In this document: positions 1 through 64,000 of the stretch, in pieces
How the letters are laid out: the number at the start of each line of letters is the position of its first letter
Position numbering within the stretch: position 1 is the stretch's first letter
Assembly (NCBI GenBank): GCA_017649565.1
Contig: JAGCGO010000030.1
Span: 1 to 64,000, forward strand
Length of the DNA: 64,000 bases
Source of the DNA: Fibrobacter sp.
GTDB taxonomy: Bacteria > Fibrobacterota > Fibrobacteria > Fibrobacterales > Fibrobacteraceae
Direction: 5' to 3'
Position numbers and translations under genes: made by a program
The notes under the pieces: generated by a model
Told to the model about the DNA's origin: nothing
What the model saw: only the letters and a program-made list of their open reading frames with translations
Database searches by the model: none

Positions 1-311
1 ATTTTCTTGCTTGACTGACAAGAAACTCAGTTGTGATTTGCTTTCAGAATTTCTACTTTAAGGAGAGCAGTTACAGCGGTCCTTTGAGCAACCAGTTTGA
101 AGACGAGGTTGTGATTTGCTTTCAGAATTTCTACTTTAAGTAGAGCAGTTACAGCTACATTCTCACACACATATTACCTCAACGAGTTGTGATTTGCTTT
201 CAGAATTTCTACTTTAAGTAGAGCAGTTACAGCTCTTCACGGGAGCGGGCCGCATGGATTTCGGTTGTGATTTGCTTTCAGAATTTCTACTTTAAGTAGA
301 GCAGTTACAGC
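1..311 (+). CRISPR. Type II-C CRISPR array (terminal part)
   Basis: Four 48-bp repeats lie at 30-77, 108-155, 186-233 and 264-311, separated by three spacers of exactly 30 bp (78-107, 156-185, 234-263). Bases 1-29 are the end of a further spacer, so the array continues to the left of the window. Repeats 2-4 are identical and repeat 1 differs by a G at 63. The first 17 bases that follow the leading G (TTGTGATTTGCTTTCAG) are the exact complement of the tracrRNA anti-repeat at 6425-6441, so the guide strand is the plus strand and the array is read toward the cas genes. A 47-48 bp repeat with a 30-bp spacer is usual for II-C systems of Bacteroidota-like bacteria. The leader lies outside the window if transcription starts upstream. 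Confidence 0.97.
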
Positions 312-327
312 AGACCTGTTGTAACTG
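302..327 (+). other. Inverted repeat joining last CRISPR repeat to its flank
   Basis: CAGTTACA at 302-309, inside the last repeat, is answered by its exact complement TGTAACTG at 320-327 in the flanking DNA, leaving a 10-nt loop. The pre-crRNA could therefore end in an 8-bp hairpin. Whether it marks the array boundary or is chance is unknown. Confidence 0.5.
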
Positions 328-365
328 AATTTGAATCAAGGACTTAGGACTTGGTTTGAAAAACA

Positions 366-396
366 AAAAAATCGGACCTGAATGGCCCGATTTTTT
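366..396. terminator. Bidirectional terminator between array and cas2
   Basis: AAAAAATCGG (366-375) pairs perfectly with CCGATTTTTT (387-396); two further G-C pairs follow after one mismatch. The hairpin has A-rich and T-rich arms, so it can stop transcripts from both sides: the array on the plus strand and cas9-cas1-cas2 on the minus strand. Confidence 0.85.
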
Positions 397-419
397 GATT
401 TTTAAACCATTTTTTCCCC

Positions 420-752
420 TCAAAAGAGTTCCAACTGAGGTGATGCTTTTGGCAAAGGTTTTTCCTTTTTTCCGTAGAAAACCTTGATTTTGCCAAACTG
501 TTTGTCGGTTATGCATAGGATGCTTACCGACCCTTTGGGGGGCATGAAAGTCTTTATCCTTGCGATATGCACGTTTGCGTTTTCGACAGATGCGCAATGC
601 CGGACATAGATTGACAGCTGGAATCGGGAAAAACCATCCTTTAGCAAGTCCTTTCTGAACTGGCTATGCCGCTGCCGCTCTATCTTGGTTTCTGTTGGCA
701 GATCAAAAAAACACAGAACCCACATAATCCTATACTCACTAAGCCGGTCCAT
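420..752 (-). CDS. cas2: CRISPR-associated endoribonuclease Cas2
   Basis: This is a small ferredoxin-fold protein that pairs with Cas1 in the spacer-integration complex. The N-terminus carries the Cas2 strand motif MWVLCFFDLP with the conserved Asp at about residue 17, and the C-terminal tail QLELF is typical of II-C Cas2 from Bacteroidota-like bacteria. The reading frame opens further upstream at 794, but the ATG at 750-752 is preferred because an AGAGG sits seven bases before it, it gives the usual length of 110 residues, and it reduces the overlap with cas1 to 14 bases. It is the last gene of the cas9-cas1-cas2 operon. Its stop lies just before the bidirectional terminator. Confidence 0.95.
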   Translation of the reverse strand: MDRLSEYRIMWVLCFFDLPTETKIERQRHSQFRKDLLKDGFSRFQLSIYVRHCASVENANVHIARIKTFMPPKGSVSILCITDKQFGKIKVFYGKKEKPLPKASPQLELF

Positions 753-1650
753 CCGGTACCTCTGGATAGACGATTTTTCGACTTTCTCCGTCAAAACATT
801 TATAGAGAGATGCTGTTGTCGTAGAGACTGCGTTCATGAGAGGGCTGCGGTTCTCGCTGATGATTACGTCTTTTGTTGGCAATTGCAGAATTGCTGCCTT
901 GATTTCTGTTGTCAAATCTTTAGGAAAGCAATCCTGTTGCTTTAAAATATCAATGACTAATTTGTCTGCAAATGGCCTGTAGGGCTCCATTATATCGTCT
1001 GCCAAACAATATGCATTGTAACGGTTGTGATGGTGAATGCCGAATGTCGGCAAGAGGCCGCTTGCGACGAGGGCCCTTGCCACGATTCCTCGCAAAATGG
1101 CATATGCATAGTTCAGCATGTTGTTTGGTGGGACTCCAGTTCGGTCTCGGACGAAGTCCGTAATTTCGGGGAACATCTCTTTCCAATAGTATGCCGCAGC
1201 AACCGCCTCGCGGTTGTCTATATCGCCGCTGCGCACCGAATTAGCCCAGACGAGCATGTTCTTAGTCTCGATACCACGGACTTGTCGCAGAATTGCTGCT
1301 TGGTTTATAATTTTTTGCTGTATAGTCTGTTGCCACAGTTGCTTTTTTAATGGAATTGACGCCTCGATTTGTGCGTTGAATCTCTCGGATTGCAAGGTGT
1401 TGCCTGCAAGGGGCAGTAATAGTCCCTCAGGCAGGTGTGTCTTCCCGCAATTGATGACTGCACAGTTGTTTTCTAGTAAAGCACCAAGTAGGGCGTTTGT
1501 AATTGTGACTTGCGGAGAATCCAGAACAACGAAGCCAATATCTTCAATGGCTGCCGTACGAACCTCTTCATTCGGCTTCTTGACAACCAACTGGTTGTCT
1601 TTTAGGCTTAAATAAGCCGCATTGCCAAAATAAAGAGTTCGTTTAATCAT
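739..1650 (-). CDS. cas1: CRISPR-associated integrase Cas1
   Basis: Cas1 is the metal-dependent integrase that inserts new spacers. The 303-residue protein has the normal type II length. The expected catalytic triad is visible: Glu148 in DNREAVAAAYYW, His206 in TFGIHHHNRYN and Asp219 in ADDIMEPYRP. It starts three bases after the cas9 stop and overlaps the start of cas2, so it is translated from the same message. All family hallmarks are intact, which suggests the adaptation module is functional. No csn2 or cas4 is present, which fits subtype II-C. Confidence 0.97.
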   Translation of the reverse strand: MIKRTLYFGNAAYLSLKDNQLVVKKPNEEVRTAAIEDIGFVVLDSPQVTITNALLGALLENNCAVINCGKTHLPEGLLLPLAGNTLQSERFNAQIEASIPLKKQLWQQTIQQKIINQAAILRQVRGIETKNMLVWANSVRSGDIDNREAVAAAYYWKEMFPEITDFVRDRTGVPPNNMLNYAYAILRGIVARALVASGLLPTFGIHHHNRYNAYCLADDIMEPYRPFADKLVIDILKQQDCFPKDLTTEIKAAILQLPTKDVIISENRSPLMNAVSTTTASLYKCFDGESRKIVYPEVPDGPA

Positions 1651-1653
1651 AGG

Positions 1654-4600
1654 CTACACCTGTATTATATTTCCAAGTCTATCTACTTTTATTGGAACGC
1701 ATGATTCTTTAATCATTTCTCCTGTAATTGCTCGTTCCATTTTGTTTGATGTTGTAAATTCAACTTTGTTTACAATAGTATTAGATACGCATGCTTTAAT
1801 GCAGAACATTTGATAACCACTAAAGCTTACAACTTTGTAGATTCTTTCTTGGTCGATCTTGTTAGTTCCGCTGATTGGCAAATACACTAAATCATTTGGA
1901 GTCAGCATAAAAAGTAACTTTTTATCGCAGTAATCAGGATATATTCCTTTTAAGTATTGCTCGACATTATCTTTCCATGTTGCTCCAAATTGCTTTTGAC
2001 AGTCAATCATAACATTTAACGGAATTGTCAAATAGGAACGAATACCTTGTTCGTTGCTGAATATGGCAAAGAACAAATTAGTACCCTTTGCAGCCTCAAC
2101 AAATTTTTTAGGCTTATTGCCGCTTTGCCCAACCGCAAATTTGTCGCCTTTTTCATACCAACGAACCTTATATATAGGCTGATGGGACTTACCGCTGTTA
2201 AGAGCCTTAATATTGCGGTTCATTTCATCAATTCCATCGGGAGAGAACGCCAATTCAGGATTATTACCTTTGGCAGCAAGATGAGCCAAAAGAATTTTTT
2301 GAATCCCGGTATCGGTTATCTCATTTTCAATTTTCTTTTTGTCAAATGACGTATCTATGGGTTTCCTGGTTGCAAAATAGTGGTCGTTTGTTTCCTTAGT
2401 GAAGTAGTAAACCTGAATTTTAGAAAGAGCAATCTCTTTTTTAATATCTTTTGCAGTTTTCCCCTCGTTTTTCAAAGACAGTATTTTTTCTCTGAGTTCC
2501 CGATTTACTATACGAGTTGGATCTTTTAATGCCGCGTCAATTGAAACGTCTTTCGTCTTCTTTAAGTTTACCGCTCCGAAAACGGTATCTTTATGCATCG
2601 GCTTACGAATTGCCCAACTGTCGCCCTTTTCCTGTTTGACAAGAATCTTCTTGCCTTGATCGTTAATATGTTGGATATGGTTGGTTGTCTTATTGATGAC
2701 GCGCTGGTTTTGCTTGAAACTGACAATGATGTTTTCAAGCGAATTCTTTGCGTCTATCGTGAACGAATCCCATGGTTTGATGAATTCCTTGGGAACTTCA
2801 CGTTCTTTGCCGTCTATTACAACTTTTTCGTATTTGCGTAATTTCCGTTGAAGTTGGGCTCGATTTAAGTTGAATTTTGAATGCGATGCCTCATTATTCA
2901 ACAAATTAACGTGATCGCGAGTTGTACATGCAATTACAATCGCATCCATTGCATGATGACGGTGATCAATACGCTTTTTGTTGAATCCTTTTTGCAATTC
3001 TATGGGCATTGCAGGGATTTCATGACCTTCAGTATTTGTTGATGTAAAGCAGTCTTTCCCAGTAATCTGGTTTAGTCTTTGGAATCGCGGAAGTACAATG
3101 CTGTTCCAAACATCATTCATTCCCCAATCCTTTTTCAAACGGTCTGTAATTGCCCCGTTACAAGGAATCAGGTTCTTTGATATGGCTTCTTGCTCGTATT
3201 CATCATTAGAATCCTTTTCGCGAACAATATTAGAAAGAAGCCCTTTAATCATCTTACTGATGTATCGGCTGTCATTAAGTTGCCGTTCAATAAATTCGTC
3301 GGGAATGTTTTCTAAGAGCAATTTTTTCATCTTTCCGCGATTGTTAAAATAATGCTCCTTTACAAAACTTTCGTACGCGTCAACAGAAAGAATTTCTACG
3401 GTCTCACCTTGACTGAGTTGTACTTTTTCACCATGGTGATTTTTGATGAATTCAAAGCCGAGTTGATTATCTTTCAGTTTGTTGACTTCAGCTTCGCATA
3501 TGACTTTATTGCTGAAGGAATCATCAAAGTACCGAGATTGAGGAATCACATGCTCAATTTCGTATGCAGAAGTGAATAGTTTACTGAGGGATATCTGCCT
3601 GCCTGTATAAGGCGAACGATATTTCTGTTCCAGCCAACATTTATATTTGAGAATCTCTGATTTAGATGGCTGTGCCAATTTCGATATTTTAGAAATGTCT
3701 TGATAATCCTTGTCGTCCTTCGAAAGATTGTCAAGGGCGCTTTCTTCGTAAATGCGAAGAATATCTTGCTGGCTAGGGGAATGTGGACGGACATTTTCAA
3801 TTCCCATTTCTGGATTGGCGAACTCCATCAGCAAGGCTTTGATTCGTAGATTTGTATTTTCATTTTGTAGAATTCGTTCAGTCATTTTCTTGCGGACATC
3901 GGCAGGATTTTTCAATTCTCTACCAAGCTCAAGATGGATTTCATCTATGGAGCCTTCCTGCGTCCAAATGTCGCGAACGGTACGCAATGTTTCGGTAACA
4001 ACCTGTTCTACAATCGGATTGCGCAGAGAATGCTGCTTGAAATTTTTCAAATAGTTGTTGATATCTTCAGGACTGTTCCATTTGGCTTCTGTGGGTTTAT
4101 CGTAAACGATATAGCCGGCAAGCCAAACGGGGAGTCCCTTAAATTGACTGATATCTTTTAAATCAATAGAAGCGTCACGAACTCTGTTGCGGATATTTTC
4201 GTCATATTCAGCATTGATGATCTTATCAATACGATTCTTTGTATTCTCGTCAATATTCTCTTCTTTCCAGTATTTTCCCATTCGCATTAACGGGAGCAGT
4301 TTTTTGAGGGCTTTTTCGGAATATGAACCATAATCTTTAGCAAACGGCTTGACTTTCTTAAAGATTTCAATAAAGTTTTTGTTTAAAGAGTGCTTGCTGG
4401 CGAATGTATTTAGGGCCGTTTCGAGTTCTTTTTTGTCATCGATAGAATACAAAAGATGCCACAAGGACATTTCCATATCAGGAGTTAAAAAGTTCTCGCT
4501 TATTCCGCTTTTCTTTAATCCCGCAAGAATTGCCGCTCGAGTCTCATTGCAAGGATACTCCTTGTCTTCCACATAATTCCAACGATAGGGGTATAGATCT

Positions 4601-6147
4601 TTTCCCTTTTCTTTTTTGATTCCGAAATAGGAATTCAGTAAAACATCTTGTTTGATGGATTGTCTGTCTTTGAGCCAATCAAATAATTTGACATAGTCAT
4701 CATCGTTTTTTAACCGTTCGCTGGTTACATCTTTATCGGTGTAAAGTTTTCCCTCAATTTCTACTTCTCGTTGGTAAATGCGCAAATTCTGAATGAATTG
4801 CCACAAACGAAATTCCTGAAAATATGGATTAGATTTGGCGATACACTTGATGGGAGAACGTTTCCATTCTCCATTTTCTTTATCTTTATAAAGGTGATCC
4901 TCGTAAGGACAGTTGCTAATAAGCGATTTTTTGCTTTTTAGCGGTCGCTGATAGAATAGGATATCGTTTAAAAAGAAATTGACAAAATCTGGTTTGGAAA
5001 TATTTTTACGATGAGCCTCGTTGTTGGCATAAAGTTCTTCGATACATGCTTGGTACAAAGATTCGTTCTGTAGCTCGGGAATTAACGATTGCTGTTTTTC
5101 GAGAATTTGGCGTAATTCATCCTTATAGAACTTTCTTTCAACCGTTCGAACGAGTTTTCCTATGATTTTTTGATTAGGATTACTGAGAAGGGACTCGTAA
5201 ATGTAGCAGCCGACGGTTTTCTTGGAATTTTCTATATCCGCTTCGGTTTTCTTTTTAAGAAGTGTCCAGTCGTCTTCTTGCGGTGCACGGAAGGAACGCT
5301 TGATGTTACCTTCTTTATCTTTTTTAGGGGTCTTGCCGTCACTCTCTAAATCGGTTGTTATAATGAATTCCTTGATTTTGCCTTCCCAATTCAAAGGAGC
5401 CTTACTTGTGCGGCGATAAAGCATGTCGTCTTCAAGGTAGACATTATACCAGGTTTCATCGCCTTTCTTTTCATTGGTTGCCTCAACTTTAATCACCTTA
5501 AGAGCGCGATATTCTACCCGCTTGTCCGATTTTTCTTCCTCTTCTTCGCCTCTCAATTGGTTGTAGCCACGTTTCTGGTTAAATTGCAATAACACCCACG
5601 CGAGTTCTTCTTTTGTGAGAGGTTCTTTCAAAGCTTTTTGACGCAGATAGTAAATGGTCCAATCATAGGGAACTTTCTTTTGCTCGCTCGCTAGCTCAGG
5701 TTGATGTGTTTTAAAGTCTTCCAACATTTCTTGGAAAGCGTCCTGGAAAATAAATTCCATTTTGCCATCGGCATTTTTTCGCCAGGCAATTTTAGGCTCA
5801 CTGTCGTCTGTAAACTTGCCATATCGGTTAATCTTATCGGAAAAATGCTTGGGCAGGAAACTCATAAGATTTAGAACTCGAAGCAATCTTTCACGACGGA
5901 GCAAAGCTCGTTCATGCAAACGACGTGCCATTCGTAATCTTGTGCGTTCGGCTGTTTGTGAAATAGAATTGCCTTTGTCAAAATCGCCCAAAATATCGGC
6001 GGACATAGGAATAATTCGGCTGCCAGCATTACTAATACCGGTAGGCTTTAGAAATTTCGATCCGTCTTCACGAATCTGTTCATCCGCATTCACTACAGCC
6101 CAGCCGATGCTGTTGGTCCCCAGGTCCAAACCGAGTATTTTTTTCAT
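1654..6147 (-). CDS. cas9: Cas9 endonuclease, type II-C, long form
   Basis: This is the RNA-guided DNA endonuclease of the system. The 1497-residue protein is long for II-C, matching the large Cas9 proteins of Bacteroidota-like bacteria. RuvC-I is GLDLGTNSIGWA with Asp8. An arginine-rich bridge helix follows at about residues 65-100. RuvC-II is IHLELGREL with Glu740. The HNH motif is YEIEHVIPQS with catalytic His866, followed by FDDSFSNKV. RuvC-III is RIDHRHHAMDAI with His1065 and Asp1068. All nuclease residues are present. A Shine-Dalgarno AAGGA lies upstream of the ATG, and a strong promoter is found at 6185-6213. Part of the region between bridge helix and RuvC-II is lysine/glutamate-rich, as expected for the recognition lobe. 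Confidence 0.98.
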   Translation of the reverse strand: MKKILGLDLGTNSIGWAVVNADEQIREDGSKFLKPTGISNAGSRIIPMSADILGDFDKGNSISQTAERTRLRMARRLHERALLRRERLLRVLNLMSFLPKHFSDKINRYGKFTDDSEPKIAWRKNADGKMEFIFQDAFQEMLEDFKTHQPELASEQKKVPYDWTIYYLRQKALKEPLTKEELAWVLLQFNQKRGYNQLRGEEEEEKSDKRVEYRALKVIKVEATNEKKGDETWYNVYLEDDMLYRRTSKAPLNWEGKIKEFIITTDLESDGKTPKKDKEGNIKRSFRAPQEDDWTLLKKKTEADIENSKKTVGCYIYESLLSNPNQKIIGKLVRTVERKFYKDELRQILEKQQSLIPELQNESLYQACIEELYANNEAHRKNISKPDFVNFFLNDILFYQRPLKSKKSLISNCPYEDHLYKDKENGEWKRSPIKCIAKSNPYFQEFRLWQFIQNLRIYQREVEIEGKLYTDKDVTSERLKNDDDYVKLFDWLKDRQSIKQDVLLNSYFGIKKEKGKDLYPYRWNYVEDKEYPCNETRAAILAGLKKSGISENFLTPDMEMSLWHLLYSIDDKKELETALNTFASKHSLNKNFIEIFKKVKPFAKDYGSYSEKALKKLLPLMRMGKYWKEENIDENTKNRIDKIINAEYDENIRNRVRDASIDLKDISQFKGLPVWLAGYIVYDKPTEAKWNSPEDINNYLKNFKQHSLRNPIVEQVVTETLRTVRDIWTQEGSIDEIHLELGRELKNPADVRKKMTERILQNENTNLRIKALLMEFANPEMGIENVRPHSPSQQDILRIYEESALDNLSKDDKDYQDISKISKLAQPSKSEILKYKCWLEQKYRSPYTGRQISLSKLFTSAYEIEHVIPQSRYFDDSFSNKVICEAEVNKLKDNQLGFEFIKNHHGEKVQLSQGETVEILSVDAYESFVKEHYFNNRGKMKKLLLENIPDEFIERQLNDSRYISKMIKGLLSNIVREKDSNDEYEQEAISKNLIPCNGAITDRLKKDWGMNDVWNSIVLPRFQRLNQITGKDCFTSTNTEGHEIPAMPIELQKGFNKKRIDHRHHAMDAIVIACTTRDHVNLLNNEASHSKFNLNRAQLQRKLRKYEKVVIDGKEREVPKEFIKPWDSFTIDAKNSLENIIVSFKQNQRVINKTTNHIQHINDQGKKILVKQEKGDSWAIRKPMHKDTVFGAVNLKKTKDVSIDAALKDPTRIVNRELREKILSLKNEGKTAKDIKKEIALSKIQVYYFTKETNDHYFATRKPIDTSFDKKKIENEITDTGIQKILLAHLAAKGNNPELAFSPDGIDEMNRNIKALNSGKSHQPIYKVRWYEKGDKFAVGQSGNKPKKFVEAAKGTNLFFAIFSNEQGIRSYLTIPLNVMIDCQKQFGATWKDNVEQYLKGIYPDYCDKKLLFMLTPNDLVYLPISGTNKIDQERIYKVVSFSGYQMFCIKACVSNTIVNKVEFTTSNKMERAITGEMIKESCVPIKVDRLGNIIQV

Positions 6148-6184
6148 TAGGAGCTTCCTTTAGTTTTTATTCTTTCATTTTTTA

Positions 6185-6213
6185 AAATAAACTCTTTGTA
6201 GGCGGATTGTCAA
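6185..6213 (-). promoter_or_regulatory. Promoter of the cas9-cas1-cas2 operon
   Basis: On the minus strand a perfect TTGACA (6208-6213) is followed after exactly 17 bases by TTATTT (6185-6190). This puts the start of transcription about 30 nt before the cas9 ATG. It looks like a constitutive sigma-70-type promoter. Confidence 0.75.
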
Positions 6214-6387
6214 GAAAAAATTTGATTTTTCGCTTAAAAATGGCGTTTTTGTGCAAGTTTATCGCATTTCTAAACCTATAAAAATAGATTTATATTGGTG
6301 ACAAATTATGACAAACAGACTTTTGAATGAAAATTTTTTCTCCGAAAGAGTAACTAGAAACTTTTTCCGTCCTGTTTAAAAAAACTG

Positions 6388-6416
6388 TTGATTTTTTAGA
6401 AAACAAATTGTATATT
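6388..6416 (+). promoter_or_regulatory. Promoter of the tracrRNA
   Basis: TTGATT (6388-6393) and TATATT (6411-6416) are separated by 17 bases. The predicted start at about 6423 lies two bases before the anti-repeat, so the position fits the expected 5' end of a tracrRNA. Confidence 0.75.
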
Positions 6417-6422
6417 GTATAT

Positions 6423-6506
6423 ATCTGAAAGCAAATCACAATAAGGATTATTCCGTTGTGAAAACATTTAGAGCGGCCCCTTCACTGGGGTCGTTCTCTT
6501 TTTTTT
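6423..6506 (+). ncRNA. tracrRNA of the type II-C system
   Basis: The anti-repeat CTGAAAGCAAATCACAA (6425-6441) is perfectly complementary to the 5' part of the CRISPR repeat. It is followed by an AAGGATTATTCCG segment and a GTTGTGAAAACATT stretch, which I recall as conserved in II-C tracrRNAs of Bacteroidota-like bacteria. The RNA ends in a terminator hairpin of 11 bp (6470-6480 with 6487-6497, some G-T pairs) and eight T residues (6499-6506). Length is about 84 nt. It is divergent from cas9 and shares the upstream region with the cas promoter. RNase III processing with the pre-crRNA is expected from family knowledge. Confidence 0.92.
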
Positions 6507-6523
6507 GCCCCTGTAATGCTTTT

Positions 6524-6546
6524 TGCCCGAAATTTCGGGCATTTTT
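6524..6546. terminator. Perfect palindrome flanked by T tracts
   Basis: TGCCCGAAATTTCGGGCA (6524-6541) is an 18-bp perfect palindrome with TTTT before and ATTTTT after it. It probably acts as a second terminator behind the tracrRNA. The remaining 100 bp to the next gene hold no clear signal except the Shine-Dalgarno AGGAG. The region 6214-6387 is AT-rich and I see nothing in it. Confidence 0.5.
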
Positions 6547-6647
6547 CCTCTGTCGGGCAACCTCCGTCTTCAGATGAATTTGTTATTTTTTCCGACGCGA
6601 AACAAGGCCATGAGCCTTTTTCTTAAACGATTCCTAGGAGTCAAAAA

Positions 6648-7922
6648 ATGAAGTTAAAAATTTTTGTTTATGGAGCCTGTGCGCTTGCCCTTGTCGGATG
6701 CAACCAGGAAAAGCAGGCCTCCGCTGCCATTACCCCCAATTCTACGGACGACCAGAAATTTGCCTACATGCTGGGCACACAGATGGGTGAACATGCCTTT
6801 GGAATCCTTGCTCGCCAGATGGGTGAATATGTGAACCAGGATGCCTTGATTCAGGGTGTTCGCGACATGACTCAGTCTACGAAGGATACTTCGTTCAAGC
6901 TCCAGCTGACGCAGGATTCTATTGCTGCCATCAATTCCCGCTATGCGACAATTGCTCGTGAACGCTATGAATCCACCAAGCCGGACAGTGCGACCGCTGC
7001 CAATCTGGACCGTGTTGCCTCTATGGCCTATATGGATTCTGTCCAGAAGTCTCTGCCGATCAAGGCCGCGGAAGAAGGAACTTCTCTTCCGGTGAAACTG
7101 ACCGAGACCTCTTCTCAGAACATGAAGTTCTCCTATTTGGTTGGCTTGCAACTGGGCAACAACCTGAGAAACATCGGCGCTCAGTTCGCTACCGACTTTG
7201 AACTTCCGTATTTTGAAATGGGCATCTTGGATGGTGGCAAGTCCAAAGCGGACACTACATTCAAGTACCAGATGACAAAGGAATCGATGGATTCCCTCAA
7301 TACCCGCTACAGGGCCAAGATGGACTCCATCCGTGAAGAGGCTATCAAGAAACAGCGCGAAGAAGAAGAAAAGCTCAAGGCCGAAGTGGCCAGCCTCCGT
7401 GGCGATACCCTCGTGAACGGCATGCCCGCCAAGATGAACCCGGGTGTGAAGGTGACCGGCATCAGCTATACCGGCGAAACACTCGGCGAATTTGCCAACA
7501 GGCCGCTGTTCGTGTTCTACTTCTCCACGACTTGCCCGCACTGCCGCCATGCCGCTCCGGGCATCCTCGAGTTCGCTAACGAGTTCGCGAAGGACGGCCT
7601 CACGACGCTTGCAGTCGCTTCTGGTGGCAATCCGAAGCGCGGTATCCGTACGTTCATCGACGACCTGAAGTGGAACGAGAACATCAATGTCGGTTGGGAC
7701 GAACACCGCCAGTTTGGTGAACTTTACAGCGACGGCTATGTTCCCAAGATTTACCTCGTGAACCCGGATGGAACCTACAAGCTCTACGGTTCTCTTGAAA
7801 AGGAGAAGGACCAGATCAAGGAAGACATCAGGGCCCTGCTCGGTGGCAAGAACGTCGAGTGGAAGTTGGAAGCTCCGGCCAAGGCCGAGACGGCTCAGCC
7901 TGCCGCTCCTGTTGCCAAGTAA
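6648..7922 (+). CDS. Lipoprotein with two FKBP_N-like domains and a thioredoxin domain
   Basis: The 424-residue precursor has a lipoprotein signal with lipobox LVGC and Cys18. Two similar segments (about 35-115 and 155-235, starting KFAYMLGTQMGE and KFSYLVGLQLGN) resemble the helical dimerisation domain found in front of FKBP-type peptidyl-prolyl isomerases, but no FKBP catalytic domain follows. Instead a charged helix at about 235-255 leads to a TlpA/thioredoxin-like domain (about 265-410) with an active-site CPHC at 296-299 in the context FSTTCPHCRHAAPG. It is probably a membrane-anchored periplasmic thiol-disulfide oxidoreductase that dimerises through the repeats. Both functions are inferred from motifs. 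It is monocistronic, with its own terminator behind it. Confidence 0.85.
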   Translation: MKLKIFVYGACALALVGCNQEKQASAAITPNSTDDQKFAYMLGTQMGEHAFGILARQMGEYVNQDALIQGVRDMTQSTKDTSFKLQLTQDSIAAINSRYATIARERYESTKPDSATAANLDRVASMAYMDSVQKSLPIKAAEEGTSLPVKLTETSSQNMKFSYLVGLQLGNNLRNIGAQFATDFELPYFEMGILDGGKSKADTTFKYQMTKESMDSLNTRYRAKMDSIREEAIKKQREEEEKLKAEVASLRGDTLVNGMPAKMNPGVKVTGISYTGETLGEFANRPLFVFYFSTTCPHCRHAAPGILEFANEFAKDGLTTLAVASGGNPKRGIRTFIDDLKWNENINVGWDEHRQFGELYSDGYVPKIYLVNPDGTYKLYGSLEKEKDQIKEDIRALLGGKNVEWKLEAPAKAETAQPAAPVAK

Positions 7923-7931
7923 TTTTAATTC

Positions 7932-7959
7932 GGGCGCACCACCGGTGTGCCCTTTTTTT
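7932..7959 (+). terminator. Rho-independent terminator
   Basis: GGGCGCACC (7932-7940) and GGTGTGCCC (7944-7952) form a 9-bp stem with a three-base loop, followed by seven T residues. It ends the lipoprotein transcript. Confidence 0.9.
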
Positions 7960-7987
7960 GTATTGTAGTAAGCTGATTCGGTGAATC

Positions 7988-9907
7988 ATGATTCTTGCTG
8001 AATTTGACGTTGTCGTTGTCGGTGGCGGCCATGCCGGCATCGAGGCGACGCATGCTGCCTGGAAACTGGGCGTAAAGACTGCCATGCTCACGATGGATAT
8101 CAACGCCATCGGACGCATGAGTTGTAACCCTGCCGTTGGCGGCGTGGCCAAGGGACAGATTGTCCGCGACATCGACGCTCTTGGCGGATTGATGGGGCTC
8201 CTGACCGACAAGGCGGGAATCCAGTTCCGCATGCTGAACATGAGCAAGGGCCCTGCTGTATGGGGCCCGAGAGCTCAATGTGACATGAAGTACTACAGCG
8301 AAGTGGCTTGCGACGTTATCACGAACCTTCCCGGACTCTCCGTAATCCAGGGTGAACTCGCCGCGTTTACACGCATGGCCGACGGACGCCTGGAACTGAC
8401 TCTGCTTAACGGCGAACGCTACATCACGCGCGCGCTCGTGATAACGAGCGGAACATTCTTGGCTTCCAAGATGTTCACCGGGCTCGAAACGAGCATTGGT
8501 GGGCGCGTGGGGGAGCCGAGTGCGGACAAACTTTCGGAATGTCTCGCCCGCGAGGGAATTGCGCTGCGCCGTCTCAAGACCGGTACCCCCAGCAGGTTGG
8601 ATCCCGATTCAATCGACTTTAATGAATGCGACGTACAGCGTGGCGACGATGTGCCCTGGCCGATGAGCGACCGCCATTTGGCAGAAACCGTCCCCGGCCG
8701 CGACGCGGACTATTTCTGGGGTGACCCGACAAACAAGTTTGTTCGCAACGACTGCGTCTGCTGGATCACGCGCACGAACATCAAGACCCACGATATCTTG
8801 CGTAGCGGTTTCAAGGACAGTCCCATGTTTAGCGGGCGCATCCACGGCAAGGGGCCGCGCTACTGTCCGAGCATCGAGGACAAGATCAACCGTTTTGGCG
8901 ATCGCGACGGGCACCAGCTGTTCCTGGAACCGGAACAGGCGGACATCGGTCGTGTCTACATCAACGGGTTCAGCTCGAGCCTGCCGGCCGACATCCAGCT
9001 TGCCGCCATCCATACGATTCCGGGACTTACCCGTGCGAAGGTCTTGCAGATTGGTTACGCGGTGGAGTACGATTCCGTCGACGCGACGCAGCTCTTCCCG
9101 ACGTTCGAATGCAAGAAGGTCCCTGGGCTCTACTTCGCTGGCCAGGTCTGCGGTACGAGCGGCTACGAGGAAGCTGCCGGACAGGGACTGCTGGCTGGCA
9201 TCAACGCGGCTCTGAAAATAAAAGGGGAGGACCCCTTCATTTTGGGCCGTTCCGACAGTTACCTGGGGGTAATGGCGGACGACCTTACGAACATCCTGCT
9301 CGACGAGCCTTACAGGATGTTCACGAGCCGCGCCGAGTACAGGCTGTTCCTGCGCAGCGACAACGCCGAGATGCGCCTCAAGGAACGCGCCCACGACATC
9401 GGCATGATTTCGGACAGCGACTACGATGACTGGAAGCGTCGCCGCTGCCAGATGGAATCGGCCCGCACGCGCATGGCCGAGGAGTCCGCGATGCCCGAAC
9501 AGGCGAACGAGATTCTCGCCCCGGGTGGCCAGTCCCTTGCGACGGAGCGCTCCCGCTGGATCAACGTGTTCCGCCGTCCCGGCATCGACCCGGAAGCGTT
9601 TTTCAAGATTGCCCTGCCCGACATGCCGTTGTGTCGCCGTGACCAGTGGTTCCTGTACGCCCAGGAACTCTACGCGGGCTTTTTCGACCGCCAGGAAAGG
9701 GAAATCGTTGAGCAGAAGAAAATGGAGTCGGTCCGGCTCCCTGCCGACATGGACTTCATGCAGGTGACCGCCATCAGCATCGAGAGCCGCCAGCGCCTGA
9801 ACGCCCACAAGCCGCTCACGTTGGGTCAGGCAAGCCGTGTCCCCGGCGTCCGCCCGGCCGACATTACCGTCCTCGCGCATTGGTTGGAGAATTCCCACCT
9901 CACTTGA
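7988..9907 (+). CDS. mnmG: tRNA uridine-5-carboxymethylaminomethyl modification enzyme MnmG
   Basis: MnmG (GidA) works with MnmE to modify the wobble uridine of some tRNAs, using FAD and 5,10-methylenetetrahydrofolate. The 639-residue protein has the normal length. The N-terminal dinucleotide fold is VVVVGGGHAGIEA, followed by the family signatures SCNPAVGGVAKGQ and GPAVWGPRAQCD. The later motifs GLYFAGQVCGTSGYEEAAGQG and FTSRAEYRLFLRSDNA are also typical. No mnmE is in the window. The gene starts 28 bases behind the previous terminator, and TATTGT at 7961-7966 is a possible -10 box. Confidence 0.97.
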   Translation: MILAEFDVVVVGGGHAGIEATHAAWKLGVKTAMLTMDINAIGRMSCNPAVGGVAKGQIVRDIDALGGLMGLLTDKAGIQFRMLNMSKGPAVWGPRAQCDMKYYSEVACDVITNLPGLSVIQGELAAFTRMADGRLELTLLNGERYITRALVITSGTFLASKMFTGLETSIGGRVGEPSADKLSECLAREGIALRRLKTGTPSRLDPDSIDFNECDVQRGDDVPWPMSDRHLAETVPGRDADYFWGDPTNKFVRNDCVCWITRTNIKTHDILRSGFKDSPMFSGRIHGKGPRYCPSIEDKINRFGDRDGHQLFLEPEQADIGRVYINGFSSSLPADIQLAAIHTIPGLTRAKVLQIGYAVEYDSVDATQLFPTFECKKVPGLYFAGQVCGTSGYEEAAGQGLLAGINAALKIKGEDPFILGRSDSYLGVMADDLTNILLDEPYRMFTSRAEYRLFLRSDNAEMRLKERAHDIGMISDSDYDDWKRRRCQMESARTRMAEESAMPEQANEILAPGGQSLATERSRWINVFRRPGIDPEAFFKIALPDMPLCRRDQWFLYAQELYAGFFDRQEREIVEQKKMESVRLPADMDFMQVTAISIESRQRLNAHKPLTLGQASRVPGVRPADITVLAHWLENSHLT

Positions 9908-9969
9908 TATTTTTGCCGAAAATTACTATTATTGGGCGCGTCTATTAATCATTTTCCAAGAGGTATATT

Positions 9970-10275
9970 ATGGCAGAAGAAACAGAAGTCAAAACCACAG
10001 AAGAAGTCAAGCCTCAGGAACCGAAATCTACAGAAAAATCTCAAGAGAAGAAGGCCCCGGCCAAGAAGAAGCGCCCCGCCAATGCCAAGCGCAAGGGTGG
10101 CGCCCCTGTTGCTAAGAAGCCGGCCATCTTTAGCGATTCCCTGGAAGAACGTTTCCCCAACCTCGCAGCCAAGCTTAAAAAGTCCATCGAAGACGGCATC
10201 AAGCAGAAGATCAAGGACGCCATGTCCGACCCCAAGGTCAAGGCGGCTTCCAAGAAATTCGCTGCTGAAAAGTAA
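9970..10275 (+). CDS. Small lysine/alanine-rich basic protein
   Basis: The 101-residue product has an acidic-polar N-terminus (about 1-28), a highly basic Lys/Pro/Ala middle (KKAPAKKKRPANAKRKGG) and a C-terminal helix-rich half. The middle resembles the tails of histone H1-like bacterial proteins, so nucleic-acid binding is possible, but I do not recognise a named family. A clear AAGAGG lies before the ATG. A terminator follows 22 bases after the stop. Low-complexity sequence makes any similarity weak evidence. Confidence 0.75.
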   Translation: MAEETEVKTTEEVKPQEPKSTEKSQEKKAPAKKKRPANAKRKGGAPVAKKPAIFSDSLEERFPNLAAKLKKSIEDGIKQKIKDAMSDPKVKAASKKFAAEK

Positions 10276-10297
10276 AGCTCTCTATACTTCTGGTTTT

Positions 10298-10330
10298 AAA
10301 GCGTCCCACTTTTTAGTGGGGCGTTTTTTT
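10298..10330 (+). terminator. Rho-independent terminator
   Basis: AAAGCGTCCCACT (10298-10310) pairs with AGTGGGGCGTTTT with two G-T pairs, followed by a run of T residues. The next gene begins only 16 bases after it. Confidence 0.85.
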
Positions 10331-10345
10331 ATCTTTTATGCTGAA

Positions 10346-11329
10346 ATGTCTAAAGTGTTGTCCAAGATAAGGTCTTTTTCCCTATGCCTGCTTTGCCTGG
10401 TGGGCTACTCCTTGGGGGATGGATTCGACCAGAGTGCGTTCTTCGGGTTCCGGTACGGCCCGAACCTCTCGTGGAGCCTGATGGGCAACACCCCGTTCGT
10501 TTGGGGGCAGTGGCTGCCGCAGCTTAACGGAAACATCAACTATACCTGGCTTGAACCTGTCGGCAACCTAAACTATGGCGACAGGATGGACGAGATGCCG
10601 ACGTACCTGAAAATGCTCGCCTCCGTGGAGGTGTCCCCGTTTTACAGTGGCTACAAGGCCGGCCTCGGCTTGCGTCCATTCAAGACGAATCCCCAGATAG
10701 AAGTCGACCTTGTCTACGAAAGCTACCTGTATTTCAAGTCGAACCTCGAAATGGTCAATGCCGATGTCGAGGGGGGCGGACGGATTGCCGATACCTGGAA
10801 TGCGGATTACGTGGTTGACAACGTATGGACGGACGACGCCGCCAACTTTGACTACGCCCAGCTGTTCGATATCAGTGCCGACCTGGCCTATTTCTTTCCG
10901 CGAGGCTCCGTGCTGGGCGTTAATGTCCACTACATCCTGTCGGATATTGGTACGGACTTTGATGGAAAGAGCTACGATTACAAGCGCAATATCCCCGTTT
11001 TTTCGAGAGATTTTATCATAGAAGTTGCTTCCTACGGCTGCATTCCGCTGAATTTAAACTGGGCAATTCTCTTCGAGACGACGTTCTACAAGACGGGTTA
11101 CCTGCGCAGCGAGAATACCGTAAAGAAGGAATCGCTGGCATATGGCCAGATAATGCTTGGTCCTCATTTTTCCTGGAAGAATGGGCTACGCAATGTAACG
11201 CTGGAGCTGGGTATGTGGAAGCGTCCCAAGGACCGCTTCTACAACGGATCACTCTCGCAGCAGTTCCTGGTTCAGCTTGAGTATCAGGGGTATTTCTCTT
11301 TTCCGCTTGACCGGAATCTTAAGAAATAG
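10346..11329 (+). CDS. Exported protein, probable outer-membrane beta-barrel
   Basis: I do not recognise a family. The frame is open upstream to 9932, but that part overlaps the previous gene and the terminator; the ATG at 10346 gives a proper signal peptide (SKVLSKIRSFSLCLLCLVGYSLG). The mature part of about 300 residues is rich in aromatic and alternating polar/hydrophobic stretches such as VEVSPFYSGYKAGLGLRP and NVTLELGMWKRPKDRF, and ends in a strand-like segment. This suggests an outer-membrane barrel. No Shine-Dalgarno is visible before the start. The 3' end overlaps the convergent gene on the other strand by 81 bases. Confidence 0.7.
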   Translation: MSKVLSKIRSFSLCLLCLVGYSLGDGFDQSAFFGFRYGPNLSWSLMGNTPFVWGQWLPQLNGNINYTWLEPVGNLNYGDRMDEMPTYLKMLASVEVSPFYSGYKAGLGLRPFKTNPQIEVDLVYESYLYFKSNLEMVNADVEGGGRIADTWNADYVVDNVWTDDAANFDYAQLFDISADLAYFFPRGSVLGVNVHYILSDIGTDFDGKSYDYKRNIPVFSRDFIIEVASYGCIPLNLNWAILFETTFYKTGYLRSENTVKKESLAYGQIMLGPHFSWKNGLRNVTLELGMWKRPKDRFYNGSLSQQFLVQLEYQGYFSFPLDRNLKK

Positions 11330-12013
11330 TTCGGGGATGGGCCGCACCTTTGTGGCGGCCTTTTGCAACGGGTCTGACTCCAGCGCCTGGATGGGGTAGG
11401 CCGACCGTATCCAGATGCTTCCCTGGTAGTTTGGTCCCGAGAGCGAAACGAGGGTGGGGAGGAGTTCTCCCGAGAAGACTTTCCATTGCCCAATAGTAAA
11501 GATGCGCGTTTCTCGGTTCGCCCCGCGCATGACGACCTTCTGCGGTGTCGGCAGCGTGTCCGAGATGATGCTCCACCAGGCCATAGAAAATGCCGTGCCC
11601 AGGCTCTTTGCTGACGTGTCCGGGGCTTCCTTGCATACGAACTGTCCGTTGGCGAGCAATTCCAGGTCGTCCAGCTTGAGCGGCGTTTCTCCGATGTTTT
11701 CCTTCAGGTGGTGCATGCCCAGCTGCCTCTTGATCTTGGCGCTGCCAAGTTCGACATACCGGGATATTCCCGTCGTGATGAACTTGAACTGCTCGCGGTC
11801 GGCCAGGTTGACGAAAAACGTGTCGATGGATTCCGGATGGTGGCGCCATTCTACATCCATACTGACCCTGGAATGCTTGACGTTGATGAAGCGTCCTTCG
11901 ATGTTGACGACCATGGGCGTGGAGACAAGGAATCGAGGACACAGCGACTGTGCGCTGGTGGCAACGGCAAATAAGGCAAAAAATAGGGAAACTAGGCGGA
12001 ATGGGCGACGCAT
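11249..12013 (-). CDS. Exported protein of unknown function
   Basis: The 254-residue product starts with a signal peptide (MRRPFRLVSLFFALFAVATSAQS). A GTG six bases upstream is in frame, but the ATG at 12011-12013 lies exactly seven bases after a TATCTT box (12020-12025), which fits a leaderless start. The mature protein has mixed alpha/beta character with no repeat, metal motif or lipobox, and I cannot assign a family. Its last 27 codons overlap the end of the convergent barrel gene, so the two messages are complementary there. Confidence 0.65.
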   Translation of the reverse strand: MRRPFRLVSLFFALFAVATSAQSLCPRFLVSTPMVVNIEGRFINVKHSRVSMDVEWRHHPESIDTFFVNLADREQFKFITTGISRYVELGSAKIKRQLGMHHLKENIGETPLKLDDLELLANGQFVCKEAPDTSAKSLGTAFSMAWWSIISDTLPTPQKVVMRGANRETRIFTIGQWKVFSGELLPTLVSLSGPNYQGSIWIRSAYPIQALESDPLQKAATKVRPIPELFLKIPVKRKREIPLILKLNQELLRE

Positions 12014-12052
12014 GGCCACAAGATAATTAATTTATTCTCTGCAAAAGGAAAC

Positions 12053-12095
12053 CCCCGACTCAGTCCCAATGGCTACGGGGGACTTTTGTCGGAGG
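12053..12095 (-). terminator. Weak terminator-like hairpin after recA
   Basis: On the minus strand CCCCCG and CGGGGG form a 6-bp stem with a long loop, followed by TTTCCTTTT. The T tract is poor and the loop large, so function is uncertain. Confidence 0.35.
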
Positions 12096-12117
12096 TCGCT
12101 CTTTTAAGGAAGAATTT

Positions 12118-13212
12118 CTAGGCTTCTTCGACGGCGGGGAGTTCTCCGTCCTCGTCGGCAGAGACTGCATCCTGCTCGTTGAGCTTGAACAGTTCGACGT
12201 CCTTCATGCTTTCGCGGATCCTCTGCTCGATTTCGTTGCAAAGTTCCGGATTGTCCTTCAGGAACAGGCGCGTGTTCTCGCGTCCTTGGCCGATGCGTTC
12301 GTTGTTGTAGCTGAACCAGGACCCGCTCTTCTGGATGATGTCCAGTTCGCTGGCGAGGTCGAGGATGGAGGCTTCGCGGGAAATGCCGCAACCGTACAGG
12401 ATGTCGAATTCGCACTGGGTGAACGGGGCCGCGACCTTGTTCTTCACGACCTTCACGCGGGTACGGTTTCCGATAACCTCTTCGCCGTCCTTGATGGCGG
12501 CGATGCGGCGGATATCGATACGCTGCGTGGCGTAGAACTTGAGCGCATTACCGCCGGTGGTGGTTTCCGGGTTGCCGAACATCACGCCGATCTTCATACG
12601 GAGCTGGTTGATGAACAACATGCAGGTGTTGGACTTGGAGAGGATGCCGGTCAGCTTGCGGAGTGCCTGGCTCATGAGGCGCGCCTGCAGGCCCACGTGG
12701 TTGTCTCCCATTTCTCCGTTGATTTCGGCCTGGGGCACGAGGGCTGCCACGGAGTCGATGACGATGATGTCGATCGCGCCGGAACGGACCAGTGTCTCGG
12801 CGATGTCGAGGGCCTGCTCGCCGGTGTCGGGCTGCGAGACGAGGAGCGATTCGATATCGACGCCCAGCTTGCGGGCGTACACGGCGTCAAAGGCGTGTTC
12901 GGCATCGATGAAGGCGGCTACGCCGCCAAGCTTCTGGGCTTCGGCAATGGCGTGCAGGGTAAGCGTAGTCTTGCCGGAAGATTCGGGACCATAGATCTCG
13001 ATGATACGTCCGCGGGGGAATCCTCCCACGCCGAGCGCCATGTCGAGCTGGATGCATCCGGTCGGGATGACGGGAATGTCTTGGACAGGCTGGCTTCCGA
13101 GAGCCATGATGGAACCTTTACCGTAGTTCTTTTCAATTTGGGCGATTGCGGCCTCGACGGCCTTGGCTTTGTCGGCGGAAAGGTTGCTGGTGGGGTTTGT
13201 TTTTTTTGCCAT
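12118..13212 (-). CDS. recA: Recombinase RecA
   Basis: RecA drives homologous recombination and activates the SOS response. The 364-residue protein starts at the ATG at 13210-13212, with AGGAC upstream; an in-frame upstream ATG would add 14 atypical residues. The Walker A is GPESSGKTT (75-83) and the Walker B region [12 protein letters not shown]. The motif [19 protein letters not shown] is conserved, with loop 2 near [15 protein letters not shown]. The acidic C-terminal tail is normal. It lies 42 bases downstream of the pncC/cinA-type gene on the same strand, a recurring arrangement in bacteria. Confidence 0.98.
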
Positions 13213-13254
13213 GATGTTTGTCCTATGTTTTTGGTTCCTGTTTAAATATAACAA

Positions 13255-13797
13255 TTAGTGTTCTTTTGTGCAAGTGCTTTTTTGGTTATTTAACTCGAAA
13301 AGTAACTTGCCCAACACTGTATAGACGCTTTTTTCGCGGATTTTTTCCCGATTTCCTGAAAAAATTTCGCAAAAACTGATTTTTTTACATTTGTTGGCGA
13401 CGCACATCCATACCGTTCCGACCGGTTTTTCGGGAGTGCCTCCGCTCGGACCCGCGATTCCGGAGGTGGAAACCGCCCACTGGCAGTCGAACTGGCGGAT
13501 TGCCCCCTCGGCCATGGCCTCGACGGTCTCCGCGCTGACGGCCCCGTGTTCCTGCAGGATAGATTCGGGGACGCCGAGCAGTTTTGTCTTGATTTCGTTC
13601 TGGTAGGCGACGATCCCGCCTTTCAGGATGGCGGAGGAGCCCGCTTCGTTGACAATGCTGCTCGCTACGAGCCCGCCGGTGCAGGATTCCGCCGTGGCCA
13701 TCATTTCTCCCCGCTCGATGAGGGCGGCCTTGATGGCGACTGCCAGGTCGTGGATTTCTGCCTTCAGGCTTTCGTTCGGATTTGTTGCGTCGCTCAT
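13255..13797 (-). CDS. pncC: CinA C-terminal domain protein, nicotinamide-nucleotide amidase
   Basis: PncC-type enzymes deamidate nicotinamide mononucleotide in NAD salvage. The protein of about 180 residues consists only of the CinA C-terminal domain, with the motifs ATAESCTGGLVAS, GGIVAYQNEIKTKLLG and TSGIAGPSGGTPEKPVGTVW. The N-terminal MoCF-like domain of full CinA is absent. A start two codons earlier (13803) is possible, but AAGGG has correct spacing only to the ATG at 13797. The gene is upstream of recA and probably co-transcribed. The C-terminus is Lys/Cys/Thr rich and not conserved. Confidence 0.93.
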   Translation of the reverse strand: MSDATNPNESLKAEIHDLAVAIKAALIERGEMMATAESCTGGLVASSIVNEAGSSAILKGGIVAYQNEIKTKLLGVPESILQEHGAVSAETVEAMAEGAIRQFDCQWAVSTSGIAGPSGGTPEKPVGTVWMCVANKCKKISFCEIFSGNREKIREKSVYTVLGKLLFELNNQKSTCTKEH

Positions 13798-13824
13798 TTT
13801 CATGCCCTTAATTTAAAAAAGAAT

Positions 13825-13858
13825 TGTTGTCAAAAAATGACAAACAACAGGAACCTGT
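13825..13858 (-). promoter_or_regulatory. Possible control region of pncC-recA
   Basis: On the minus strand the hexamer TTGACA occurs twice with a shared ATTTTTTGACA context. Between the copies lies the inverted repeat ACAGGAACCTGT (13847-13858). It could be an operator, but it does not match any LexA box I know and no good -10 box is seen. Confidence 0.3.
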
Positions 13859-13924
13859 CAAAAAATATAGCAAGACACGGCCTGCACCTATCGTTTGGGT
13901 CGAGTTTTTTTATATTTGAACGCG

Positions 13925-14893
13925 ATGAAGCTTCGGTTGTTGCTCATATCCCTCCTTTTTGCGGCATTCGCATGCGTTCCCGCGCTTGCGGGCGACGTTT
14001 ACGTGCAGAAGGGGAAGACCGGCATTCCGGAAATCGACACGCTCCCTGTCAACGAATGGGACGTGCCGACCGAGCATAACTCGCTTCTCTACACGATGTT
14101 GTTCAGCATTTTCCCGGGGGGCGGCCAGTATTACACGGGCCATTATGTCCGTGGCGGTTTTATTACCGGAATCGAAGCCCTTCTTGTGTACGAGGTGTTT
14201 TTCAACAAGTCCTGGCAGCGTGACCGCATCTACGAGCAGGCGAGGCCGCTCCAGGATTCCGTGGCGTATTTCTCGCGACTGCTCATGACGGCGACATTCC
14301 GCGACAGCATCAAGAGCTATCAAGAACAGCGCATGGATTATGTGAACCGAGTCCGAGCGCTAAGTGACAAGAAAATGGAACAAGAGGACTTGCGAAAGGC
14401 AGAAATTGCCTGGCTGTACGGTCTTCATTTGTATGGAATGTTCGATGCCTTTGGCATTTGGTACAACAACCACTACAGGAGCGTCGAGCAGCGGAGCATG
14501 AAAAAGGCCTTGCTGCTTGCGATAATCCCTGGCTTTGGGCAAATGTACAACGGGGAATTTGGCAAGGCGGGCCTGCTCTACATGAGCATTATCGGGGCTT
14601 CGACGAGTATCTGGACTTCGCAGAACATGGTGGAGTATTACCTGGGACGCAAACACGTTCTGGAACATGAGGATGTCGATCCTGAAGATTTTGACAAGAT
14701 TGTAGAACGTGTCACGTACTACCGCAAGAACCGTAACCAGTACATATGGGCGATGGCCTTGCTTTACCTGTATTCGATGGGCGATGCCGTTGTCGATGCT
14801 CTGTTGAGTGACTTCGACAATCCAATCCACTTGGCCCTGTTGCCCAACTTGGGAACTGGCGGCGTACAGGCCCTGTTCACGTTTGATTTCTAG
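13925..14893 (+). CDS. DUF5683-like membrane protein
   Basis: The 322-residue product has a signal peptide (MKLRLLLISLLFAAFACVPALA). Two similar hydrophobic hairpins follow: SIFPGGGQYYTGHYVRGGFITG and AIIPGFGQMYNGEFGKAGLLY. These P-G-x-G-Q-x-Y motifs are typical of DUF5683 and related small membrane proteins of unknown role. A charged central helix lies between them (about 95-165). The start at the ATG is chosen for the signal peptide. There is no Shine-Dalgarno, but TATATT at 13911-13916 lies directly upstream, so the mRNA may be nearly leaderless. Confidence 0.75.
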   Translation: MKLRLLLISLLFAAFACVPALAGDVYVQKGKTGIPEIDTLPVNEWDVPTEHNSLLYTMLFSIFPGGGQYYTGHYVRGGFITGIEALLVYEVFFNKSWQRDRIYEQARPLQDSVAYFSRLLMTATFRDSIKSYQEQRMDYVNRVRALSDKKMEQEDLRKAEIAWLYGLHLYGMFDAFGIWYNNHYRSVEQRSMKKALLLAIIPGFGQMYNGEFGKAGLLYMSIIGASTSIWTSQNMVEYYLGRKHVLEHEDVDPEDFDKIVERVTYYRKNRNQYIWAMALLYLYSMGDAVVDALLSDFDNPIHLALLPNLGTGGVQALFTFDF

Positions 14894-14940
14894 GCACGAG
14901 GCTCTAGATCCATACCCCTGACCACTGCCTACCGCCTACT

Positions 14941-15003
14941 GTCTCTCGCCTCTCGCCTCTCGCCTCTCGTCTCTCGTCTCTCGTATCTCGTCTCTCGTCT
15001 CTA
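14941..15003. repeat. 7-bp minisatellite, nine units
   Basis: Nine tandem units follow the consensus G-Y-C-T-C-T-C (for example GTCTCTC and GCCTCTC), with one unit GTATCTC and the last running into the stop codon of the phosphatase gene on the opposite strand. Similar units occur at 32764-32798 and 35323-35357. Confidence 0.92.
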
Positions 15004-15618
15004 CTCCATAACCAGCGGCGGCATCTGTATCCCGTCGTGGATCTTGGTGTATGTCCCCTTGTAGTGTCCTTCGCTGTCGCGGGTGAACTCGAATCGCGAC
15101 ACCATGGTGTACGAAAACTCGCCTTCGACGAATCGCTCGTCGGGCAGGCCGCACCTGGAGTGCATGATGGCGGCGATGACGCCCGCGTGGCTGATCCAGA
15201 GAAATTCCCCGTCGTCGGGGAGCGTGTCGAGGAAGTCCCCGGCGCGCTTGTCGATGTCATAGAAGTTTTCCCCGCCCGGGAAGCGGAATCCGCGAAGGTC
15301 CTTCATCCAGGCGTGCATCTCGTCCCTGGGAACGGCCGTCAGTTTTTGTCCTTCCCATGTCCCGAAGTTGATTTCCTGGATGGCGTCCACCTTCTCGATA
15401 TCAAGCCCCGTTGCCTTTGAAACTTTTTCGGCGAGTCGCATGCAGCGCAGGAGTGGGCTGGAGAACAGCCTGGTGGGCTTGGGGTCGGCCGAAAGGAATG
15501 CCTTGATGGCATCGTCGGATTCCTGCGGAAAAGTGGGCGAAACGTCGAAATCGAGCCTGCCGTAGCAGACGTCCTTGGGATTGTAAGGTCGTGAGTGGCG
15601 GATGGTCCAAAGAAGCAT
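15001..15618 (-). CDS. Histidine phosphatase family protein
   Basis: The 205-residue protein belongs to the phosphoglycerate-mutase-like histidine phosphatases. The catalytic motif is TIRHSRP (RHS in place of the common RHG), followed by CYGRLD, FSSPLLRCMRLAEKV with the second arginine, EINFGTWEGQ and the second histidine in WISHAGVIAAI. The CYGR segment is reminiscent of alpha-ribazole phosphatase (CobC), but no cobalamin genes are nearby, so the substrate is open. The gene stands alone, bordered on both sides by 7-bp tandem repeats. Confidence 0.85.
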   Translation of the reverse strand: MLLWTIRHSRPYNPKDVCYGRLDFDVSPTFPQESDDAIKAFLSADPKPTRLFSSPLLRCMRLAEKVSKATGLDIEKVDAIQEINFGTWEGQKLTAVPRDEMHAWMKDLRGFRFPGGENFYDIDKRAGDFLDTLPDDGEFLWISHAGVIAAIMHSRCGLPDERFVEGEFSYTMVSRFEFTRDSEGHYKGTYTKIHDGIQMPPLVME

Positions 15619-15620
15619 AG

Positions 15621-15655
15621 AGGTTAGGGGTTAGGATCTAGGGGCTAGGGTTGAA
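15621..15655. repeat. 7-bp degenerate tandem repeat
   Basis: Five units read AGGTTAG, GGGTTAG, GATCTAG, GGGCTAG and GGTTGAA. The first four end in TAG. The array lies immediately upstream of the phosphatase start codon, where a Shine-Dalgarno would be expected. Confidence 0.75.
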
Positions 15656-15663
15656 TAAAAAAA

Positions 15664-15679
15664 GCAACCCGAGGGTTGC
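15664..15679 (-). terminator. Terminator behind the SRP RNA gene
   Basis: On the minus strand GCAACCC and GGGTTGC form a 7-bp stem around a two-base loop, followed by seven T residues. It is a back-up terminator for the ffs gene. Confidence 0.8.
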
Positions 15680-15680
15680 G

Positions 15681-15783
15681 AAAAAAATCCTAGGCTACCT
15701 GAGCACATAAAAATTCGCAAGTCCGTTGCTGCTTTCGCCCTGGCGATTTGCCCGCAAATAGTCATTGCGCAGGGCCTAGGAAC
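15681..15783 (-). ncRNA. ffs: Signal recognition particle RNA (4.5S-type)
   Basis: The minus strand encodes a rod-like RNA of about 100 nt. The 5' CCTAGGC CCTG pairs with the 3' CAGG TA GCCTAGG. The apex has the SRP domain IV signature: CAGG, then GC, a GAAA tetraloop, GC, then AGCA followed by GCAACGG-like sequence. The 3' strand TGTGCTCAGGTAGCC also resembles the 3' part of bacterial 4.5S RNA. It ends in a run of seven T residues. The RNA binds Ffh to target membrane and exported proteins. The stem below the tetraloop has two pairs against three in E. coli. Identification is from motif and fold by eye. Confidence 0.82.
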
Positions 15784-15787
15784 ACCA

Positions 15788-15816
15788 AATATAGTTAGTT
15801 TTCGCTGAAAAAACAA
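15788..15816 (-). promoter_or_regulatory. Promoter of the SRP RNA gene
   Basis: On the minus strand TTGTTT (15811-15816) and TATATT (15788-15793) are separated by 17 bases, placing the start at about 15781-15783, the expected RNA 5' end. The remaining 160 bp to the next gene (15817-15977) are AT-rich; I see only a TTGGAAT half-site near 15936. Confidence 0.7.
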
Positions 15817-15977
15817 TTTTTTTGCGTCTTTTTGATGATAAAAAATACAATTTTTCTCACATCGCTTGATTTGTAAACAAATAGTAACTATATTTATGTT
15901 AAGTTTATGGGAAAAGGGGCTGACTTTTTTCGTTTTGGAATTTAATCAGTGGAAGGGTGGCTTCCGGGAGTTCTGAC

Positions 15978-18900
15978 ATGGTTGCGCAAAATCAAAGACC
16001 TGCATTTTTTAGTCTGGCGCTGTTCATTCTATTTGCTCTTTTCGCAGCAAATTTTGCCGCCGCCTCGGAAATAACTCCGTTCTATTTCAGTTACATCGAT
16101 AAATCCGATGACGCCAAGCAAGACGCTGAGTGGCAGAAGCTTATCAAGTACAAGCTCTGGGGAACTGGAGTTCAAGGTCAATATGGCGTTGCCTTTTACA
16201 ATAACGACATTTATATCGATGATTCTGTAGGCTATTCGGGTAGTGCTCAGGGAAATTTTTCCTTGAGGAACACTGACCACACTATTGGAGGTCCCCTCGC
16301 TTTTGGCGGAGATTATGATGGTGATGCGGATAATGGAAAAGATACGATTTTGACGGGTCCTAGTCATTTTGGAGGAGCAATAAGGATTAGTTCAAATGCT
16401 GCTGGGCATGTGGTTTGGCGAGGGACTGTTTGTAGTGATGTTAATAGTTATAGCAGCACTGGACAAGCTTTTTCAAAAGGTGGTGCGACTCAAGACTGCA
16501 ATAGTCCGATTCTCCCTGTAATTGATCGAAATCTTGATATTCCAAAATTTGATACGGCATACAGTTTTGATTCAACAATTGCTGGTGATTGGATTTTTAA
16601 CAAAAGTAGTCTCATACCTGGTAGAACCGTATCCATGATCGATATCCCGGCGGGCACTGGGGATTTTTATGATATTCATGTTGGTGGTGATCTTTTTATT
16701 AAAGATGCTGGTGGAGACACTCTTTATATCAATAACCCTTACAATCGCTATGTACGTATTTTTATTGACGGAGCCTTAAAAACAGAGGCTAGTTCGCATA
16801 ATATTGTGATGTTGGATCAGAATGGAGCTGTATCCAATGCGAATTATGCGGGCAATCTTTTAATCTATTCTAAGAAGAACATTGATTTCCCTGCGTGTGA
16901 ATGCATTTATCAAGGAACGTATATTTCAGAAGGAATAATCAGCTTCATGCAGCACTACCGCTTTGCAGGTCAGTTGCTGGCGAAACAAGTTCACATTGAC
17001 GCAGACTTCCGCGCCGGTGACTTCCGCTACGTGCCGTTCAAACCGCCTGTAATCAAACTGGATGTCTCCTCCAAGGCTTACGAAGACAACGAAGCTATTG
17101 GCGATACGGTCAAGCTGACCCTTTCCAAGAACCCGCCGACCCGAGTCACGTTTGACTACTGCTTCTCCCTGAAAAGCGCGACCTCTTGCAACGGTTACAA
17201 GGATGACGAAAACTGCATATGGGCCAACGTGAACGACGTCTCGCCCAGTAAGTTGAGCGGCCTCCCGCTTTGCGGCAGCGATACTGTTCATGCCGAGTTC
17301 CCGCAGAATTCGACAAAGCTGAAGGATCCCATCATCTTCCATGCCCGTGACGACGCGGATGAAGAAGATGACGAAATCGTTGTCATCAAAATCTTTAATC
17401 TCTCTGCGGCCATTACTCCGAACGGCAACCGCAATCCCGATGCCAGCTATTCGATGAACTATATCATCGTGGACAACGACAAGAAGCCGGTCTCGGCTGA
17501 TACGACGGTGTCTTCCAAGGTGAACGAGACGCTGATCATCATGTCGTTCCCGGCGTACGGTCCTGACAGCGTGACCCCGATGAAAACCTACAACGTGGTC
17601 GTCACGAGCGTTCCCGCTGCTGGCTCCCTGACGTATAACGGTAATGCCGTGGCGGTGGGCGATACCATCAAGGCCTTGCCGGATTCTGTAACGAAGATTG
17701 GCACCATTAGCGGTCTGATCTTTACTCCGGTCAAGGATGCCTACGGTACGCCGTATGCGACCATTGGCTTCGATCTGTGCAAGGTCGATGCTCCGGATAT
17801 TTGCGACAGGGGCAAGAAGATGAAAATCAACGTCGTGAACGTTGAGTTCACGATTAGGGAGAATGCCCCGATCGATACGCTTGTCGGGACTCTGGTGGAC
17901 ATGAGAATCCCTGGCACCTTGAGCTGCACGATTGTTTCCGGTAACGCGGGAACGACGTTCAAGTTCGATACGACGAGCATCCTTCTGAATTCTGCCTTGG
18001 ACTTTGAAACCCAGCCGTCTTATGCCTTCTTCGTAAAGTGCTCCGACGGGACCAATTACGATTCGACGGTTGTGTCTATTATCGTGATTGACGAAAACGA
18101 ATCCCCGGCGGTTCACGACACGATTTTCCATGTTCTGGAAAACCAGCCGATAGGCACCATTGTTGACAAGCTGCCTGTATTTGACGAAGACAAGAGTCTG
18201 GAATTCCTCAATAACAAGCTCAAGATTATTGACGGTGATTCGAAAAAGTATGACATTGACGAGAACAGCGGTGTCATTACCACTAAGGTCGTGCTGGACT
18301 ACGAAGCCGACAAGTACGATACGTTGTTTGTACAGGTTAAGGACTCGGACGGTAACAAGGATACTGCAAGGGTCATCATCATAATCGACAACGAAGTGGA
18401 AACTTCTAAGATCATCGTCACAAGGGCCGAAACGCAGGACACGGTCTGGGAGTTCCCGAAGGACACTCTCTACATCAACAGGACCGAAATCAACCTCTCC
18501 TGGACGGCAGACGGCATCCCGCAGCCCGACACGCTCGTGACGGACCTGCATGAAGGGTTCAATACGGTGACGCTCAGCTACTACGACAAGACGAAGGACC
18601 ACGGCACCATTGCCACTATCGTCATCTTTGTCTGCACGCGTACGCCGGAAGTGAAGGTCGCTGTGGATGTAGCTCCGGTCGTGGCCGACAACATCTATAC
18701 CATCGTGGAACAGGTCCCGGCTTCGGATACGTCCTACTATGTGAACAAGACCGAGAACACGCTGCTCGTCGAGATTCGTGAACCGATTCTTGATGCCTCG
18801 TACACGGATTCCACATGCAACTACTCCGAAAAGAAAATGTCCATCAGCGCGAAGCTGGATACGCTGAACATTGCCGAAAGCGTGTACAAGAAGATGGGCG

Positions 18901-20381
18901 AAATAGTCAATGCAAAACTCATGCTTGACTTGACTCCTGCGACTCCGGCTACGAAGGTGAATGCGAACGACAGCCTTATCCTCGTTACCTACACGACCAC
19001 GGTGGCCGGCGAGAAAGTGACTGTCTCGTACTACACGGATTCTAAGGGCGATGTCGTCAAGAATTCCGCCGGTACGGAAGTCATGACGGTTTCTTTCGAA
19101 TCGAAGGACAGCAAGGGCAACAAGATAACGATGTCCTACCAGGCCGACGCCATAACGGGAACCTTGATCGAACAGTGGAACGGCGGCTCTTACATCGTGA
19201 CCTACCCCTATACGGACAAGGCGGGCAAGACTATCGACATCTCGTACTTCGTGAGCCCCAAGGGCAAGGTCATGAAGAACGAGGAAGGCAATATAGGCTT
19301 TGAAGTCGCTTACGAGTACACCAACAAGCAGTTCGGCAATACGAGCCGTCGGTCTGCCTTTGTCGTCCTCGATACTATCGTGCCGGTTGTCGTAATCGAA
19401 AGCCCGATAGACGGCTCCAAGGTCCATACGAATTTCGTGGAAGTCATCTGGACCGTGAACGATGTGAAGCAGGATACGCTGAACATGCAGGGCCTGATCA
19501 AGGGCTCGAATGCCATCGTGCGTATTTACCGCGACAAGGCGGGCAACGAAGCTTCTGCCTCGGTCGTCGTGGTGCTGAAGAACCCGAAGGATTTGGACAT
19601 CAGTGTTGAAAAGCCTGTCGCAGTGATGACGACCGACCGCGTGACCGAATACTATAGCGAAGCGAAGGCTCCTGCAAAGAACCAGACCTTTGCCGTGAGC
19701 ATCTTCAATAACGCCAAGGATGCCGAAGAAGAGGTCCTCATTGGCGGTAACATGAAGAATCGCGATGGTTCCGGCAAGGAACCCTATCCGGGCAAGGACG
19801 ACCACCTTGGTCCGACAGTGACGATTGATGTGAAGATGCCTGTCGCCAGCAATGTCGGTGGCTTGGCTACCTTTGACGACATTGTCTCGGCGGATGGCCT
19901 GGTGTCCGTGTACGGCGTGGATGCCGAGGGCGGCAAGAAGCTAGCCCCGTCGCAGTATGTCGCGGAATACTGTACCGAGGAGTTCCAGGAATCGTTCAAG
20001 GGCGACCTCAGCCGCTTGAACCTCTACAATACGTCTCTTTCGGTCCATATCTGGATATTTACGAACCTGGGCTCCTTTGTTGACGATTACTCCTTCAACG
20101 TAGACTTGAACGATCCGGACTATGTCAACAAGGGTGGCATGCTTTCGATGGCGTTTGAGTGGAAGCCCGATGTCAACGGGGACCTGCATACGAAGAGTGG
20201 CCGCTTGGTCGGAACGGGTGCCTACCTGTACAAGACTGAGGTCACTATGAAGACGACGCTCCGCTGCACGTTGCCCCCCATCTCGGAAGACATGCCCGAG
20301 GCGAATATGAAGGGTGCCAAGCGCAAGGTGAGCGACGACATGCTGCGCCCGTTCGGTTACAAGCGCCCGCCGCTGAAGTGA
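15978..20381 (+). CDS. Giant exported cadherin-repeat protein A
   Basis: The 1467-residue protein starts at the ATG at 15978, with GGGAG seven bases upstream and a signal peptide ending near AANFAAAS; a GTG at 15957 is less likely. The N-terminal part (about 30-355) contains glycine-rich beta segments ending in GNLLIYSKKNIDFPA and FAGQLLAKQVHID, resembling surface-exposed choice-of-anchor or pilus-tip-like domains. A Calx-beta-like stretch follows (about 360-510). Two cadherin-type repeats lie at about 620-805 (ENAPIDTLVGTL, ENQPIGTIVDKL). The C-terminal half matches protein B along its length, including a final tail AKRKVSDDMLRPFGYKRP. Calcium-stabilised adhesion or a structural surface role is inferred. 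The first third is AT-rich compared with the rest. Confidence 0.85.
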   Translation: MVAQNQRPAFFSLALFILFALFAANFAAASEITPFYFSYIDKSDDAKQDAEWQKLIKYKLWGTGVQGQYGVAFYNNDIYIDDSVGYSGSAQGNFSLRNTDHTIGGPLAFGGDYDGDADNGKDTILTGPSHFGGAIRISSNAAGHVVWRGTVCSDVNSYSSTGQAFSKGGATQDCNSPILPVIDRNLDIPKFDTAYSFDSTIAGDWIFNKSSLIPGRTVSMIDIPAGTGDFYDIHVGGDLFIKDAGGDTLYINNPYNRYVRIFIDGALKTEASSHNIVMLDQNGAVSNANYAGNLLIYSKKNIDFPACECIYQGTYISEGIISFMQHYRFAGQLLAKQVHIDADFRAGDFRYVPFKPPVIKLDVSSKAYEDNEAIGDTVKLTLSKNPPTRVTFDYCFSLKSATSCNGYKDDENCIWANVNDVSPSKLSGLPLCGSDTVHAEFPQNSTKLKDPIIFHARDDADEEDDEIVVIKIFNLSAAITPNGNRNPDASYSMNYIIVDNDKKPVSADTTVSSKVNETLIIMSFPAYGPDSVTPMKTYNVVVTSVPAAGSLTYNGNAVAVGDTIKALPDSVTKIGTISGLIFTPVKDAYGTPYATIGFDLCKVDAPDICDRGKKMKINVVNVEFTIRENAPIDTLVGTLVDMRIPGTLSCTIVSGNAGTTFKFDTTSILLNSALDFETQPSYAFFVKCSDGTNYDSTVVSIIVIDENESPAVHDTIFHVLENQPIGTIVDKLPVFDEDKSLEFLNNKLKIIDGDSKKYDIDENSGVITTKVVLDYEADKYDTLFVQVKDSDGNKDTARVIIIIDNEVETSKIIVTRAETQDTVWEFPKDTLYINRTEINLSWTADGIPQPDTLVTDLHEGFNTVTLSYYDKTKDHGTIATIVIFVCTRTPEVKVAVDVAPVVADNIYTIVEQVPASDTSYYVNKTENTLLVEIREPILDASYTDSTCNYSEKKMSISAKLDTLNIAESVYKKMGEIVNAKLMLDLTPATPATKVNANDSLILVTYTTTVAGEKVTVSYYTDSKGDVVKNSAGTEVMTVSFESKDSKGNKITMSYQADAITGTLIEQWNGGSYIVTYPYTDKAGKTIDISYFVSPKGKVMKNEEGNIGFEVAYEYTNKQFGNTSRRSAFVVLDTIVPVVVIESPIDGSKVHTNFVEVIWTVNDVKQDTLNMQGLIKGSNAIVRIYRDKAGNEASASVVVVLKNPKDLDISVEKPVAVMTTDRVTEYYSEAKAPAKNQTFAVSIFNNAKDAEEEVLIGGNMKNRDGSGKEPYPGKDDHLGPTVTIDVKMPVASNVGGLATFDDIVSADGLVSVYGVDAEGGKKLAPSQYVAEYCTEEFQESFKGDLSRLNLYNTSLSVHIWIFTNLGSFVDDYSFNVDLNDPDYVNKGGMLSMAFEWKPDVNGDLHTKSGRLVGTGAYLYKTEVTMKTTLRCTLPPISEDMPEANMKGAKRKVSDDMLRPFGYKRPPLK

Positions 20382-20413
20382 TTTTTGGTTGAATTTTGCT
20401 CCAAGATGGAATA

Positions 20414-20440
20414 GGACCCGGTTTTCCCGGGTCCTTCCCT
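20414..20440 (+). terminator. Terminator after protein A
   Basis: GGACCCGG (20414-20421) pairs with CCGGGTCC (20427-20434) around a five-base loop. The following T tract is imperfect (TTCCCTTATTTT). Confidence 0.65.
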
Positions 20441-20635
20441 TATTTTGCCCTTTATAGCGTATTTTTTTCGCTAAAAATGACAAAAAAAATTTTACGTGGG
20501 GGAATTGTAAAAAAAAGGCGGTTGGAAAATCGTGATTATTGTTTATAAAACTAAACAAAATGTTGATTCCTCATTCTATTTAGTGGAATTTTTTTTATTT
20601 TTGGAATAGGATGAGAGAAATTTGTAAATTTTATG

Positions 20636-20652
20636 TATTCCAAATTGGAATA
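20636..20652. promoter_or_regulatory. 17-bp palindrome upstream of protein B gene
   Basis: TATTCCAAATTGGAATA is a perfect palindrome about its central base, 37 bases before the start codon of protein B. A half-site TTGGAATA lies some 35 bp upstream, and TTGGAAT also occurs before protein A. It may be a shared operator. The rest of 20441-20635 is AT-rich with a short AGCGTATTTTTTTCGCT hairpin and no gene. Confidence 0.4.
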
Positions 20653-20689
20653 TGAAATCGACCGGAACAAAAAACTTTGGAAGGTTATT

Positions 20690-23600
20690 ATGGGTAAGAG
20701 GAAAATAAACATAGCGCTCCTGTTCGGCTTCTTGATGTCGAGCTTGCTTGGCAACGCCTTTGCGGTGTCTCCGGCGTATAACTTCTATCCCCTGTATTTC
20801 CCTTATGTTGGGGTGAATGATTCGCTTGCAAAAATATATACTCCCAAGCAACTGGATTCAATCTCGAAGTCGGATTCCACTGGTCAAAAAGCCGAGTGGG
20901 AATACTTGATGAAGTATAAGATTTACGGCCAGACCGGAATCGATTTTTTAGGAACGAAAATAAATATTCCTGATGAAACGGGCTGGTTTGGTACGTCGCA
21001 GGGACCTTGGACATTAAAAAATGGAATTCACCAGGTGGGTGGCCCCATTATAATAGGGGGCAATGTAGAATTTTCTAGTGGTGATGGTAACGAAACCATT
21101 ATTACAGGACCGACACGAATTGTTGGTAATGTGATTGCCGAAAACTTTAATGCTCCCAACGTGGTTAATGGCGATGTTTGTATTTCTGGATCGCATATAG
21201 ATAGTCGTTTTGCTGCTGTGGTTCCTTCTGCACGTCGTTATTTTTCTGGAGGAAAAGGGTATGATAAATGCCCAGGGGGAGATACTGTTCCGGCGCTAAA
21301 GAGCGACCTTACAATTCCTTCGGTTATAGACTCCCTTTTGCCTGCTATAGGCTCAACATATTTGTATACAGAAAAGAATGATAACGCTCGTTTAATGAGT
21401 AATGTTGTCTTGGATAATGACTACTTGTATATCGATGTCCCTCCGAGTTCTAAAAGTACTGAGGAAGAACGTGAAGGCGATGTTTTTGATGTTCATTTGT
21501 CATCGATAACCTTCACGAATTATTGTAGAATTATTGTCCGTATGCCTTCTGGTGGACGTCTTACACGTATCTTTGTCGATGGAACAATGGATTTTGGGCC
21601 GCATCCACGTGTTCGTATTATGTATATGGATGATACTGCGAAATATGTTGAATCTTCTCATCATTGGGTTGGTGCGTATAGGGGTATTCAGAATGATAAA
21701 TATACGGGAAACCTTCTTTTCTATACGAAGCAAGATCTCAACTGGGCTGCCATTAGTAATACGGATTCTCTCCAGGGAACGTTTATTTCTCAAGGAACGA
21801 TTCATGTAAAACAGCATATGACGTTAGCGGGACAGTTGCTTGCAAAAAAAATAAAGATTGATTCCGAATTTGACGGTTCCGGTTTTATCTTTGTCCCGTT
21901 CAATCCGCCTAAGATTGACCCGGGTGCATTGGCTAGGGGCCAGTACGAGGAAAATGACAAGCTTGTTGCTATCGATGTCAAGCTGGACAAGACTCCGAAA
22001 ACGGATGTTCGTTTCAACTACTGCTTCCGAACAAAAGGTACTATGGATGCTAGTGGAGCCAAGTATGCCGATCCCGAAGATATCAAAGATGGGGATTCTC
22101 TTGATATGCCGCGCTGCGGGGCCACTTCAGGGTCGAGTATTGACAGCGTTTGGATTCATGCTGGAGAAACGAGCCCGAGAGCCACGGATAGCATCTACCT
22201 CCCATTGGTTCGTGTTGCGAAGGATGATAGCGTCGAAGGTGATGAATGGTTCGAAATATGCATTTCTAACTTGAGTGGTGCTATTGTCAAGGGTAACTAT
22301 CCGACAGACATTGGTTATGGAATCTGCTTGCCTTTGAGAATTAAGGACGCCAACAACCATACCCCGGAACTGGTGGACAATAACAGCCTTTTCGTTATCG
22401 AAAATGTCCTTGGCGATACGGCAACGAAGAACGGTGCTCTAATCGTGGCTACGGATGAAGACAACGATCACCTCACGTTGGGAATTGTTGGCGGCACCGG
22501 CAAGGATTTGTTTAAAATTAGCCAGGATGGCACGCTTTACCTGAAGCCCGATTCTTCTGTTGACTACGAGGCGCACCAGTCCTACACGGTCAGGATTTCG
22601 GTCACGGACGGCAAGGTCCCGACTCCGGTGATAAAAACTTATGTCGTGACCGTAGAGGACGTGAACGAAAGCCCCGTGGCCAAGGATGCGACATTCTCCG
22701 TCAAGGAAAATTCTGTAGGGGGCACGTTCGTCGGTCTCTTGAAATGGACCGATCCGGATACGAAAAAGGATTTCTATAAGAACGACGTTAGCATCGCTGT
22801 TGGCGGCGATACGACCCTTTTTGAAATCGATACCGATGGCATGATTACCGTCAAGGAAAATGCCGTGATTGACTACGAAGTCAACAAGGTGCATACTCTC
22901 AAGGTGAGGGTTGTCGATTCCTCCAAGACGGAACTTTATGACGAGGTCGAAGTGACCATCAATGTCATTGATGAAAATGACGGCCCGGAAATTGTCATTC
23001 CTCCTGATCCGGAGAACGACACGACGAAGCGCATCCTTGTACTCAAGAACGGCAAGCAGCGCGGGGTCAAGGAAAACAACGCGAAGGACGAACTGGCTGG
23101 CAAGGTCTCCGCGACCTGCTCCGCTACGGATTGCTTGAAGAACCTGACGTTCTCGATGCCCGAAGATACGAGCGGCCTGTTTGCCATCTCGGCCAAGACG
23201 GGTGAAATTACCGTGAAGGACGCGATGGTCCTTGACTTTGAAAAGGTGAATGTCTATGCGGTTACGGTCGTTGTTTGCGATAATAACCCTGCCGGAGCCC
23301 AGTATTACCAGTACGACACCGCTACTGTCATTATCAATGTTATCGACGTCGATGAAACGCCTTCGATTGTGCCGGGAATTTTCTATGTGGACGAAAAGCT
23401 TCCGGTGAAGTCTTCGTTCGGCAAACTGGATTCGCTCACGAGCGACCTCGATACTGCCGCCAAGTTTATCCAGCACAAGTTTGTCGCTGTCGATGGCGAT
23501 ACGGCTAAGTTTATCGTCAAGGACGATGGTACAGTCCAGACCCGCGCTGTGCTCAAGTATAACGAGGATTCCATTTATACCATCAAGGTGAAGGTTATCG

Positions 23601-26197
23601 ACAAGGCCGATACGTCGTTGACGGACACTGCGACGATGACAATCCATGTGAACGACGTGAACGACAATCCGTACTTTACCTCGGACGATTCCTACGAGTT
23701 CCCGGAGAATCCCAAGAAGGGCTATGTCATCGGACAGTTGACGGCAGAGGACGAGGACCAGAACGATTCTACGTTCACCTACAAGCTCAAGTCCAACGTG
23801 AATTACGTTACCGTTTCCAAGGACGGCGTGATGAAGGTGAAGGACAGCACTGCGTTTGACTACGAAAAGACGCATTCGCTTTCGTTCGTGGTGACCGTGT
23901 TTGATGAACATGGCGGTTCGAGCGATACGCTGATTACCGTGAAGATTACCGACGTGAACGAACCTGTGACGCTCCCGCCGCAGACATTTACGGTGAGCGA
24001 AGACGAAAAGATTGGCACGACTATCGGTACCATCATTGCCAACGACCTGGATACGGCAGAGCAGTATACTCGCCATACGTTCAAGCTGCTCACCAAGACC
24101 GTAGGGTTCGAGGTGCTGACGGATGGAACCATCAAGCTTATCGATTCGCTGGATTACGAACTGGATTCCATCTACGTGCTCAAGGTTTCTGTTACGGATG
24201 GTGAGTTCTCCGATACGAACGACATCACGATCAAGGTCAAGGATGTCGAAGAATGGTCTAAGGTCGTCATTACCCGCGGCGAGACTCCGGATTCCGTGTG
24301 GCTGATGCCGGACACCATTTACACGAACCGCTATTCCATCGATCTCGAATGGACCGAAGACGGCACGCCCCGTTACGGCACCGAAGAGCTGACGAAAGGG
24401 AAGAATATCATTATCAAGACGTTCAAGGATCCGAAGAAGAACCACGGCGGTGCGGATACGGTCATCGTCTATGTGAATTCCGATTCGCCCGAAGTGACTG
24501 TGACGACGAAGGAGAAGGACGCCAAGGCTTCCAACATCTTCACGATTGTCGAGGAAAAGGATGATAACGATACCGCATACTACGTGAACGAGAAAAAGAA
24601 CCAGGTGTTCGTGTCTGTCAAGGATCCGGGCTCGTCCAAGCTGGATACCTTCACGGTCAACCTGGAACTGGATTCCCTGAATATCTCTTCGGCCACGTTC
24701 ACGAAGACAATGAGCAAGATTGTCGATGCTAACCTGACCCTGGATCGCAATGCCACCGAAAACAAGAAGGTGCTCCAGGTGAATGGCGAGGTCATGGAAA
24801 TTTCCTACACGGAGATTGTGAATGGCTCTCCGGTTACCGTTACGTACTATACCGACTTCAAGGGCGACCTGGTCAAGGGCGAAAGCGGCAAGAAGGAAAT
24901 CAAGGTTTCCTACACGATGACTGTCGACGGCAAGGACGTGACGATCTCTTACCGTGCGGATGCCTCTACGGGTAAACTGCTCGAAGGCCACAATGGTTCG
25001 ACTTATACGGTTTCCTACGATTATAAGGATGCCAACGACAACTCCATCACCATTACCTACGATGTCGACGAAAAGGGTCGGTTCGCAAGGGATAGTGAAG
25101 GCAATGCCGGCTATTTTGTCAGCTATTCCTACACGAACAAGTATGGCAACACTTCGAACAAGTCCCTGTATATGGTGCTGGATAAGGCCCCCCCGAAGGT
25201 CGAGATCCTTTATCCCACCGATGGCGAAGTGCTCCATTCCAACTTTGTCGACGTGAAGTGGACCGTGGACGGTATTGTCCAGGATACGTTGGTGACCCAG
25301 GGCCTCCAGAAGGGAACGAACGCCATTGTGCGCTACTACCGTGACAAGGCCGGCAATACGGATTCTGCCGTTGTCGTGGTTGTCGTCAAGGGCATCAAGG
25401 ATGTGGAAATTGCAGTCGAGAAGCCGGTGACGGTCATCGACGAAGACAAGGTGGCCAAGTACTATGGCTCCAACGCGCCGAAGAAGGGTGAAAACTTTGC
25501 GGTGAGCATCTACAATGCTCGTGAAGGCGTGGAACAGGAAGTGCTTATTGGCGGTGACATGAAGACGAAGAAGGGCTCCGGCAAGGAACCTTATCCGGGA
25601 CTCAAGGGTCATCTCGGCCCGACTCTCCTTGTCGATGCCAAGCTTCCTGTAATCAACGCGGTCCATGGGCTTGCGACTCTCGACGACCTCGTCAATGGCG
25701 ATGGTATCATTGCCCTGGACGGTGTCGATGCCAAGAAGAGCCGCAAGATGTCGGTGGACGAATATGTCCACGAGTACTGCTCGGCTGAGTTTGTCGAGTC
25801 CATGCCGAGCGACATCAGCAAGGCGAACCTCTACATAACGACCATGGTTGTCGACGTCTGGGTCTTTACGAATCTCGGACAGTACGTGGACAGGTACACC
25901 TTCTCGCTGGAACTGGACGATCCGGACTATGTGGATGAATCCGGCATGCTGAACATGGCCTTGGAATTCAAGCCCGACATGAATGGCGACCTGCGTTCCA
26001 AGGACGGCAGGCTCCTCGCTACGGGCGCCTATGTCTACAAGACCGAAGTCAACATGACCAGCATGCTCCGATGCACCCTGCCTCCGGTGGATGACTCTGA
26101 CTCCTCCGGAAAGCTCGGGGCCAAGCGTCGCGTGAGCGAGGAACTGCTCAAGCCGTTCGGCTACAAGCGCCCGGTCACGAAGAAGAAAAAGAAGTAG
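20690..26197 (+). CDS. Giant exported cadherin-repeat protein B
   Basis: The 1835-residue paralogue of protein A starts at the ATG at 20690, which has GGAAGG five bases upstream and begins a signal peptide (GKRKINIALLFGFLMSSLLGNAFA). The frame is open 19 codons further up. After an N-terminal beta-rich region and a Calx-beta-like segment come six cadherin-type repeats (about 555-1185), each ending in motifs such as VEDVNESP, INVIDENDGP, HVNDVNDNP and ITDVNEP. The C-terminal 650 residues align with protein A and end in AKRRVSEELLKPFGYKRP plus a lysine run. It probably forms a long calcium-rigidified rod at the surface. The difference of four repeats points to repeat expansion or loss between the copies. 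Confidence 0.87.
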   Translation: MGKRKINIALLFGFLMSSLLGNAFAVSPAYNFYPLYFPYVGVNDSLAKIYTPKQLDSISKSDSTGQKAEWEYLMKYKIYGQTGIDFLGTKINIPDETGWFGTSQGPWTLKNGIHQVGGPIIIGGNVEFSSGDGNETIITGPTRIVGNVIAENFNAPNVVNGDVCISGSHIDSRFAAVVPSARRYFSGGKGYDKCPGGDTVPALKSDLTIPSVIDSLLPAIGSTYLYTEKNDNARLMSNVVLDNDYLYIDVPPSSKSTEEEREGDVFDVHLSSITFTNYCRIIVRMPSGGRLTRIFVDGTMDFGPHPRVRIMYMDDTAKYVESSHHWVGAYRGIQNDKYTGNLLFYTKQDLNWAAISNTDSLQGTFISQGTIHVKQHMTLAGQLLAKKIKIDSEFDGSGFIFVPFNPPKIDPGALARGQYEENDKLVAIDVKLDKTPKTDVRFNYCFRTKGTMDASGAKYADPEDIKDGDSLDMPRCGATSGSSIDSVWIHAGETSPRATDSIYLPLVRVAKDDSVEGDEWFEICISNLSGAIVKGNYPTDIGYGICLPLRIKDANNHTPELVDNNSLFVIENVLGDTATKNGALIVATDEDNDHLTLGIVGGTGKDLFKISQDGTLYLKPDSSVDYEAHQSYTVRISVTDGKVPTPVIKTYVVTVEDVNESPVAKDATFSVKENSVGGTFVGLLKWTDPDTKKDFYKNDVSIAVGGDTTLFEIDTDGMITVKENAVIDYEVNKVHTLKVRVVDSSKTELYDEVEVTINVIDENDGPEIVIPPDPENDTTKRILVLKNGKQRGVKENNAKDELAGKVSATCSATDCLKNLTFSMPEDTSGLFAISAKTGEITVKDAMVLDFEKVNVYAVTVVVCDNNPAGAQYYQYDTATVIINVIDVDETPSIVPGIFYVDEKLPVKSSFGKLDSLTSDLDTAAKFIQHKFVAVDGDTAKFIVKDDGTVQTRAVLKYNEDSIYTIKVKVIDKADTSLTDTATMTIHVNDVNDNPYFTSDDSYEFPENPKKGYVIGQLTAEDEDQNDSTFTYKLKSNVNYVTVSKDGVMKVKDSTAFDYEKTHSLSFVVTVFDEHGGSSDTLITVKITDVNEPVTLPPQTFTVSEDEKIGTTIGTIIANDLDTAEQYTRHTFKLLTKTVGFEVLTDGTIKLIDSLDYELDSIYVLKVSVTDGEFSDTNDITIKVKDVEEWSKVVITRGETPDSVWLMPDTIYTNRYSIDLEWTEDGTPRYGTEELTKGKNIIIKTFKDPKKNHGGADTVIVYVNSDSPEVTVTTKEKDAKASNIFTIVEEKDDNDTAYYVNEKKNQVFVSVKDPGSSKLDTFTVNLELDSLNISSATFTKTMSKIVDANLTLDRNATENKKVLQVNGEVMEISYTEIVNGSPVTVTYYTDFKGDLVKGESGKKEIKVSYTMTVDGKDVTISYRADASTGKLLEGHNGSTYTVSYDYKDANDNSITITYDVDEKGRFARDSEGNAGYFVSYSYTNKYGNTSNKSLYMVLDKAPPKVEILYPTDGEVLHSNFVDVKWTVDGIVQDTLVTQGLQKGTNAIVRYYRDKAGNTDSAVVVVVVKGIKDVEIAVEKPVTVIDEDKVAKYYGSNAPKKGENFAVSIYNAREGVEQEVLIGGDMKTKKGSGKEPYPGLKGHLGPTLLVDAKLPVINAVHGLATLDDLVNGDGIIALDGVDAKKSRKMSVDEYVHEYCSAEFVESMPSDISKANLYITTMVVDVWVFTNLGQYVDRYTFSLELDDPDYVDESGMLNMALEFKPDMNGDLRSKDGRLLATGAYVYKTEVNMTSMLRCTLPPVDDSDSSGKLGAKRRVSEELLKPFGYKRPVTKKKKK

Positions 26198-26201
26198 CCT
26201 G

Positions 26202-26216
26202 TCGGGAATTTCCCGA
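26202..26216. other. Small palindrome between convergent genes
   Basis: TCGGGAATTTCCCGA is a 7-bp stem around one base in the 30-bp gap between two convergent genes. It lacks a T tract, so it is at best a weak or factor-dependent terminator. Confidence 0.45.
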
Positions 26217-26227
26217 TTGACTCGGAA

Positions 26228-28276
26228 TTAGTTTGCCGGGGTGCGCAAGAATCGAATTGCGCTCCCCGGTTTTATTTGTATGGTCACGTCGTCTTCGTGG
26301 AATCCTTTGGATTCCATGTATTCGACGATGTTGTCGGCCTGCGCCTGGTTGCTGCAGACTACGGTGAGCTTGAAGTTGAACCGCCTCATCAGGTAGATGA
26401 CATCGTGCAGTACGGAAAAGCTTGAATTGGTGAGTCGGATGCCGCCGTCCGAGATGAACTGTACCTTCTTGGACAGCGCCTCCAGGCTGTACTTGCTGTT
26501 GGTCGGACAGCCGGTACCGTCGACCTTGATGCCGGGGAACGTGCCCGGGCACTTGTCCAGGTAGTCCGGAACGTGGTCCTGGTCGCTGTCGAGGTTGCAG
26601 CCGGTCGAGTCGACGGGGATGCCCGGTTGCGTGTTCGGGCATTTGTCCAGGTAGTCCGGAATGCCGTCGCGGTCGCGGTCGGCCGGACAGCCGTTGATGC
26701 CGACGAGCATCCCGCTGGGAGTTTCGGGGCACTGGTCCTTGGAGTCCGGGACGCCGTCCTGGTCCGTGTCGAGCGGGCAGCCGTGCTCGTCGATGATTTC
26801 GCCTTCTACGCTGTTGGGGCAGTTGTCTTCGCTGTCGGGGATTCCGTCGTGGTCAAAGTCGAGCGGGCAGCCGGTATGGTCGACAACCAGGCCCTTGCGT
26901 GTCCCCGGACAGCTGTCCTCGTCATTGAGGACGCCGTCATGGTCTTCGTCCAGCGGGCAGCCTTCTTCGTCGACCCTTTCGCCGGGAATCGATTTCGGGC
27001 ACTTGTCCGCATTGTCGTCGATGCCGTCTCCGTCGGAGTCGAGCTTGCAGCCTTTCTTGTTCACGGCGACGCCGATGGGCGTGTAGTCGCACATGTCCTG
27101 GTAGTCGGGAACGCCGTCCTGGTCGCTGTCGATGGGGCAGCCCCTGTAGTCCACGTAAACTCCGCTAGGCGTGTTGGGGCAGTCGTCGACGATGTTTAGC
27201 ACGCCGTCCCTGTCTTCGTCGACAGGGCAGCCGCGCTGGTTCACGGCGACGCCCAGAGCCGATCCGGGGCAGAGGTCCATGCGGTCGATAATCCCGTCGT
27301 GGTCGGAGTCCTTCCAGCTGAAGTCAAACGTCTTGTTGATGCTGAAGGACACGCCGAACTTGGGCTGGCCGGCTACGCGATACTCGATTGTCTGGTCGCC
27401 GGTTTCCCTCGTGACGGGCAGGCCGTGCTTTTCCTTGACCTTTTTTACGAATCCCAGTCCTATGTCGACTCCCAAGGAAAGGTCCGTCTGGCGGGGGAGG
27501 TGCAGGCGCAGGCCCGGAGTGAACCGCAGCGGGTCGTAAAGCGGGTCGGTGGAAAATTCCTTGCTGGTAAGCCTTGTCTCGCCGGAGAGCTCGAGGGAAA
27601 GGCTCAGAATCTTTTCCGGGAAGGCGTACAGGCCTGTACCCCAGAGCATGGTGATGTCCTTGTTGCTCATGCTCTTGTGGAAGCCGAGGTAGTTGTTCCA
27701 GTGGATGAGCCTGAAATTGTATAGCGATGCGTAAAAGGTCACCGCCATTGACCAGGACCCGGCCGTGTAGGCGAAGGATTCGTCGTCGCCCTTGATGTAC
27801 CATACGTGTCTCGGCCTGAACCCGGTAGATTCACTGCCGCTGGGGGCGTAGAGCTCGAGGGAGCCGCCGAGCTGTACGGGGATGGCTGTCGGTATACTGC
27901 CTTTCATGTAGAACTGGAGGTCGCCCATGGCGGTGCCGCTCAGTTCGGTTTGCCCGACCTCTCCGTCGTAGTGGACCGGGATGTACATGCCGACTTCCAG
28001 GTAATCCAGCGCGCCATACGCAATGAACGCGGAAAAGCTCGAAGAGGCCGCACTGTTGTCCATGCTGATTTTTTTCCCGGATTCGTCGGTATAGTAGCCG
28101 CCCAGGCCCAGCGGTTCGCCGTCGCTGACGGATTCAAGCCCGATGGAGCTGTAAATGATGCCCTGACCCAGGGTGAACGCCGTCGGAACCCTAACCCCTT
28201 CCGCACTCTTGGATATTCCTGTCTGTGCAAACAGGGAAATTGCGGACGAAAATAGGACCAGAAGCGTTTTTTTCAT
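26228..28276 (-). CDS. Outer-membrane barrel with nine TSP3 repeats and OmpA-like C-terminus
   Basis: The 682-residue precursor has a signal peptide (MKKTLLVLFSSAISLFAQ). Residues of about 20-315 look like a transmembrane beta-barrel. Nine thrombospondin type-3 repeats of 30 residues follow (about 322-590), each of the form D-x-D-x-D-G-x-x-D-x-x-D-x-C with a second cysteine near the end; these bind calcium in known proteins. The ninth has His in place of Gly. The last 80 residues have the strand-helix pattern of an OmpA domain, but the peptidoglycan-binding motif (TD...N..LS..RA) is replaced by NQAQADNIVEYM. The gene is monocistronic and convergent with protein B. A surface-to-peptidoglycan link as in OmpA is therefore doubtful. 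Confidence 0.87.
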   Translation of the reverse strand: MKKTLLVLFSSAISLFAQTGISKSAEGVRVPTAFTLGQGIIYSSIGLESVSDGEPLGLGGYYTDESGKKISMDNSAASSSFSAFIAYGALDYLEVGMYIPVHYDGEVGQTELSGTAMGDLQFYMKGSIPTAIPVQLGGSLELYAPSGSESTGFRPRHVWYIKGDDESFAYTAGSWSMAVTFYASLYNFRLIHWNNYLGFHKSMSNKDITMLWGTGLYAFPEKILSLSLELSGETRLTSKEFSTDPLYDPLRFTPGLRLHLPRQTDLSLGVDIGLGFVKKVKEKHGLPVTRETGDQTIEYRVAGQPKFGVSFSINKTFDFSWKDSDHDGIIDRMDLCPGSALGVAVNQRGCPVDEDRDGVLNIVDDCPNTPSGVYVDYRGCPIDSDQDGVPDYQDMCDYTPIGVAVNKKGCKLDSDGDGIDDNADKCPKSIPGERVDEEGCPLDEDHDGVLNDEDSCPGTRKGLVVDHTGCPLDFDHDGIPDSEDNCPNSVEGEIIDEHGCPLDTDQDGVPDSKDQCPETPSGMLVGINGCPADRDRDGIPDYLDKCPNTQPGIPVDSTGCNLDSDQDHVPDYLDKCPGTFPGIKVDGTGCPTNSKYSLEALSKKVQFISDGGIRLTNSSFSVLHDVIYLMRRFNFKLTVVCSNQAQADNIVEYMESKGFHEDDVTIQIKPGSAIRFLRTPAN

Positions 28277-28350
28277 AAATCACCATAGAAATTAAAAATA
28301 TTTTCGCCAAACTACTTGTTTTTTTCAGATTATGTGTATATTTCCATTTC

Positions 28351-28509
28351 GTGGTAAGAGAACGATATTCCAATACCGGTCGTCCGGCTTGGCACAGAAA
28401 GTCGCAAAAGGCTTACAAAATCAACAATTGGTTGATCTTGTTGCAGGTTGTGGCTGCATTTGCGCTGTGCGGGGTTATTTGGTTTGGTATTGAACGAGTC
28501 TTGCATTAA
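28351..28509 (+). CDS. Small single-span membrane protein, 52 residues
   Basis: A GTG at 28351 opens a 52-codon frame ending with TAA at 28507-28509. The product has a basic N-terminus with arginines and lysines (RERYSNTGRPAWHRKSQK) and one hydrophobic helix (WLILLQVVAAFALCGVIWFG, residues 27-46) followed by a short charged tail. The stop lies 21 bases before the next gene, which has its own Shine-Dalgarno, and all three genes point the same way. TATATT at 28337-28342 is placed for a near-leaderless GTG start. I do not recognise a family. The layout (positive-inside, one helix, head of an operon) argues that it is real. Confidence 0.65.
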   Translation: MVRERYSNTGRPAWHRKSQKAYKINNWLILLQVVAAFALCGVIWFGIERVLH

Positions 28510-28530
28510 CACAAAGGAAGGGAAAACTAC

Positions 28531-28731
28531 ATGAGTTTTGCTTACTATTGCGGTCGACGTCCGAAGGGAGATGGCTTTGATGCCACCGTCCCGTTCCCGA
28601 ATGAAGAAGAAACCGAGGAAGAAGAGGAAGAAGAAGAAGAACTCGACGAAGAAGTCGACTTTGACCAGCCTTCTTTCAAGAGGGACCAGATCTGGTCTGA
28701 CTATGCCGAGGATCTGGACTACGACCAGTGA
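28531..28731 (+). CDS. Small acidic protein with a glutamate run
   Basis: The 66-residue product has no signal peptide. A central stretch at about 26-42 is almost only glutamate and aspartate, and the ends are hydrophilic. I recognise no family. A strong AAGGAAGGG precedes the ATG. The stop overlaps the GTG start of the lytic transglycosylase gene (GTGA), so translation of the two is probably coupled. The protein may serve the following enzyme or be a short regulatory partner, but this is only context. Confidence 0.75.
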   Translation: MSFAYYCGRRPKGDGFDATVPFPNEEETEEEEEEEEELDEEVDFDQPSFKRDQIWSDYAEDLDYDQ

Positions 28732-31001
28732 TTTCCTGGTCTCGCTTTCTTGATATTGTAGTCGTGGCCGTTCTGGCCACGCTAGTGGTTGCCTGTTCTC
28801 CCCGCCAGGCTGCTTCGTCTATGGGCGAGGTGAACGGCGCGGAGACGGATCCCAAGTCCTTTGCCGAGCAAGCCTTGAGGGAGAAGGTCTCGGATTCGCT
28901 TGCGATCCGCCCGTCGTGGCAGTATTATCAGTATGGCTTGCAGGCCATGGAAAACCAGGAATGGGACCTGGCCCGCCATTATTTCGAGCAGTCGCTCAAC
29001 CAGCTGGTTGCCGAAAAGTTTGATACCCTTTATATGAACGTCTCCGAGGTGGAGGATTCCCTTTACCGCGTTAAAATGCCCGAGCGTATCTTGAGCGCCA
29101 TGGACGAGGTGTACCCCAACCTCGTTGAGTCGGGCAAGAAAGAAGAGACGTACCTCAAGAACGAGGTGGCTATCGAAGGTGTTGACGATCTGGACGAAAA
29201 CGAGGCCGACAGTGCATCGCTGCAGGTCATCGAGAATTTCCTGGATACCGTGGATGTAAGGCAGTTTACGCTTCCTATAGAATTCAACGAGCGCGTGCAG
29301 CAGGAAATATTCTACATGACGACGACGGCCCGCTCGTTTACGGAGGGCTCGCTCAACCGCAAGACCGCCTACGATTCCCTGATTAGCGCTGCCTTGGCCG
29401 AGAACGGCTTGCCGAAGGACCTGGTTTACCTGGCCCTCGTGGAGTCGGGTTTCAAGGTGAAGGCCTACAGCCGTGCGAAGGCTTCGGGCATGTGGCAGTT
29501 CATTCCCGAAACGGGCAAGCGGTACGGGCTTGATGTCAACTTCTGGGTGGACATGCGCCGTAACCCGGTGCTTGCGACCAATGCTGCTGCAAAATACCTT
29601 TCCAGGCTGTACGACGAGTTCGGGGACTGGTTGTTGGCGATGGCCGCCTACAACTGCGGCGAAGGCCGTGTACGGCGCCTGATTGCCGAAATGATGGCGG
29701 ATACGACCCGCGATTCCAGTCAGGCGATAACTTATTGGGACTTGGCTTTGCCCAAGGAGACCATGCGTTATGTGCCGCGCATCCTGGCGGCCATGGTTAT
29801 CGGGCATTTCCCAGAACATTACGAGATGAGCGTTACCCCGCAGCATCTGCCGGACTACGACACGGTGACCGTTTTCGATTCCTTCTCGCTGGAGCAGGTG
29901 GCCAAGGCCATCAAGGTTCCCGAGGATACCCTGCGCGACTTGAACATGGAACTCGTGATGTGGTGTACCCCGCCGGACAAGAGCTCCTACGTGCTGCGCC
30001 TGCCTGTCGGCAAGCGCCCCGCCTTTGTCGACAACTACGACAAGATGGAAAAGAACAACTTCTCCAGCTGGGCGCACCATAAGGTGAGGAGGGGGGAGAA
30101 CCTGGGGATGATTGCCAGGAAGTACGGGATTTCCGTTTCCGAGATCAAGCAGGCGAACAACATGAAGAATTCGAGAATTCGCGTGGGGCGCAACCTGCTG
30201 ATTCCTGTGAAGGTCAAGCCGAGAAAGGCTTCGGGCAAGAAGCCTGCCAAGGTGAAAATCTACGTGGCCAAGCTCGGGGATAATGTCGCGTCTGTGGCCC
30301 GCATGTACGGTGTCTCGCAGGAATCGCTGCGCACCTGGAACTCGATGAGCGCAAGCGCGATGATCAAGTCGGGCGATACGTTGTATGTCTCGAAGCCGGA
30401 ACTGAAGCCGGTTGCCGTTACTCCGACCAAGGTCCCGCTCAAGAACAAGTACGTGGTTGAATCCGGCGACACCTACGCGTCCATCGCGAAACTGTTCGGC
30501 ATTCCCGTTGTGTCTCTCCTCTATGCGAACGACGGGTTCTCGAAGCGCCTCCATGTCGGCGACACGCTGGCGGTCCCGAGCCTCTCGCAGATCAAGAAGA
30601 AGGCCTCCAAGGCCGACAAGAAGCAGAAAGGGGTTGTCCAGGCCTCTGCAGTCCAGAGCCCCAGTACGGACGGAATGTACACGGTGCAGGCTGGCGACAA
30701 CTTGTACAGCATAGCCAGGCGCTTCTCCACGACGACCGACATGATTCGTCGCTTGAACAATATGGGAACTTCCAATGCCATCCACCCGGGGCAGGTTATT
30801 CGCGTCCAGGGCGAGGTCGACGAGGATGCCGCTGCGCCGGCGAATCCCGGTGAAGTCGTCCATACGGTCAAGAAGGGCGAAGGCCTTTGGGACATCGCCC
30901 GTCAGTACAAGGTAACGATCGAGGAAATTGTTCGTTGGAACGGACTGAACGATACCAAGGTGAAACCTGGCGACCGACTTAAAATTGTTAAAAAACAGTA
31001 A
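28728..31001 (+). CDS. mltD: MltD-like membrane-bound lytic murein transglycosylase
   Basis: This enzyme cleaves peptidoglycan glycan strands to 1,6-anhydro ends in the periplasm. The 757-residue precursor starts with GTG and has a lipoprotein signal with Cys23 (TLVVAC). A helical region of about 200 residues is followed by the SLT domain: PKDLVYLALVESGFK with catalytic Glu239, then AKASGMWQFIPETGKRYGL and MAAYNCGEGRV. Five LysM domains come next (from about residue 450 to the end), with starts such as HKVRRGENLGMIARKYG, YVVESGDTYASIAKLFG and HTVKKGEGLWDIARQY. E. coli MltD has fewer LysM copies. A Pro/Lys-rich linker separates LysM 3 and 4. It is the last gene of a three-gene operon. Confidence 0.93.
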   Translation: MISWSRFLDIVVVAVLATLVVACSPRQAASSMGEVNGAETDPKSFAEQALREKVSDSLAIRPSWQYYQYGLQAMENQEWDLARHYFEQSLNQLVAEKFDTLYMNVSEVEDSLYRVKMPERILSAMDEVYPNLVESGKKEETYLKNEVAIEGVDDLDENEADSASLQVIENFLDTVDVRQFTLPIEFNERVQQEIFYMTTTARSFTEGSLNRKTAYDSLISAALAENGLPKDLVYLALVESGFKVKAYSRAKASGMWQFIPETGKRYGLDVNFWVDMRRNPVLATNAAAKYLSRLYDEFGDWLLAMAAYNCGEGRVRRLIAEMMADTTRDSSQAITYWDLALPKETMRYVPRILAAMVIGHFPEHYEMSVTPQHLPDYDTVTVFDSFSLEQVAKAIKVPEDTLRDLNMELVMWCTPPDKSSYVLRLPVGKRPAFVDNYDKMEKNNFSSWAHHKVRRGENLGMIARKYGISVSEIKQANNMKNSRIRVGRNLLIPVKVKPRKASGKKPAKVKIYVAKLGDNVASVARMYGVSQESLRTWNSMSASAMIKSGDTLYVSKPELKPVAVTPTKVPLKNKYVVESGDTYASIAKLFGIPVVSLLYANDGFSKRLHVGDTLAVPSLSQIKKKASKADKKQKGVVQASAVQSPSTDGMYTVQAGDNLYSIARRFSTTTDMIRRLNNMGTSNAIHPGQVIRVQGEVDEDAAAPANPGEVVHTVKKGEGLWDIARQYKVTIEEIVRWNGLNDTKVKPGDRLKIVKKQ

Positions 31002-31149
31002 ACTTTTATAAACAAAGGCGTCGGCTTGCGTTTCCAGAAAAGGCGAGAAAATGGAATTTGGTGTAAATTGTTTTTTTTCTGTACGATTTCCGAAAAAAAA
31101 AGTGTAGTTTTAGCATTAGATTTATAACAACCATTCTTCTGGAGCATAT

Positions 31150-31884
31150 ATGAAGAAACAAATATTTGGCGTGTGCGCTTTGAGCTTGTTGCTCGCTATG
31201 ACCGCTTGCGATGATAAAATGGATCCGAATAATCCGCAATCCGTACGTAAGGAACTGACCAAGAGGAAAATCCCCTTCACTCCGAACCAGTTCGTATCCT
31301 ATGCGGCAAATGGCGATACCGCCAAGATGACTTTGTTCCTCCAGGCTTCGTTCGAAATTGATGCCGCTGCCGACAACGGCAACAATGCCGTGGCTATCGC
31401 TGCGAACAAGGGCAACATCATGTCGCTCAATTACCTCTTTGCCCACGGCGCCAAGGCCGATGTGCGCAACAGTAACGGCGAATCGGTTGTCGACAATGCC
31501 GTCATGATGGGTAACAAGGAAGTGGTCGCTATCCTTCTCGAACAGTTGAAGAAGGAAGGCGCTGACCCGGCTGGCCTGAGCAGTGCCGTTCTGATCGCTG
31601 CCAAGCGTGGCAATGTCGACGTGCTCGAAATGCTTGCCAATGCGGGCGCTCCGCTCGATGTCCGTGGCCCGGATGGCTACCTGCCCCTCCACTGGACCGT
31701 CAAAAGCGGTAACTACGACGCGATGGTGTTCCTGCTGGACAAGGGTGCCGACGTGAACGCCAAGTGCGGTCAGGGTTACTCCGTGCTCGACTGGGCGACC
31801 AACGAAGGCTATCCGCGCCTGATCAAGGAACTCAAGAAGCGCGGCGGCAAGAACACTCCGAAGTATTTCAAGGATTCCAAGTAA
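31150..31884 (+). CDS. Ankyrin-repeat lipoprotein
   Basis: The 244-residue precursor has a lipoprotein signal with Cys20 (LAMTAC). The rest consists of ankyrin-type helix pairs, with consensus-like pieces NGNNAVAIAANKGNIMSLNYLFAHGA, GLSSAVLIAAKRGNVDVLEMLANAGA, DGYLPLHWTVKSGNYDAMVFLLDKGA and GQGYSVLDWATNEGY. About five repeats can be seen. Ankyrin repeats mediate protein-protein contacts, and the partner is unknown. CTGGAG precedes the ATG. The gene is flanked by an AT-rich promoter region and its own terminator, so it is monocistronic. Confidence 0.88.
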   Translation: MKKQIFGVCALSLLLAMTACDDKMDPNNPQSVRKELTKRKIPFTPNQFVSYAANGDTAKMTLFLQASFEIDAAADNGNNAVAIAANKGNIMSLNYLFAHGAKADVRNSNGESVVDNAVMMGNKEVVAILLEQLKKEGADPAGLSSAVLIAAKRGNVDVLEMLANAGAPLDVRGPDGYLPLHWTVKSGNYDAMVFLLDKGADVNAKCGQGYSVLDWATNEGYPRLIKELKKRGGKNTPKYFKDSK

Positions 31885-31921
31885 TTTGGTCTTAATTTCG
31901 TAAGAATTAAGTGTTTTTTTG

Positions 31922-31953
31922 AAAAACCTCTGCTTTTGGGCAGAGGTTCTTTT
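31922..31953 (+). terminator. Terminator directly before the TonB operon
   Basis: AACCTCTGC (31925-31933) and GCAGAGGTT (31940-31948) form a 9-bp stem followed by CTTTT. The -10-like TATTTT of the next gene begins inside the tail. Confidence 0.85.
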
Positions 31954-31954
31954 G

Positions 31955-31960
31955 TATTTT
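31955..31960 (+). promoter_or_regulatory. -10 box of the TonB operon
   Basis: TATTTT ends eight bases before the ATG of the DUF3450 gene. No Shine-Dalgarno lies between, so transcription probably starts at or next to the A of the ATG. A matching -35 box is not obvious because the terminator stem occupies the site. Confidence 0.5.
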
Positions 31961-31967
31961 TCGCACT

Positions 31968-32762
31968 ATGAAATTTCACATTGTCCAAAAACTGTTTCTC
32001 TGCTTGTGCTTAAGCAGCATTCTTGCCTTTGCACAGGAGACCGTAGAAATTATTCGCCGGCAGATAAAGGCTGTCGAGCTGGAAACTTCCCGCGAGAAAT
32101 CTCTCCACGATGCCGAAAAGAAGCGCCATGCGGAATTCATCGAGGTGGGACGCAAGAAGGTGCAGGCGCTCTCCGCCCAGAACAAGGCGCTGCTCGCCGA
32201 AATCGATTCTCTCAAGGCCGAGATCAAGAATCTTGACGACGCCCGCCAGAAGACGACCGGGACCATCCACTGGTACGAAAGCCGTAAGCAGAAGTATCAG
32301 GAATCGCTGGCCAAGGTTATCGACTCCCTTGCTCCGGCATTCGAGGCGGACTTCCCCTACAAGAACGACGAGGTTGTCAGGAGCATCCACGAGATTGCCG
32401 AGCAGCTCGGCAAGGGATTCGTGAATGCAGACGACGCCATCAACCGTACGCTTGAAATCTACTACGACCGCATCCGGCTGGGGTACACGACGGAAGTGTA
32501 CAAGGGGTTCCTCCAGGTGAACGCCCGCAACGTGCCGGGAACGTTCCTCCGCTACGGGGCTGTTTCTTCGGTGTTCGTGAGCAACGACGGCAACGACGTG
32601 CTGTGGTTGGCGAAGACTGCGGACGGCGGTTATGTCTGGAACAATGTCTCGGATGACTTTGCCATGAGAACGGCTCTCAAGGACGTGATGAAGGTGGCCG
32701 AAGGGAAGACCGCCCCGCGCCTTGTCTCCATCCCGGTCTCCGTTCCTAAGGAGGGATTATAA
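31968..32762 (+). CDS. DUF3450-family periplasmic coiled-coil protein
   Basis: The 264-residue precursor has a signal peptide ending at ILAFAQ. Residues of about 25-115 form a coiled coil rich in Lys/Glu (for example EKSLHDAEKKRHAEF). A globular part follows with GYTTEVYKGFLQVN and the FLRYGAVSSVFVSNDGNDVLWL segment. DUF3450 proteins are commonly the first gene of TtpC-type TonB operons, and this copy has that position. Its stop and the next start overlap as TAATG. The exact function is unknown; it is thought to help the periplasmic side of the energy-transducing complex. Confidence 0.85.
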   Translation: MKFHIVQKLFLCLCLSSILAFAQETVEIIRRQIKAVELETSREKSLHDAEKKRHAEFIEVGRKKVQALSAQNKALLAEIDSLKAEIKNLDDARQKTTGTIHWYESRKQKYQESLAKVIDSLAPAFEADFPYKNDEVVRSIHEIAEQLGKGFVNADDAINRTLEIYYDRIRLGYTTEVYKGFLQVNARNVPGTFLRYGAVSSVFVSNDGNDVLWLAKTADGGYVWNNVSDDFAMRTALKDVMKVAEGKTAPRLVSIPVSVPKEGL

Positions 32763-34255
32763 TGTCTCTCGTTACTCGTACCTCGTCTCTCGTCTTAATC
32801 TCCCTTCTCTGCCTTGCTCCGCTTTCCTTTGCCCAGCAGAAAAACGATATTGACGCTGTCAAGAAGCGTGCCGAGCTGAACAGTGCAAAGGCTGACCTCG
32901 AAGAAGCCCGCAAGAAGCGTGACATGGCTGTCGCTGCCCGCTGGAAGGACAGGGAAGCCGCTAACCAGGAACGCGAACTGTTCAACGAAAGGTACCAGGA
33001 AAGCAAGGAAAAGGTGGACGCCCTGATGTCGGAACGCGCCCGCCTGTTCGAAGACGTGCGTGTCGCCCGCGAGGATCTTGCGCAGATCAAGCAGCAGGCC
33101 GAAACGGCACGCTCGGAATTCCTTTCCCTGGCTGTCGGGCCTGAACGCTTAGAAACGCTTTCCAAGTTCCAGGAGCAGGGCGTGCCCTTCAAGCTGCCGG
33201 AACGTACCGAGGCGATGAACAAGGTCAAGAAGGAAATGGGCCTGTACCGCGACGATCCGCTCCGCATAGCCCGTTCCGTCTTTGCCGTGGCCCAGTCCGA
33301 ACTCGATTTTACTCGCGAGATCCGCTACGAGAAGGCCGAACTGCTGTTCGGTACTGCCGTTGCCGAGGGCGACCGCATGCGTATCGGTGGCCTCTATGCG
33401 ATGCAGATGGCCAAGGTTTCGGACATCAACGGCTTCCATCCGTCGGCCTTGATGCTTCCGGTTGCCGGAGAAAAGAGCCGCACTTACAGCTGGCAGGAAA
33501 ACTTGGCTCCCGAAACCAAGGGCCAGGTCGCCAAGGTGTTCAGTGCTGTTGCGGATTCCGCTTATATTATGGCTCCCGTCGATGTGCTGTTGAGCACCGA
33601 ACTTTCTTCCGAGATTGCTAGCCACCAGGAAAAGAGCTGGAAGGAAGATCTTGTCCAGTTCTTCAAGGACGGTGGCATCCTGATGTATCCGATTGTCGCT
33701 ATTCTTGTGCTGGGTGTGCTGATTGTGCTGTGGCGCCTTGTTGTGCTCTTGATCTTGAGCTTTGGCGGTATGTCTACCCGTCGTGCCATCAAGGCTTTGG
33801 CTGCTGGCGATGTCGATGCGGCGCGCAAGCTGGCCCCGACGACGCGTGGTGCCGTGGGCAAGGTGCTCCGTACGGCTCTGCTCAAGAACTACCCGAGCCG
33901 CGCCAGTGCCGAAAAGGGTCTCGAGGAACTCTTTGCGGGCGAAGTCCCGAAAATCGAGAAGGCGCTCTCCTGGATTTCCGTGTTTGCGGCGACCGCTCCG
34001 TTGCTGGGCCTCTTGGGTACGGTGATGGGTATGATCGAACTCTTCGACGTGATTACGATGCATGGCACGAGCGATCCGAAACTTTTGGCGGGCGGTATTT
34101 CGATTGCCTTGGTGACGACGGAAGCGGGCCTTATCGTGGCCATTCCGCTGCAGCTGCTGCATACGTTCCTGGTGAACCGTGCTGACGCCCTGCGCGGCCG
34201 TATGGAAAAGGCCGGCCTTGCCGTGTTGAACGCCATTTGGATCAAGGAACGCTGA
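32762..34255 (+). CDS. TtpC-like MotA/TolQ/ExbB proton channel with periplasmic extension
   Basis: The 497-residue protein begins with a signal sequence followed by a coiled coil (about 25-130) and a periplasmic segment. The MotA/TolQ/ExbB domain occupies the last 200 residues, with membrane spans at about 300-325 (MYPIVAILVLGVLIVLWRLV) and in FAATAPLLGLLGTVMGMIELF and GLIVAIPLQLLHTFLV. TtpC, known from the Vibrio TonB2 system, has this architecture and is needed together with ExbB, ExbD and TonB. The first eleven codons (MSLVTRTSSLV) are built from a 7-bp tandem repeat. The Shine-Dalgarno GGAGG is strong. The gene overlaps its neighbours on both sides. Confidence 0.88.
   Translation: MSLVTRTSSLVLISLLCLAPLSFAQQKNDIDAVKKRAELNSAKADLEEARKKRDMAVAARWKDREAANQERELFNERYQESKEKVDALMSERARLFEDVRVAREDLAQIKQQAETARSEFLSLAVGPERLETLSKFQEQGVPFKLPERTEAMNKVKKEMGLYRDDPLRIARSVFAVAQSELDFTREIRYEKAELLFGTAVAEGDRMRIGGLYAMQMAKVSDINGFHPSALMLPVAGEKSRTYSWQENLAPETKGQVAKVFSAVADSAYIMAPVDVLLSTELSSEIASHQEKSWKEDLVQFFKDGGILMYPIVAILVLGVLIVLWRLVVLLILSFGGMSTRRAIKALAAGDVDAARKLAPTTRGAVGKVLRTALLKNYPSRASAEKGLEELFAGEVPKIEKALSWISVFAATAPLLGLLGTVMGMIELFDVITMHGTSDPKLLAGGISIALVTTEAGLIVAIPLQLLHTFLVNRADALRGRMEKAGLAVLNAIWIKER
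32764..32798 (+). repeat. 7-bp tandem repeat inside the TtpC signal sequence
   Basis: Units GTCTCTC, GTTACTC, GTACCTC, GTCTCTC and GTCTTAA follow directly on the start codon. Because three units make 21 bp, the frame is kept and the repeat encodes SLVTRTSSLV. Confidence 0.8.
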
Positions 34256-34914
34256 TGACCGAATATTCCGTCATCGAAACAGCCTTGGGAACGGTCACTC
34301 GCGGTGGCTGGGTCCTCGCCCCGATATTCTTGTTGGGGTGGTTCGGCTGGTTTATGATGATTGAACGCTACGGCTTCTACTTTATGCTGAAGGGCAGGTC
34401 GACAGCTACGTTCTGGAAGGACTTGGAAAAGCTGGGCGAGGACGAGGCGGTCAAGCGTCTGGGCAAGCGCCGTTTCGGCTATTTCCTGGCTCTTGTCGAG
34501 GATATTCGCAAGTACCGCAGTCAGGGGCCTGTCGCCGTGCGTAATGCCATGGATGCGACCCGCCACGATATTTCGCTACGCCTGTCGCGTTCGCTCAAGA
34601 CGATTTCTACATGTGCCGCTATCGCCCCGATGCTTGGGCTTTTGGGTACGGTTTCGGGCATGGTGCATACCTTCGAGACAATACAACTTTTCGGGTTCGG
34701 CAATCCGGTCCTGTTGGCCGACGGTATTTCCGAAGCCCTGCTTACGACCCAGGCGGGGCTGCTTGTCGCGTTCCCGTTGATGCTCGCGTACAATTTTTTG
34801 ATGAACAAGATCGAACGCGTCGAGGATTTCGCTTGGAGCGAGGCGCTTCGTTTTGAATCCAGGTCTTTCGGACTTGCCGAGGTGCCCGAAGATGGTGCCA
34901 GGGAGGATCAATGA
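34255..34914 (+). CDS. exbB: ExbB-type proton channel subunit
   Basis: The 219-residue protein has a first membrane span (GGWVLAPIFLLGWFGWFMMIERY) and two further spans in the MotA/TolQ/ExbB domain (CAAIAPMLGLLGTVSGMVHTF and LLTTQAGLLVAFPLMLAYNFL). It forms the inner-membrane proton channel with ExbD. The ATG at 34255 is chosen because it overlaps the TtpC stop (TGATG) and has AAGGA upstream; an upstream in-frame ATG at 34237 would lie inside TtpC. It lacks the long periplasmic extension of its upstream paralogue. The stop overlaps exbD (ATGA). Confidence 0.93.
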   Translation: MTEYSVIETALGTVTRGGWVLAPIFLLGWFGWFMMIERYGFYFMLKGRSTATFWKDLEKLGEDEAVKRLGKRRFGYFLALVEDIRKYRSQGPVAVRNAMDATRHDISLRLSRSLKTISTCAAIAPMLGLLGTVSGMVHTFETIQLFGFGNPVLLADGISEALLTTQAGLLVAFPLMLAYNFLMNKIERVEDFAWSEALRFESRSFGLAEVPEDGAREDQ

Positions 34915-35315
34915 GTTTTATTCGCAAAAGAAATAGGGAAGCAGGCGGGATTGACGTGTCCCCGATGCTGGACATGGTGTTCATCCTGCTCATCTTCTTT
35001 GTCGTCACTTCGACTTTTACCCGCGAGACCGGTGTGGACGTGACCAAGCCGAAGGCGAGTTCCGCGAAGGACCTTGCCAAGGAGAGCATCCTGATCGGGA
35101 TTACTCGTCAGGGGACTATCCATATCAACGAGACGCAGGTGAACCTTTCTACGCTGCAGACGGTCCTCCGCCAGATGACGGCCGAGGCGCCTGACCGTCC
35201 GGTGATTATCGTGTCCGACCGCGACGCCCCTTCGGGCCGTGTCGTGGACGTGTTGGACGAATGCAACCTGGCTAAAGTCCGCAAGGTTTCCATCTCGGCA
35301 AACAAGGAAGAATGA
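34911..35315 (+). CDS. exbD: ExbD-type biopolymer transport protein
   Basis: The 134-residue protein has one N-terminal membrane helix with the essential aspartate, Asp21, in SPMLDMVFILLIFFVV, and a periplasmic C-terminal domain ending with a PVIIVSDRDAPSGRVVDVLD segment typical of the family. It uses the proton motive force together with ExbB. It begins within the exbB stop (ATGA). Its stop TGA overlaps the ATG of a 13-codon micro-frame that leads to tonB. Confidence 0.94.
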   Translation: MSFIRKRNREAGGIDVSPMLDMVFILLIFFVVTSTFTRETGVDVTKPKASSAKDLAKESILIGITRQGTIHINETQVNLSTLQTVLRQMTAEAPDRPVIIVSDRDAPSGRVVDVLDECNLAKVRKVSISANKEE

Positions 35316-35356
35316 TGTTAACCTCTCTCGTCACTCGTCACTCGTCTCTCGTCTAA
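35315..35356 (+). other. Repeat-derived 13-codon micro-frame between exbD and tonB
   Basis: The ATG overlaps the exbD stop as TGATG and the frame MLTSLVTRHSSLV ends with TAA three bases before the tonB ATG. It consists almost wholly of 7-bp repeat units, and its peptide resembles the TtpC N-terminus. It may carry ribosomes from exbD to tonB. Whether a peptide is made is unknown. Confidence 0.4.
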
Positions 35357-35357
35357 C
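35323..35357 (+). repeat. 7-bp tandem repeat before tonB
   Basis: Units CTCTCTC, GTCACTC, GTCACTC, GTCTCTC and GTCTAAC fill the gap between exbD and tonB and occupy the place of a Shine-Dalgarno. Confidence 0.85.
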
Positions 35358-35359
35358 AC

Positions 35360-36001
35360 ATGCTTGATTTTCTCGCTAAATATTTCCGGTTCCCGGCGGC
35401 ATTCCTGCTCTCCTTCGTGGTCAGCGGGGTGTTCTTCTTGGCGATTCCCGTTATCAACGCGTTGTTCTTTGACAAGGGAATCAAGACGGAAAAGCCGCTC
35501 GAGGTGTTGACCGAAGTCGAGGTCCTGGTGAACGAGAAGAAGCCAGAAGTCAAGCAGAAGATTATTCGTACTGTCGTGAACCCGAACCCGTTCCGCATTT
35601 CGAGTCATCCGGGCCTGAGCCGCAGCCAGAATTTCCAGATGGACCTTTCCCTGGCGCGCGGAAACGCCGGCGACGGCGCCGTCGTGGATGCGGGCTCCAT
35701 GGAGAACGTGGTCTACGAGGCAGGCGAGGTGGATGAACAGGCCCAGGTGCTCCGCGAAATCCAGCCCAAGTTCCCCGAGAAGGCGAAGAAGATGGGCGTG
35801 TCCGGCTACGTGAAGGTGCTCCTGGTGATCGACGTGTATGGCGATGTCGTGCAGACGCAGGTGATGACGCTGGATCCGCCGGGTTACGGCTTCGAGATCG
35901 AGGCGTTGAAGGCGGTTCGCCAGTGGAAGTTCAGCCCCGCTCAGCTTGGCGGATATCCCGTGGCGCAGAAGGCCACAAAGGAGTTCCGCTTTGTTAAATA
36001 G
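35360..36001 (+). CDS. tonB: TonB-family energy transducer
   Basis: The 213-residue protein has one membrane anchor (about 12-36, FPAAFLLSFVVSGVFFLAIPV). The periplasmic linker is short and not strongly Pro/Lys-rich. The C-terminal TonB domain starts near 130 and contains PKFPEKAKKMGVSGYVKVL, VIDVYGDVV and EALKAVRQWKFSPA. It transmits the proton motive force from the ExbB/ExbD/TtpC complex to outer-membrane receptors. No Shine-Dalgarno is visible, so re-initiation after the preceding micro-frame is likely. The gene overlaps the start of the TPR gene by 11 bases. Confidence 0.92.
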   Translation: MLDFLAKYFRFPAAFLLSFVVSGVFFLAIPVINALFFDKGIKTEKPLEVLTEVEVLVNEKKPEVKQKIIRTVVNPNPFRISSHPGLSRSQNFQMDLSLARGNAGDGAVVDAGSMENVVYEAGEVDEQAQVLREIQPKFPEKAKKMGVSGYVKVLLVIDVYGDVVQTQVMTLDPPGYGFEIEALKAVRQWKFSPAQLGGYPVAQKATKEFRFVK

Positions 36002-36968
36002 ACTGTTGTCTCTCGTCTTGGTCTTGCTCTGCGCTGTCCCGCTTTTTGCTGCGGAGGACTATTTCTTCCGTGCGAACGAACTTTACGACCAGGGCAAGTA
36101 CAAGGAGAGCATTCCCCTTTACAGGGCGGCAATTGACGAGGGCCGTTATGAACCCTTCGCCTGGTTCAACCTGGGCAATGCCCTGGTGCAGCTGGGCCGC
36201 AAGGAAGTCGCCTTGGTTGCGTACAAGCGTACGGTCGAACTGTTGCCGAAGTTTGTGAAGGCCTGGCTTCTGATGGGTGACATCTACTACCTGGCCGGCG
36301 ATCCGGGCGAGGCGATTGCCGCCTACAAGCGAGCGCTGGAACTGGGCGAAGAAAACGACCACGTGCATTTCGCGTTGGGCGAGTGCTACATGAAGGGCCG
36401 TGACTGGACTCTTGCCCAGAAACATTTCGAGAGCGCCTTGCGCTTGAACCCGGACCGCATGGATGCTTGGTACGGCCTTGCCGATGTCTACGAGAAACTG
36501 GGCGACTACGAGTATGCGATAAAAACCTTGCGCAACGCCCTGCAGATGACGGCGACCGCCGGTGCCGACGTGCACTTTACCATGGCGTATTACTACCGCA
36601 GCATGGATTCGACGCGGCAGTCCCTCAACGAGATGGAAAACGGCATATTGATGGATCCGGAAAACGTATCTGCCCGTAGGTATCTGGCCCAGATGTACTT
36701 GAAGGAGGGCTCCCCCTGGATGGCCATCTTTACCCTGGAAGAGGGTTTGCGCCACAAGAAGGGGCTGGGTGACCTGAACGTGGACCTTGGACAAATATAC
36801 TTCTCGCAGAAACGCTATGACGAAGCCCTGGACTGCTACATGAAGGCCTGGCTTGCCGGGAATTCCCAGGGACGCATCGGTGCCGAAAACGTCGGCCACG
36901 TGTATTCTAATGCCGGGGATGACGAAAAGGCGGATGCCATTTACAAGCGTATCCGCGAAAAACGCTAG
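35991..36968 (+). CDS. Exported tetratricopeptide-repeat protein of the TonB operon
   Basis: The start is taken as TTG at 35991, seven bases behind a GGAG and inside the end of tonB. It gives a signal peptide (LLNRLLSLVLVLLCAVPLFAA); the ATG at 35946 would add unrelated residues. The 325-residue product is made of TPR units, for example FFRANELYDQGKYKESIPLYRAAIDEG, AWFNLGNALVQLGRKEVALVAYK and VDLGQIYFSQKRYDEALDCYMKA. TPR proteins are the usual last member of DUF3450-TtpC-ExbB-ExbD-TonB operons. It probably acts as a periplasmic scaffold for the complex. No terminator is evident behind it. Confidence 0.85.
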   Translation: MLNRLLSLVLVLLCAVPLFAAEDYFFRANELYDQGKYKESIPLYRAAIDEGRYEPFAWFNLGNALVQLGRKEVALVAYKRTVELLPKFVKAWLLMGDIYYLAGDPGEAIAAYKRALELGEENDHVHFALGECYMKGRDWTLAQKHFESALRLNPDRMDAWYGLADVYEKLGDYEYAIKTLRNALQMTATAGADVHFTMAYYYRSMDSTRQSLNEMENGILMDPENVSARRYLAQMYLKEGSPWMAIFTLEEGLRHKKGLGDLNVDLGQIYFSQKRYDEALDCYMKAWLAGNSQGRIGAENVGHVYSNAGDDEKADAIYKRIREKR

Positions 36969-37112
36969 GTGTTAGCCCAGTTGCCCGTGAAGGCGGTGTA
37001 TACCCCGCAAATTTTTCTTAACGTAGCCATTTTATGGCCTTTGCTATGGATTATGGGCCAAACTTAATATATATTGGTAACATAAATAACATTGGCTTTT
37101 TTGGTGGTAAGT

Positions 37113-38558
37113 ATGAATCTAAAAAAATGGTTTGTTTTGGTGGCGGCCTCTCTTGCGTTGGTCGCATGCGGTGACGATAGTTCCACGGGTGGTGGATCCG
37201 GTGGTGGTGGCGACACTCCCGAAAATCCGGAATCCAGCGGAAGCGGGGATCCGAGCAATCCGTCTTCTTCGGATATTGAATGGGTCCTTCCTAACGATCC
37301 TTCCAACTTGTGGAGTGGTTCCGGTACGGAAGAAAGTCCGTATGAACTGAAATCGGAAGAAGACCTCTTGACCTTGGCGGAAGAGGTGAACGGCAAGTCC
37401 GTAAACTACAAGGGAATTGTTTTCAAGCTGACAGCTGATGTTACGCTTTCCAAGGCCTGGACTCCGATCGGATGCGTCAAGGGCCAGAGCAACCGTACGT
37501 TCGGCGGCACGTTCGATGGCGGAGACCATACCATCAAGGGACTTTCCATTGACGATACGGCTTCTTTCGCGGGCCTGTTCGGCTATGTCAGCGGCGATGC
37601 CTCTACGAAGGCGGTCGTCAAGAATATCAAGGTGGACGGTGCGTCTGTCAAGGCGGGCTCCTATGCGGGCATCCTGTTCGGCAAGGCCGAAAATGCGGAA
37701 ATCAAGAATGTCACCGTGTCCGGAACCGTGACGGGTAACGACTTTATCGCCGGCTTGGGCGGAAGCCTCAGCAACGGTACTGTCGAGACTGCGGTCGTGA
37801 GCGGTACGGTCCAGGGCTCTGGCTCCGTGAGTGGCGTGGTAGCTACGGCTATCTCTGCCAAGGTTGTCAGTGCAAACAACTCTGCTGCCGTGACCGGTAA
37901 GTCGACCGTGGCGGGCATCGTGGCGACGCTTTCGATGAACAGCACTGTCGAACTGTGCGTGAACAAGGGCAATATCGCCGGTAACCAGGATGTTGGCGGC
38001 GTGGTTGGCAAGGCTTCGCAGGTAGAAGTGAAACAGTCCGGCAACGAAGGTGCCGTGACCGGCGAAGACAACAACATGAGCTCTGTCGGCGGTGTCGTCG
38101 CCGTGGGCTCGAATTCTGCCGTGCTGAACCAGGTCTACAATGTGGGTACTGTTACGGGCAAGACGGCCATCGGTGTCGGTGGCATTGCCGGAAAGTTCGT
38201 GACCGATGCCTCCATGACGCATGCCTTTAACCAGGGACAGATTGTTGCAGAAGGGTCCACCAATGTCGGTGGCCTCATCGGCAAGGCTGAAACCTGCAAG
38301 ATTTCCGCCGCCTACAATGCCGGTGTTGTTTCTCCGATTGCCAATGCGGCTTCCGTTGCTGGCGCCCATTTGTCCACTTCGGAAACGTCGGCCGTCTACT
38401 ACGACGCGGCAACCAAGGTTGCTCCCACGGAATTGGGCGAGGCCTCCGAGGCCATGAAGACTGCAGACTTCCTCGCGCTGCTCAATGCGGTCGAGAACGT
38501 GTGGGTCATGGATGGCGGCAAGTACGCCGGCTTCCCGTTCTTTGCCTGGATGAAGTAG
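37113..38558 (+). CDS. Lipoprotein with GLUG-type repeats
   Basis: The 481-residue precursor starts at the ATG with the lipoprotein signal MNLKKWFVLVAASLALVAC (Cys19). A Ser/Gly/Pro linker (about 20-55) follows, as is common in surface lipoproteins of this group. The body starts with a segment like SPYELKSEEDLLTLAEEVN and FGGTFDGGDHTIKGLSI, and continues with many short repeats of the type DVGGVVGKA, STVAGIVATL and TNVGGLIGKA, the GLUG motif pattern that builds beta-solenoids. The role is probably surface adhesion or polysaccharide contact. An alternative ATG seven codons upstream is less likely. TATATATT lies near 37070. Confidence 0.85.
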   Translation: MNLKKWFVLVAASLALVACGDDSSTGGGSGGGGDTPENPESSGSGDPSNPSSSDIEWVLPNDPSNLWSGSGTEESPYELKSEEDLLTLAEEVNGKSVNYKGIVFKLTADVTLSKAWTPIGCVKGQSNRTFGGTFDGGDHTIKGLSIDDTASFAGLFGYVSGDASTKAVVKNIKVDGASVKAGSYAGILFGKAENAEIKNVTVSGTVTGNDFIAGLGGSLSNGTVETAVVSGTVQGSGSVSGVVATAISAKVVSANNSAAVTGKSTVAGIVATLSMNSTVELCVNKGNIAGNQDVGGVVGKASQVEVKQSGNEGAVTGEDNNMSSVGGVVAVGSNSAVLNQVYNVGTVTGKTAIGVGGIAGKFVTDASMTHAFNQGQIVAEGSTNVGGLIGKAETCKISAAYNAGVVSPIANAASVAGAHLSTSETSAVYYDAATKVAPTELGEASEAMKTADFLALLNAVENVWVMDGGKYAGFPFFAWMK

Positions 38559-38588
38559 TCTTTACCGATAGATTCTAGAAATTGAAAG

Positions 38589-38619
38589 TTCGCGTCCCTG
38601 TCTTGGGGGCGCGAATTTT
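38589..38619 (+). terminator. Terminator after the GLUG lipoprotein
   Basis: TTCGCGTCCC (38589-38598) pairs with GGGGCGCGAA (38606-38615), with one G-T pair, followed by TTTTC. The TAGATT box of the next gene begins at 38621. Confidence 0.85.
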
Positions 38620-38620
38620 C

Positions 38621-38626
38621 TAGATT
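38621..38626 (+). promoter_or_regulatory. -10 box of the glycosyltransferase operon
   Basis: TAGATT ends exactly seven bases before the ATG at 38633. The message would then begin at the start codon. No -35 consensus is seen. Confidence 0.45.
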
Positions 38627-38632
38627 GGGATT

Positions 38633-39751
38633 ATGGCTAAAAAGAAAAAAGTTTGGAAATCCCCCGCCAATGATGGCGCCTTCCGTGCGAAGGATGACAA
38701 GATCCGCCAGATGCTCTGCGACATAGTGAACGGTCGCAGCCGCCTGTTGGGTCGCCCGGCAGATCTGTTTGACTCGATTGCCGCTGCTATTGACGATATT
38801 GAACGCTTTGGCGAAAACCCGAAACTCCAGCTGGAACTCCTGGCGTGGACACTGCGCTGCGATTTTATTTGTTCGCGTATCGACGATGGTGAACCCGAGC
38901 TTTGGGAAGGCCTGTTCTACGATGCGGGCACGTTCTTTGTCGAACTGGCCAAGCAGTACGAGGACAAGAGCTACATCTCTGACCTGGTGCATGATCTGGC
39001 TGTCCGTCACGTGGGCGAGGAAGGACGCTCCTACGTGTTCCTCTCGATTTCCGAGATCCTCCCGCGTGAATCGGTCAAGGCGTTGCTGGACGAGCTGATG
39101 AATACCGTCGAGACCAACGAATTGTCCAACCGTGACGACGTGCTGGATGCGATTTCCGACATGGCCGACGATATTGGCGATGCCGCCGAGTTTGCGAAGG
39201 CCGCCCTGATGCGCGATCCGGAAAAGAGCAATGCTACGATTATCGACATCGCCAACTCCTATTTTGTGGCAGGCGACATCGAGATGGCCAAGCAGTGGCT
39301 GCGCGACGTGGAAAACCCGGGTGCCGAAGACGAGGAAGCCTGCATGGATCTGCAGGCCGGTATTGCCGACCGCGAAGGCCGGAAGTCCGACTGCGCAAAG
39401 ATTGCCGAGAGCCTGTACGAGAAATACCCGAAGGTCATCAACCTGGCTAGGCTTTGTCAGGTCGTGGATGAAACCCGCGCAAGGAAGTTGCTGGAAGACC
39501 ACGTCCGCTACCGCAATGGCGGCACGGCGAACATCGAGTTCATGCAGCTGTTGCAGAGCATGAAGGCCTACGACTTGCTGGAAGGCTACGTGACGACGTT
39601 CGAGAAGGAATTGCCCGGCATGGACGCCGATACCTTGAGGGGCATGGCCGACGAACTGGAAAAGGACGGTCAGGCGGATTTGGCAGAACATGTCCGTAAG
39701 TGGATTGTCGACGAACCGGAAGAGGCGCAGGCCTTTGACGATGCTGATTAA
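38633..39751 (+). CDS. Helical-repeat protein of unknown function
   Basis: The 372-residue protein begins with a lysine-rich MAKKKKVWK segment and has no signal peptide. It is almost wholly alpha-helical, with TPR-like helix pairs in the second half (ATIIDIANSYFVAGDIEMAKQWLRDVE and ADREGRKSDCAKIAESLYEKYP). The first half contains acidic helices (LELLAWTLRCDF, DMADDIGDAAEF). I cannot assign it to a named family. It is the first gene in a row of four with gaps of 19, 9 and 2 bases, so it may be a cytoplasmic helper of the three glycosyltransferases. Confidence 0.75.
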   Translation: MAKKKKVWKSPANDGAFRAKDDKIRQMLCDIVNGRSRLLGRPADLFDSIAAAIDDIERFGENPKLQLELLAWTLRCDFICSRIDDGEPELWEGLFYDAGTFFVELAKQYEDKSYISDLVHDLAVRHVGEEGRSYVFLSISEILPRESVKALLDELMNTVETNELSNRDDVLDAISDMADDIGDAAEFAKAALMRDPEKSNATIIDIANSYFVAGDIEMAKQWLRDVENPGAEDEEACMDLQAGIADREGRKSDCAKIAESLYEKYPKVINLARLCQVVDETRARKLLEDHVRYRNGGTANIEFMQLLQSMKAYDLLEGYVTTFEKELPGMDADTLRGMADELEKDGQADLAEHVRKWIVDEPEEAQAFDDAD

Positions 39752-39770
39752 AAGAATATAGGGCGAAGAG

Positions 39771-40574
39771 ATGATTCCGAAAAAGATCCATTACATCTGG
39801 CTTTCCGATGAACCGCTTCCGAGCCTTCCGCGGATGTGTATCGACAGTTGGAAGCGCCATTGCCCTGATTACGAGATTGTCCACTGGGACATGAAAAAAT
39901 GCCAGAAGGTTATTGACGAGGTCCCGTTTGTACAGGAGGCTGTCAAGCTTTCCAAGTGGGCGTTCGCAAGCGACTACATCCGCCTGTACGCGGTTTACAG
40001 CGAGGGCGGCGTTTACCTGGACAGCGACGTTTACCTGTACCAAAGTTTCGACCCGTTCCTGGACAACGAATACTTCACTAACATTGAATTTACGACCCAT
40101 TTCAAGAAGAACAAGTCCTGGAACATGCTCAATGACGACGGTACAAAGAAGGAACCGAACCAGATTGTCATTCCGGGACTTGCCTTGCAGGCCGCTATTT
40201 TCGGCGGTGTGGCGGGACATCCGTTCTTGAAGAAGTGCATGGAATATTACGAAGGGCAAAAGTTCGTCTTGCCCGACGGAAGCCTCAATATCCAGAACAT
40301 TTCGCCTTGTGTTTATGCCCACCTGGCCCAGGAATACGGTTTTATCTACAAGGACAAGATGCAGGAACTTTCTCACGGCATCAAGATTTATCCGGGCGAC
40401 ATCTTTTTGCCCAGCTGCAACCCGTCCAAGACAAAGCCCTTTGCTATCCATGTGACGAACGGTAGCTGGCGGCCCTTTATGCAAAAGCTCACGCGATTCC
40501 TGAAGCGATTGCCTCGCCGTTCCGTCGAGGACCAGTTGCTGGATTACGAAAAGAAACCTGCCGTCACCTTATAG
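39771..40574 (+). CDS. GT32-like glycosyltransferase
   Basis: The 267-residue protein starts with MIPKKIHYIWLSDEPLP, typical of the OCH1/capsular GT32-like sugar transferases. The donor-binding segment is SKWAFASDYIRLYAVYSEGGVYLDSDVYL, with the D-x-D motif in LDSD. No membrane segment is present, so it acts in the cytoplasm on a lipid-linked or surface glycan precursor. The acceptor and sugar are not predictable. It lies in the same transcription unit as two other glycosyltransferases. GAAGAG precedes the ATG. Confidence 0.88.
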   Translation: MIPKKIHYIWLSDEPLPSLPRMCIDSWKRHCPDYEIVHWDMKKCQKVIDEVPFVQEAVKLSKWAFASDYIRLYAVYSEGGVYLDSDVYLYQSFDPFLDNEYFTNIEFTTHFKKNKSWNMLNDDGTKKEPNQIVIPGLALQAAIFGGVAGHPFLKKCMEYYEGQKFVLPDGSLNIQNISPCVYAHLAQEYGFIYKDKMQELSHGIKIYPGDIFLPSCNPSKTKPFAIHVTNGSWRPFMQKLTRFLKRLPRRSVEDQLLDYEKKPAVTL

Positions 40575-40583
40575 GAAGTTTGT

Positions 40584-41606
40584 ATGCCCTCTGTCAAGTA
40601 TCTTTTTGTTCTGACCAGTTCCCCGAAGGATTTTTTCTGCGAGCAGACGCTTGTGGCGATTGCGTCCCTGCGTGTGCACAATCCGGGTGCCTTCGTGACG
40701 CTTTTGACCGACGACAAGACGGCAGAGACTCTCACGGGGCCGCGTGCTGTGCTCAAGGATGCCGTGGATGAACTCAAGGTGCTGACGCTCGACGAAAAGT
40801 TCACGCCGATGTTGCGCTCCCGCTATTTGAAGACCGTGATGCGCAATGTTATCGATGGCGATTTCCTGTACATGGATTCCGACATTGCGATCGTGGGAGA
40901 CCTTTCGATTCCCGAAGAATGGCGCGGCGGTATCTATGCGGTGCTTGACTTCCATACGAATCTCTCGAAGGCCATCAATCGCAAGAAGGTCTTGAACAAT
41001 GCGAAGATGATGGGCTTTTCGCCTATCCTGAACGACGAAATCTTTAACGGGGGAGTGATGTTTGCGGCAGACACTCCCGAGGCGCGCAAGTTCTTTGAAA
41101 CGTGGCACGAGCTGTGGCTCTATTGCGTCTCGAAAAATTTCCCCTACGACATGGCGAGCCTTGCCGAGACGAACTTCAAGTTCGGCTATATCACCAAGAA
41201 GATGCCCGGCGGATGGAACTGCCAGCTGGCTTACGGCAACCGTTTCTTGCCGACGGCGAAAGTGTTGCATTTCTTCGGTTCGCGCATTGTCGATACGCGG
41301 GGTCACAAGGTCCCCGAGAGCATGAACCTGTTCCTGCCGAAAATTCTCCGCAAGGATTTCTACACGAACCTGAAGAATATGCCGGTGACGGTCAATGCCG
41401 ACAAGTCGATCCATATTGACGAGTATTACGACGACGTGATTGCGCATGCGAAGGAAGCGTTCGAATTCCAAACGCGCAAGGTGGGTGCAGCCGGTGCCTA
41501 CATTATCCGCAGCTACGCCTTTGCAAAGTCCTTGGCTTGGCTTTACAAGAAGATGCCTTTCCTCGTGAAGCTGCTGCATGTCCTAGGCGCGATTATCGGG
41601 AGATAG
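40584..41606 (+). CDS. GT-A-fold glycosyltransferase, GT8-like
   Basis: The 340-residue protein has an N-terminal GT-A fold (YLFVLTSSPKDFFCEQTLVAIASLRVHNPG) and the metal-binding D-x-D in FLYMDSDIAIVGDL. NDEIFNGGVMFAA is the typical later motif of GT8-like enzymes. The C-terminus (about 300-340) is a hydrophobic-basic helix (KSLAWLYKKMPFLVKLLHVLG) that may attach it to the membrane face. It starts nine bases after the GT32-like gene. The sugar donor is unknown. Confidence 0.83.
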   Translation: MPSVKYLFVLTSSPKDFFCEQTLVAIASLRVHNPGAFVTLLTDDKTAETLTGPRAVLKDAVDELKVLTLDEKFTPMLRSRYLKTVMRNVIDGDFLYMDSDIAIVGDLSIPEEWRGGIYAVLDFHTNLSKAINRKKVLNNAKMMGFSPILNDEIFNGGVMFAADTPEARKFFETWHELWLYCVSKNFPYDMASLAETNFKFGYITKKMPGGWNCQLAYGNRFLPTAKVLHFFGSRIVDTRGHKVPESMNLFLPKILRKDFYTNLKNMPVTVNADKSIHIDEYYDDVIAHAKEAFEFQTRKVGAAGAYIIRSYAFAKSLAWLYKKMPFLVKLLHVLGAIIGR

Positions 41607-41608
41607 AC

Positions 41609-42784
41609 ATGAAGTTGCTTTTCAACCTCACTGCGGTACAGCCGATTCATAGCGCCAAGTTCCATGGTGGCGGCAGTTACGGCGAGGTGATTTTCTGGGC
41701 GCTGGTCAAACGGGGTGTCCAGTTTTCGTGTGTCTACGATAGCCAGAAATATTTGGATCCGGCAATTGTCGAAACCTGCCAGAATAAGAACATCCCCTTG
41801 TATGATATCAAGGAAAAGTCCCCGCAGCAGATTGTCGACGAGAACGGCATTGATTCGTTCTATACGCCGCTTTACTCCCTGGAGAAAAAGTGGGATATCA
41901 AAGTCAAGGATTTCGTGTTCACGTGGCACGGCGTTCGTGCACTGGAAATGCGGTACAGCTGGGCCGGTCTAGGCTTTGCTAAAAAGTTCGGGCAGAAGAT
42001 GGAATCGCTGGTGCGTTACCGCGAAAGCTGGAAAAAGTATTTCTACAAGCCCAAATATGCAGAACTTGCCAAGCGCATGGCTGCAAGGGACGGCAACAAG
42101 GTCCGTACCATTACGGTCAGCGAACACAGCCGTGCTTCTATCAAGGCTTTTTTCCCGGAACTCATGGACATGGAAATCCCCGTGTTTTACAGTCCGATGA
42201 CGGAATACGAACCGGAAGGTTTCTTGCCGCCGGGAGTGCAGGGCAAGAAGTATTTCTTGCTCACGAGTGGTGCGCGCTGGGAAAAGAACAACCTGCGTGC
42301 AGCCCGCGCGTTTGATGAACTGGTGGACATGTACGAAAGCCAGGGAAAGACAATTGAAATGAAAATGGTCATTACCGGTGTGACCAATGCGAGGGCTTAC
42401 CTAAAGCACCTGCGCCATAAGGATTGCTTTGTCTTGCTCGGCTATGTCGAAAACAAGGAACTTGAGTTTCTCCATCAGAACGCCTATGCGTTTGTTTTCC
42501 CGTCCTTGAACGAGGGCTTTGGATACCCGCCGGTGCAGTCGATGCGTTATGGCGTTCCTGTGGCGGCGAGCGGAACGACATCGGTCCCCGAAGTCTGTGG
42601 CGATGCGGTGCTGTACTTTGACCCGTATTCCGTAAGCGAAATCAGGAACCGTCTTGTGCAGCTGATGGACGTTCGCATCTATGCCGATTTTGCAGCGCGA
42701 GCCCCTAAACGCTACGCCGAAGTCCATGCGCGCCAGGTTGCCGACCTGGAACGAGCCGTAGACTTCATCTTGGACGCCGGCTAG
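41609..42784 (+). CDS. GT4-type glycosyltransferase
   Basis: The start is the ATG at 41609, two bases after the previous stop, behind GGGAGATAGAC; the frame is open 24 codons further up. The 391-residue protein has a GT-B fold. The N-terminal donor/acceptor domain begins KLLFNLTAVQPIHSAKFHGGGSYG, and the C-terminal nucleotide-sugar domain shows LLTSGARWEKNNLRAARAFDEL and the conserved E-x7-E region in FPSLNEGFGYPPVQSMRYGVPVAAS. It is the last gene of this operon and converges with the flippase gene, leaving a gap of seven bases. Confidence 0.9.
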   Translation: MKLLFNLTAVQPIHSAKFHGGGSYGEVIFWALVKRGVQFSCVYDSQKYLDPAIVETCQNKNIPLYDIKEKSPQQIVDENGIDSFYTPLYSLEKKWDIKVKDFVFTWHGVRALEMRYSWAGLGFAKKFGQKMESLVRYRESWKKYFYKPKYAELAKRMAARDGNKVRTITVSEHSRASIKAFFPELMDMEIPVFYSPMTEYEPEGFLPPGVQGKKYFLLTSGARWEKNNLRAARAFDELVDMYESQGKTIEMKMVITGVTNARAYLKHLRHKDCFVLLGYVENKELEFLHQNAYAFVFPSLNEGFGYPPVQSMRYGVPVAASGTTSVPEVCGDAVLYFDPYSVSEIRNRLVQLMDVRIYADFAARAPKRYAEVHARQVADLERAVDFILDAG

Positions 42785-42791
42785 GCTCTAC

Positions 42792-44201
42792 CTAGAATTT
42801 ACGCTTGTAGAAAAGGTACTGGGCTCCCAGTATCAACATTGTCGCGACGTAGATGGCGATCTTATGCCACATTTCCAGCTGGACTCCATCGCTGTTGACG
42901 AAGATGTATAGCGAGATGAGCGCGATAATCCATGCGAATTCCACCCACAGCTTGCGAGAGTAGGGCTGCATCTTGCGCCTGAACAGGTAGACGTTGTAGC
43001 AGATGGCAGACGCCAGACCGTAAATGAACATGGAAAGCGCTGCACCGACCAGCTCGAACGGCGGAATCAGCAGGAAGCCGAACAGTAGTGAAAGTGCCAG
43101 GGCAAGCAGGCTCACCTTCAGGTTGACGATACTCTTGCCGATGCCGTCGATAATCGTGTTGACCATTCCGAAGAATGTCGCGATGAGTTGGAAAAAGAGG
43201 AGGATGCCGAGAGCCTTGGGCTGCATTATGAAGCTTTTGCCTGCAATGGACATTATTTCTGCAGGGAAAAGGACGATGAAGAACCCGATGACGATTTGGA
43301 TCATGGTGGCCATCGAAACGCAGTAGGAATAGACCGGCTTGATGTCTGTCTTGAGCCGTTCCTCGTTCATTTCGGAGACGACAGGAATCAGGATGGGGTT
43401 GAACCCGTTTCGAATGGTCTGTAGGCCGTTTGCGAGGGTGGTCATCAGGGCGTAAACGCCGGCCGCTTCTGCTCCAAGGAAGAACAGCACCATCCACAGG
43501 GTGGATCGCATCAGCAGGTTTCCGGTAAGTACGTTGAAGCCGATCGGCAGGGAGTAAAGTACCAGTTCCTTTTCGATGCGCTTCTTGGGAATCAGCGGCA
43601 TGTCCTTGAACTGGGAACGAATGACCAGGGAGTGCATGATAAAGCCTCCCGCCTGGCCAAGCAACAAGCCGAAGGGGAGCGCGTGGGGAACTCCGCAGAG
43701 ATGCAGGATGATCGATGCTCCTGGTGAAAGCACTGCTACGAGGAAATCGTTGATCAGGATAGCGAACCAAGGCTTGCGATTGCCTTCGGAGGAATTGCTT
43801 AGGACGAACGTGCCGGAGTAGAATACCAGGGAAAGAGCGTAGTAGGGAAGTTCGTCAGAGACGAAATCGGTAAAGGATCCGGCAAAAATGGCGACGGTTA
43901 TGAACAGGGAAATGGCAATCGTTACCCAGAACGATTCCATGATGCCCTGATGGGGCGGACGGTTGTGGAGCTTGTTCTGGGGTAGGTACCAGTGGAGACC
44001 CCTGTCCAGGCCGATAGTTGATGCTCTTGAAATTGTGAGCAGCAAGGCTTGCGTAGAAACGAAGATGCCGAACTCGTTGGCGCCGAAGATTCGCGCGAGC
44101 AATACGGTCAGCAGGGGGCCGCAAATTTTAAGGATGGTGCCGAGGATGTTGAACAGGGCTCCCTTCTTTAAAAACTTGCTGTCTGTCTCAAGATTGTTCA
44201 T
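42792..44201 (-). CDS. Polysaccharide flippase of the MOP/Wzx type
   Basis: The 469-residue protein has about 12-14 membrane helices, starting with FLKKGALFNILGTILKICGPLLTVLLARIFGANEFGIF, the common first segment of Wzx-like flippases. It should move lipid-linked glycans across the inner membrane. It is the third gene on a minus-strand unit after two LtaS-like genes, with a 31-base gap. TATTTT ends eight bases before the start, so an internal promoter is possible. The last helices are followed by a short basic tail (YKRKF). Confidence 0.9.
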   Translation of the reverse strand: MNNLETDSKFLKKGALFNILGTILKICGPLLTVLLARIFGANEFGIFVSTQALLLTISRASTIGLDRGLHWYLPQNKLHNRPPHQGIMESFWVTIAISLFITVAIFAGSFTDFVSDELPYYALSLVFYSGTFVLSNSSEGNRKPWFAILINDFLVAVLSPGASIILHLCGVPHALPFGLLLGQAGGFIMHSLVIRSQFKDMPLIPKKRIEKELVLYSLPIGFNVLTGNLLMRSTLWMVLFFLGAEAAGVYALMTTLANGLQTIRNGFNPILIPVVSEMNEERLKTDIKPVYSYCVSMATMIQIVIGFFIVLFPAEIMSIAGKSFIMQPKALGILLFFQLIATFFGMVNTIIDGIGKSIVNLKVSLLALALSLLFGFLLIPPFELVGAALSMFIYGLASAICYNVYLFRRKMQPYSRKLWVEFAWIIALISLYIFVNSDGVQLEMWHKIAIYVATMLILGAQYLFYKRKF

Positions 44202-44232
44202 GGCCTAAAAAATAGAAAATAATGCAGAACGG

Positions 44233-46194
44233 CTAATTGTCTTTTTCTTTAGACGGCATGAGCTTGTTTTTGTATATGATGTATTGCCATGCATCGGAAA
44301 CAGCGCGCATGGTCTTTGTTGCTTCTTCCAAAGCCTCGGCCGGAATGTCAATAGGCGAAGCCTGCGTAAATCCGTTGACCCGTTGTGTCGTGTCCCAGGT
44401 GGGTTCCAGGTACGATTTTAGCGCAATAGCCTGGTTGTCCCCTTTTATGGGCGAGATATAATAGGTCATGGAGTCCCTCCACATACCCATGTCGCCATAT
44501 TCAAACGAATACACCGGGGGGAATTTTTCTTCGGAAAGATTGTCTCTTATGCTGAGCAGATCAATCCCCATAAAATGGTTCGATACATCTAGGTTGAGAT
44601 AGCCTAGGATGGAAGGGGCGATGTCGCTTTGTGAAACCTGCTGGGGAACTATCTGGGGCTTTATGTTCTGCCCTTTAAACAGGAGAGATATCCACGAGCG
44701 TCCATCGTTGATTTTCCCGAACTTTTCTGCTAATGGAGCCTGCTTGCCAGTAGGGTATGAGTGGTCTCCCGTTAATACGAACAGGGTGTTGTTTGCCCTT
44801 GGACTGTTCTCGATGGCATTTAAGATGATGCCGAGCGCACTGTCCATATAGGCTGTAGCCCGCATATAGGCGACGGCCGGGTCGTCTGGAGTGGGGCCCA
44901 TGTCTTTGGGCAGGTTGAAGGGAACGTGCATGCTACGGCTCATCCAGTGATAGAACAGGGGCTTGTCTTCGGGGCGGTTTTTTAGGTGCTCGGCGAACCG
45001 GTTGGCGAGGGTGACATCGTTGCTGTTGTCGATGTATTCGACTTGATCAAACCATTGCTTGAACCAGACTTCTTCATTGGCGAATCGCGGGTCCGTACCC
45101 ATCAGGACTTCGGTGTAGTAACCTGCCTCGCGTAAAATCTCGGGTAGGGACCTCATCCGCGTATTGGGATAGTTGTTCAGGAAGACGACATGGGGATGGC
45201 TCAGGATGCCTTCCATGATTCCGAGGAGCCCTTCGATAGACGGGGCGCCTACACTGTGCGTGTTGGGGAAGTAAAGACCTTCGAGAGCAAGTTTGCACAA
45301 ATGGGGGAATGTCTTGCAATTGGACCCGATGCGCATGTCGGTTGTCCATCCACGAAGGCTTTCGATAGTGAACAGGATGATATCCGGTTTTTCGTCAAGA
45401 TTTTTTTGTCTGAAGGCTTCAAGAGATTCCGACTCGTTGTCCGCTTTTTTCCAGAAGGGATATTCTGCATCTGGGTTTCCGCCGAGTGCAACGACGCCTT
45501 CGCTGTAGTTGTCCGGAACATGCATTGTTTCGATGGAGTTGATGAGTTCGCTTATGAATGTATAAGCGACGGGCTTGATGCGAACCTGCCGACGTGGTAG
45601 GGGATGATACCACCAAAACGATGTACAGCCGATTGCGAATAAAAGGAATGAGATTCCGAAAATGGTAAACTGTTTTTTCGTTATGGGCTTTTGCGAAATC
45701 TTTTTTAGGTCGGCTTTGTAGGTGAACGTGATAAGGATGATGCTGAAGAATATAATGATACTTATGGTCAATATAAAATGGAGCATATCACCGGAAAATA
45801 CATCCCATGCGATGGATGCGTCGGTGAACGCGGAGATGTAGACGCTTATGAAGGATGGCGTGAACTTTTGGAACATCCATCGCTGGACTTCGTCGTCTAT
45901 GCCGGATGTTAGAAGGTATAGGCCTCCCACGGTAGAGATCAAGATCTTTAGGATGGGTTGGCATTTGCCGTGGACAAAGAATGAGGCCAGCATAAAGCAG
46001 GTCGTCAGAGCCATGACAACTCCTGTTTCTACATAAATGGAGTGCCATAGGAACTTGTGGATGTTTTCTACGACGGGCCCACCAAAGGGGTTTTCAAAAA
46101 GATATAGAGAACAAAGGAGTGAAATACGTCCGAGAATTAAAATAGCTGAAATGGCAATCCAATAATATGGATCGCCTGAAATTTTTTTTATCAT
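44233..46194 (-). CDS. LtaS-type sulfatase-fold membrane enzyme 1
   Basis: The 653-residue protein has about five N-terminal membrane helices (to residue ~205) and a large periplasmic alkaline-phosphatase-fold domain. Metal and catalytic motifs are visible: PDIILFTIESLRG, the nucleophile segment SVGAPSIEGLLGIMEG (G-x-P-S) and VLTGDHSYP. LtaS-family enzymes transfer glycerol phosphate, phosphoethanolamine or related groups to surface glycans or lipids. The nucleophile position holds Ser instead of the usual Thr. It is a close tandem paralogue of the next gene upstream, 15 bases away, and precedes a flippase. The donor is not known. Confidence 0.87.
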   Translation of the reverse strand: MIKKISGDPYYWIAISAILILGRISLLCSLYLFENPFGGPVVENIHKFLWHSIYVETGVVMALTTCFMLASFFVHGKCQPILKILISTVGGLYLLTSGIDDEVQRWMFQKFTPSFISVYISAFTDASIAWDVFSGDMLHFILTISIIIFFSIILITFTYKADLKKISQKPITKKQFTIFGISFLLFAIGCTSFWWYHPLPRRQVRIKPVAYTFISELINSIETMHVPDNYSEGVVALGGNPDAEYPFWKKADNESESLEAFRQKNLDEKPDIILFTIESLRGWTTDMRIGSNCKTFPHLCKLALEGLYFPNTHSVGAPSIEGLLGIMEGILSHPHVVFLNNYPNTRMRSLPEILREAGYYTEVLMGTDPRFANEEVWFKQWFDQVEYIDNSNDVTLANRFAEHLKNRPEDKPLFYHWMSRSMHVPFNLPKDMGPTPDDPAVAYMRATAYMDSALGIILNAIENSPRANNTLFVLTGDHSYPTGKQAPLAEKFGKINDGRSWISLLFKGQNIKPQIVPQQVSQSDIAPSILGYLNLDVSNHFMGIDLLSIRDNLSEEKFPPVYSFEYGDMGMWRDSMTYYISPIKGDNQAIALKSYLEPTWDTTQRVNGFTQASPIDIPAEALEEATKTMRAVSDAWQYIIYKNKLMPSKEKDN

Positions 46195-46209
46195 GGTCCA
46201 GAATGTGTT

Positions 46210-48141
46210 TTATCGTTGAGGCACTAGCTTGTTCCTGTATATGATGTATTTCCAGGAATTTGATATGGCTCGCATTGTGGCTGTTGTCTTAAGAAGAACG
46301 TCCCGGTTTATTTCGGTTGGCTTTTCGTGAACATAGCCTTCAACGGGCCTTGTCGTGTCCCAAGTCGGTTTATGGTCTTTTGTTAGTACGATTGCCGGAT
46401 CTTTGCCTTCGACATTCGGGAGAAGGAACGTGAGGGAATCGTTACGGAGTCCCATGTCTCCTGAACGGAAGGAATAGACGGGTGGAAGTTCCATGGTGCA
46501 GGTTGAATCCTTGCATTGAAGCAGATTCGTCCCCATAAAGTGGTTCGATACGTCCAGGTCAAGATAACCGATGATGGACGGTGCAATATCTCCCTGCGAA
46601 ACGGGGCGCGTGTCAATGCGGGGGTCTATGCCGGGTCCAGCAAACAGGAGCGAAACCCAGGTGAACGCATCCGATGCCTGGCCGACTTTTTCTGCGGCTG
46701 TCACCTGCTTGCTGTTCGGCAGGGAATGGTCTCCGGTCAAGATGAACAAGGTGTTGTTTGCTCTCGGGCCCTTGGCGACTTCGTCCATGATGATGCCGAG
46801 CGAACTGTCCATATAGGCGACGGCGCGTAGGTAGGCATCGTCAAGATCGTCGGGCTTTGGACCCATGTCTTCGGGCAGATCAAAGGGAATGTGCATGCTG
46901 CAACTCATCCAATGATAGAACAGCGGCTTGTCTTTTGGACGGGTGTTGTAGTGCTCGATAAAACGGTGCGCCATGGCGACATCGCTGTGATTCTCGGGCT
47001 TGTATTCCACATAGTCAAACCACTGCTGGAACCATACCATCCCATTGTCAAAATAGGGGTCCGATCCGATAAGGACTTCGGTGTGGTAGCCCGCATCCCT
47101 AAGAATTTCGGATATCGAACGCATCCGTGTGTTGGGATAGCTGTTCAGGAGAACATGGTGGGGCAGGCTTAGAACGCCTTCCATGATTCCGAGCAATCCT
47201 TCGATAGAAGGTGAACCGACACTGTAGGCGTAGGGGAAGTACAGACTGTTCTTTACCAATTTGCAGAAGTTGGGAGCGCGGTTGCAGTTTTCTTCGACGC
47301 GCATGTCGTTTGTCCAGCCGCGCAAGCTTTCGATGGTAAACAGGATAATGTCCGGTTTTTCGTCGATGTTTTTTTCCTGGAATGCTTTTAGCGAGGCCGC
47401 TTCGTTCTTGGCTTCTTTCCAGAAGGGATATTCCTGGTCGGGATTTCCGCGGAGGGCCACGATGCCTTCGCGATAGTCGGCAGGAGGGTTCCTTGTCTTG
47501 AGAATTTCAAGGAGGTTGTCGGTGAAGCTGTAGACGACTGGCTTGATGCGCACTTGCCTGCGCGATACGGGATTGTACCACCAGAAGGACGTACAGCCGG
47601 CCACGGCGAGAATGAACATGATTCCCAAAAGGATGCAGTTCTTCTTGAAGGGACGCTTCCAGCATTGGGACAGGTCCATCTTGTATGTGTAAAACGCGAT
47701 GCCTACGGTAAAGGCGACGACAATTCCTACCGTGAGTATGAAATGGAACGCGTCGCCCCAGAAAATATTTGAAGCGAGTTCGGTGTCCGTAAAGGCGAGA
47801 ATGTACGTATTGATAAATGAGAACGAAAGCTTTTGGCTCATCCAGCGCATGATTTCGTCGTCGGTGCCGCTGAGGATGAGGTAAATTGCCGCGATGATAA
47901 CCGAGACGACTTTTAGGATCTTTACGCCCTTGCCGTGAACAAATCGCGAGATGGCGTAAAAGAGAAATGCGATGGACATGCAGACGCCCGCTTCCACATA
48001 GAGCGTGTGCCAGATGAACTTGTCGATTCGGTCAACGAACACTCCACCAAATGGAGTCTTTAAAAAATATAAGGAGCAAAGAAGACTGAATCTCCCAAGA
48101 GTGAGTAATAGTGCAAAGAAAAGCCAGTAGAAACGATGCAT
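46210..48141 (-). CDS. LtaS-type sulfatase-fold membrane enzyme 2
   Basis: The 643-residue protein is a tandem paralogue of the preceding entry, with long identical stretches (for example PSIEGLLGIMEG and SRRQVRIKPVVYSF against RRQVRIKPVAYTF). Membrane helices fill the first 200 residues. The catalytic motifs are DIILFTIESLRG, SVGSPSIEGLL and LTGDHSLP. It is the first gene of the minus-strand unit. Sequence differences are greatest in the N-terminal helices and in the segment around 505-540, which could change the substrate. The start has a weak AAGAGA upstream. Confidence 0.87.
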   Translation of the reverse strand: MHRFYWLFFALLLTLGRFSLLCSLYFLKTPFGGVFVDRIDKFIWHTLYVEAGVCMSIAFLFYAISRFVHGKGVKILKVVSVIIAAIYLILSGTDDEIMRWMSQKLSFSFINTYILAFTDTELASNIFWGDAFHFILTVGIVVAFTVGIAFYTYKMDLSQCWKRPFKKNCILLGIMFILAVAGCTSFWWYNPVSRRQVRIKPVVYSFTDNLLEILKTRNPPADYREGIVALRGNPDQEYPFWKEAKNEAASLKAFQEKNIDEKPDIILFTIESLRGWTNDMRVEENCNRAPNFCKLVKNSLYFPYAYSVGSPSIEGLLGIMEGVLSLPHHVLLNSYPNTRMRSISEILRDAGYHTEVLIGSDPYFDNGMVWFQQWFDYVEYKPENHSDVAMAHRFIEHYNTRPKDKPLFYHWMSCSMHIPFDLPEDMGPKPDDLDDAYLRAVAYMDSSLGIIMDEVAKGPRANNTLFILTGDHSLPNSKQVTAAEKVGQASDAFTWVSLLFAGPGIDPRIDTRPVSQGDIAPSIIGYLDLDVSNHFMGTNLLQCKDSTCTMELPPVYSFRSGDMGLRNDSLTFLLPNVEGKDPAIVLTKDHKPTWDTTRPVEGYVHEKPTEINRDVLLKTTATMRAISNSWKYIIYRNKLVPQR

Positions 48142-48246
48142 GGAATAGATCTCTTTTCGGTTATTGCAAAAATAGAAATTTTTATTGTTTAATTCAATTT
48201 CTTTTTTTTTGAATCTGTTTAAGAAATTCCCTTTTTAAAAAAAAGT

Positions 48247-48252
48247 TATATT
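48247..48252 (+). promoter_or_regulatory. -10 box for the third LtaS-like gene
   Basis: TATATT ends exactly seven bases before the ATG at 48259. An earlier in-frame ATG at 48253 touches the box itself, which makes it unlikely as the start. Confidence 0.5.
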
Positions 48253-48258
48253 ATGCTT

Positions 48259-50310
48259 ATGAAAAATGATGCAATGAATCGGTTGCTTGAATCGTGCCGC
48301 ATTTTAGCCCAAAAAATTAATTGGTCTGTACTCAGATCGAAAAATCCCTTTGTGTGGATCGTTGCTGTTGCCCTTGTGCTCCAGATATTGATGCTGGTGC
48401 TCTTTTATAGTCTGCCCGATCCGCTGGGCCTTTCGCTCACCGAAATGTTCGAAGGGAAGATTATCTGGCAGGTGTTCATGGCCTTCGGAGCCATTCTCGT
48501 GATGGGGGCGCTGTTCGCCTTTGCCCGCGCTCCCCGCGCCTTGGCCATCTTTTACGCGTTCTACTTTTTTGTCGCCGTCGTGGATTATGACCTGTTCCGC
48601 TTTTCTCATCAGCGCCTTTCGTACTCGTTCCTCCGCACGTATTTCCACATTTCGAACATTACCGATGCGACGACAGTTTCCACATTGGGCGGTGACCTTT
48701 TGGGGACTGTGCTTTGGGTTGTTATCGTGCTTGTTGGCTTTGCGGGTGCCGCCGCTTTCGTGACCGTCTATACGATACGCCTTCGCAGGATGCGTGCCGC
48801 ACTCGGGGGTGTCCAGGTGGAGCCCTGCAAACATTCAAAAAAGCTTCCGGTGACAATGCTCGTTGTCGGCCTCGCTCTTTCCGTGACGCCCTTGGTGCTT
48901 TTCTTGACAGGAGCGAGGGGCTGGATCGAGGTCCCGCTGGTCCATTTCAAGATTGAAAAACGCTTTACGCTCGGGAAGCATACGCTCACGGCTCCGGTTC
49001 TCCATATTGCTGCGGTGGAAACATTCGAGTTCATCCACGACAATACAAAGATTACGGACGACCTGATTGACGACCTGAATTCCTTCTTGCCTGCGGACTT
49101 TGTGGCTAGTCGCCCTGACTTGGCTGCATACCCGACATACCGTGGAGCGCCTACGCACGAGTACAAGGCAAAAAAGCGCTACAACATTGTGTTCATTATG
49201 GGGGAATCTTTTAAGGGTCGCTTCTTCAACAAGATGCTCGAAGGCGATACCGCTCTTGCCCCGAACATATGGAAATTGGCAAGCGGCGGTTACTTTGCCA
49301 AGGATTCCTCCGGCAACTCGCTTGGTGGCGGGCTTTGGTTCAAGAATGCGTTTAGCGGCGGATACCCGACGGTGCGCGGGACCATGGCGACCTACATGGG
49401 GTTCCCCTCGCACCCGAACCGTGACGTGCCCAGCTTCTATGCGGCCAACAAGTTCAAGGGCTTCCCGGAATTCCTGACGGACTATCACAGGTCCTACATG
49501 ACGGTCTCAAATCCGATTTTCGACCATACGCTGCCTTTCGTGGAAAAGTTCTTTGGCAAGAACTGGTATTTGCCCGAAGAGGAACAGATCGAAGGCTCTG
49601 CGGACAGTCTCGGCGTAAATGCGGCCATCAAGGCGCTTGCCGAGAAGCCGGTGGACAGACCGTGGCTGCTTTCTTTCAATACGATTGCTTCGCACATTCC
49701 TTTCTATAACTACCCTCTGCAATTTGCCGAACAGCCCGACGATGCCGTGGTGCGTTACCGCAATGCAGTCCGCTATACCGATACGCAACTGGGACGCTTT
49801 TTCGATGAACTGTCCAAGCGTCCCGACTTCGAGAATACGGTCGTGATTATCCTGGGCGACCACGACACTCCCGTGGATTCCATTGACTACAAGGTGCCGC
49901 AGCCGCTCGGCGTTTCCACGACGCAAATCTTTATCGGCCTGTTCTCGCCGGATACCGCCCTGTTCAATGGCCTTACGGTCCGCGAAGATGTCGCATCGCA
50001 GCTGGACTTGGGCCCCACCGTGTTCGACTTGGCCGGAGTCCGCGAGCCCAACCATTTCTGGGGTTACGACTTGCTTGTCCAGGAACGTCCGGCTGCCCAG
50101 CCGTCGGTGTTCTTCTCGCAGAATTCCTATTACCTCGGGTTCCGCGACCACGTGTTGGTGGGTGGCCTCGAGAACGAGGAAGTGTATAGCGGGGTCGATG
50201 GCGTCTTTACGCAGGTGCAGGATTCCCTCTCGCTCGGCTGGAAAAAGAAGGCCGTGGGGACTGCGAAGGCCTTGCGTTCCGTTCTCCGCAACGACATCAT
50301 GATGCCGTAA
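48259..50310 (+). CDS. LtaS-type sulfatase-fold membrane enzyme 3
   Basis: The 683-residue protein has membrane helices up to about residue 230 and then a catalytic domain. The motifs are YNIVFIMGESFKGRFFN, AFSGGYPTVRGTMATYMG (nucleophile Thr in G-x-P-T) and VVIILGDHDTP. It differs clearly from the two paralogues on the other strand, with an extra loop (VFSGGYPT region preceded by SSGNSLGGGLWFKN). The chosen start is the ATG placed seven bases after a -10 box, without a Shine-Dalgarno. It is divergent from the pair and may act on a different acceptor. The role is inferred from family. Confidence 0.85.
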   Translation: MKNDAMNRLLESCRILAQKINWSVLRSKNPFVWIVAVALVLQILMLVLFYSLPDPLGLSLTEMFEGKIIWQVFMAFGAILVMGALFAFARAPRALAIFYAFYFFVAVVDYDLFRFSHQRLSYSFLRTYFHISNITDATTVSTLGGDLLGTVLWVVIVLVGFAGAAAFVTVYTIRLRRMRAALGGVQVEPCKHSKKLPVTMLVVGLALSVTPLVLFLTGARGWIEVPLVHFKIEKRFTLGKHTLTAPVLHIAAVETFEFIHDNTKITDDLIDDLNSFLPADFVASRPDLAAYPTYRGAPTHEYKAKKRYNIVFIMGESFKGRFFNKMLEGDTALAPNIWKLASGGYFAKDSSGNSLGGGLWFKNAFSGGYPTVRGTMATYMGFPSHPNRDVPSFYAANKFKGFPEFLTDYHRSYMTVSNPIFDHTLPFVEKFFGKNWYLPEEEQIEGSADSLGVNAAIKALAEKPVDRPWLLSFNTIASHIPFYNYPLQFAEQPDDAVVRYRNAVRYTDTQLGRFFDELSKRPDFENTVVIILGDHDTPVDSIDYKVPQPLGVSTTQIFIGLFSPDTALFNGLTVREDVASQLDLGPTVFDLAGVREPNHFWGYDLLVQERPAAQPSVFFSQNSYYLGFRDHVLVGGLENEEVYSGVDGVFTQVQDSLSLGWKKKAVGTAKALRSVLRNDIMMP

Positions 50311-50385
50311 TTCCCTTCGTCGTTCATAATGGGCGGAATATCAAGAAGTTGCTGATGTGGCGGTACGAAGGGGCCCACAATTTTT

Positions 50386-50391
50386 TATATT
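50386..50391 (+). promoter_or_regulatory. -10 box for the RND gene
   Basis: TATATT ends exactly seven bases before the ATG at 50398, in a T-rich stretch. No Shine-Dalgarno is found. The inverted repeat CCCTTCGT / ACGAAGGG spans 50313-50372 upstream, with unknown meaning. Confidence 0.45.
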
Positions 50392-50397
50392 GCTGTC

Positions 50398-53031
50398 ATG
50401 GCAAATAAGAAATCCCCGATTGAACGTTTTTCGAATTGGTATATCCCTTTAATTTGTAAACACCAGTACAAGGCGCTCGCCTTTTATCTGGTCCTGGCGT
50501 TGCTTTTCGCCGTTCCCATCCTATTCAAGCCGGGGCTCAAGCTCGATGCCGACCTTTCTCACCTGCTCCCGGAAAATACGCCCAGCGTGAAGGCGCTGGA
50601 GGAATCCTATCAGCGATTCGGTTCCACGGACAAGTTCATGATAGCCATCCAGAGCGAAGATATGAATCTGGTGGTGGCGTTGCAGGATTCCATTGCTGAT
50701 TACATTCACCAGAATTGGCAGGGCGATTTCGTTTCGACGCAGGTGGATAACGAGAACCAGTTCTTCAAGGACAATGCGCTCCTTTATTTGCCGGTCAAGC
50801 ATCTCGAGAATATCCGCGACAATCTCGAAGACCTGCAGCTTGAAATCGGCCGCAAGAACGGCCCGCTGGTTGTCGACCTGCTGGGGGATGCTGCGGATTC
50901 GACGTCTTCGGCTGATTCGTCTACCTCGGGAAAGAAGGAACGCGTGTGGTTCGATTCGAACCTGCCGCAGGAACTCGGCCTTCCCGACGAGGCGGTGAGT
51001 GCCTTTGATGCATTCTTCAAGAAGGGCAATTCCGATTCTTCCCTCGTGACGCAGGACGAAGCGAAAAAGCTCAGTGACGAAGACGAATGGAACCCGAAAT
51101 CGACAATTCCGTCGGCACTCAGGAACCGTCTGATCGGCTCGCCGCGTCCCGACAGTACCGGAAAGATTCTCTACAACGGCGTGGTGAACGCGAAACTCAT
51201 CAAGCCTTCGACGGACTACGAGTTCGTGACGCATATCCTGGCCCGCACCGATTCCCTGCTTGCCTATTTCAGCAGCAAGACCTATCCGGTGCCGACCCGC
51301 TTCACGGTCGAAGGCACCTACGAAGGCCTCAAGGAAGTGGACGAGGTGGCCAACGATTCCATCTTCTCGTTCGCCATCAGCCTCGTGCTGATCATATTCC
51401 TCACGATATTCTTCTTCAGGAGCGTGAAGGGCCCGATTCTCGTGGTGTCCTCGGTGCTCTACGCCTGCCTCCCGACGCTTGCGTTTACGGCGCTTTTCTA
51501 TGGAAAGCTGAACCCGTTCACGGTGTTTGTCGCCTCCATCATCCTGGGTATCGGTATCGACTATTCCATCCATATCCTGGGCACGTCGCAGAAGTTGATG
51601 CACAAGTATGCAACGCTGGAAGAGGTCCTCGAGGCTGCCCAGCGGAAGATGCTCAAGCCGTTCATCCTCGCTAGCTTTACGACGATTGCCGCGTTCCTCA
51701 CGCTCCTTGCCGCGCATTTCCGCGGTTTCTACGAGTTCGGCGTGGTGGCATCGAGCGGCGTGCTGTTCAGTATGCTCACTTCGGTGCTGTTCCTCCCGGT
51801 TCTCGTGAAGTGCATGGGTGGCATCCCGAAGGCCCCGGACAATACGCTGTTGCCCAAGTCCTGGGACGAGGCGAAGATTCTCAGGTTCTTCAAGTATGTG
51901 GCTTTTGCTGGCTTTGCGCTGGGTGCTGTCTCGCTGTGGTTCGCGCAGGACGTGGACTTCGAGCATAACTTGCGCAACCTGCGCCGTGTTTCGACCAACA
52001 CGAAGGTGGCCTCCAACAAGATTTCGACCAAGGTGACCCGCGCGACGGGCAAGGCCGTGACATCGACTCCGGCTGCCGTGATGGGTTCCAAGCCAGAACA
52101 GCTCGACAAACTTTACGACACCTTGATGGTCCGCCTGCACGTAGAACACGATTCTACCCTCGGGAGCTTCCTCACGCTCAAGAGTTTCGTGCCGCCGCAG
52201 GATTCCCAGAAGCAGCGCCTCGAGGTTATCGAGGAAATTCGCGACCTGGCCGAAGCCCGCGTCTTTGACCGTGCCGAAGGCGAAGATTCCGTGAACGTCG
52301 CGAACCTCCGCAAGCTCTCCGCTGTCGAGGAAACCTTCACTGCCGAAGATGTTCCCAGCTGGACACTGGACCTGCTGCGTGAAAAGGACGGCAGCTACGG
52401 CAAGATCGGCTTTATCTACGGTGACTTCCCGAGCTGGGATGCGAAGGCCCTGCACCGCTTCCAGGAACGCTACGGTCACTGGAACTTTGACGGCGAGGAA
52501 CTGCGCACCTTCTCGTCGCAGTTCATCCTCTCCGACGTGATCGATTCCGTCAAGAAGGACAGCTTCAGGCTCGCACTCGTGATCATCCTCGTGATTTTCG
52601 GAACGCTCGTGATTTCGTTCCGCAAGCCCAAACTCTTCCTTGCCGGCTGCATCTCGTTTGGCATGGGTACGCTTCTGACGCTTGGACTCCTCGGCTTCCT
52701 TACCGACATGTTCGAGTTCGGGAAAATCAGCATCTACAACGTGATCGTGATCCCGATGGCTCTCGGTATCGGCATCGATGCCACCATCCACATGATCACC
52801 TCCTGGATGAGCGACAAGAACCTGACCCTGCGCCAGTTGATGGATACCACCGGCCGCAACGTGATGGCCAGTTCCACAACGACCATCGCGGGCTTTGTCG
52901 GGTTCCTCTTCACGACGCACCGCGGCCTCAAGGGCATCGGCGACCTCGCATGCATCAGCATCGCGATGTTCCTCATCACGAGTATCGTGTTCTGCATGTT
53001 CTTGTGTGGAAGTTGGCTAAAAAAGAAATAG
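50398..53031 (+). CDS. RND/MMPL-superfamily exporter (HpnN-like)
   Basis: The 877-residue protein has the two-half layout of MMPL/HpnN-type transporters. A first span lies at about 25-48, a large periplasmic loop follows (about 50-310), then five spans (about 318-480, starting SIFSFAISLVLIIFLTIFFF) that end in SMLTSVLFLPVLVKC. A second large loop (about 520-715) and a second set of spans (about 720-872) complete it. Motifs ILGIGIDYSIHILG and ALGIGIDATIHMIT, each with the central Asp, sit in the two sterol-sensing-like halves. It probably exports a lipid or lipid-linked compound. Only genes for envelope glycans are nearby. The start appears leaderless. Confidence 0.88.
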   Translation: MANKKSPIERFSNWYIPLICKHQYKALAFYLVLALLFAVPILFKPGLKLDADLSHLLPENTPSVKALEESYQRFGSTDKFMIAIQSEDMNLVVALQDSIADYIHQNWQGDFVSTQVDNENQFFKDNALLYLPVKHLENIRDNLEDLQLEIGRKNGPLVVDLLGDAADSTSSADSSTSGKKERVWFDSNLPQELGLPDEAVSAFDAFFKKGNSDSSLVTQDEAKKLSDEDEWNPKSTIPSALRNRLIGSPRPDSTGKILYNGVVNAKLIKPSTDYEFVTHILARTDSLLAYFSSKTYPVPTRFTVEGTYEGLKEVDEVANDSIFSFAISLVLIIFLTIFFFRSVKGPILVVSSVLYACLPTLAFTALFYGKLNPFTVFVASIILGIGIDYSIHILGTSQKLMHKYATLEEVLEAAQRKMLKPFILASFTTIAAFLTLLAAHFRGFYEFGVVASSGVLFSMLTSVLFLPVLVKCMGGIPKAPDNTLLPKSWDEAKILRFFKYVAFAGFALGAVSLWFAQDVDFEHNLRNLRRVSTNTKVASNKISTKVTRATGKAVTSTPAAVMGSKPEQLDKLYDTLMVRLHVEHDSTLGSFLTLKSFVPPQDSQKQRLEVIEEIRDLAEARVFDRAEGEDSVNVANLRKLSAVEETFTAEDVPSWTLDLLREKDGSYGKIGFIYGDFPSWDAKALHRFQERYGHWNFDGEELRTFSSQFILSDVIDSVKKDSFRLALVIILVIFGTLVISFRKPKLFLAGCISFGMGTLLTLGLLGFLTDMFEFGKISIYNVIVIPMALGIGIDATIHMITSWMSDKNLTLRQLMDTTGRNVMASSTTTIAGFVGFLFTTHRGLKGIGDLACISIAMFLITSIVFCMFLCGSWLKKK

Positions 53032-53224
53032 CCTCGTTATAAGCGTCGCATAGCTGCGTTGCAGAAATCCAATCGGCTCAGCAATGCAAGCATATAAATA
53101 TGCTTGCGCTGCGTTCGCCTCATAGATTTTCTCGACCCACTCGCCGTATTATTTATACGGCTTCGGGGTCTGCGGCTACTGAGGCTCTGTTTGCTTCTAG
53201 CTTCGGCTTGGTGTGTAAGCCTCG
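53032..53224. other. Structured non-coding element between convergent genes
   Basis: This 193-bp gap holds several inverted repeats. GCAAGCATAT (53086-53095) and ATATGCTTGC (53098-53107) form a 10-bp stem with a two-base loop; GCCGTAT (53143-53149) pairs with ATACGGC (53155-53161); and GAGGCT near 53181 pairs with AGCCTC at the right end. No frame is open across it. It may be a repetitive extragenic element or a convergent terminator region; no T tract follows the stems. Confidence 0.5.
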
Positions 53225-55294
53225 CTAAAGTCCCCGTTCCAGGCTATAGTCAGAAATCTTGAGCAATGTGTCGAGAGTCGCCGAAAGGAGGCTCTCTTCG
53301 TTTTGTAACTTGCCGGTGAGTTCGTTTTCCTGGCGCAGGTCGCTATCGGCGAAGATATGCGTTTCTTCTTGCGAGGGGTATTTCGCGATAAAGCGGTAAC
53401 CATCGAGACCGATGGCGGCGTAGCCGGAGTAGGCTCCCAGCGAAAGCCCCGCAAGTTCCTGCGGTGCGACAGCGGAATTTGCCGCAGAATCAATGGCAAG
53501 AGAATCGTTAGCAATGGTGTCGGCCTTTGCAACATTTCCGCGCAGCAGATTATGCCCCATAAATATGTTCGGCACGGCAAATCCGGCGAGTTCAAGCACG
53601 GTGGGCGCAATGTCTATCTGGGCTGCTGTCGTAGTGTCGTAAGCGGCTTCCAGGCCCTTCCCGTGGATGAAGAAGGGTATCCAGCTCACGTTCGAGAATC
53701 CGCCGCCGTTCATGGTGGACACGCCATTTTCGCCCAGGGGGAACCCGTGGTCGGCCATTATGATCACGTAGGTGTTCTTGTACCATTCCTCGTTTTCGAT
53801 GGCCCGGATAAAGCGGGCGAGTTGCCTGTCGGCGTAACCCATGGTCACGTTGATGCGCTCCTGCAAGGGCCTGTTCTTCTCTTCGTCGGTCATGCCTGCC
53901 GCGAAGTTGAAGGGGTAATGGTTGGAACGCGTCATGAGTGTGGCGAGGAAGGGCTTGCCCTCCTTGGAAAGCGTGTCGCGTACGTATTCGATGGCGTGGT
54001 CCATGAAGGTGGAGTCGTCTTCGCGTTCGCGGTTGTAGTGCAGCGCGGTGTACCACTTGGATGTCCATACGCCCAGGTTGTCCCAGGCGGGGTCGGCCGC
54101 CGACATGTAGTGCGTGCTGTAGCCGGAATCGGTGAGTGTGGATACAAAGCTCGGGAGCGTTATGTGCGCAAGGTCCGTGGCCTGCGCGAGGCGCGAATGG
54201 TGGGGGATGCCAAGGTGGGTCGAGAGGACTCCGCCCGTGGTGGGGACGCCGCTCGTGTGCATGCGCATCCATACGTGGGAATGTGCGGCGAGCGAGTCCA
54301 TGAATGGCGTGGGGGTGGGCTGAATCTGCGGGTTCATATAACCGACATTCAGGCCTCGCTGGGATTCCATGAGCACCAGGATGAAGTTCGGCTGCATCGC
54401 TCGCTGGGCCTTGAGCTTTTCGCTTTGTTGCAATGCCTGTGTCGGGACGCGGTAAAGCGGGAGACCGTTGCCGGCCTTGTCGCTAGAGAATTCCCAGAGG
54501 GAATCGCCTTCGATTCTCTGCCAAAGGTTCTGGTATGTAGTGCGGTAGGCGGCCAAATCGGCTTCCGCAAGGCCTTCGGCTTTTTCCGCTTCGAAGAGGT
54601 CCTTGTAGACTAGGGAGACGACCGGACGGAGCTTTGTCATGCGTGCGTTCCCTGTCCAGATGACATACACGAACAGGTACGAGGCGATGTAGAATATGAG
54701 CATCGCGATGACGGACTTTTTTACGTAGAATCCGTCGCTTGGGCGGTACCACTTGCAAAGGAGCCTGTAGAACCCGTAAGTCAGCGGGAGCATCAGCGCG
54801 AGCACGACGAACTGCAGGTAGGGCACGGAAAGATCGTTCGCCACGTAGTCGTAGAACATGGCTATAGAGGAGGTGTCCTTGTAGGTGTCCATGAGCCCGA
54901 AGGAAAGGTGCCCGCCCAGGAATCGCTGTACCTCGTTGTCGAGCAGCGTGAAGGGGAGGATGACGGCATGGAATGTCGCGTAAAGGATGGTCGTGACCTT
55001 GGCGACGGTGGCCGCCTGCGAAGCTTTCCCGGCAATTTTTGCGACAATGCAGCCTATGACGGCAAAGACGACGAGCGCATTCACGATCCACAGGAAATCA
55101 AGGCAGACGGCGTGGAAAATGAACCAGTCGGGCTTGCTGACGAACGGGAAACCGTAGGGGTTGCTGCGGAACAGGAGCATCACGCGCAGGACGATGTGCA
55201 TCGCCCAGGCGGCAAGCGAAATCAGGACAAGTTTCTGGAAAGGGGCGAAACTTGCTGCTGTTTTTTTCAGCAGGTTTAAAATATTCGGTTTCAT
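53225..55294 (-). CDS. LtaS-type sulfatase-fold membrane enzyme 4
   Basis: The 689-residue protein starts at the ATG that overlaps the stop of the glycosyltransferase gene (ATGA); a start six codons up lies inside that gene. Membrane helices occupy about 20-240, followed by a catalytic domain with FILVLMESQRGLNVG, the nucleophile segment HTSGVPTTGGVLSTHLG (G-x-P-T) and VIIMADHGFP. It is the last gene of a unit of primase-like gene, glycosyltransferase and this enzyme. Together with the three others it makes four LtaS-like genes within 11 kb. The donor group is not predictable from sequence. Confidence 0.86.
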   Translation of the reverse strand: MKPNILNLLKKTAASFAPFQKLVLISLAAWAMHIVLRVMLLFRSNPYGFPFVSKPDWFIFHAVCLDFLWIVNALVVFAVIGCIVAKIAGKASQAATVAKVTTILYATFHAVILPFTLLDNEVQRFLGGHLSFGLMDTYKDTSSIAMFYDYVANDLSVPYLQFVVLALMLPLTYGFYRLLCKWYRPSDGFYVKKSVIAMLIFYIASYLFVYVIWTGNARMTKLRPVVSLVYKDLFEAEKAEGLAEADLAAYRTTYQNLWQRIEGDSLWEFSSDKAGNGLPLYRVPTQALQQSEKLKAQRAMQPNFILVLMESQRGLNVGYMNPQIQPTPTPFMDSLAAHSHVWMRMHTSGVPTTGGVLSTHLGIPHHSRLAQATDLAHITLPSFVSTLTDSGYSTHYMSAADPAWDNLGVWTSKWYTALHYNREREDDSTFMDHAIEYVRDTLSKEGKPFLATLMTRSNHYPFNFAAGMTDEEKNRPLQERINVTMGYADRQLARFIRAIENEEWYKNTYVIIMADHGFPLGENGVSTMNGGGFSNVSWIPFFIHGKGLEAAYDTTTAAQIDIAPTVLELAGFAVPNIFMGHNLLRGNVAKADTIANDSLAIDSAANSAVAPQELAGLSLGAYSGYAAIGLDGYRFIAKYPSQEETHIFADSDLRQENELTGKLQNEESLLSATLDTLLKISDYSLERGL

Positions 55295-56475
55295 TCTGGG
55301 GTCTTGTTGCAAATTTGTCTGTACAGTTCCAGCTGGCGCTTGAAACAGTCGTCCCAGCTGAACTTCTCGGCGTAGGCGCGGGCCTTCTGTTTCATGCCCT
55401 GCATGTCGGAACGGTAAAGTTCCACGATGGCATCGGCGAGCGCTTCGGGGGTGCGTTCCTTGAGGATTGTCCCGGCTCCCGATTCCGTCACGTGCTCGAA
55501 TGCGGCGCCTGCGGCGGCTCCGACCTGGGCGTTCCCGCTGGCCATGCTCTCGAGGATCGAAAGTCCGAAGGTTTCCCAGCCCGAGAGTGCGAGTCCCAAA
55601 TCGACACTGGCATAGTAGCGGGCCATTTCGTCAACAGAGTTCACGAAACCGATGTAGCGTACGTGCTCGTACTTCTTGGCTGCCTCTTGCACCAGCGGGA
55701 GGCTCGGCCCTGTGCCCGCGAAAGTGATGGCGGGTTCGTGGCCCAGTCTTTGGGTGAGGATGTCGTAGGCTCCCAGCAAAAGGTCGATCCCTTTTTCCTT
55801 GCAGAGCCTGTGCGGGAAGAACATGGTGAGCCGTTCGGGGTTGCCCGCCTTGAGTTCGTTTACGAGCGCCTCGTCGCGCTTTGTGGGCGAGAACATGTTG
55901 ATGTCGCATCCCAGCGGAATCCAGCGCGGGTCAGGCAGTCCGTTCTTGCGGAGGCGTGCCATGGCTTCCTTGGACGATGCCTGGATGCAGTCGAATCCCT
56001 TGAATTCCTTGCGGGCGTACCAGAAGGCTTCCTTGCGGGCGAACGTCCCGGCACCGACGCCGAGCTTCTTTGCCACCGGGCGACCCACATAGGTCACGGG
56101 GAAGTCCGCATGCCAGAAACCGACCAGCTTGGATTCGGGGCTAGCTCGCCTTGCAGCCCGGCGGACGACGGTCGGCAAGATGTAGGGGGATCCCACCTCG
56201 ATGATGTCGGGCTTGTACTTGGCAAGCACGGGCTCCACCTGTGAGCGTTTCCATATAAAGCGGTATTCCCAGTTGCCCGGGAACTTGAACGCCTGTACAT
56301 GCTCGATGATCAGGCCTTCGCTGCGTACTTCCGTGAAAGTCTTCGAGTCGGGCATCACGAAAACGGAGAGGGCTTCCTTCTGCTTTTCGTAGAAAGCCAT
56401 CTTCTGCAGGTGATAACGTCGGACTCCGCCTCCGGACGGACTCCAGAAATTGTTGATATCGACTACGGTTAGCAT
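55291..56475 (-). CDS. GT4-family glycosyltransferase (lipid glycosyltransferase-like)
   Basis: The 394-residue protein has a GT-B fold. The N-terminus reads VVDINNFWSPSGGGVRRYHLQK, where the Gly-rich loop is typical of GT4. The nucleotide-sugar domain shows FFPHRLCKEKGIDLLLGAYDIL, ITFAGTGPSLPLV and LALSGWETFGLSILESMASGNAQVG with the E-x7-E pair. GT4 enzymes of this type often glycosylate lipids such as diacylglycerol or phosphatidylinositol. The start codon overlaps the previous stop (TAATG), and the stop overlaps the start of the LtaS-like gene, so the three genes are coupled. Confidence 0.88.
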   Translation of the reverse strand: MLTVVDINNFWSPSGGGVRRYHLQKMAFYEKQKEALSVFVMPDSKTFTEVRSEGLIIEHVQAFKFPGNWEYRFIWKRSQVEPVLAKYKPDIIEVGSPYILPTVVRRAARRASPESKLVGFWHADFPVTYVGRPVAKKLGVGAGTFARKEAFWYARKEFKGFDCIQASSKEAMARLRKNGLPDPRWIPLGCDINMFSPTKRDEALVNELKAGNPERLTMFFPHRLCKEKGIDLLLGAYDILTQRLGHEPAITFAGTGPSLPLVQEAAKKYEHVRYIGFVNSVDEMARYYASVDLGLALSGWETFGLSILESMASGNAQVGAAAGAAFEHVTESGAGTILKERTPEALADAIVELYRSDMQGMKQKARAYAEKFSWDDCFKRQLELYRQICNKTPE

Positions 56476-58361
56476 TAGACTTCTTTCATCTTGTTGGAAA
56501 GCGGGTGCATCTCCAGGTAGCCTTCGTAAAGGTGGTTCGCGCCGAGCCGCTTGGAATTGACGGAGAGGAACAGGTTGCCGCCCTTGGATTCGAGCCAGTA
56601 AATGGCGTCGGAATCGCGGAGGTAGGGCCTGGGGCCTTCAAGCCCCTGTTCGTTCCTCACGAGTTCTCCTCCGAGGAATAGCGGAATGTCGAGTGCCTTG
56701 TAGATGTCCAGCATGACCGAGGAACGCCGCTCGTGGATGTCGACGAGGTCCGGACGGTCGGAAATCTTCATGTGGTCGATACCGTCGATGATGACAACCA
56801 GGTCGGGGTGCTCCTTCTGCTCGTCCTTCAAGACAGAGAGCATTTCCGTGTTGTCGAACGACGGCTGGTCTTCCCAGATTTCGAGGCGGTTGTTGCGGAC
56901 ATAGGATATCAGTTCCTTGGTCGTCTCGAGGATTTTCTGGTTGATCTGTTCGTCGGCGTTCTGCTTCCTCACGGTGAGCACGGATTCGCCGATCGTCATC
57001 GCGACGAGCTTGTCGAAAATCTGACGGCGCGGGGTCTCCAGCGCAATGTAGATGAGCTTGAGTTTCGGGTTGCTCCTGATGAGGTCAAGCGCTATGCTGG
57101 AAAGGAAAGATGTCTTGAGTCCGAAAGGTTCTGCGGACACGTAGAAGCAACCGGATTGGATGCCGTCGATTTCTTTTGCAAGCCTGGGGAAATCCGAGAG
57201 CGTGTAGCCCACGTTCACGTCGGGCGGGCAGCCCATGGCCGTGTCGAAATTCTCCTTGATGTCCTGGAGGAGCATGGAACGGCGGTGCGTGTGGATGGTA
57301 TCCTCTTCGGTATGTGCAATCAGGGACAGGAGTTCGTCTGCACCGTTCTTGCGCACAACCTGGTCCACGGTCTCGTCCTTGGGGAGAATGATGGACTTGA
57401 AACGCAGACCGATCTCTTCGGCCATTTTCAGGTAGCGCTGGACGCGGTATTCCTGGGTGCGGCGGTTCGGTTCCCTGCGGAGAATAAGGGTGACGGTCTC
57501 GGCACCGCAGGCCTTGAGCTTGAGCAGGTGACTCTGCGTGACTTCCTGGTACATGGTCGAGACAACACCGGGGATGCCGGCGAGGTCGGCCGTGAGCGCG
57601 TCGAAGAAGCCTTCGACAATGACAGGCTTCTCGTTTTCCGGCTGGATGTTGAAAGGGATGTCGCACGGGCCGGACGCATACGATACGTAGGCGTGGCTGT
57701 GCATGTTGTCGTCGATAAGCCTGCCGAAGACGGAGTGGATGAGTCCCTTGGAATTGCGCGCGGGAATGGTGATGCGCGGTTCATGGTAGGCTTCGAGGTT
57801 GTCAAGGTAAAAACGGATCTGGTGGCGTTCGACGCCCGAGAGCAGGCAGTAGCTTGCGAACGGTTCCGGGTCGCCGCTGTAGTAGCCGATGCCGTAGAGC
57901 TGCGCCTGGCCGATATTCCAGCCGCGCTTGGCGAGGTATTCTGCAGAAGAGGGGCTCTTGCATGCAGCCCAGTGGCAATAGCGGACAAAGCATTCTAGAA
58001 CTTTGGACTTCTCGCCGCCGACTTCGCGTATCCAGGGATGTTCGTCTTGGAAGGTGTCGGGGGCCTGTTCCTGCTCCTGCTCTCCGAGAAAGTCGATTGC
58101 TTCGGCACGTGCGGCGGGTTCTTCGAGACCGTTGAAACGGCTGCGCATGACGAACTCGACGAGGTCACCGTCGGCTCCGCATTGGAGGCAACGGTAGCGC
58201 CAGTATCCGAGCGCGTCGTAGAAGAACAGCGAGGTCTCTTCGGGGGCGTGGAACGGGCAGCAGGCAATCAGGTTGCGTCCCCAGCGGCTCAGGGGAATGC
58301 CCAGCTGGCGCGGGTGCGTCTTGGTTTTTATGAGTCCAGCGCGTTCTTGGTCTAAAAGCAT
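56475..58361 (-). CDS. Primase-helicase-like fusion with altered TOPRIM motif
   Basis: The 628-residue protein has three parts. An N-terminal CHC2-type zinc finger is visible as ACCPFH (Cys35, His38) and CLQCG (Cys58, Cys61). A TOPRIM-like domain contains PVIVEGFFDAL (about 245-256), but the D-x-D motif expected after a hydrophobic strand is replaced by LILRREPNR (about 290). A RecA/DnaB-type ATPase follows, with the P-loop remnant EPFGLKTSF (about 415), YIALETPRRQIFDKLVAMTIGE and Walker B LVVIIDGIDHMK. This order matches T7 gp4/Twinkle-type primase-helicases. A Shine-Dalgarno GAGG is present. It is co-transcribed with a glycosyltransferase. No phage genes are near. Whether primase activity remains is doubtful. 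Confidence 0.8.
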   Translation of the reverse strand: MLLDQERAGLIKTKTHPRQLGIPLSRWGRNLIACCPFHAPEETSLFFYDALGYWRYRCLQCGADGDLVEFVMRSRFNGLEEPAARAEAIDFLGEQEQEQAPDTFQDEHPWIREVGGEKSKVLECFVRYCHWAACKSPSSAEYLAKRGWNIGQAQLYGIGYYSGDPEPFASYCLLSGVERHQIRFYLDNLEAYHEPRITIPARNSKGLIHSVFGRLIDDNMHSHAYVSYASGPCDIPFNIQPENEKPVIVEGFFDALTADLAGIPGVVSTMYQEVTQSHLLKLKACGAETVTLILRREPNRRTQEYRVQRYLKMAEEIGLRFKSIILPKDETVDQVVRKNGADELLSLIAHTEEDTIHTHRRSMLLQDIKENFDTAMGCPPDVNVGYTLSDFPRLAKEIDGIQSGCFYVSAEPFGLKTSFLSSIALDLIRSNPKLKLIYIALETPRRQIFDKLVAMTIGESVLTVRKQNADEQINQKILETTKELISYVRNNRLEIWEDQPSFDNTEMLSVLKDEQKEHPDLVVIIDGIDHMKISDRPDLVDIHERRSSVMLDIYKALDIPLFLGGELVRNEQGLEGPRPYLRDSDAIYWLESKGGNLFLSVNSKRLGANHLYEGYLEMHPLSNKMKEV

Positions 58362-58471
58362 AATGAACCTCGTTCCGTCAACAGAAAAACAGGATTGCCC
58401 TAGTGAACAATTTAATAAAATTTTTAGTTTTAAGACTACACTTTTTGAACTTGCTTTTGGATGGTTAACGC

Positions 58472-59056
58472 ATGATTGTTCTTGGGATAGATCCGGGTTC
58501 CGTGAATACGGGATACGCCTTTGTCGACGCCTGCGGCACGGATTTCCGCGTGCTGGAATATGGCGCCCTGCATGCTCCCAAGAACCGTTCCTTCGAGGAC
58601 CGCCTCTTGCATATCGTCGACTCGCTGGAATTGCTTATGGACAAGTACCAGCCCGAAATGCTCGGCATGGAAAGCGCATTCGTGGCCGTCAATGCCCGCA
58701 GTGCCCTTGTGCTGGGCCATGTCCGCGGGGCCATCCTTGTCGCCTGCAAAAAGAGGGGCATGTCCTTCTCGGAATTTCCGCCATCTACGATCAAGCAGGC
58801 CGTGACCGGCAAGGGAAACGCGTCCAAGGAACACGTGGCCAACATGATCTATGCAAGGCTCGGCATCGCGCCCGAAAAGGTGCTTCTCGACGCGACCGAT
58901 GCCCTCGCCATTGCCTGGACAACGGCAAACCCGAACCCGGTTTCCGAGGCACTGCTTTCGAAGGGCGGCTCCAGGAAGAGTGCGTCCAGGAAACGTCGTG
59001 CGACGGTGAATGAATGGAAAAGTCTGATAGAGAAGATGGGAGGGGTATGCCCGTGA
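58472..59056 (+). CDS. ruvC: Crossover junction endodeoxyribonuclease RuvC
   Basis: RuvC resolves Holliday junctions together with RuvAB. The 194-residue protein carries the four acidic residues Asp7 (GIDPGSVNTGYA), Glu67 (GMESAF), Asp140 and Asp143 (LLDATDALAIAWT). The C-terminus is longer than in E. coli and basic (KGGSRKSASRKRRA). It is divergent from the primase-like gene with a 110-bp gap, and its stop overlaps the start of the peptidase gene. ruvA and ruvB are not in the window. Confidence 0.96.
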   Translation: MIVLGIDPGSVNTGYAFVDACGTDFRVLEYGALHAPKNRSFEDRLLHIVDSLELLMDKYQPEMLGMESAFVAVNARSALVLGHVRGAILVACKKRGMSFSEFPPSTIKQAVTGKGNASKEHVANMIYARLGIAPEKVLLDATDALAIAWTTANPNPVSEALLSKGGSRKSASRKRRATVNEWKSLIEKMGGVCP

Positions 59057-59721
59057 ATTTATTGCCATACGGTCTTGGGACTCCTGACCTTGTCCCTGTC
59101 GGGGACTACAATGTCCACCGGGATGTCGTTCCCTACCTGGATAAGTTGTCTGCTCTGGCTGCGGAACGGGGTTTCAAGCTGAGGATAGAATCGGCGTACC
59201 GCTCATTCGAACGCCAGCTTTCTATCTGGAACCGCAAGGCGCGCGGCGAACTGCCTTTGCTTTCGGCAGAAGGTGTACCGATGCCTGTCCCGAGCGACGA
59301 GGAAGAGCTGATGTATGCCATCCTTACGTGGTCTGCGTTGCCGGGGGCGAGCCGCCATCACTTGGGCTCCGACCTCGACATTGTCGATGCGAACGCCTGT
59401 CCCGAAAATTACGAGGTGCAGCTCACGCCTGCCGAATGTGACGGGATGTTTGCGCCGTTCCACTCTTTCCTGGACGAAGTCTTCGGTGCCGGGGAAGAAA
59501 CCTCGTTCGGCTTCAACCGTGTGTTTGTTCCGGGACGCGGGAAGATCCGCCCGGAGCGCTGGCATGTCGCGCACTTGCCTACATCGCGTAAGCTGCTGGA
59601 CGCTTTCTCAATTGATACGCTGCGCCACATTTACGAAACGACCGACATTGCCTGCAAGCGTGTCATCTTGGCCCGGCTGGATTCCCTGGCCGAGGATTAC
59701 ATCTACCCTTACTTTATATGA
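59047..59721 (+). CDS. VanY-like D,D- or L,D-carboxypeptidase (LAS family)
   Basis: The protein of about 224 residues has the LAS/VanY zinc peptidase motifs: SAYRSFERQLSIW, then ASRHHLGSDLDIVD with the His and Asp ligands, and the last His in RWHVAHLP. Such enzymes trim peptidoglycan stem peptides. No signal peptide is seen, so it may be cytoplasmic or leave by another way. The start is ambiguous: ATG at 59047, ATG at 59014 inside ruvC, or GTG at 59053 overlapping the ruvC stop; a GGGAGGGG lies at 59038-59045. The stop overlaps the next start (ATGA). Confidence 0.85.
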   Translation: MPVNLLPYGLGTPDLVPVGDYNVHRDVVPYLDKLSALAAERGFKLRIESAYRSFERQLSIWNRKARGELPLLSAEGVPMPVPSDEEELMYAILTWSALPGASRHHLGSDLDIVDANACPENYEVQLTPAECDGMFAPFHSFLDEVFGAGEETSFGFNRVFVPGRGKIRPERWHVAHLPTSRKLLDAFSIDTLRHIYETTDIACKRVILARLDSLAEDYIYPYFI

Positions 59722-60425
59722 TGCAGCTAGACTTTTCCCCCGAGAATCGTGGCGTGATCCGCCAGAAGTCAGAGATGTACGGTCGCTCCGTGCTCGGGGC
59801 CCCTCTGCAGTATTTCCCGGCCTCGGGAAGTACGGAGCTTCTTGTCGTTGCCGGAATCCACGGGGAAGAACCCGAGACGACGTTTTTGCTGAGCCGTTCC
59901 GTGCGCCATTTGCCGCAAGCTCTGGAGCATACCGCTGTCGTGCTGTGCGCCAATCCGGACGGGATGGCCCTGGGGACGCGCGGCAATGCGTCGGGTGTCG
60001 ACCTCAACCGGAATTTTTCGACATCGAACTGGAAGCAGGGGAGTGTCGGTTCCCGCTCCGTGTTGGAACGTGCTCGCGATACGATGCTTTCCGCCGGGAC
60101 ATCGCCTGCGAGTGAGCCGGAAACCTGTGCGCTGCTGGATCTGGTAAAGAACTTGCGCCCCAGGTCCATCCTGTCGATACATGCTCCGTTGGGATGCCTG
60201 GACGCCCCGGAAAGGACCCCGCTGGTTGCGGCCCTGCAGGATGTGTTTGGCCTGCCCTGGGTCCCCGATGTCGGGTACGAGACTCCGGGTAGCCTCGGAA
60301 CATGGTGCAACGAAAACGGCACCGAATGCGTTACGCTTGAATTGCCCAGGATGTCGCTGGAAATGCTATACGACCGCTATGGCGAGGCCTTCGCCCGGTT
60401 CCTGGCTGGCCCCGTTCCGCGCTAG
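59718..60425 (+). CDS. mpaA: M14-family zinc carboxypeptidase, MpaA-like murein peptide amidase
   Basis: The 235-residue protein has the zinc motif HxxE as VVAGIHGEEPE (His48, Glu51), CANPDGMALGTRGNASGVDLNRNF for substrate binding, a third zinc ligand in SIHAPLGCLD, and catalytic glutamate near VTLELPRMS. MpaA cleaves the gamma-D-Glu-diaminopimelate bond in peptidoglycan recycling. It follows a VanY-like peptidase with overlapping codons, which supports a role in muropeptide turnover. Its TAG stop and the stop of the convergent pssA share the palindrome CTAG. Confidence 0.88.
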   Translation: MMQLDFSPENRGVIRQKSEMYGRSVLGAPLQYFPASGSTELLVVAGIHGEEPETTFLLSRSVRHLPQALEHTAVVLCANPDGMALGTRGNASGVDLNRNFSTSNWKQGSVGSRSVLERARDTMLSAGTSPASEPETCALLDLVKNLRPRSILSIHAPLGCLDAPERTPLVAALQDVFGLPWVPDVGYETPGSLGTWCNENGTECVTLELPRMSLEMLYDRYGEAFARFLAGPVPR

Positions 60426-61234
60426 GCGGCCTTTTCTTTTTCCGCCTTGGCTTCGGCGATAATCTTCTTGCGGTTGATGAGTCCGACGGCAAGGCCGATG
60501 GTCAGGTAGCCACCGACAAGGAGCAGCAGGTATTCGTACAGGAACGGGATAGTGTCCGTGACGAAGAAGAAGGCGCTAATATAGGTGATGACGATGAGTA
60601 TCGCCTGGAACGTATTGAAAATCTTGTTCTTGCGCGGCTGGAGTTTCGGCAGGAACACGGGGCTCACCATCAGGATGCCGGTGACGAACAGGATGGCAAC
60701 GGGGAGGAACAGCGCTGCAGAATCCGCACCGTCGAACAGTCCGCGGGACTTGAAGAACACGATGGTGATGGCATTGATGGCACCGGCGAATGTCGAGGGC
60801 ACGCCGGAAAAGTGGTGGTGGTACGTATCGGAGTCCAGTGCATTGTACTTGGCGAGTCGCATGGCAGCGCAGAGCACGTAGATGCTGAACACGACAATCA
60901 AAAGTGCAAAGTGGGACTGGAACCATTCGGGAGCGAATCCCTTGTAGGCGTACAAGATGCAGAATGCGGGGGCGACACCGAAGGCAATCAGGTCGGCAAG
61001 GCTGTCGAACTGGGCGCCGAACTCGGAACTGGCGTTGACCAGTCGGGCGGCGAAACCGTCGAGCTTGTCAAAGAGAACGCAGAGCAAGATGAAGTAGGCG
61101 CTCATGCGGATGGTGTCCGTCCCGGGTGACGTAAAGCTGTCAAAGGAGCCAGTTGCCCAGCATATGGCGAAAACGCCGAGCATGAAGTTGAGGCTTGTAA
61201 ATGCATTCGGGAATATATAGCGGAACTTGCTCAC
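60422..61234 (-). CDS. pssA: CDP-diacylglycerol-serine O-phosphatidyltransferase
   Basis: The enzyme makes phosphatidylserine, the precursor of phosphatidylethanolamine. The start is the GTG at 61232-61234, five bases behind AAGGAG; an upstream ATG would add 21 residues with poor composition. The 270-residue integral membrane protein has the CDP-alcohol phosphotransferase signature DGFAARLVNASSEFGAQFDSLAD (G-x3-D-x3-D spacing) in DKLDG...FDSLADLIAFGVAP, and several helices. A -10 box TATTTT lies about 30 bases upstream. The C-terminus is Lys/Glu-rich. The gene converges with mpaA and overlaps its stop by four bases. Confidence 0.93.
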   Translation of the reverse strand: MSKFRYIFPNAFTSLNFMLGVFAICWATGSFDSFTSPGTDTIRMSAYFILLCVLFDKLDGFAARLVNASSEFGAQFDSLADLIAFGVAPAFCILYAYKGFAPEWFQSHFALLIVVFSIYVLCAAMRLAKYNALDSDTYHHHFSGVPSTFAGAINAITIVFFKSRGLFDGADSAALFLPVAILFVTGILMVSPVFLPKLQPRKNKIFNTFQAILIVITYISAFFFVTDTIPFLYEYLLLLVGGYLTIGLAVGLINRKKIIAEAKAEKEKAA

Positions 61235-61286
61235 GGGGACTCCTTTGTAGGGTACTCCGAAAATATAAAAAAAACTGGAGACATCA

Positions 61287-61316
61287 AAAAAAGACATCTG
61301 GATAGATGTCTTTTTT
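61287..61316. terminator. Bidirectional-looking terminator
   Basis: AAAAAAGACATCT (61287-61299) and AGATGTCTTTTTT (61304-61316) form a perfect 13-bp stem with a four-base loop. It ends the transcript of the binding-protein gene on the minus strand, 24 bases after its stop. Confidence 0.9.
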
Positions 61317-61340
61317 AAGGAATCGTTGTGTCCTAAACTT

Positions 61341-63107
61341 TTATTTCACCGGTTTGATACTCCACAGCGCATTGACACCGGCAGCCACGATCAAGTGCTG
61401 CGGCGGCGCATAGGGATTTTCTTCGGTGGGGAAGTTTGTCCAGTGCTTGGTGGAGAACTGGTAGTACTGCGTGGGACGGTAGAGAACCGGCATCACGGGG
61501 ACGGTTTCCATGAAAATCTTGTTGAGTTTGCGGTAGTCTTCGATGAGCGCAGCCTCGTTCGTTTCGGCGGGGATGCGGGCCAGGATCTCGTCGGCTTCCT
61601 GGTTCTGGTAGCGTCCCTGGTTTGCGAAGGCGTCTTCGCCGGCCGGCTTGAAGGATACAGCGCCCATGACCTGGCTGAAGCGGGTCCACGGGGTTGCTGC
61701 GGAAAGTTCGGCAGTCTGCGTCTTCATGGCGAAATCGAAGGTCCCCAGGCGGAGGTCCTTGTCCCAGACGCCGTAGTCCACGAACTTCTGTTCGGCGGTG
61801 ATACCGATTTCACCGAAGGATTCGGCAATGACCTTGATGGCGTCTTCCCAGTCGGTCCAACCTTGCGGGCATTCGATGGTGAAGGTTCGAACGGGCTGCT
61901 TGTCTGCACCGATCAGCTTTCCTTCGTCGTTCCAGCTATAGCCGGCTTCGGCGAGAATGGCCTTGGCCTTGTCCGTGTTGTAGCTGTAGCCGAACTCTGC
62001 GGCGTCATCCTTGTTGAAGTACTTCGCTTCGGCTCCGAACGGCAGGATGAAGCCCGGCTGCATGGCCGGAGTGTAGTTCGAAATAGCGCGGGCCTTGATC
62101 TTTTCGAAGTTGATGGAATGCATCATGGCGCGGCGCAGGGCGACATCGTCCAGCGGGGGATTGTTGATCGCAACGATAAGCGTCGTGATGGAACCCGGCT
62201 GGTGGAAAGGCTCTTCGCGGCTCCAGGCGCGGATGCTGTCCTTCGCCTTCTCCCAGATGCGCGGCAGGAAGATGGACGATATGTCGAGGTTGCCCTTGGT
62301 CATGGCGCTGTTGAAGTGGTTGTTTCCGTTGTACAGGGAATGGATGATGTACTTGGGAGCCGGCTTCTGGCCATTGTGCTTTACGTTGCCCCAGTAGTTG
62401 TCGTTCCTTTCGAGAACGATCTTGTCGGGAGAGTAAGTCTTGAGATTGTACGGCCCGGACACGACGGGATTCTTGTCGTTCTTGAATTCCGTAATCTTGG
62501 CCATGTCGAACCCTTCGCCGCTCTTGGCTGCGTTGACAATCGGCTCGAAGACAGCCTTGGGGAGGATCGATGTCTCGGCTATGGCGTTCAACAGGATGAG
62601 CGGGTTCTTGTTCTCGGAGAAATTGAACGTGATGACCTTGCCTTCCGACGTAATGCTGGAGATGTACTTCCAGTTGTCGTGGCGCGGGGTCGGCAGCAGG
62701 GAGTCGATGCGGAAACTGTAAATGACGTCGTCCACGGTCACCGGTTTGCCGTCACTCCATTTAGCCCTTTGGTCAAGGGTTACGCTAATGGAGTTCTCGT
62801 TCTGCTTGAAACTTTCTGCAAGCATGGGTTCCAGCTTGCCCGTAAGCTGGTTGTAGGTGACCAGCGTCTCGTACATCACGCGGACATTACCGTCGATGGG
62901 GAAGTTCGGGTCGTAGTCCAGCGGATTGAACGTGGTCGGTGGAGCCCAGTCAAACCCTCCGATATAAAGGGTCTCGTTGCGGGGGTATTCGGAATCGTTC
63001 GTGGCTACAGTTTCTGTCTTTTCTTCTTGGCATGCAGCAAGAAACAAAACAGATGCAACAGCGGCCGTTTTGAATAAAAAATTGCGGACTATAATAGACT
63101 GGCTCAT
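61341..63107 (-). CDS. SBP_bac_5-type extracellular binding lipoprotein
   Basis: The 588-residue precursor has a lipoprotein signal with Cys26 (VLFLAACQ). It belongs to the oligopeptide/nickel/oligosaccharide binding family of ABC importers, shown by MYETLVTYNQLTGKLEPMLAESF, AKWSDGKPVTVDDVIYSF, VSGPYNLKTYSPDKIVLERN and DVALRRAMMHSINFEKI. In related fibre-degrading bacteria such proteins bind cellodextrins or peptides, but no permease or ATPase gene is in the window, so the ligand is unknown. GGGGATATT precedes the ATG, and a possible promoter (TTGTAT-N18-TATCTT) lies upstream. Confidence 0.92.
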   Translation of the reverse strand: MSQSIIVRNFLFKTAAVASVLFLAACQEEKTETVATNDSEYPRNETLYIGGFDWAPPTTFNPLDYDPNFPIDGNVRVMYETLVTYNQLTGKLEPMLAESFKQNENSISVTLDQRAKWSDGKPVTVDDVIYSFRIDSLLPTPRHDNWKYISSITSEGKVITFNFSENKNPLILLNAIAETSILPKAVFEPIVNAAKSGEGFDMAKITEFKNDKNPVVSGPYNLKTYSPDKIVLERNDNYWGNVKHNGQKPAPKYIIHSLYNGNNHFNSAMTKGNLDISSIFLPRIWEKAKDSIRAWSREEPFHQPGSITTLIVAINNPPLDDVALRRAMMHSINFEKIKARAISNYTPAMQPGFILPFGAEAKYFNKDDAAEFGYSYNTDKAKAILAEAGYSWNDEGKLIGADKQPVRTFTIECPQGWTDWEDAIKVIAESFGEIGITAEQKFVDYGVWDKDLRLGTFDFAMKTQTAELSAATPWTRFSQVMGAVSFKPAGEDAFANQGRYQNQEADEILARIPAETNEAALIEDYRKLNKIFMETVPVMPVLYRPTQYYQFSTKHWTNFPTEENPYAPPQHLIVAAGVNALWSIKPVK

Positions 63108-63280
63108 AATATCCCCAAGTAATTATTTCCATAAAGATAGTGATATTTTTAAGAAAAATACAATAAATTTTTATTAACAGTCCATATAAATTGCTTGTTT
63201 GGCCCGTTTTTGCGTAAAAGTATACTTTCGTTTGGAATGTTTTACTTTGGATGCACCTTGTTGCGGGCGGCTGGAGACCG

Positions 63281-64000
63281 TTAGAGGGTAAATCCGTAGA
63301 GAATTCGCTTGGGGGACGCGCTGAACAACGTATGGTTGGTTATGTAGGGGGAACCTGCACCTCCAGGTGTACTGAAGGTCCTCTTTTCCGTACCGTCCTT
63401 GAGCGAAATGCCGACAACTTCGTTCCCTTGGTCGATCCACGCAATGTCGTCGTTCACGATGGGCTGAGTGAAAATGGAACTGTGTCCCTGGTATTTCCAC
63501 AGGGGTGTCCCGGATTCGTTGTAAAGGAGTATGTTCTGGTTCGAAAGCCCGAGGACGAGCATGTTCTCGCCTTGGTACTTTATGGACTGCAACGAAGAAA
63601 TCGGGGATTCCAACAATATCTGGATCGGGTCCTTGCGGGGATTCTTCAGGCTGTAGATGTGGAGCCGGTTGTTGCCGGTCGCAATGATCAGCGACGAGTC
63701 GCTTGCGGTCAGATGCGTGACGGAACCCTGGAGTCTCGGGCCGTTTTCCTTTGCCTGTCCGGAACCGTCGCCCAGCCTGATGACTTCCCCTTCGAGGCTG
63801 GAGAGGTGGATCTTGTTGCCGCTGCGAGCGAAGAGGAACGGGACGGAGTATATCTTGCGGGACCATGCCAACCTGTTGTCGTTGCGCAGGTATTTCAGGA
63901 GGAACCCGTTCCAGGTAGATACGTAGATGGCGTCGCTCTCTATCTTGATGTCGAATGCTTTTCCGGGGAGCTGGAGCTTTGTGAACGCGGCGTCCTTGTT
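63281..64000 (-). CDS. Beta-propeller (PQQ/WD-like) protein, 5' end beyond the window
   Basis: The frame is open from its stop at 63281 to the right edge of the window, so at least 239 residues of the C-terminal part are seen. The visible part consists of about five blades of the type DAIYVSTWNGFLLKYLRND, NKIHLSSLEGEVIRLGD, SSLIIATGNNRLHIYSLKN and NMLVLGLSNQNILLYNESGTPLWKYQGH, as in PQQ-like or BamB-like propellers. It probably mediates protein contacts at the envelope, but the start and any signal peptide are missing. An apparent start at 63871 (TTG) is only an in-frame leucine. The 170 bp between it and the binding-protein gene are AT-rich. Confidence 0.8.
   Translation of the reverse strand, partial: NKDAAFTKLQLPGKAFDIKIESDAIYVSTWNGFLLKYLRNDNRLAWSRKIYSVPFLFARSGNKIHLSSLEGEVIRLGDGSGQAKENGPRLQGSVTHLTASDSSLIIATGNNRLHIYSLKNPRKDPIQILLESPISSLQSIKYQGENMLVLGLSNQNILLYNESGTPLWKYQGHSSIFTQPIVNDDIAWIDQGNEVVGISLKDGTEKRTFSTPGGAGSPYITNHTLFSASPKRILYGFTL

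Follow-up and report, generated by a model that had tools for sequence, protein, structure and literature searches.

An apparently domesticated primase-helicase fusion with a lost priming site is a fixed gene of the genus Fibrobacter

What is a fused primase-helicase doing in a bacterial chromosome, and can it still prime or unwind DNA when the residues expected of either activity look altered? The question is raised by a gene in the window, a stretch of 64,000 nucleotides from a Fibrobacter sp. genome that was analysed as a whole; the gene starts with ATG and runs for 628 codons (Table 1). A literature search returned nothing on the fusion protein. The original prediction, made from the sequence of the window, assigned it the domain order of T7 gp4 and Twinkle, and this order was confirmed: a CHC2 finger, a DnaG-type core with TOPRIM and a DnaB-type RecA domain follow one another in one chain. 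Pfam placed CHC2 (PF01807, E = 4e-9) and DnaB_C (PF03796, E = 7.5e-7) above their cut-offs, with the TOPRIM models sub-threshold. An AlphaFold2 model (pLDDT 75, pTM 0.49, poorest in the N-terminal part) retrieved Twinkle and T7 gp4 (1q57 and 5ikn for gp4) as the top full-length Foldseek hits, both collinear with it, and its RecA part superposed on the C-terminal domain of DnaB with Z ~26 at 2.4-2.7 Å over 230-260 residues. Taken together, the profile and structure matches indicate that the fused architecture is real.

The relatives of the individual parts are bacterial. When the family profile was compared with solved chains, it matched DnaG (2au3, 6e-11) and DnaB (6t66, 9e-6) and no gp4 or Twinkle chain; the protein further differs from T7 gp4 in having no D-x-D, an altered P-loop and the standing of a chromosomal core gene. 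An alignment of ~350 residues with bacterial DnaG spans the CHC2 finger, the core and TOPRIM, but a RecA domain replaces the DnaG C-terminal part, D-x-D is missing, and the TIGR01391 dnaG match (E = 1.5e-24) lies far under the model's cut-off (86.6 versus 283.6 bits). The likeness to bacterial DnaB is confined to the RecA-like C-terminal domain: TIGR00665 scored 24.1 bits against a cut-off of 385.25, and Pfam matches with E values up to 1 included no DnaB N-terminal domain. HHalign of the RecA part with one DnaB gave a probability of 2.9% (E = 0.016), a weak value because the target is a single sequence; this comparison was used for motif register only, the domain assignment being carried by Pfam and the structure matches.

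Table 1. Features of the fusion gene and its immediate surroundings, in window coordinates.
Feature	Coordinates	Strand	Basis
Pseudo-primase-helicase gene, 628 aa (CHC2 finger, DnaG-like core/TOPRIM, DnaB-type RecA domain)	56475..58361	-	ORF, Pfam, NCBIfam, model
CHC2 zinc finger, ligands C35, H38, C58, C61	58137..58298	-	Pfam, family alignment
DnaG N-terminal core-like region, residues ~139-219	57705..57947	-	weak Pfam PF08275, part of TIGR01391 match, HHalign
TOPRIM-like domain, residues ~245-345, metal-binding D-x-D absent	57327..57629	-	Pfam sub-threshold, phmmer, HHalign
TOPRIM glutamate E250	57612..57614	-	family alignment
R295-R296-E297 in place of D-x-D	57471..57479	-	family alignment, HHalign
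DnaB/gp4-type RecA-like domain, residues ~389-606	56544..57197	-	Pfam, profile search, structure match, HHalign register
Degenerate P-loop A-E-P-F-G-L-K-T, residues 410-417	57111..57134	-	alignment with DnaB
Walker B strand, residues 521-527, D526 family-invariant	56781..56801	-	alignment
GT4-family glycosyltransferase, constant downstream neighbour in family	55291..56475	-	neighbourhood comparison
ruvC, divergent neighbour in most genera	58472..59056	+	neighbourhood comparison
Divergent intergenic region, 110 bp; promoter-like TTTCTTTATTAGATTT in many genus members	58362..58471	.	promoter-like block by eye

The motor site is altered in the window and eroded further among the sister genera. 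Against the DnaB of the same genome, the P-loop A-A-R-P-G-V-G-K-T reads S-A-E-P-F-G-L-K-T, the degenerate F-G-L-K-T that had been anticipated. Lysine and threonine survive without the preceding glycine, and the GK[TS] of Walker A has become LKT. Throughout the family this glycine is replaced, by L, F, Y, H or D. Elsewhere in the domain LEM has become LET, E566 occupies the position of the sensor glutamine and R605 that of the arginine finger, and the LRESGSIEQD motif of DnaB is missing, LRESGSIEQDAD being reduced to LRDSDA (the DLRESGSIEQDAD block in the alignment with the genome's own DnaB). Within the genus Fibrobacter, K416, T417, E442, D526 and E566 are invariant in 89 distinct sequences and R605 is kept in 86 of them, a pattern compatible with an NTPase that is unusual but functional. 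The sister genera have been less conservative: the Walker lysine is lost in g20, T417 has become Gly in g22, the catalytic glutamate is D in g19 and g21 and K in g20, and the finger arginine is lost in g19 and g20, as it is in three members of the genus itself. Judged from these alignments, it is unlikely that the family as a whole depends on ATP-driven unwinding.

These residues bear directly on the alternative that survives best, namely that priming has been lost while the RecA domain of genus Fibrobacter continues to work as a translocase or helicase driven by NTP, acting in fork restart or recombination. Metazoan Twinkle, an active helicase that has lost its primase activity, provides a precedent (PMC7231222), and the genus-wide constancy of the K, T, E, D and R positions, together with a well-preserved Walker B and predicted fold, would agree with it. 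On the other hand, the P-loop glycine is missing everywhere, the K, T/S, E and finger R have each been given up in some sister genus, and the LRESGSIEQD motif is absent, for which reasons we consider this alternative unlikely.

The genomic surroundings offer a different partner from the one proposed initially. A role in DNA repair had been suggested on the strength of the divergent ruvC; this gene is not adjacent to the fusion in the two deepest genera, g16 and g21, and was rejected as a constant partner, leaving the repair role unsupported. The constant neighbour is instead the glycosyltransferase, which lies next to the fusion and in the same direction in all 15 neighbourhoods examined, the deepest genera included. 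Its ATG overlaps the stop codon of the fusion gene in the window (TAATG), a stop-start overlap recurs in most of the 15 neighbourhoods, including one of a deepest genus, and the match coordinates of the two genes abut across the genus. In many members of the genus, a promoter-like TTTCTTTATTAGATTT was noticed by eye a short distance before the start codon of the fusion (upstream regions of L008-L033). The glycosyltransferase is similar to GlcNAc-phosphatidylglycerol synthase, with a match to NF053787 (E = 4.7e-57) that stays below the cut-off, and a PssA-like gene was recognized by eye at 60422-61297; from this context, glycosylation of a lipid head group by the enzyme is plausible. Other envelope-type genes of the window are two LTA-synthase-like membrane proteins with sulfatase domains (PF00884), at 48253-50310 on the plus strand and 53225-55312 on the minus strand, with an MMPL/RND-type exporter (PF03176, 50398-53031) between them.

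Such linkage could mean that the fusion is a helper of the glycosyltransferase that senses nucleic acid or nucleotides and controls the envelope enzyme or is co-translated with it. The unbroken adjacency, the frequent overlap and the resemblance of the enzyme to a phospholipid-glycosylating synthase all speak for such a role, but g17 and class families f3 and f5 have the glycosyltransferase and lack the fusion, so the pairing is not obligate; moreover, the adjacency may reflect a shared promoter only, and no mechanism is known. We therefore regard the helper role as improbable. The glycosyltransferase is informative in another respect, as its tree places g16 and g21 nearest to the outgroups and g17 between those two genera and the rest; this order, with 82-90% support at the key forks, suggests that the fusion was present in the family ancestor and was later lost in g17. 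In at least five of the six g17 loci (L140, L141, L142, L144 and L148), an RNase HI-like ORF with an N-terminal viroplasmin-like domain, both identified by eye, precedes the glycosyltransferase.

Presence and absence were scored with a family-profile search across the genomes of the phylum. A full-length copy occupies a single fixed locus in 80/80 genomes of genus Fibrobacter, and eight further genera of the family (g16 and g18-g24) contribute another 17 genomes with such a copy. Copies of the genus are 71-96% identical to that of the window, and identity falls as low as 33% in g21; the orthologous loci bear the names Fibrobacter sp., F. succinogenes, F. intestinalis and Fibrobacteraceae, and one of them (L131) is from the laboratory strain F. 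intestinalis ATCC 43854. The search recovered no copy from g17 (12 genomes), g15 (one genome) or one incomplete g24 genome, and the 57 genomes of the phylum that fall outside the family lacked the fusion, giving short DnaG-type matches only. Given the twelve g17 genomes without the gene, some relatives can do without its function.

This distribution weighs heavily on the proposal that the gene is a relic of a mobile element or of a defence system, whether as the primase-helicase of a satellite or prophage or as an effector against phages. Fused primase-helicases are typical of phages, structure searches of viral models find such proteins, and a PADLOC model, RT_UG29, overlaps the zinc-finger region. 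That match, however, involves residues 18-160 alone, the finger and linker part, and does not extend to the whole protein; the neighbourhoods examined contain envelope genes and ruvC and no phage or defence genes; and tblastn together with scans of viral contigs found no full-length counterpart in phages, plasmids or viral contigs and no match for the RecA half, the only hits being to the DnaG part (~43-60% coverage, 21-27% identity). A relic is largely refuted by the distribution and seems to us very improbable. Thus the original prediction was right in seeing chromosomal domestication without phage neighbours, while the defence role that it also entertained finds no support in a core gene fixed in every genome of the genus sample.

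Nor does the gene stand in for a missing replisome part. As the original prediction had proposed to check, its own genome has separate and intact dnaG (contig C23) and dnaB (C113), along with radA (C73), and in the genomes tested dnaB was found in 11/11 and dciA in 10/11; with dnaG, dnaB and dciA present, the fusion replaces nothing. A search for DnaC/IstB returned mostly general AAA+ noise. Two further findings concern other genes of these types. One g17 genome (G106) has six DnaB-type matches, four of them >300 bits, perhaps derived from mobile elements. The genome of the window also encodes a third DnaG-type protein (G000:C43:19621-20874; L003:658-1914, minus strand), with a CHC2 finger and a TOPRIM domain bearing an intact L-D-N-D-E-A-G, ~373 aa from a conserved Met; the gene adjoins murB and a penicillin-binding protein gene, recurs in 25/25 genomes of the genus and also in class family f3, and has RTasDnaG-like as its closest PADLOC model (E = 1.5e-52).

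The priming site is where the departure from known primases is most complete. HHalign against the DnaGs of the phylum aligned the VEGFFD block of the fusion with VEGYFD and set L-R-R-E where DnaG has F-D-G-D, confirming the predicted replacement and leaving no room for a motif misaligned by several residues; phmmer against 2au3 shifted the register by one residue, and D-x-D is absent in either. Not one of the 117 distinct family sequences has an intact D-x-D. R-x-E is nearly fixed at this site in Fibrobacter, with R-K-E in g19 and R-R-T in g20, whereas the deepest genera have E-R-G (g16) and D-K-H (g21), the last keeping the first Asp alone. The TOPRIM glutamate, expected to be intact, is indeed so in the window (E250), although not family-wide: 10/89 genus sequences have Q there, and the two deepest genera have S (g16) and P (g21). 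With both the D-x-D and the glutamate subject to loss, priming by the fusion protein is, on these alignments, very unlikely, and the intact dnaG elsewhere makes it unnecessary. Priming through a variant metal site composed of E250, E297 and another acidic residue could draw on the zinc finger and on the retention of both glutamates in most genus members, but the variability of E250, the Q, D, T, H or G found at position 297 across the family and the two arginines in the site itself make it hardly credible.

The finger shows the opposite pattern. All four zinc ligands are invariant in 117/117 distinct family sequences, as expected of a gp4/Twinkle-type finger, and the finger region has the lowest dN within the gene. 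Whole-gene dN/dS is ~0.04-0.2 where dS is not saturated, and frames are intact at 619-648 aa wherever checked; by these measures the gene is under purifying selection and is no relic, which fits a re-purposed protein, as originally suggested, rather than a decaying one. A pseudogene on its way out, to which the eroded active-site residues might otherwise point, is refuted by these sequences and by the universal presence of the gene in the genus sample.

Our preferred reading, to which we give a probability of roughly 0.55, is that the gene encodes a domesticated primase-helicase fusion, dead as a primase and probably as a motor, which is kept for a structural or regulatory job as a non-catalytic DNA-binding oligomer or fork modulator. 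The protein would assemble through its RecA domain, bind single-stranded DNA with its CHC2 finger and serve, without catalysis of its own, as a platform or competitor, modulating DnaB, DnaG or access to the fork; in genus Fibrobacter, the remaining K, T, E, D and R residues may bind nucleotide as a switch. We propose that such a job of the invariant finger and the RecA-type oligomerising fold accounts for its retention as a core gene. The basic residues by which the core of E. coli DnaG contacts its template do not seem to be kept, and DNA binding by the core is therefore not assured. More tentatively, the protein could be a double pseudoenzyme that has given up both the priming and the motor sites and serves as a nucleoprotein specific to Fibrobacteraceae, regulating forks or linking the state of the DNA to envelope lipid glycosylation through the co-translated glycosyltransferase.

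Animal mitochondrial Twinkle likewise joins a DnaG-like front to a gp4/DnaB-like RecA domain and no longer primes; it has lost its zinc-finger cysteines (PMC7231222, PMC3610141), while keeping most TOPRIM motifs (PMC7231222) and the helicase (PMC7231222, PMC3610141). The fusion of Fibrobacteraceae is its mirror image, with the finger invariant, the D-x-D gone and the ATPase site worn: Twinkle dropped priming and kept the motor, whereas here the finger is the most constrained part and each of the two catalytic sites has been lost or is being eroded. The intermediate states preserved across the genera make it testable which parts of a primase-helicase can serve without catalysis. To our knowledge, bacterial pseudoenzymes derived from replication enzymes have rarely been documented. 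For Fibrobacter, a major gut degrader of plant fibre, the fusion is an unstudied, lineage-specific core gene.
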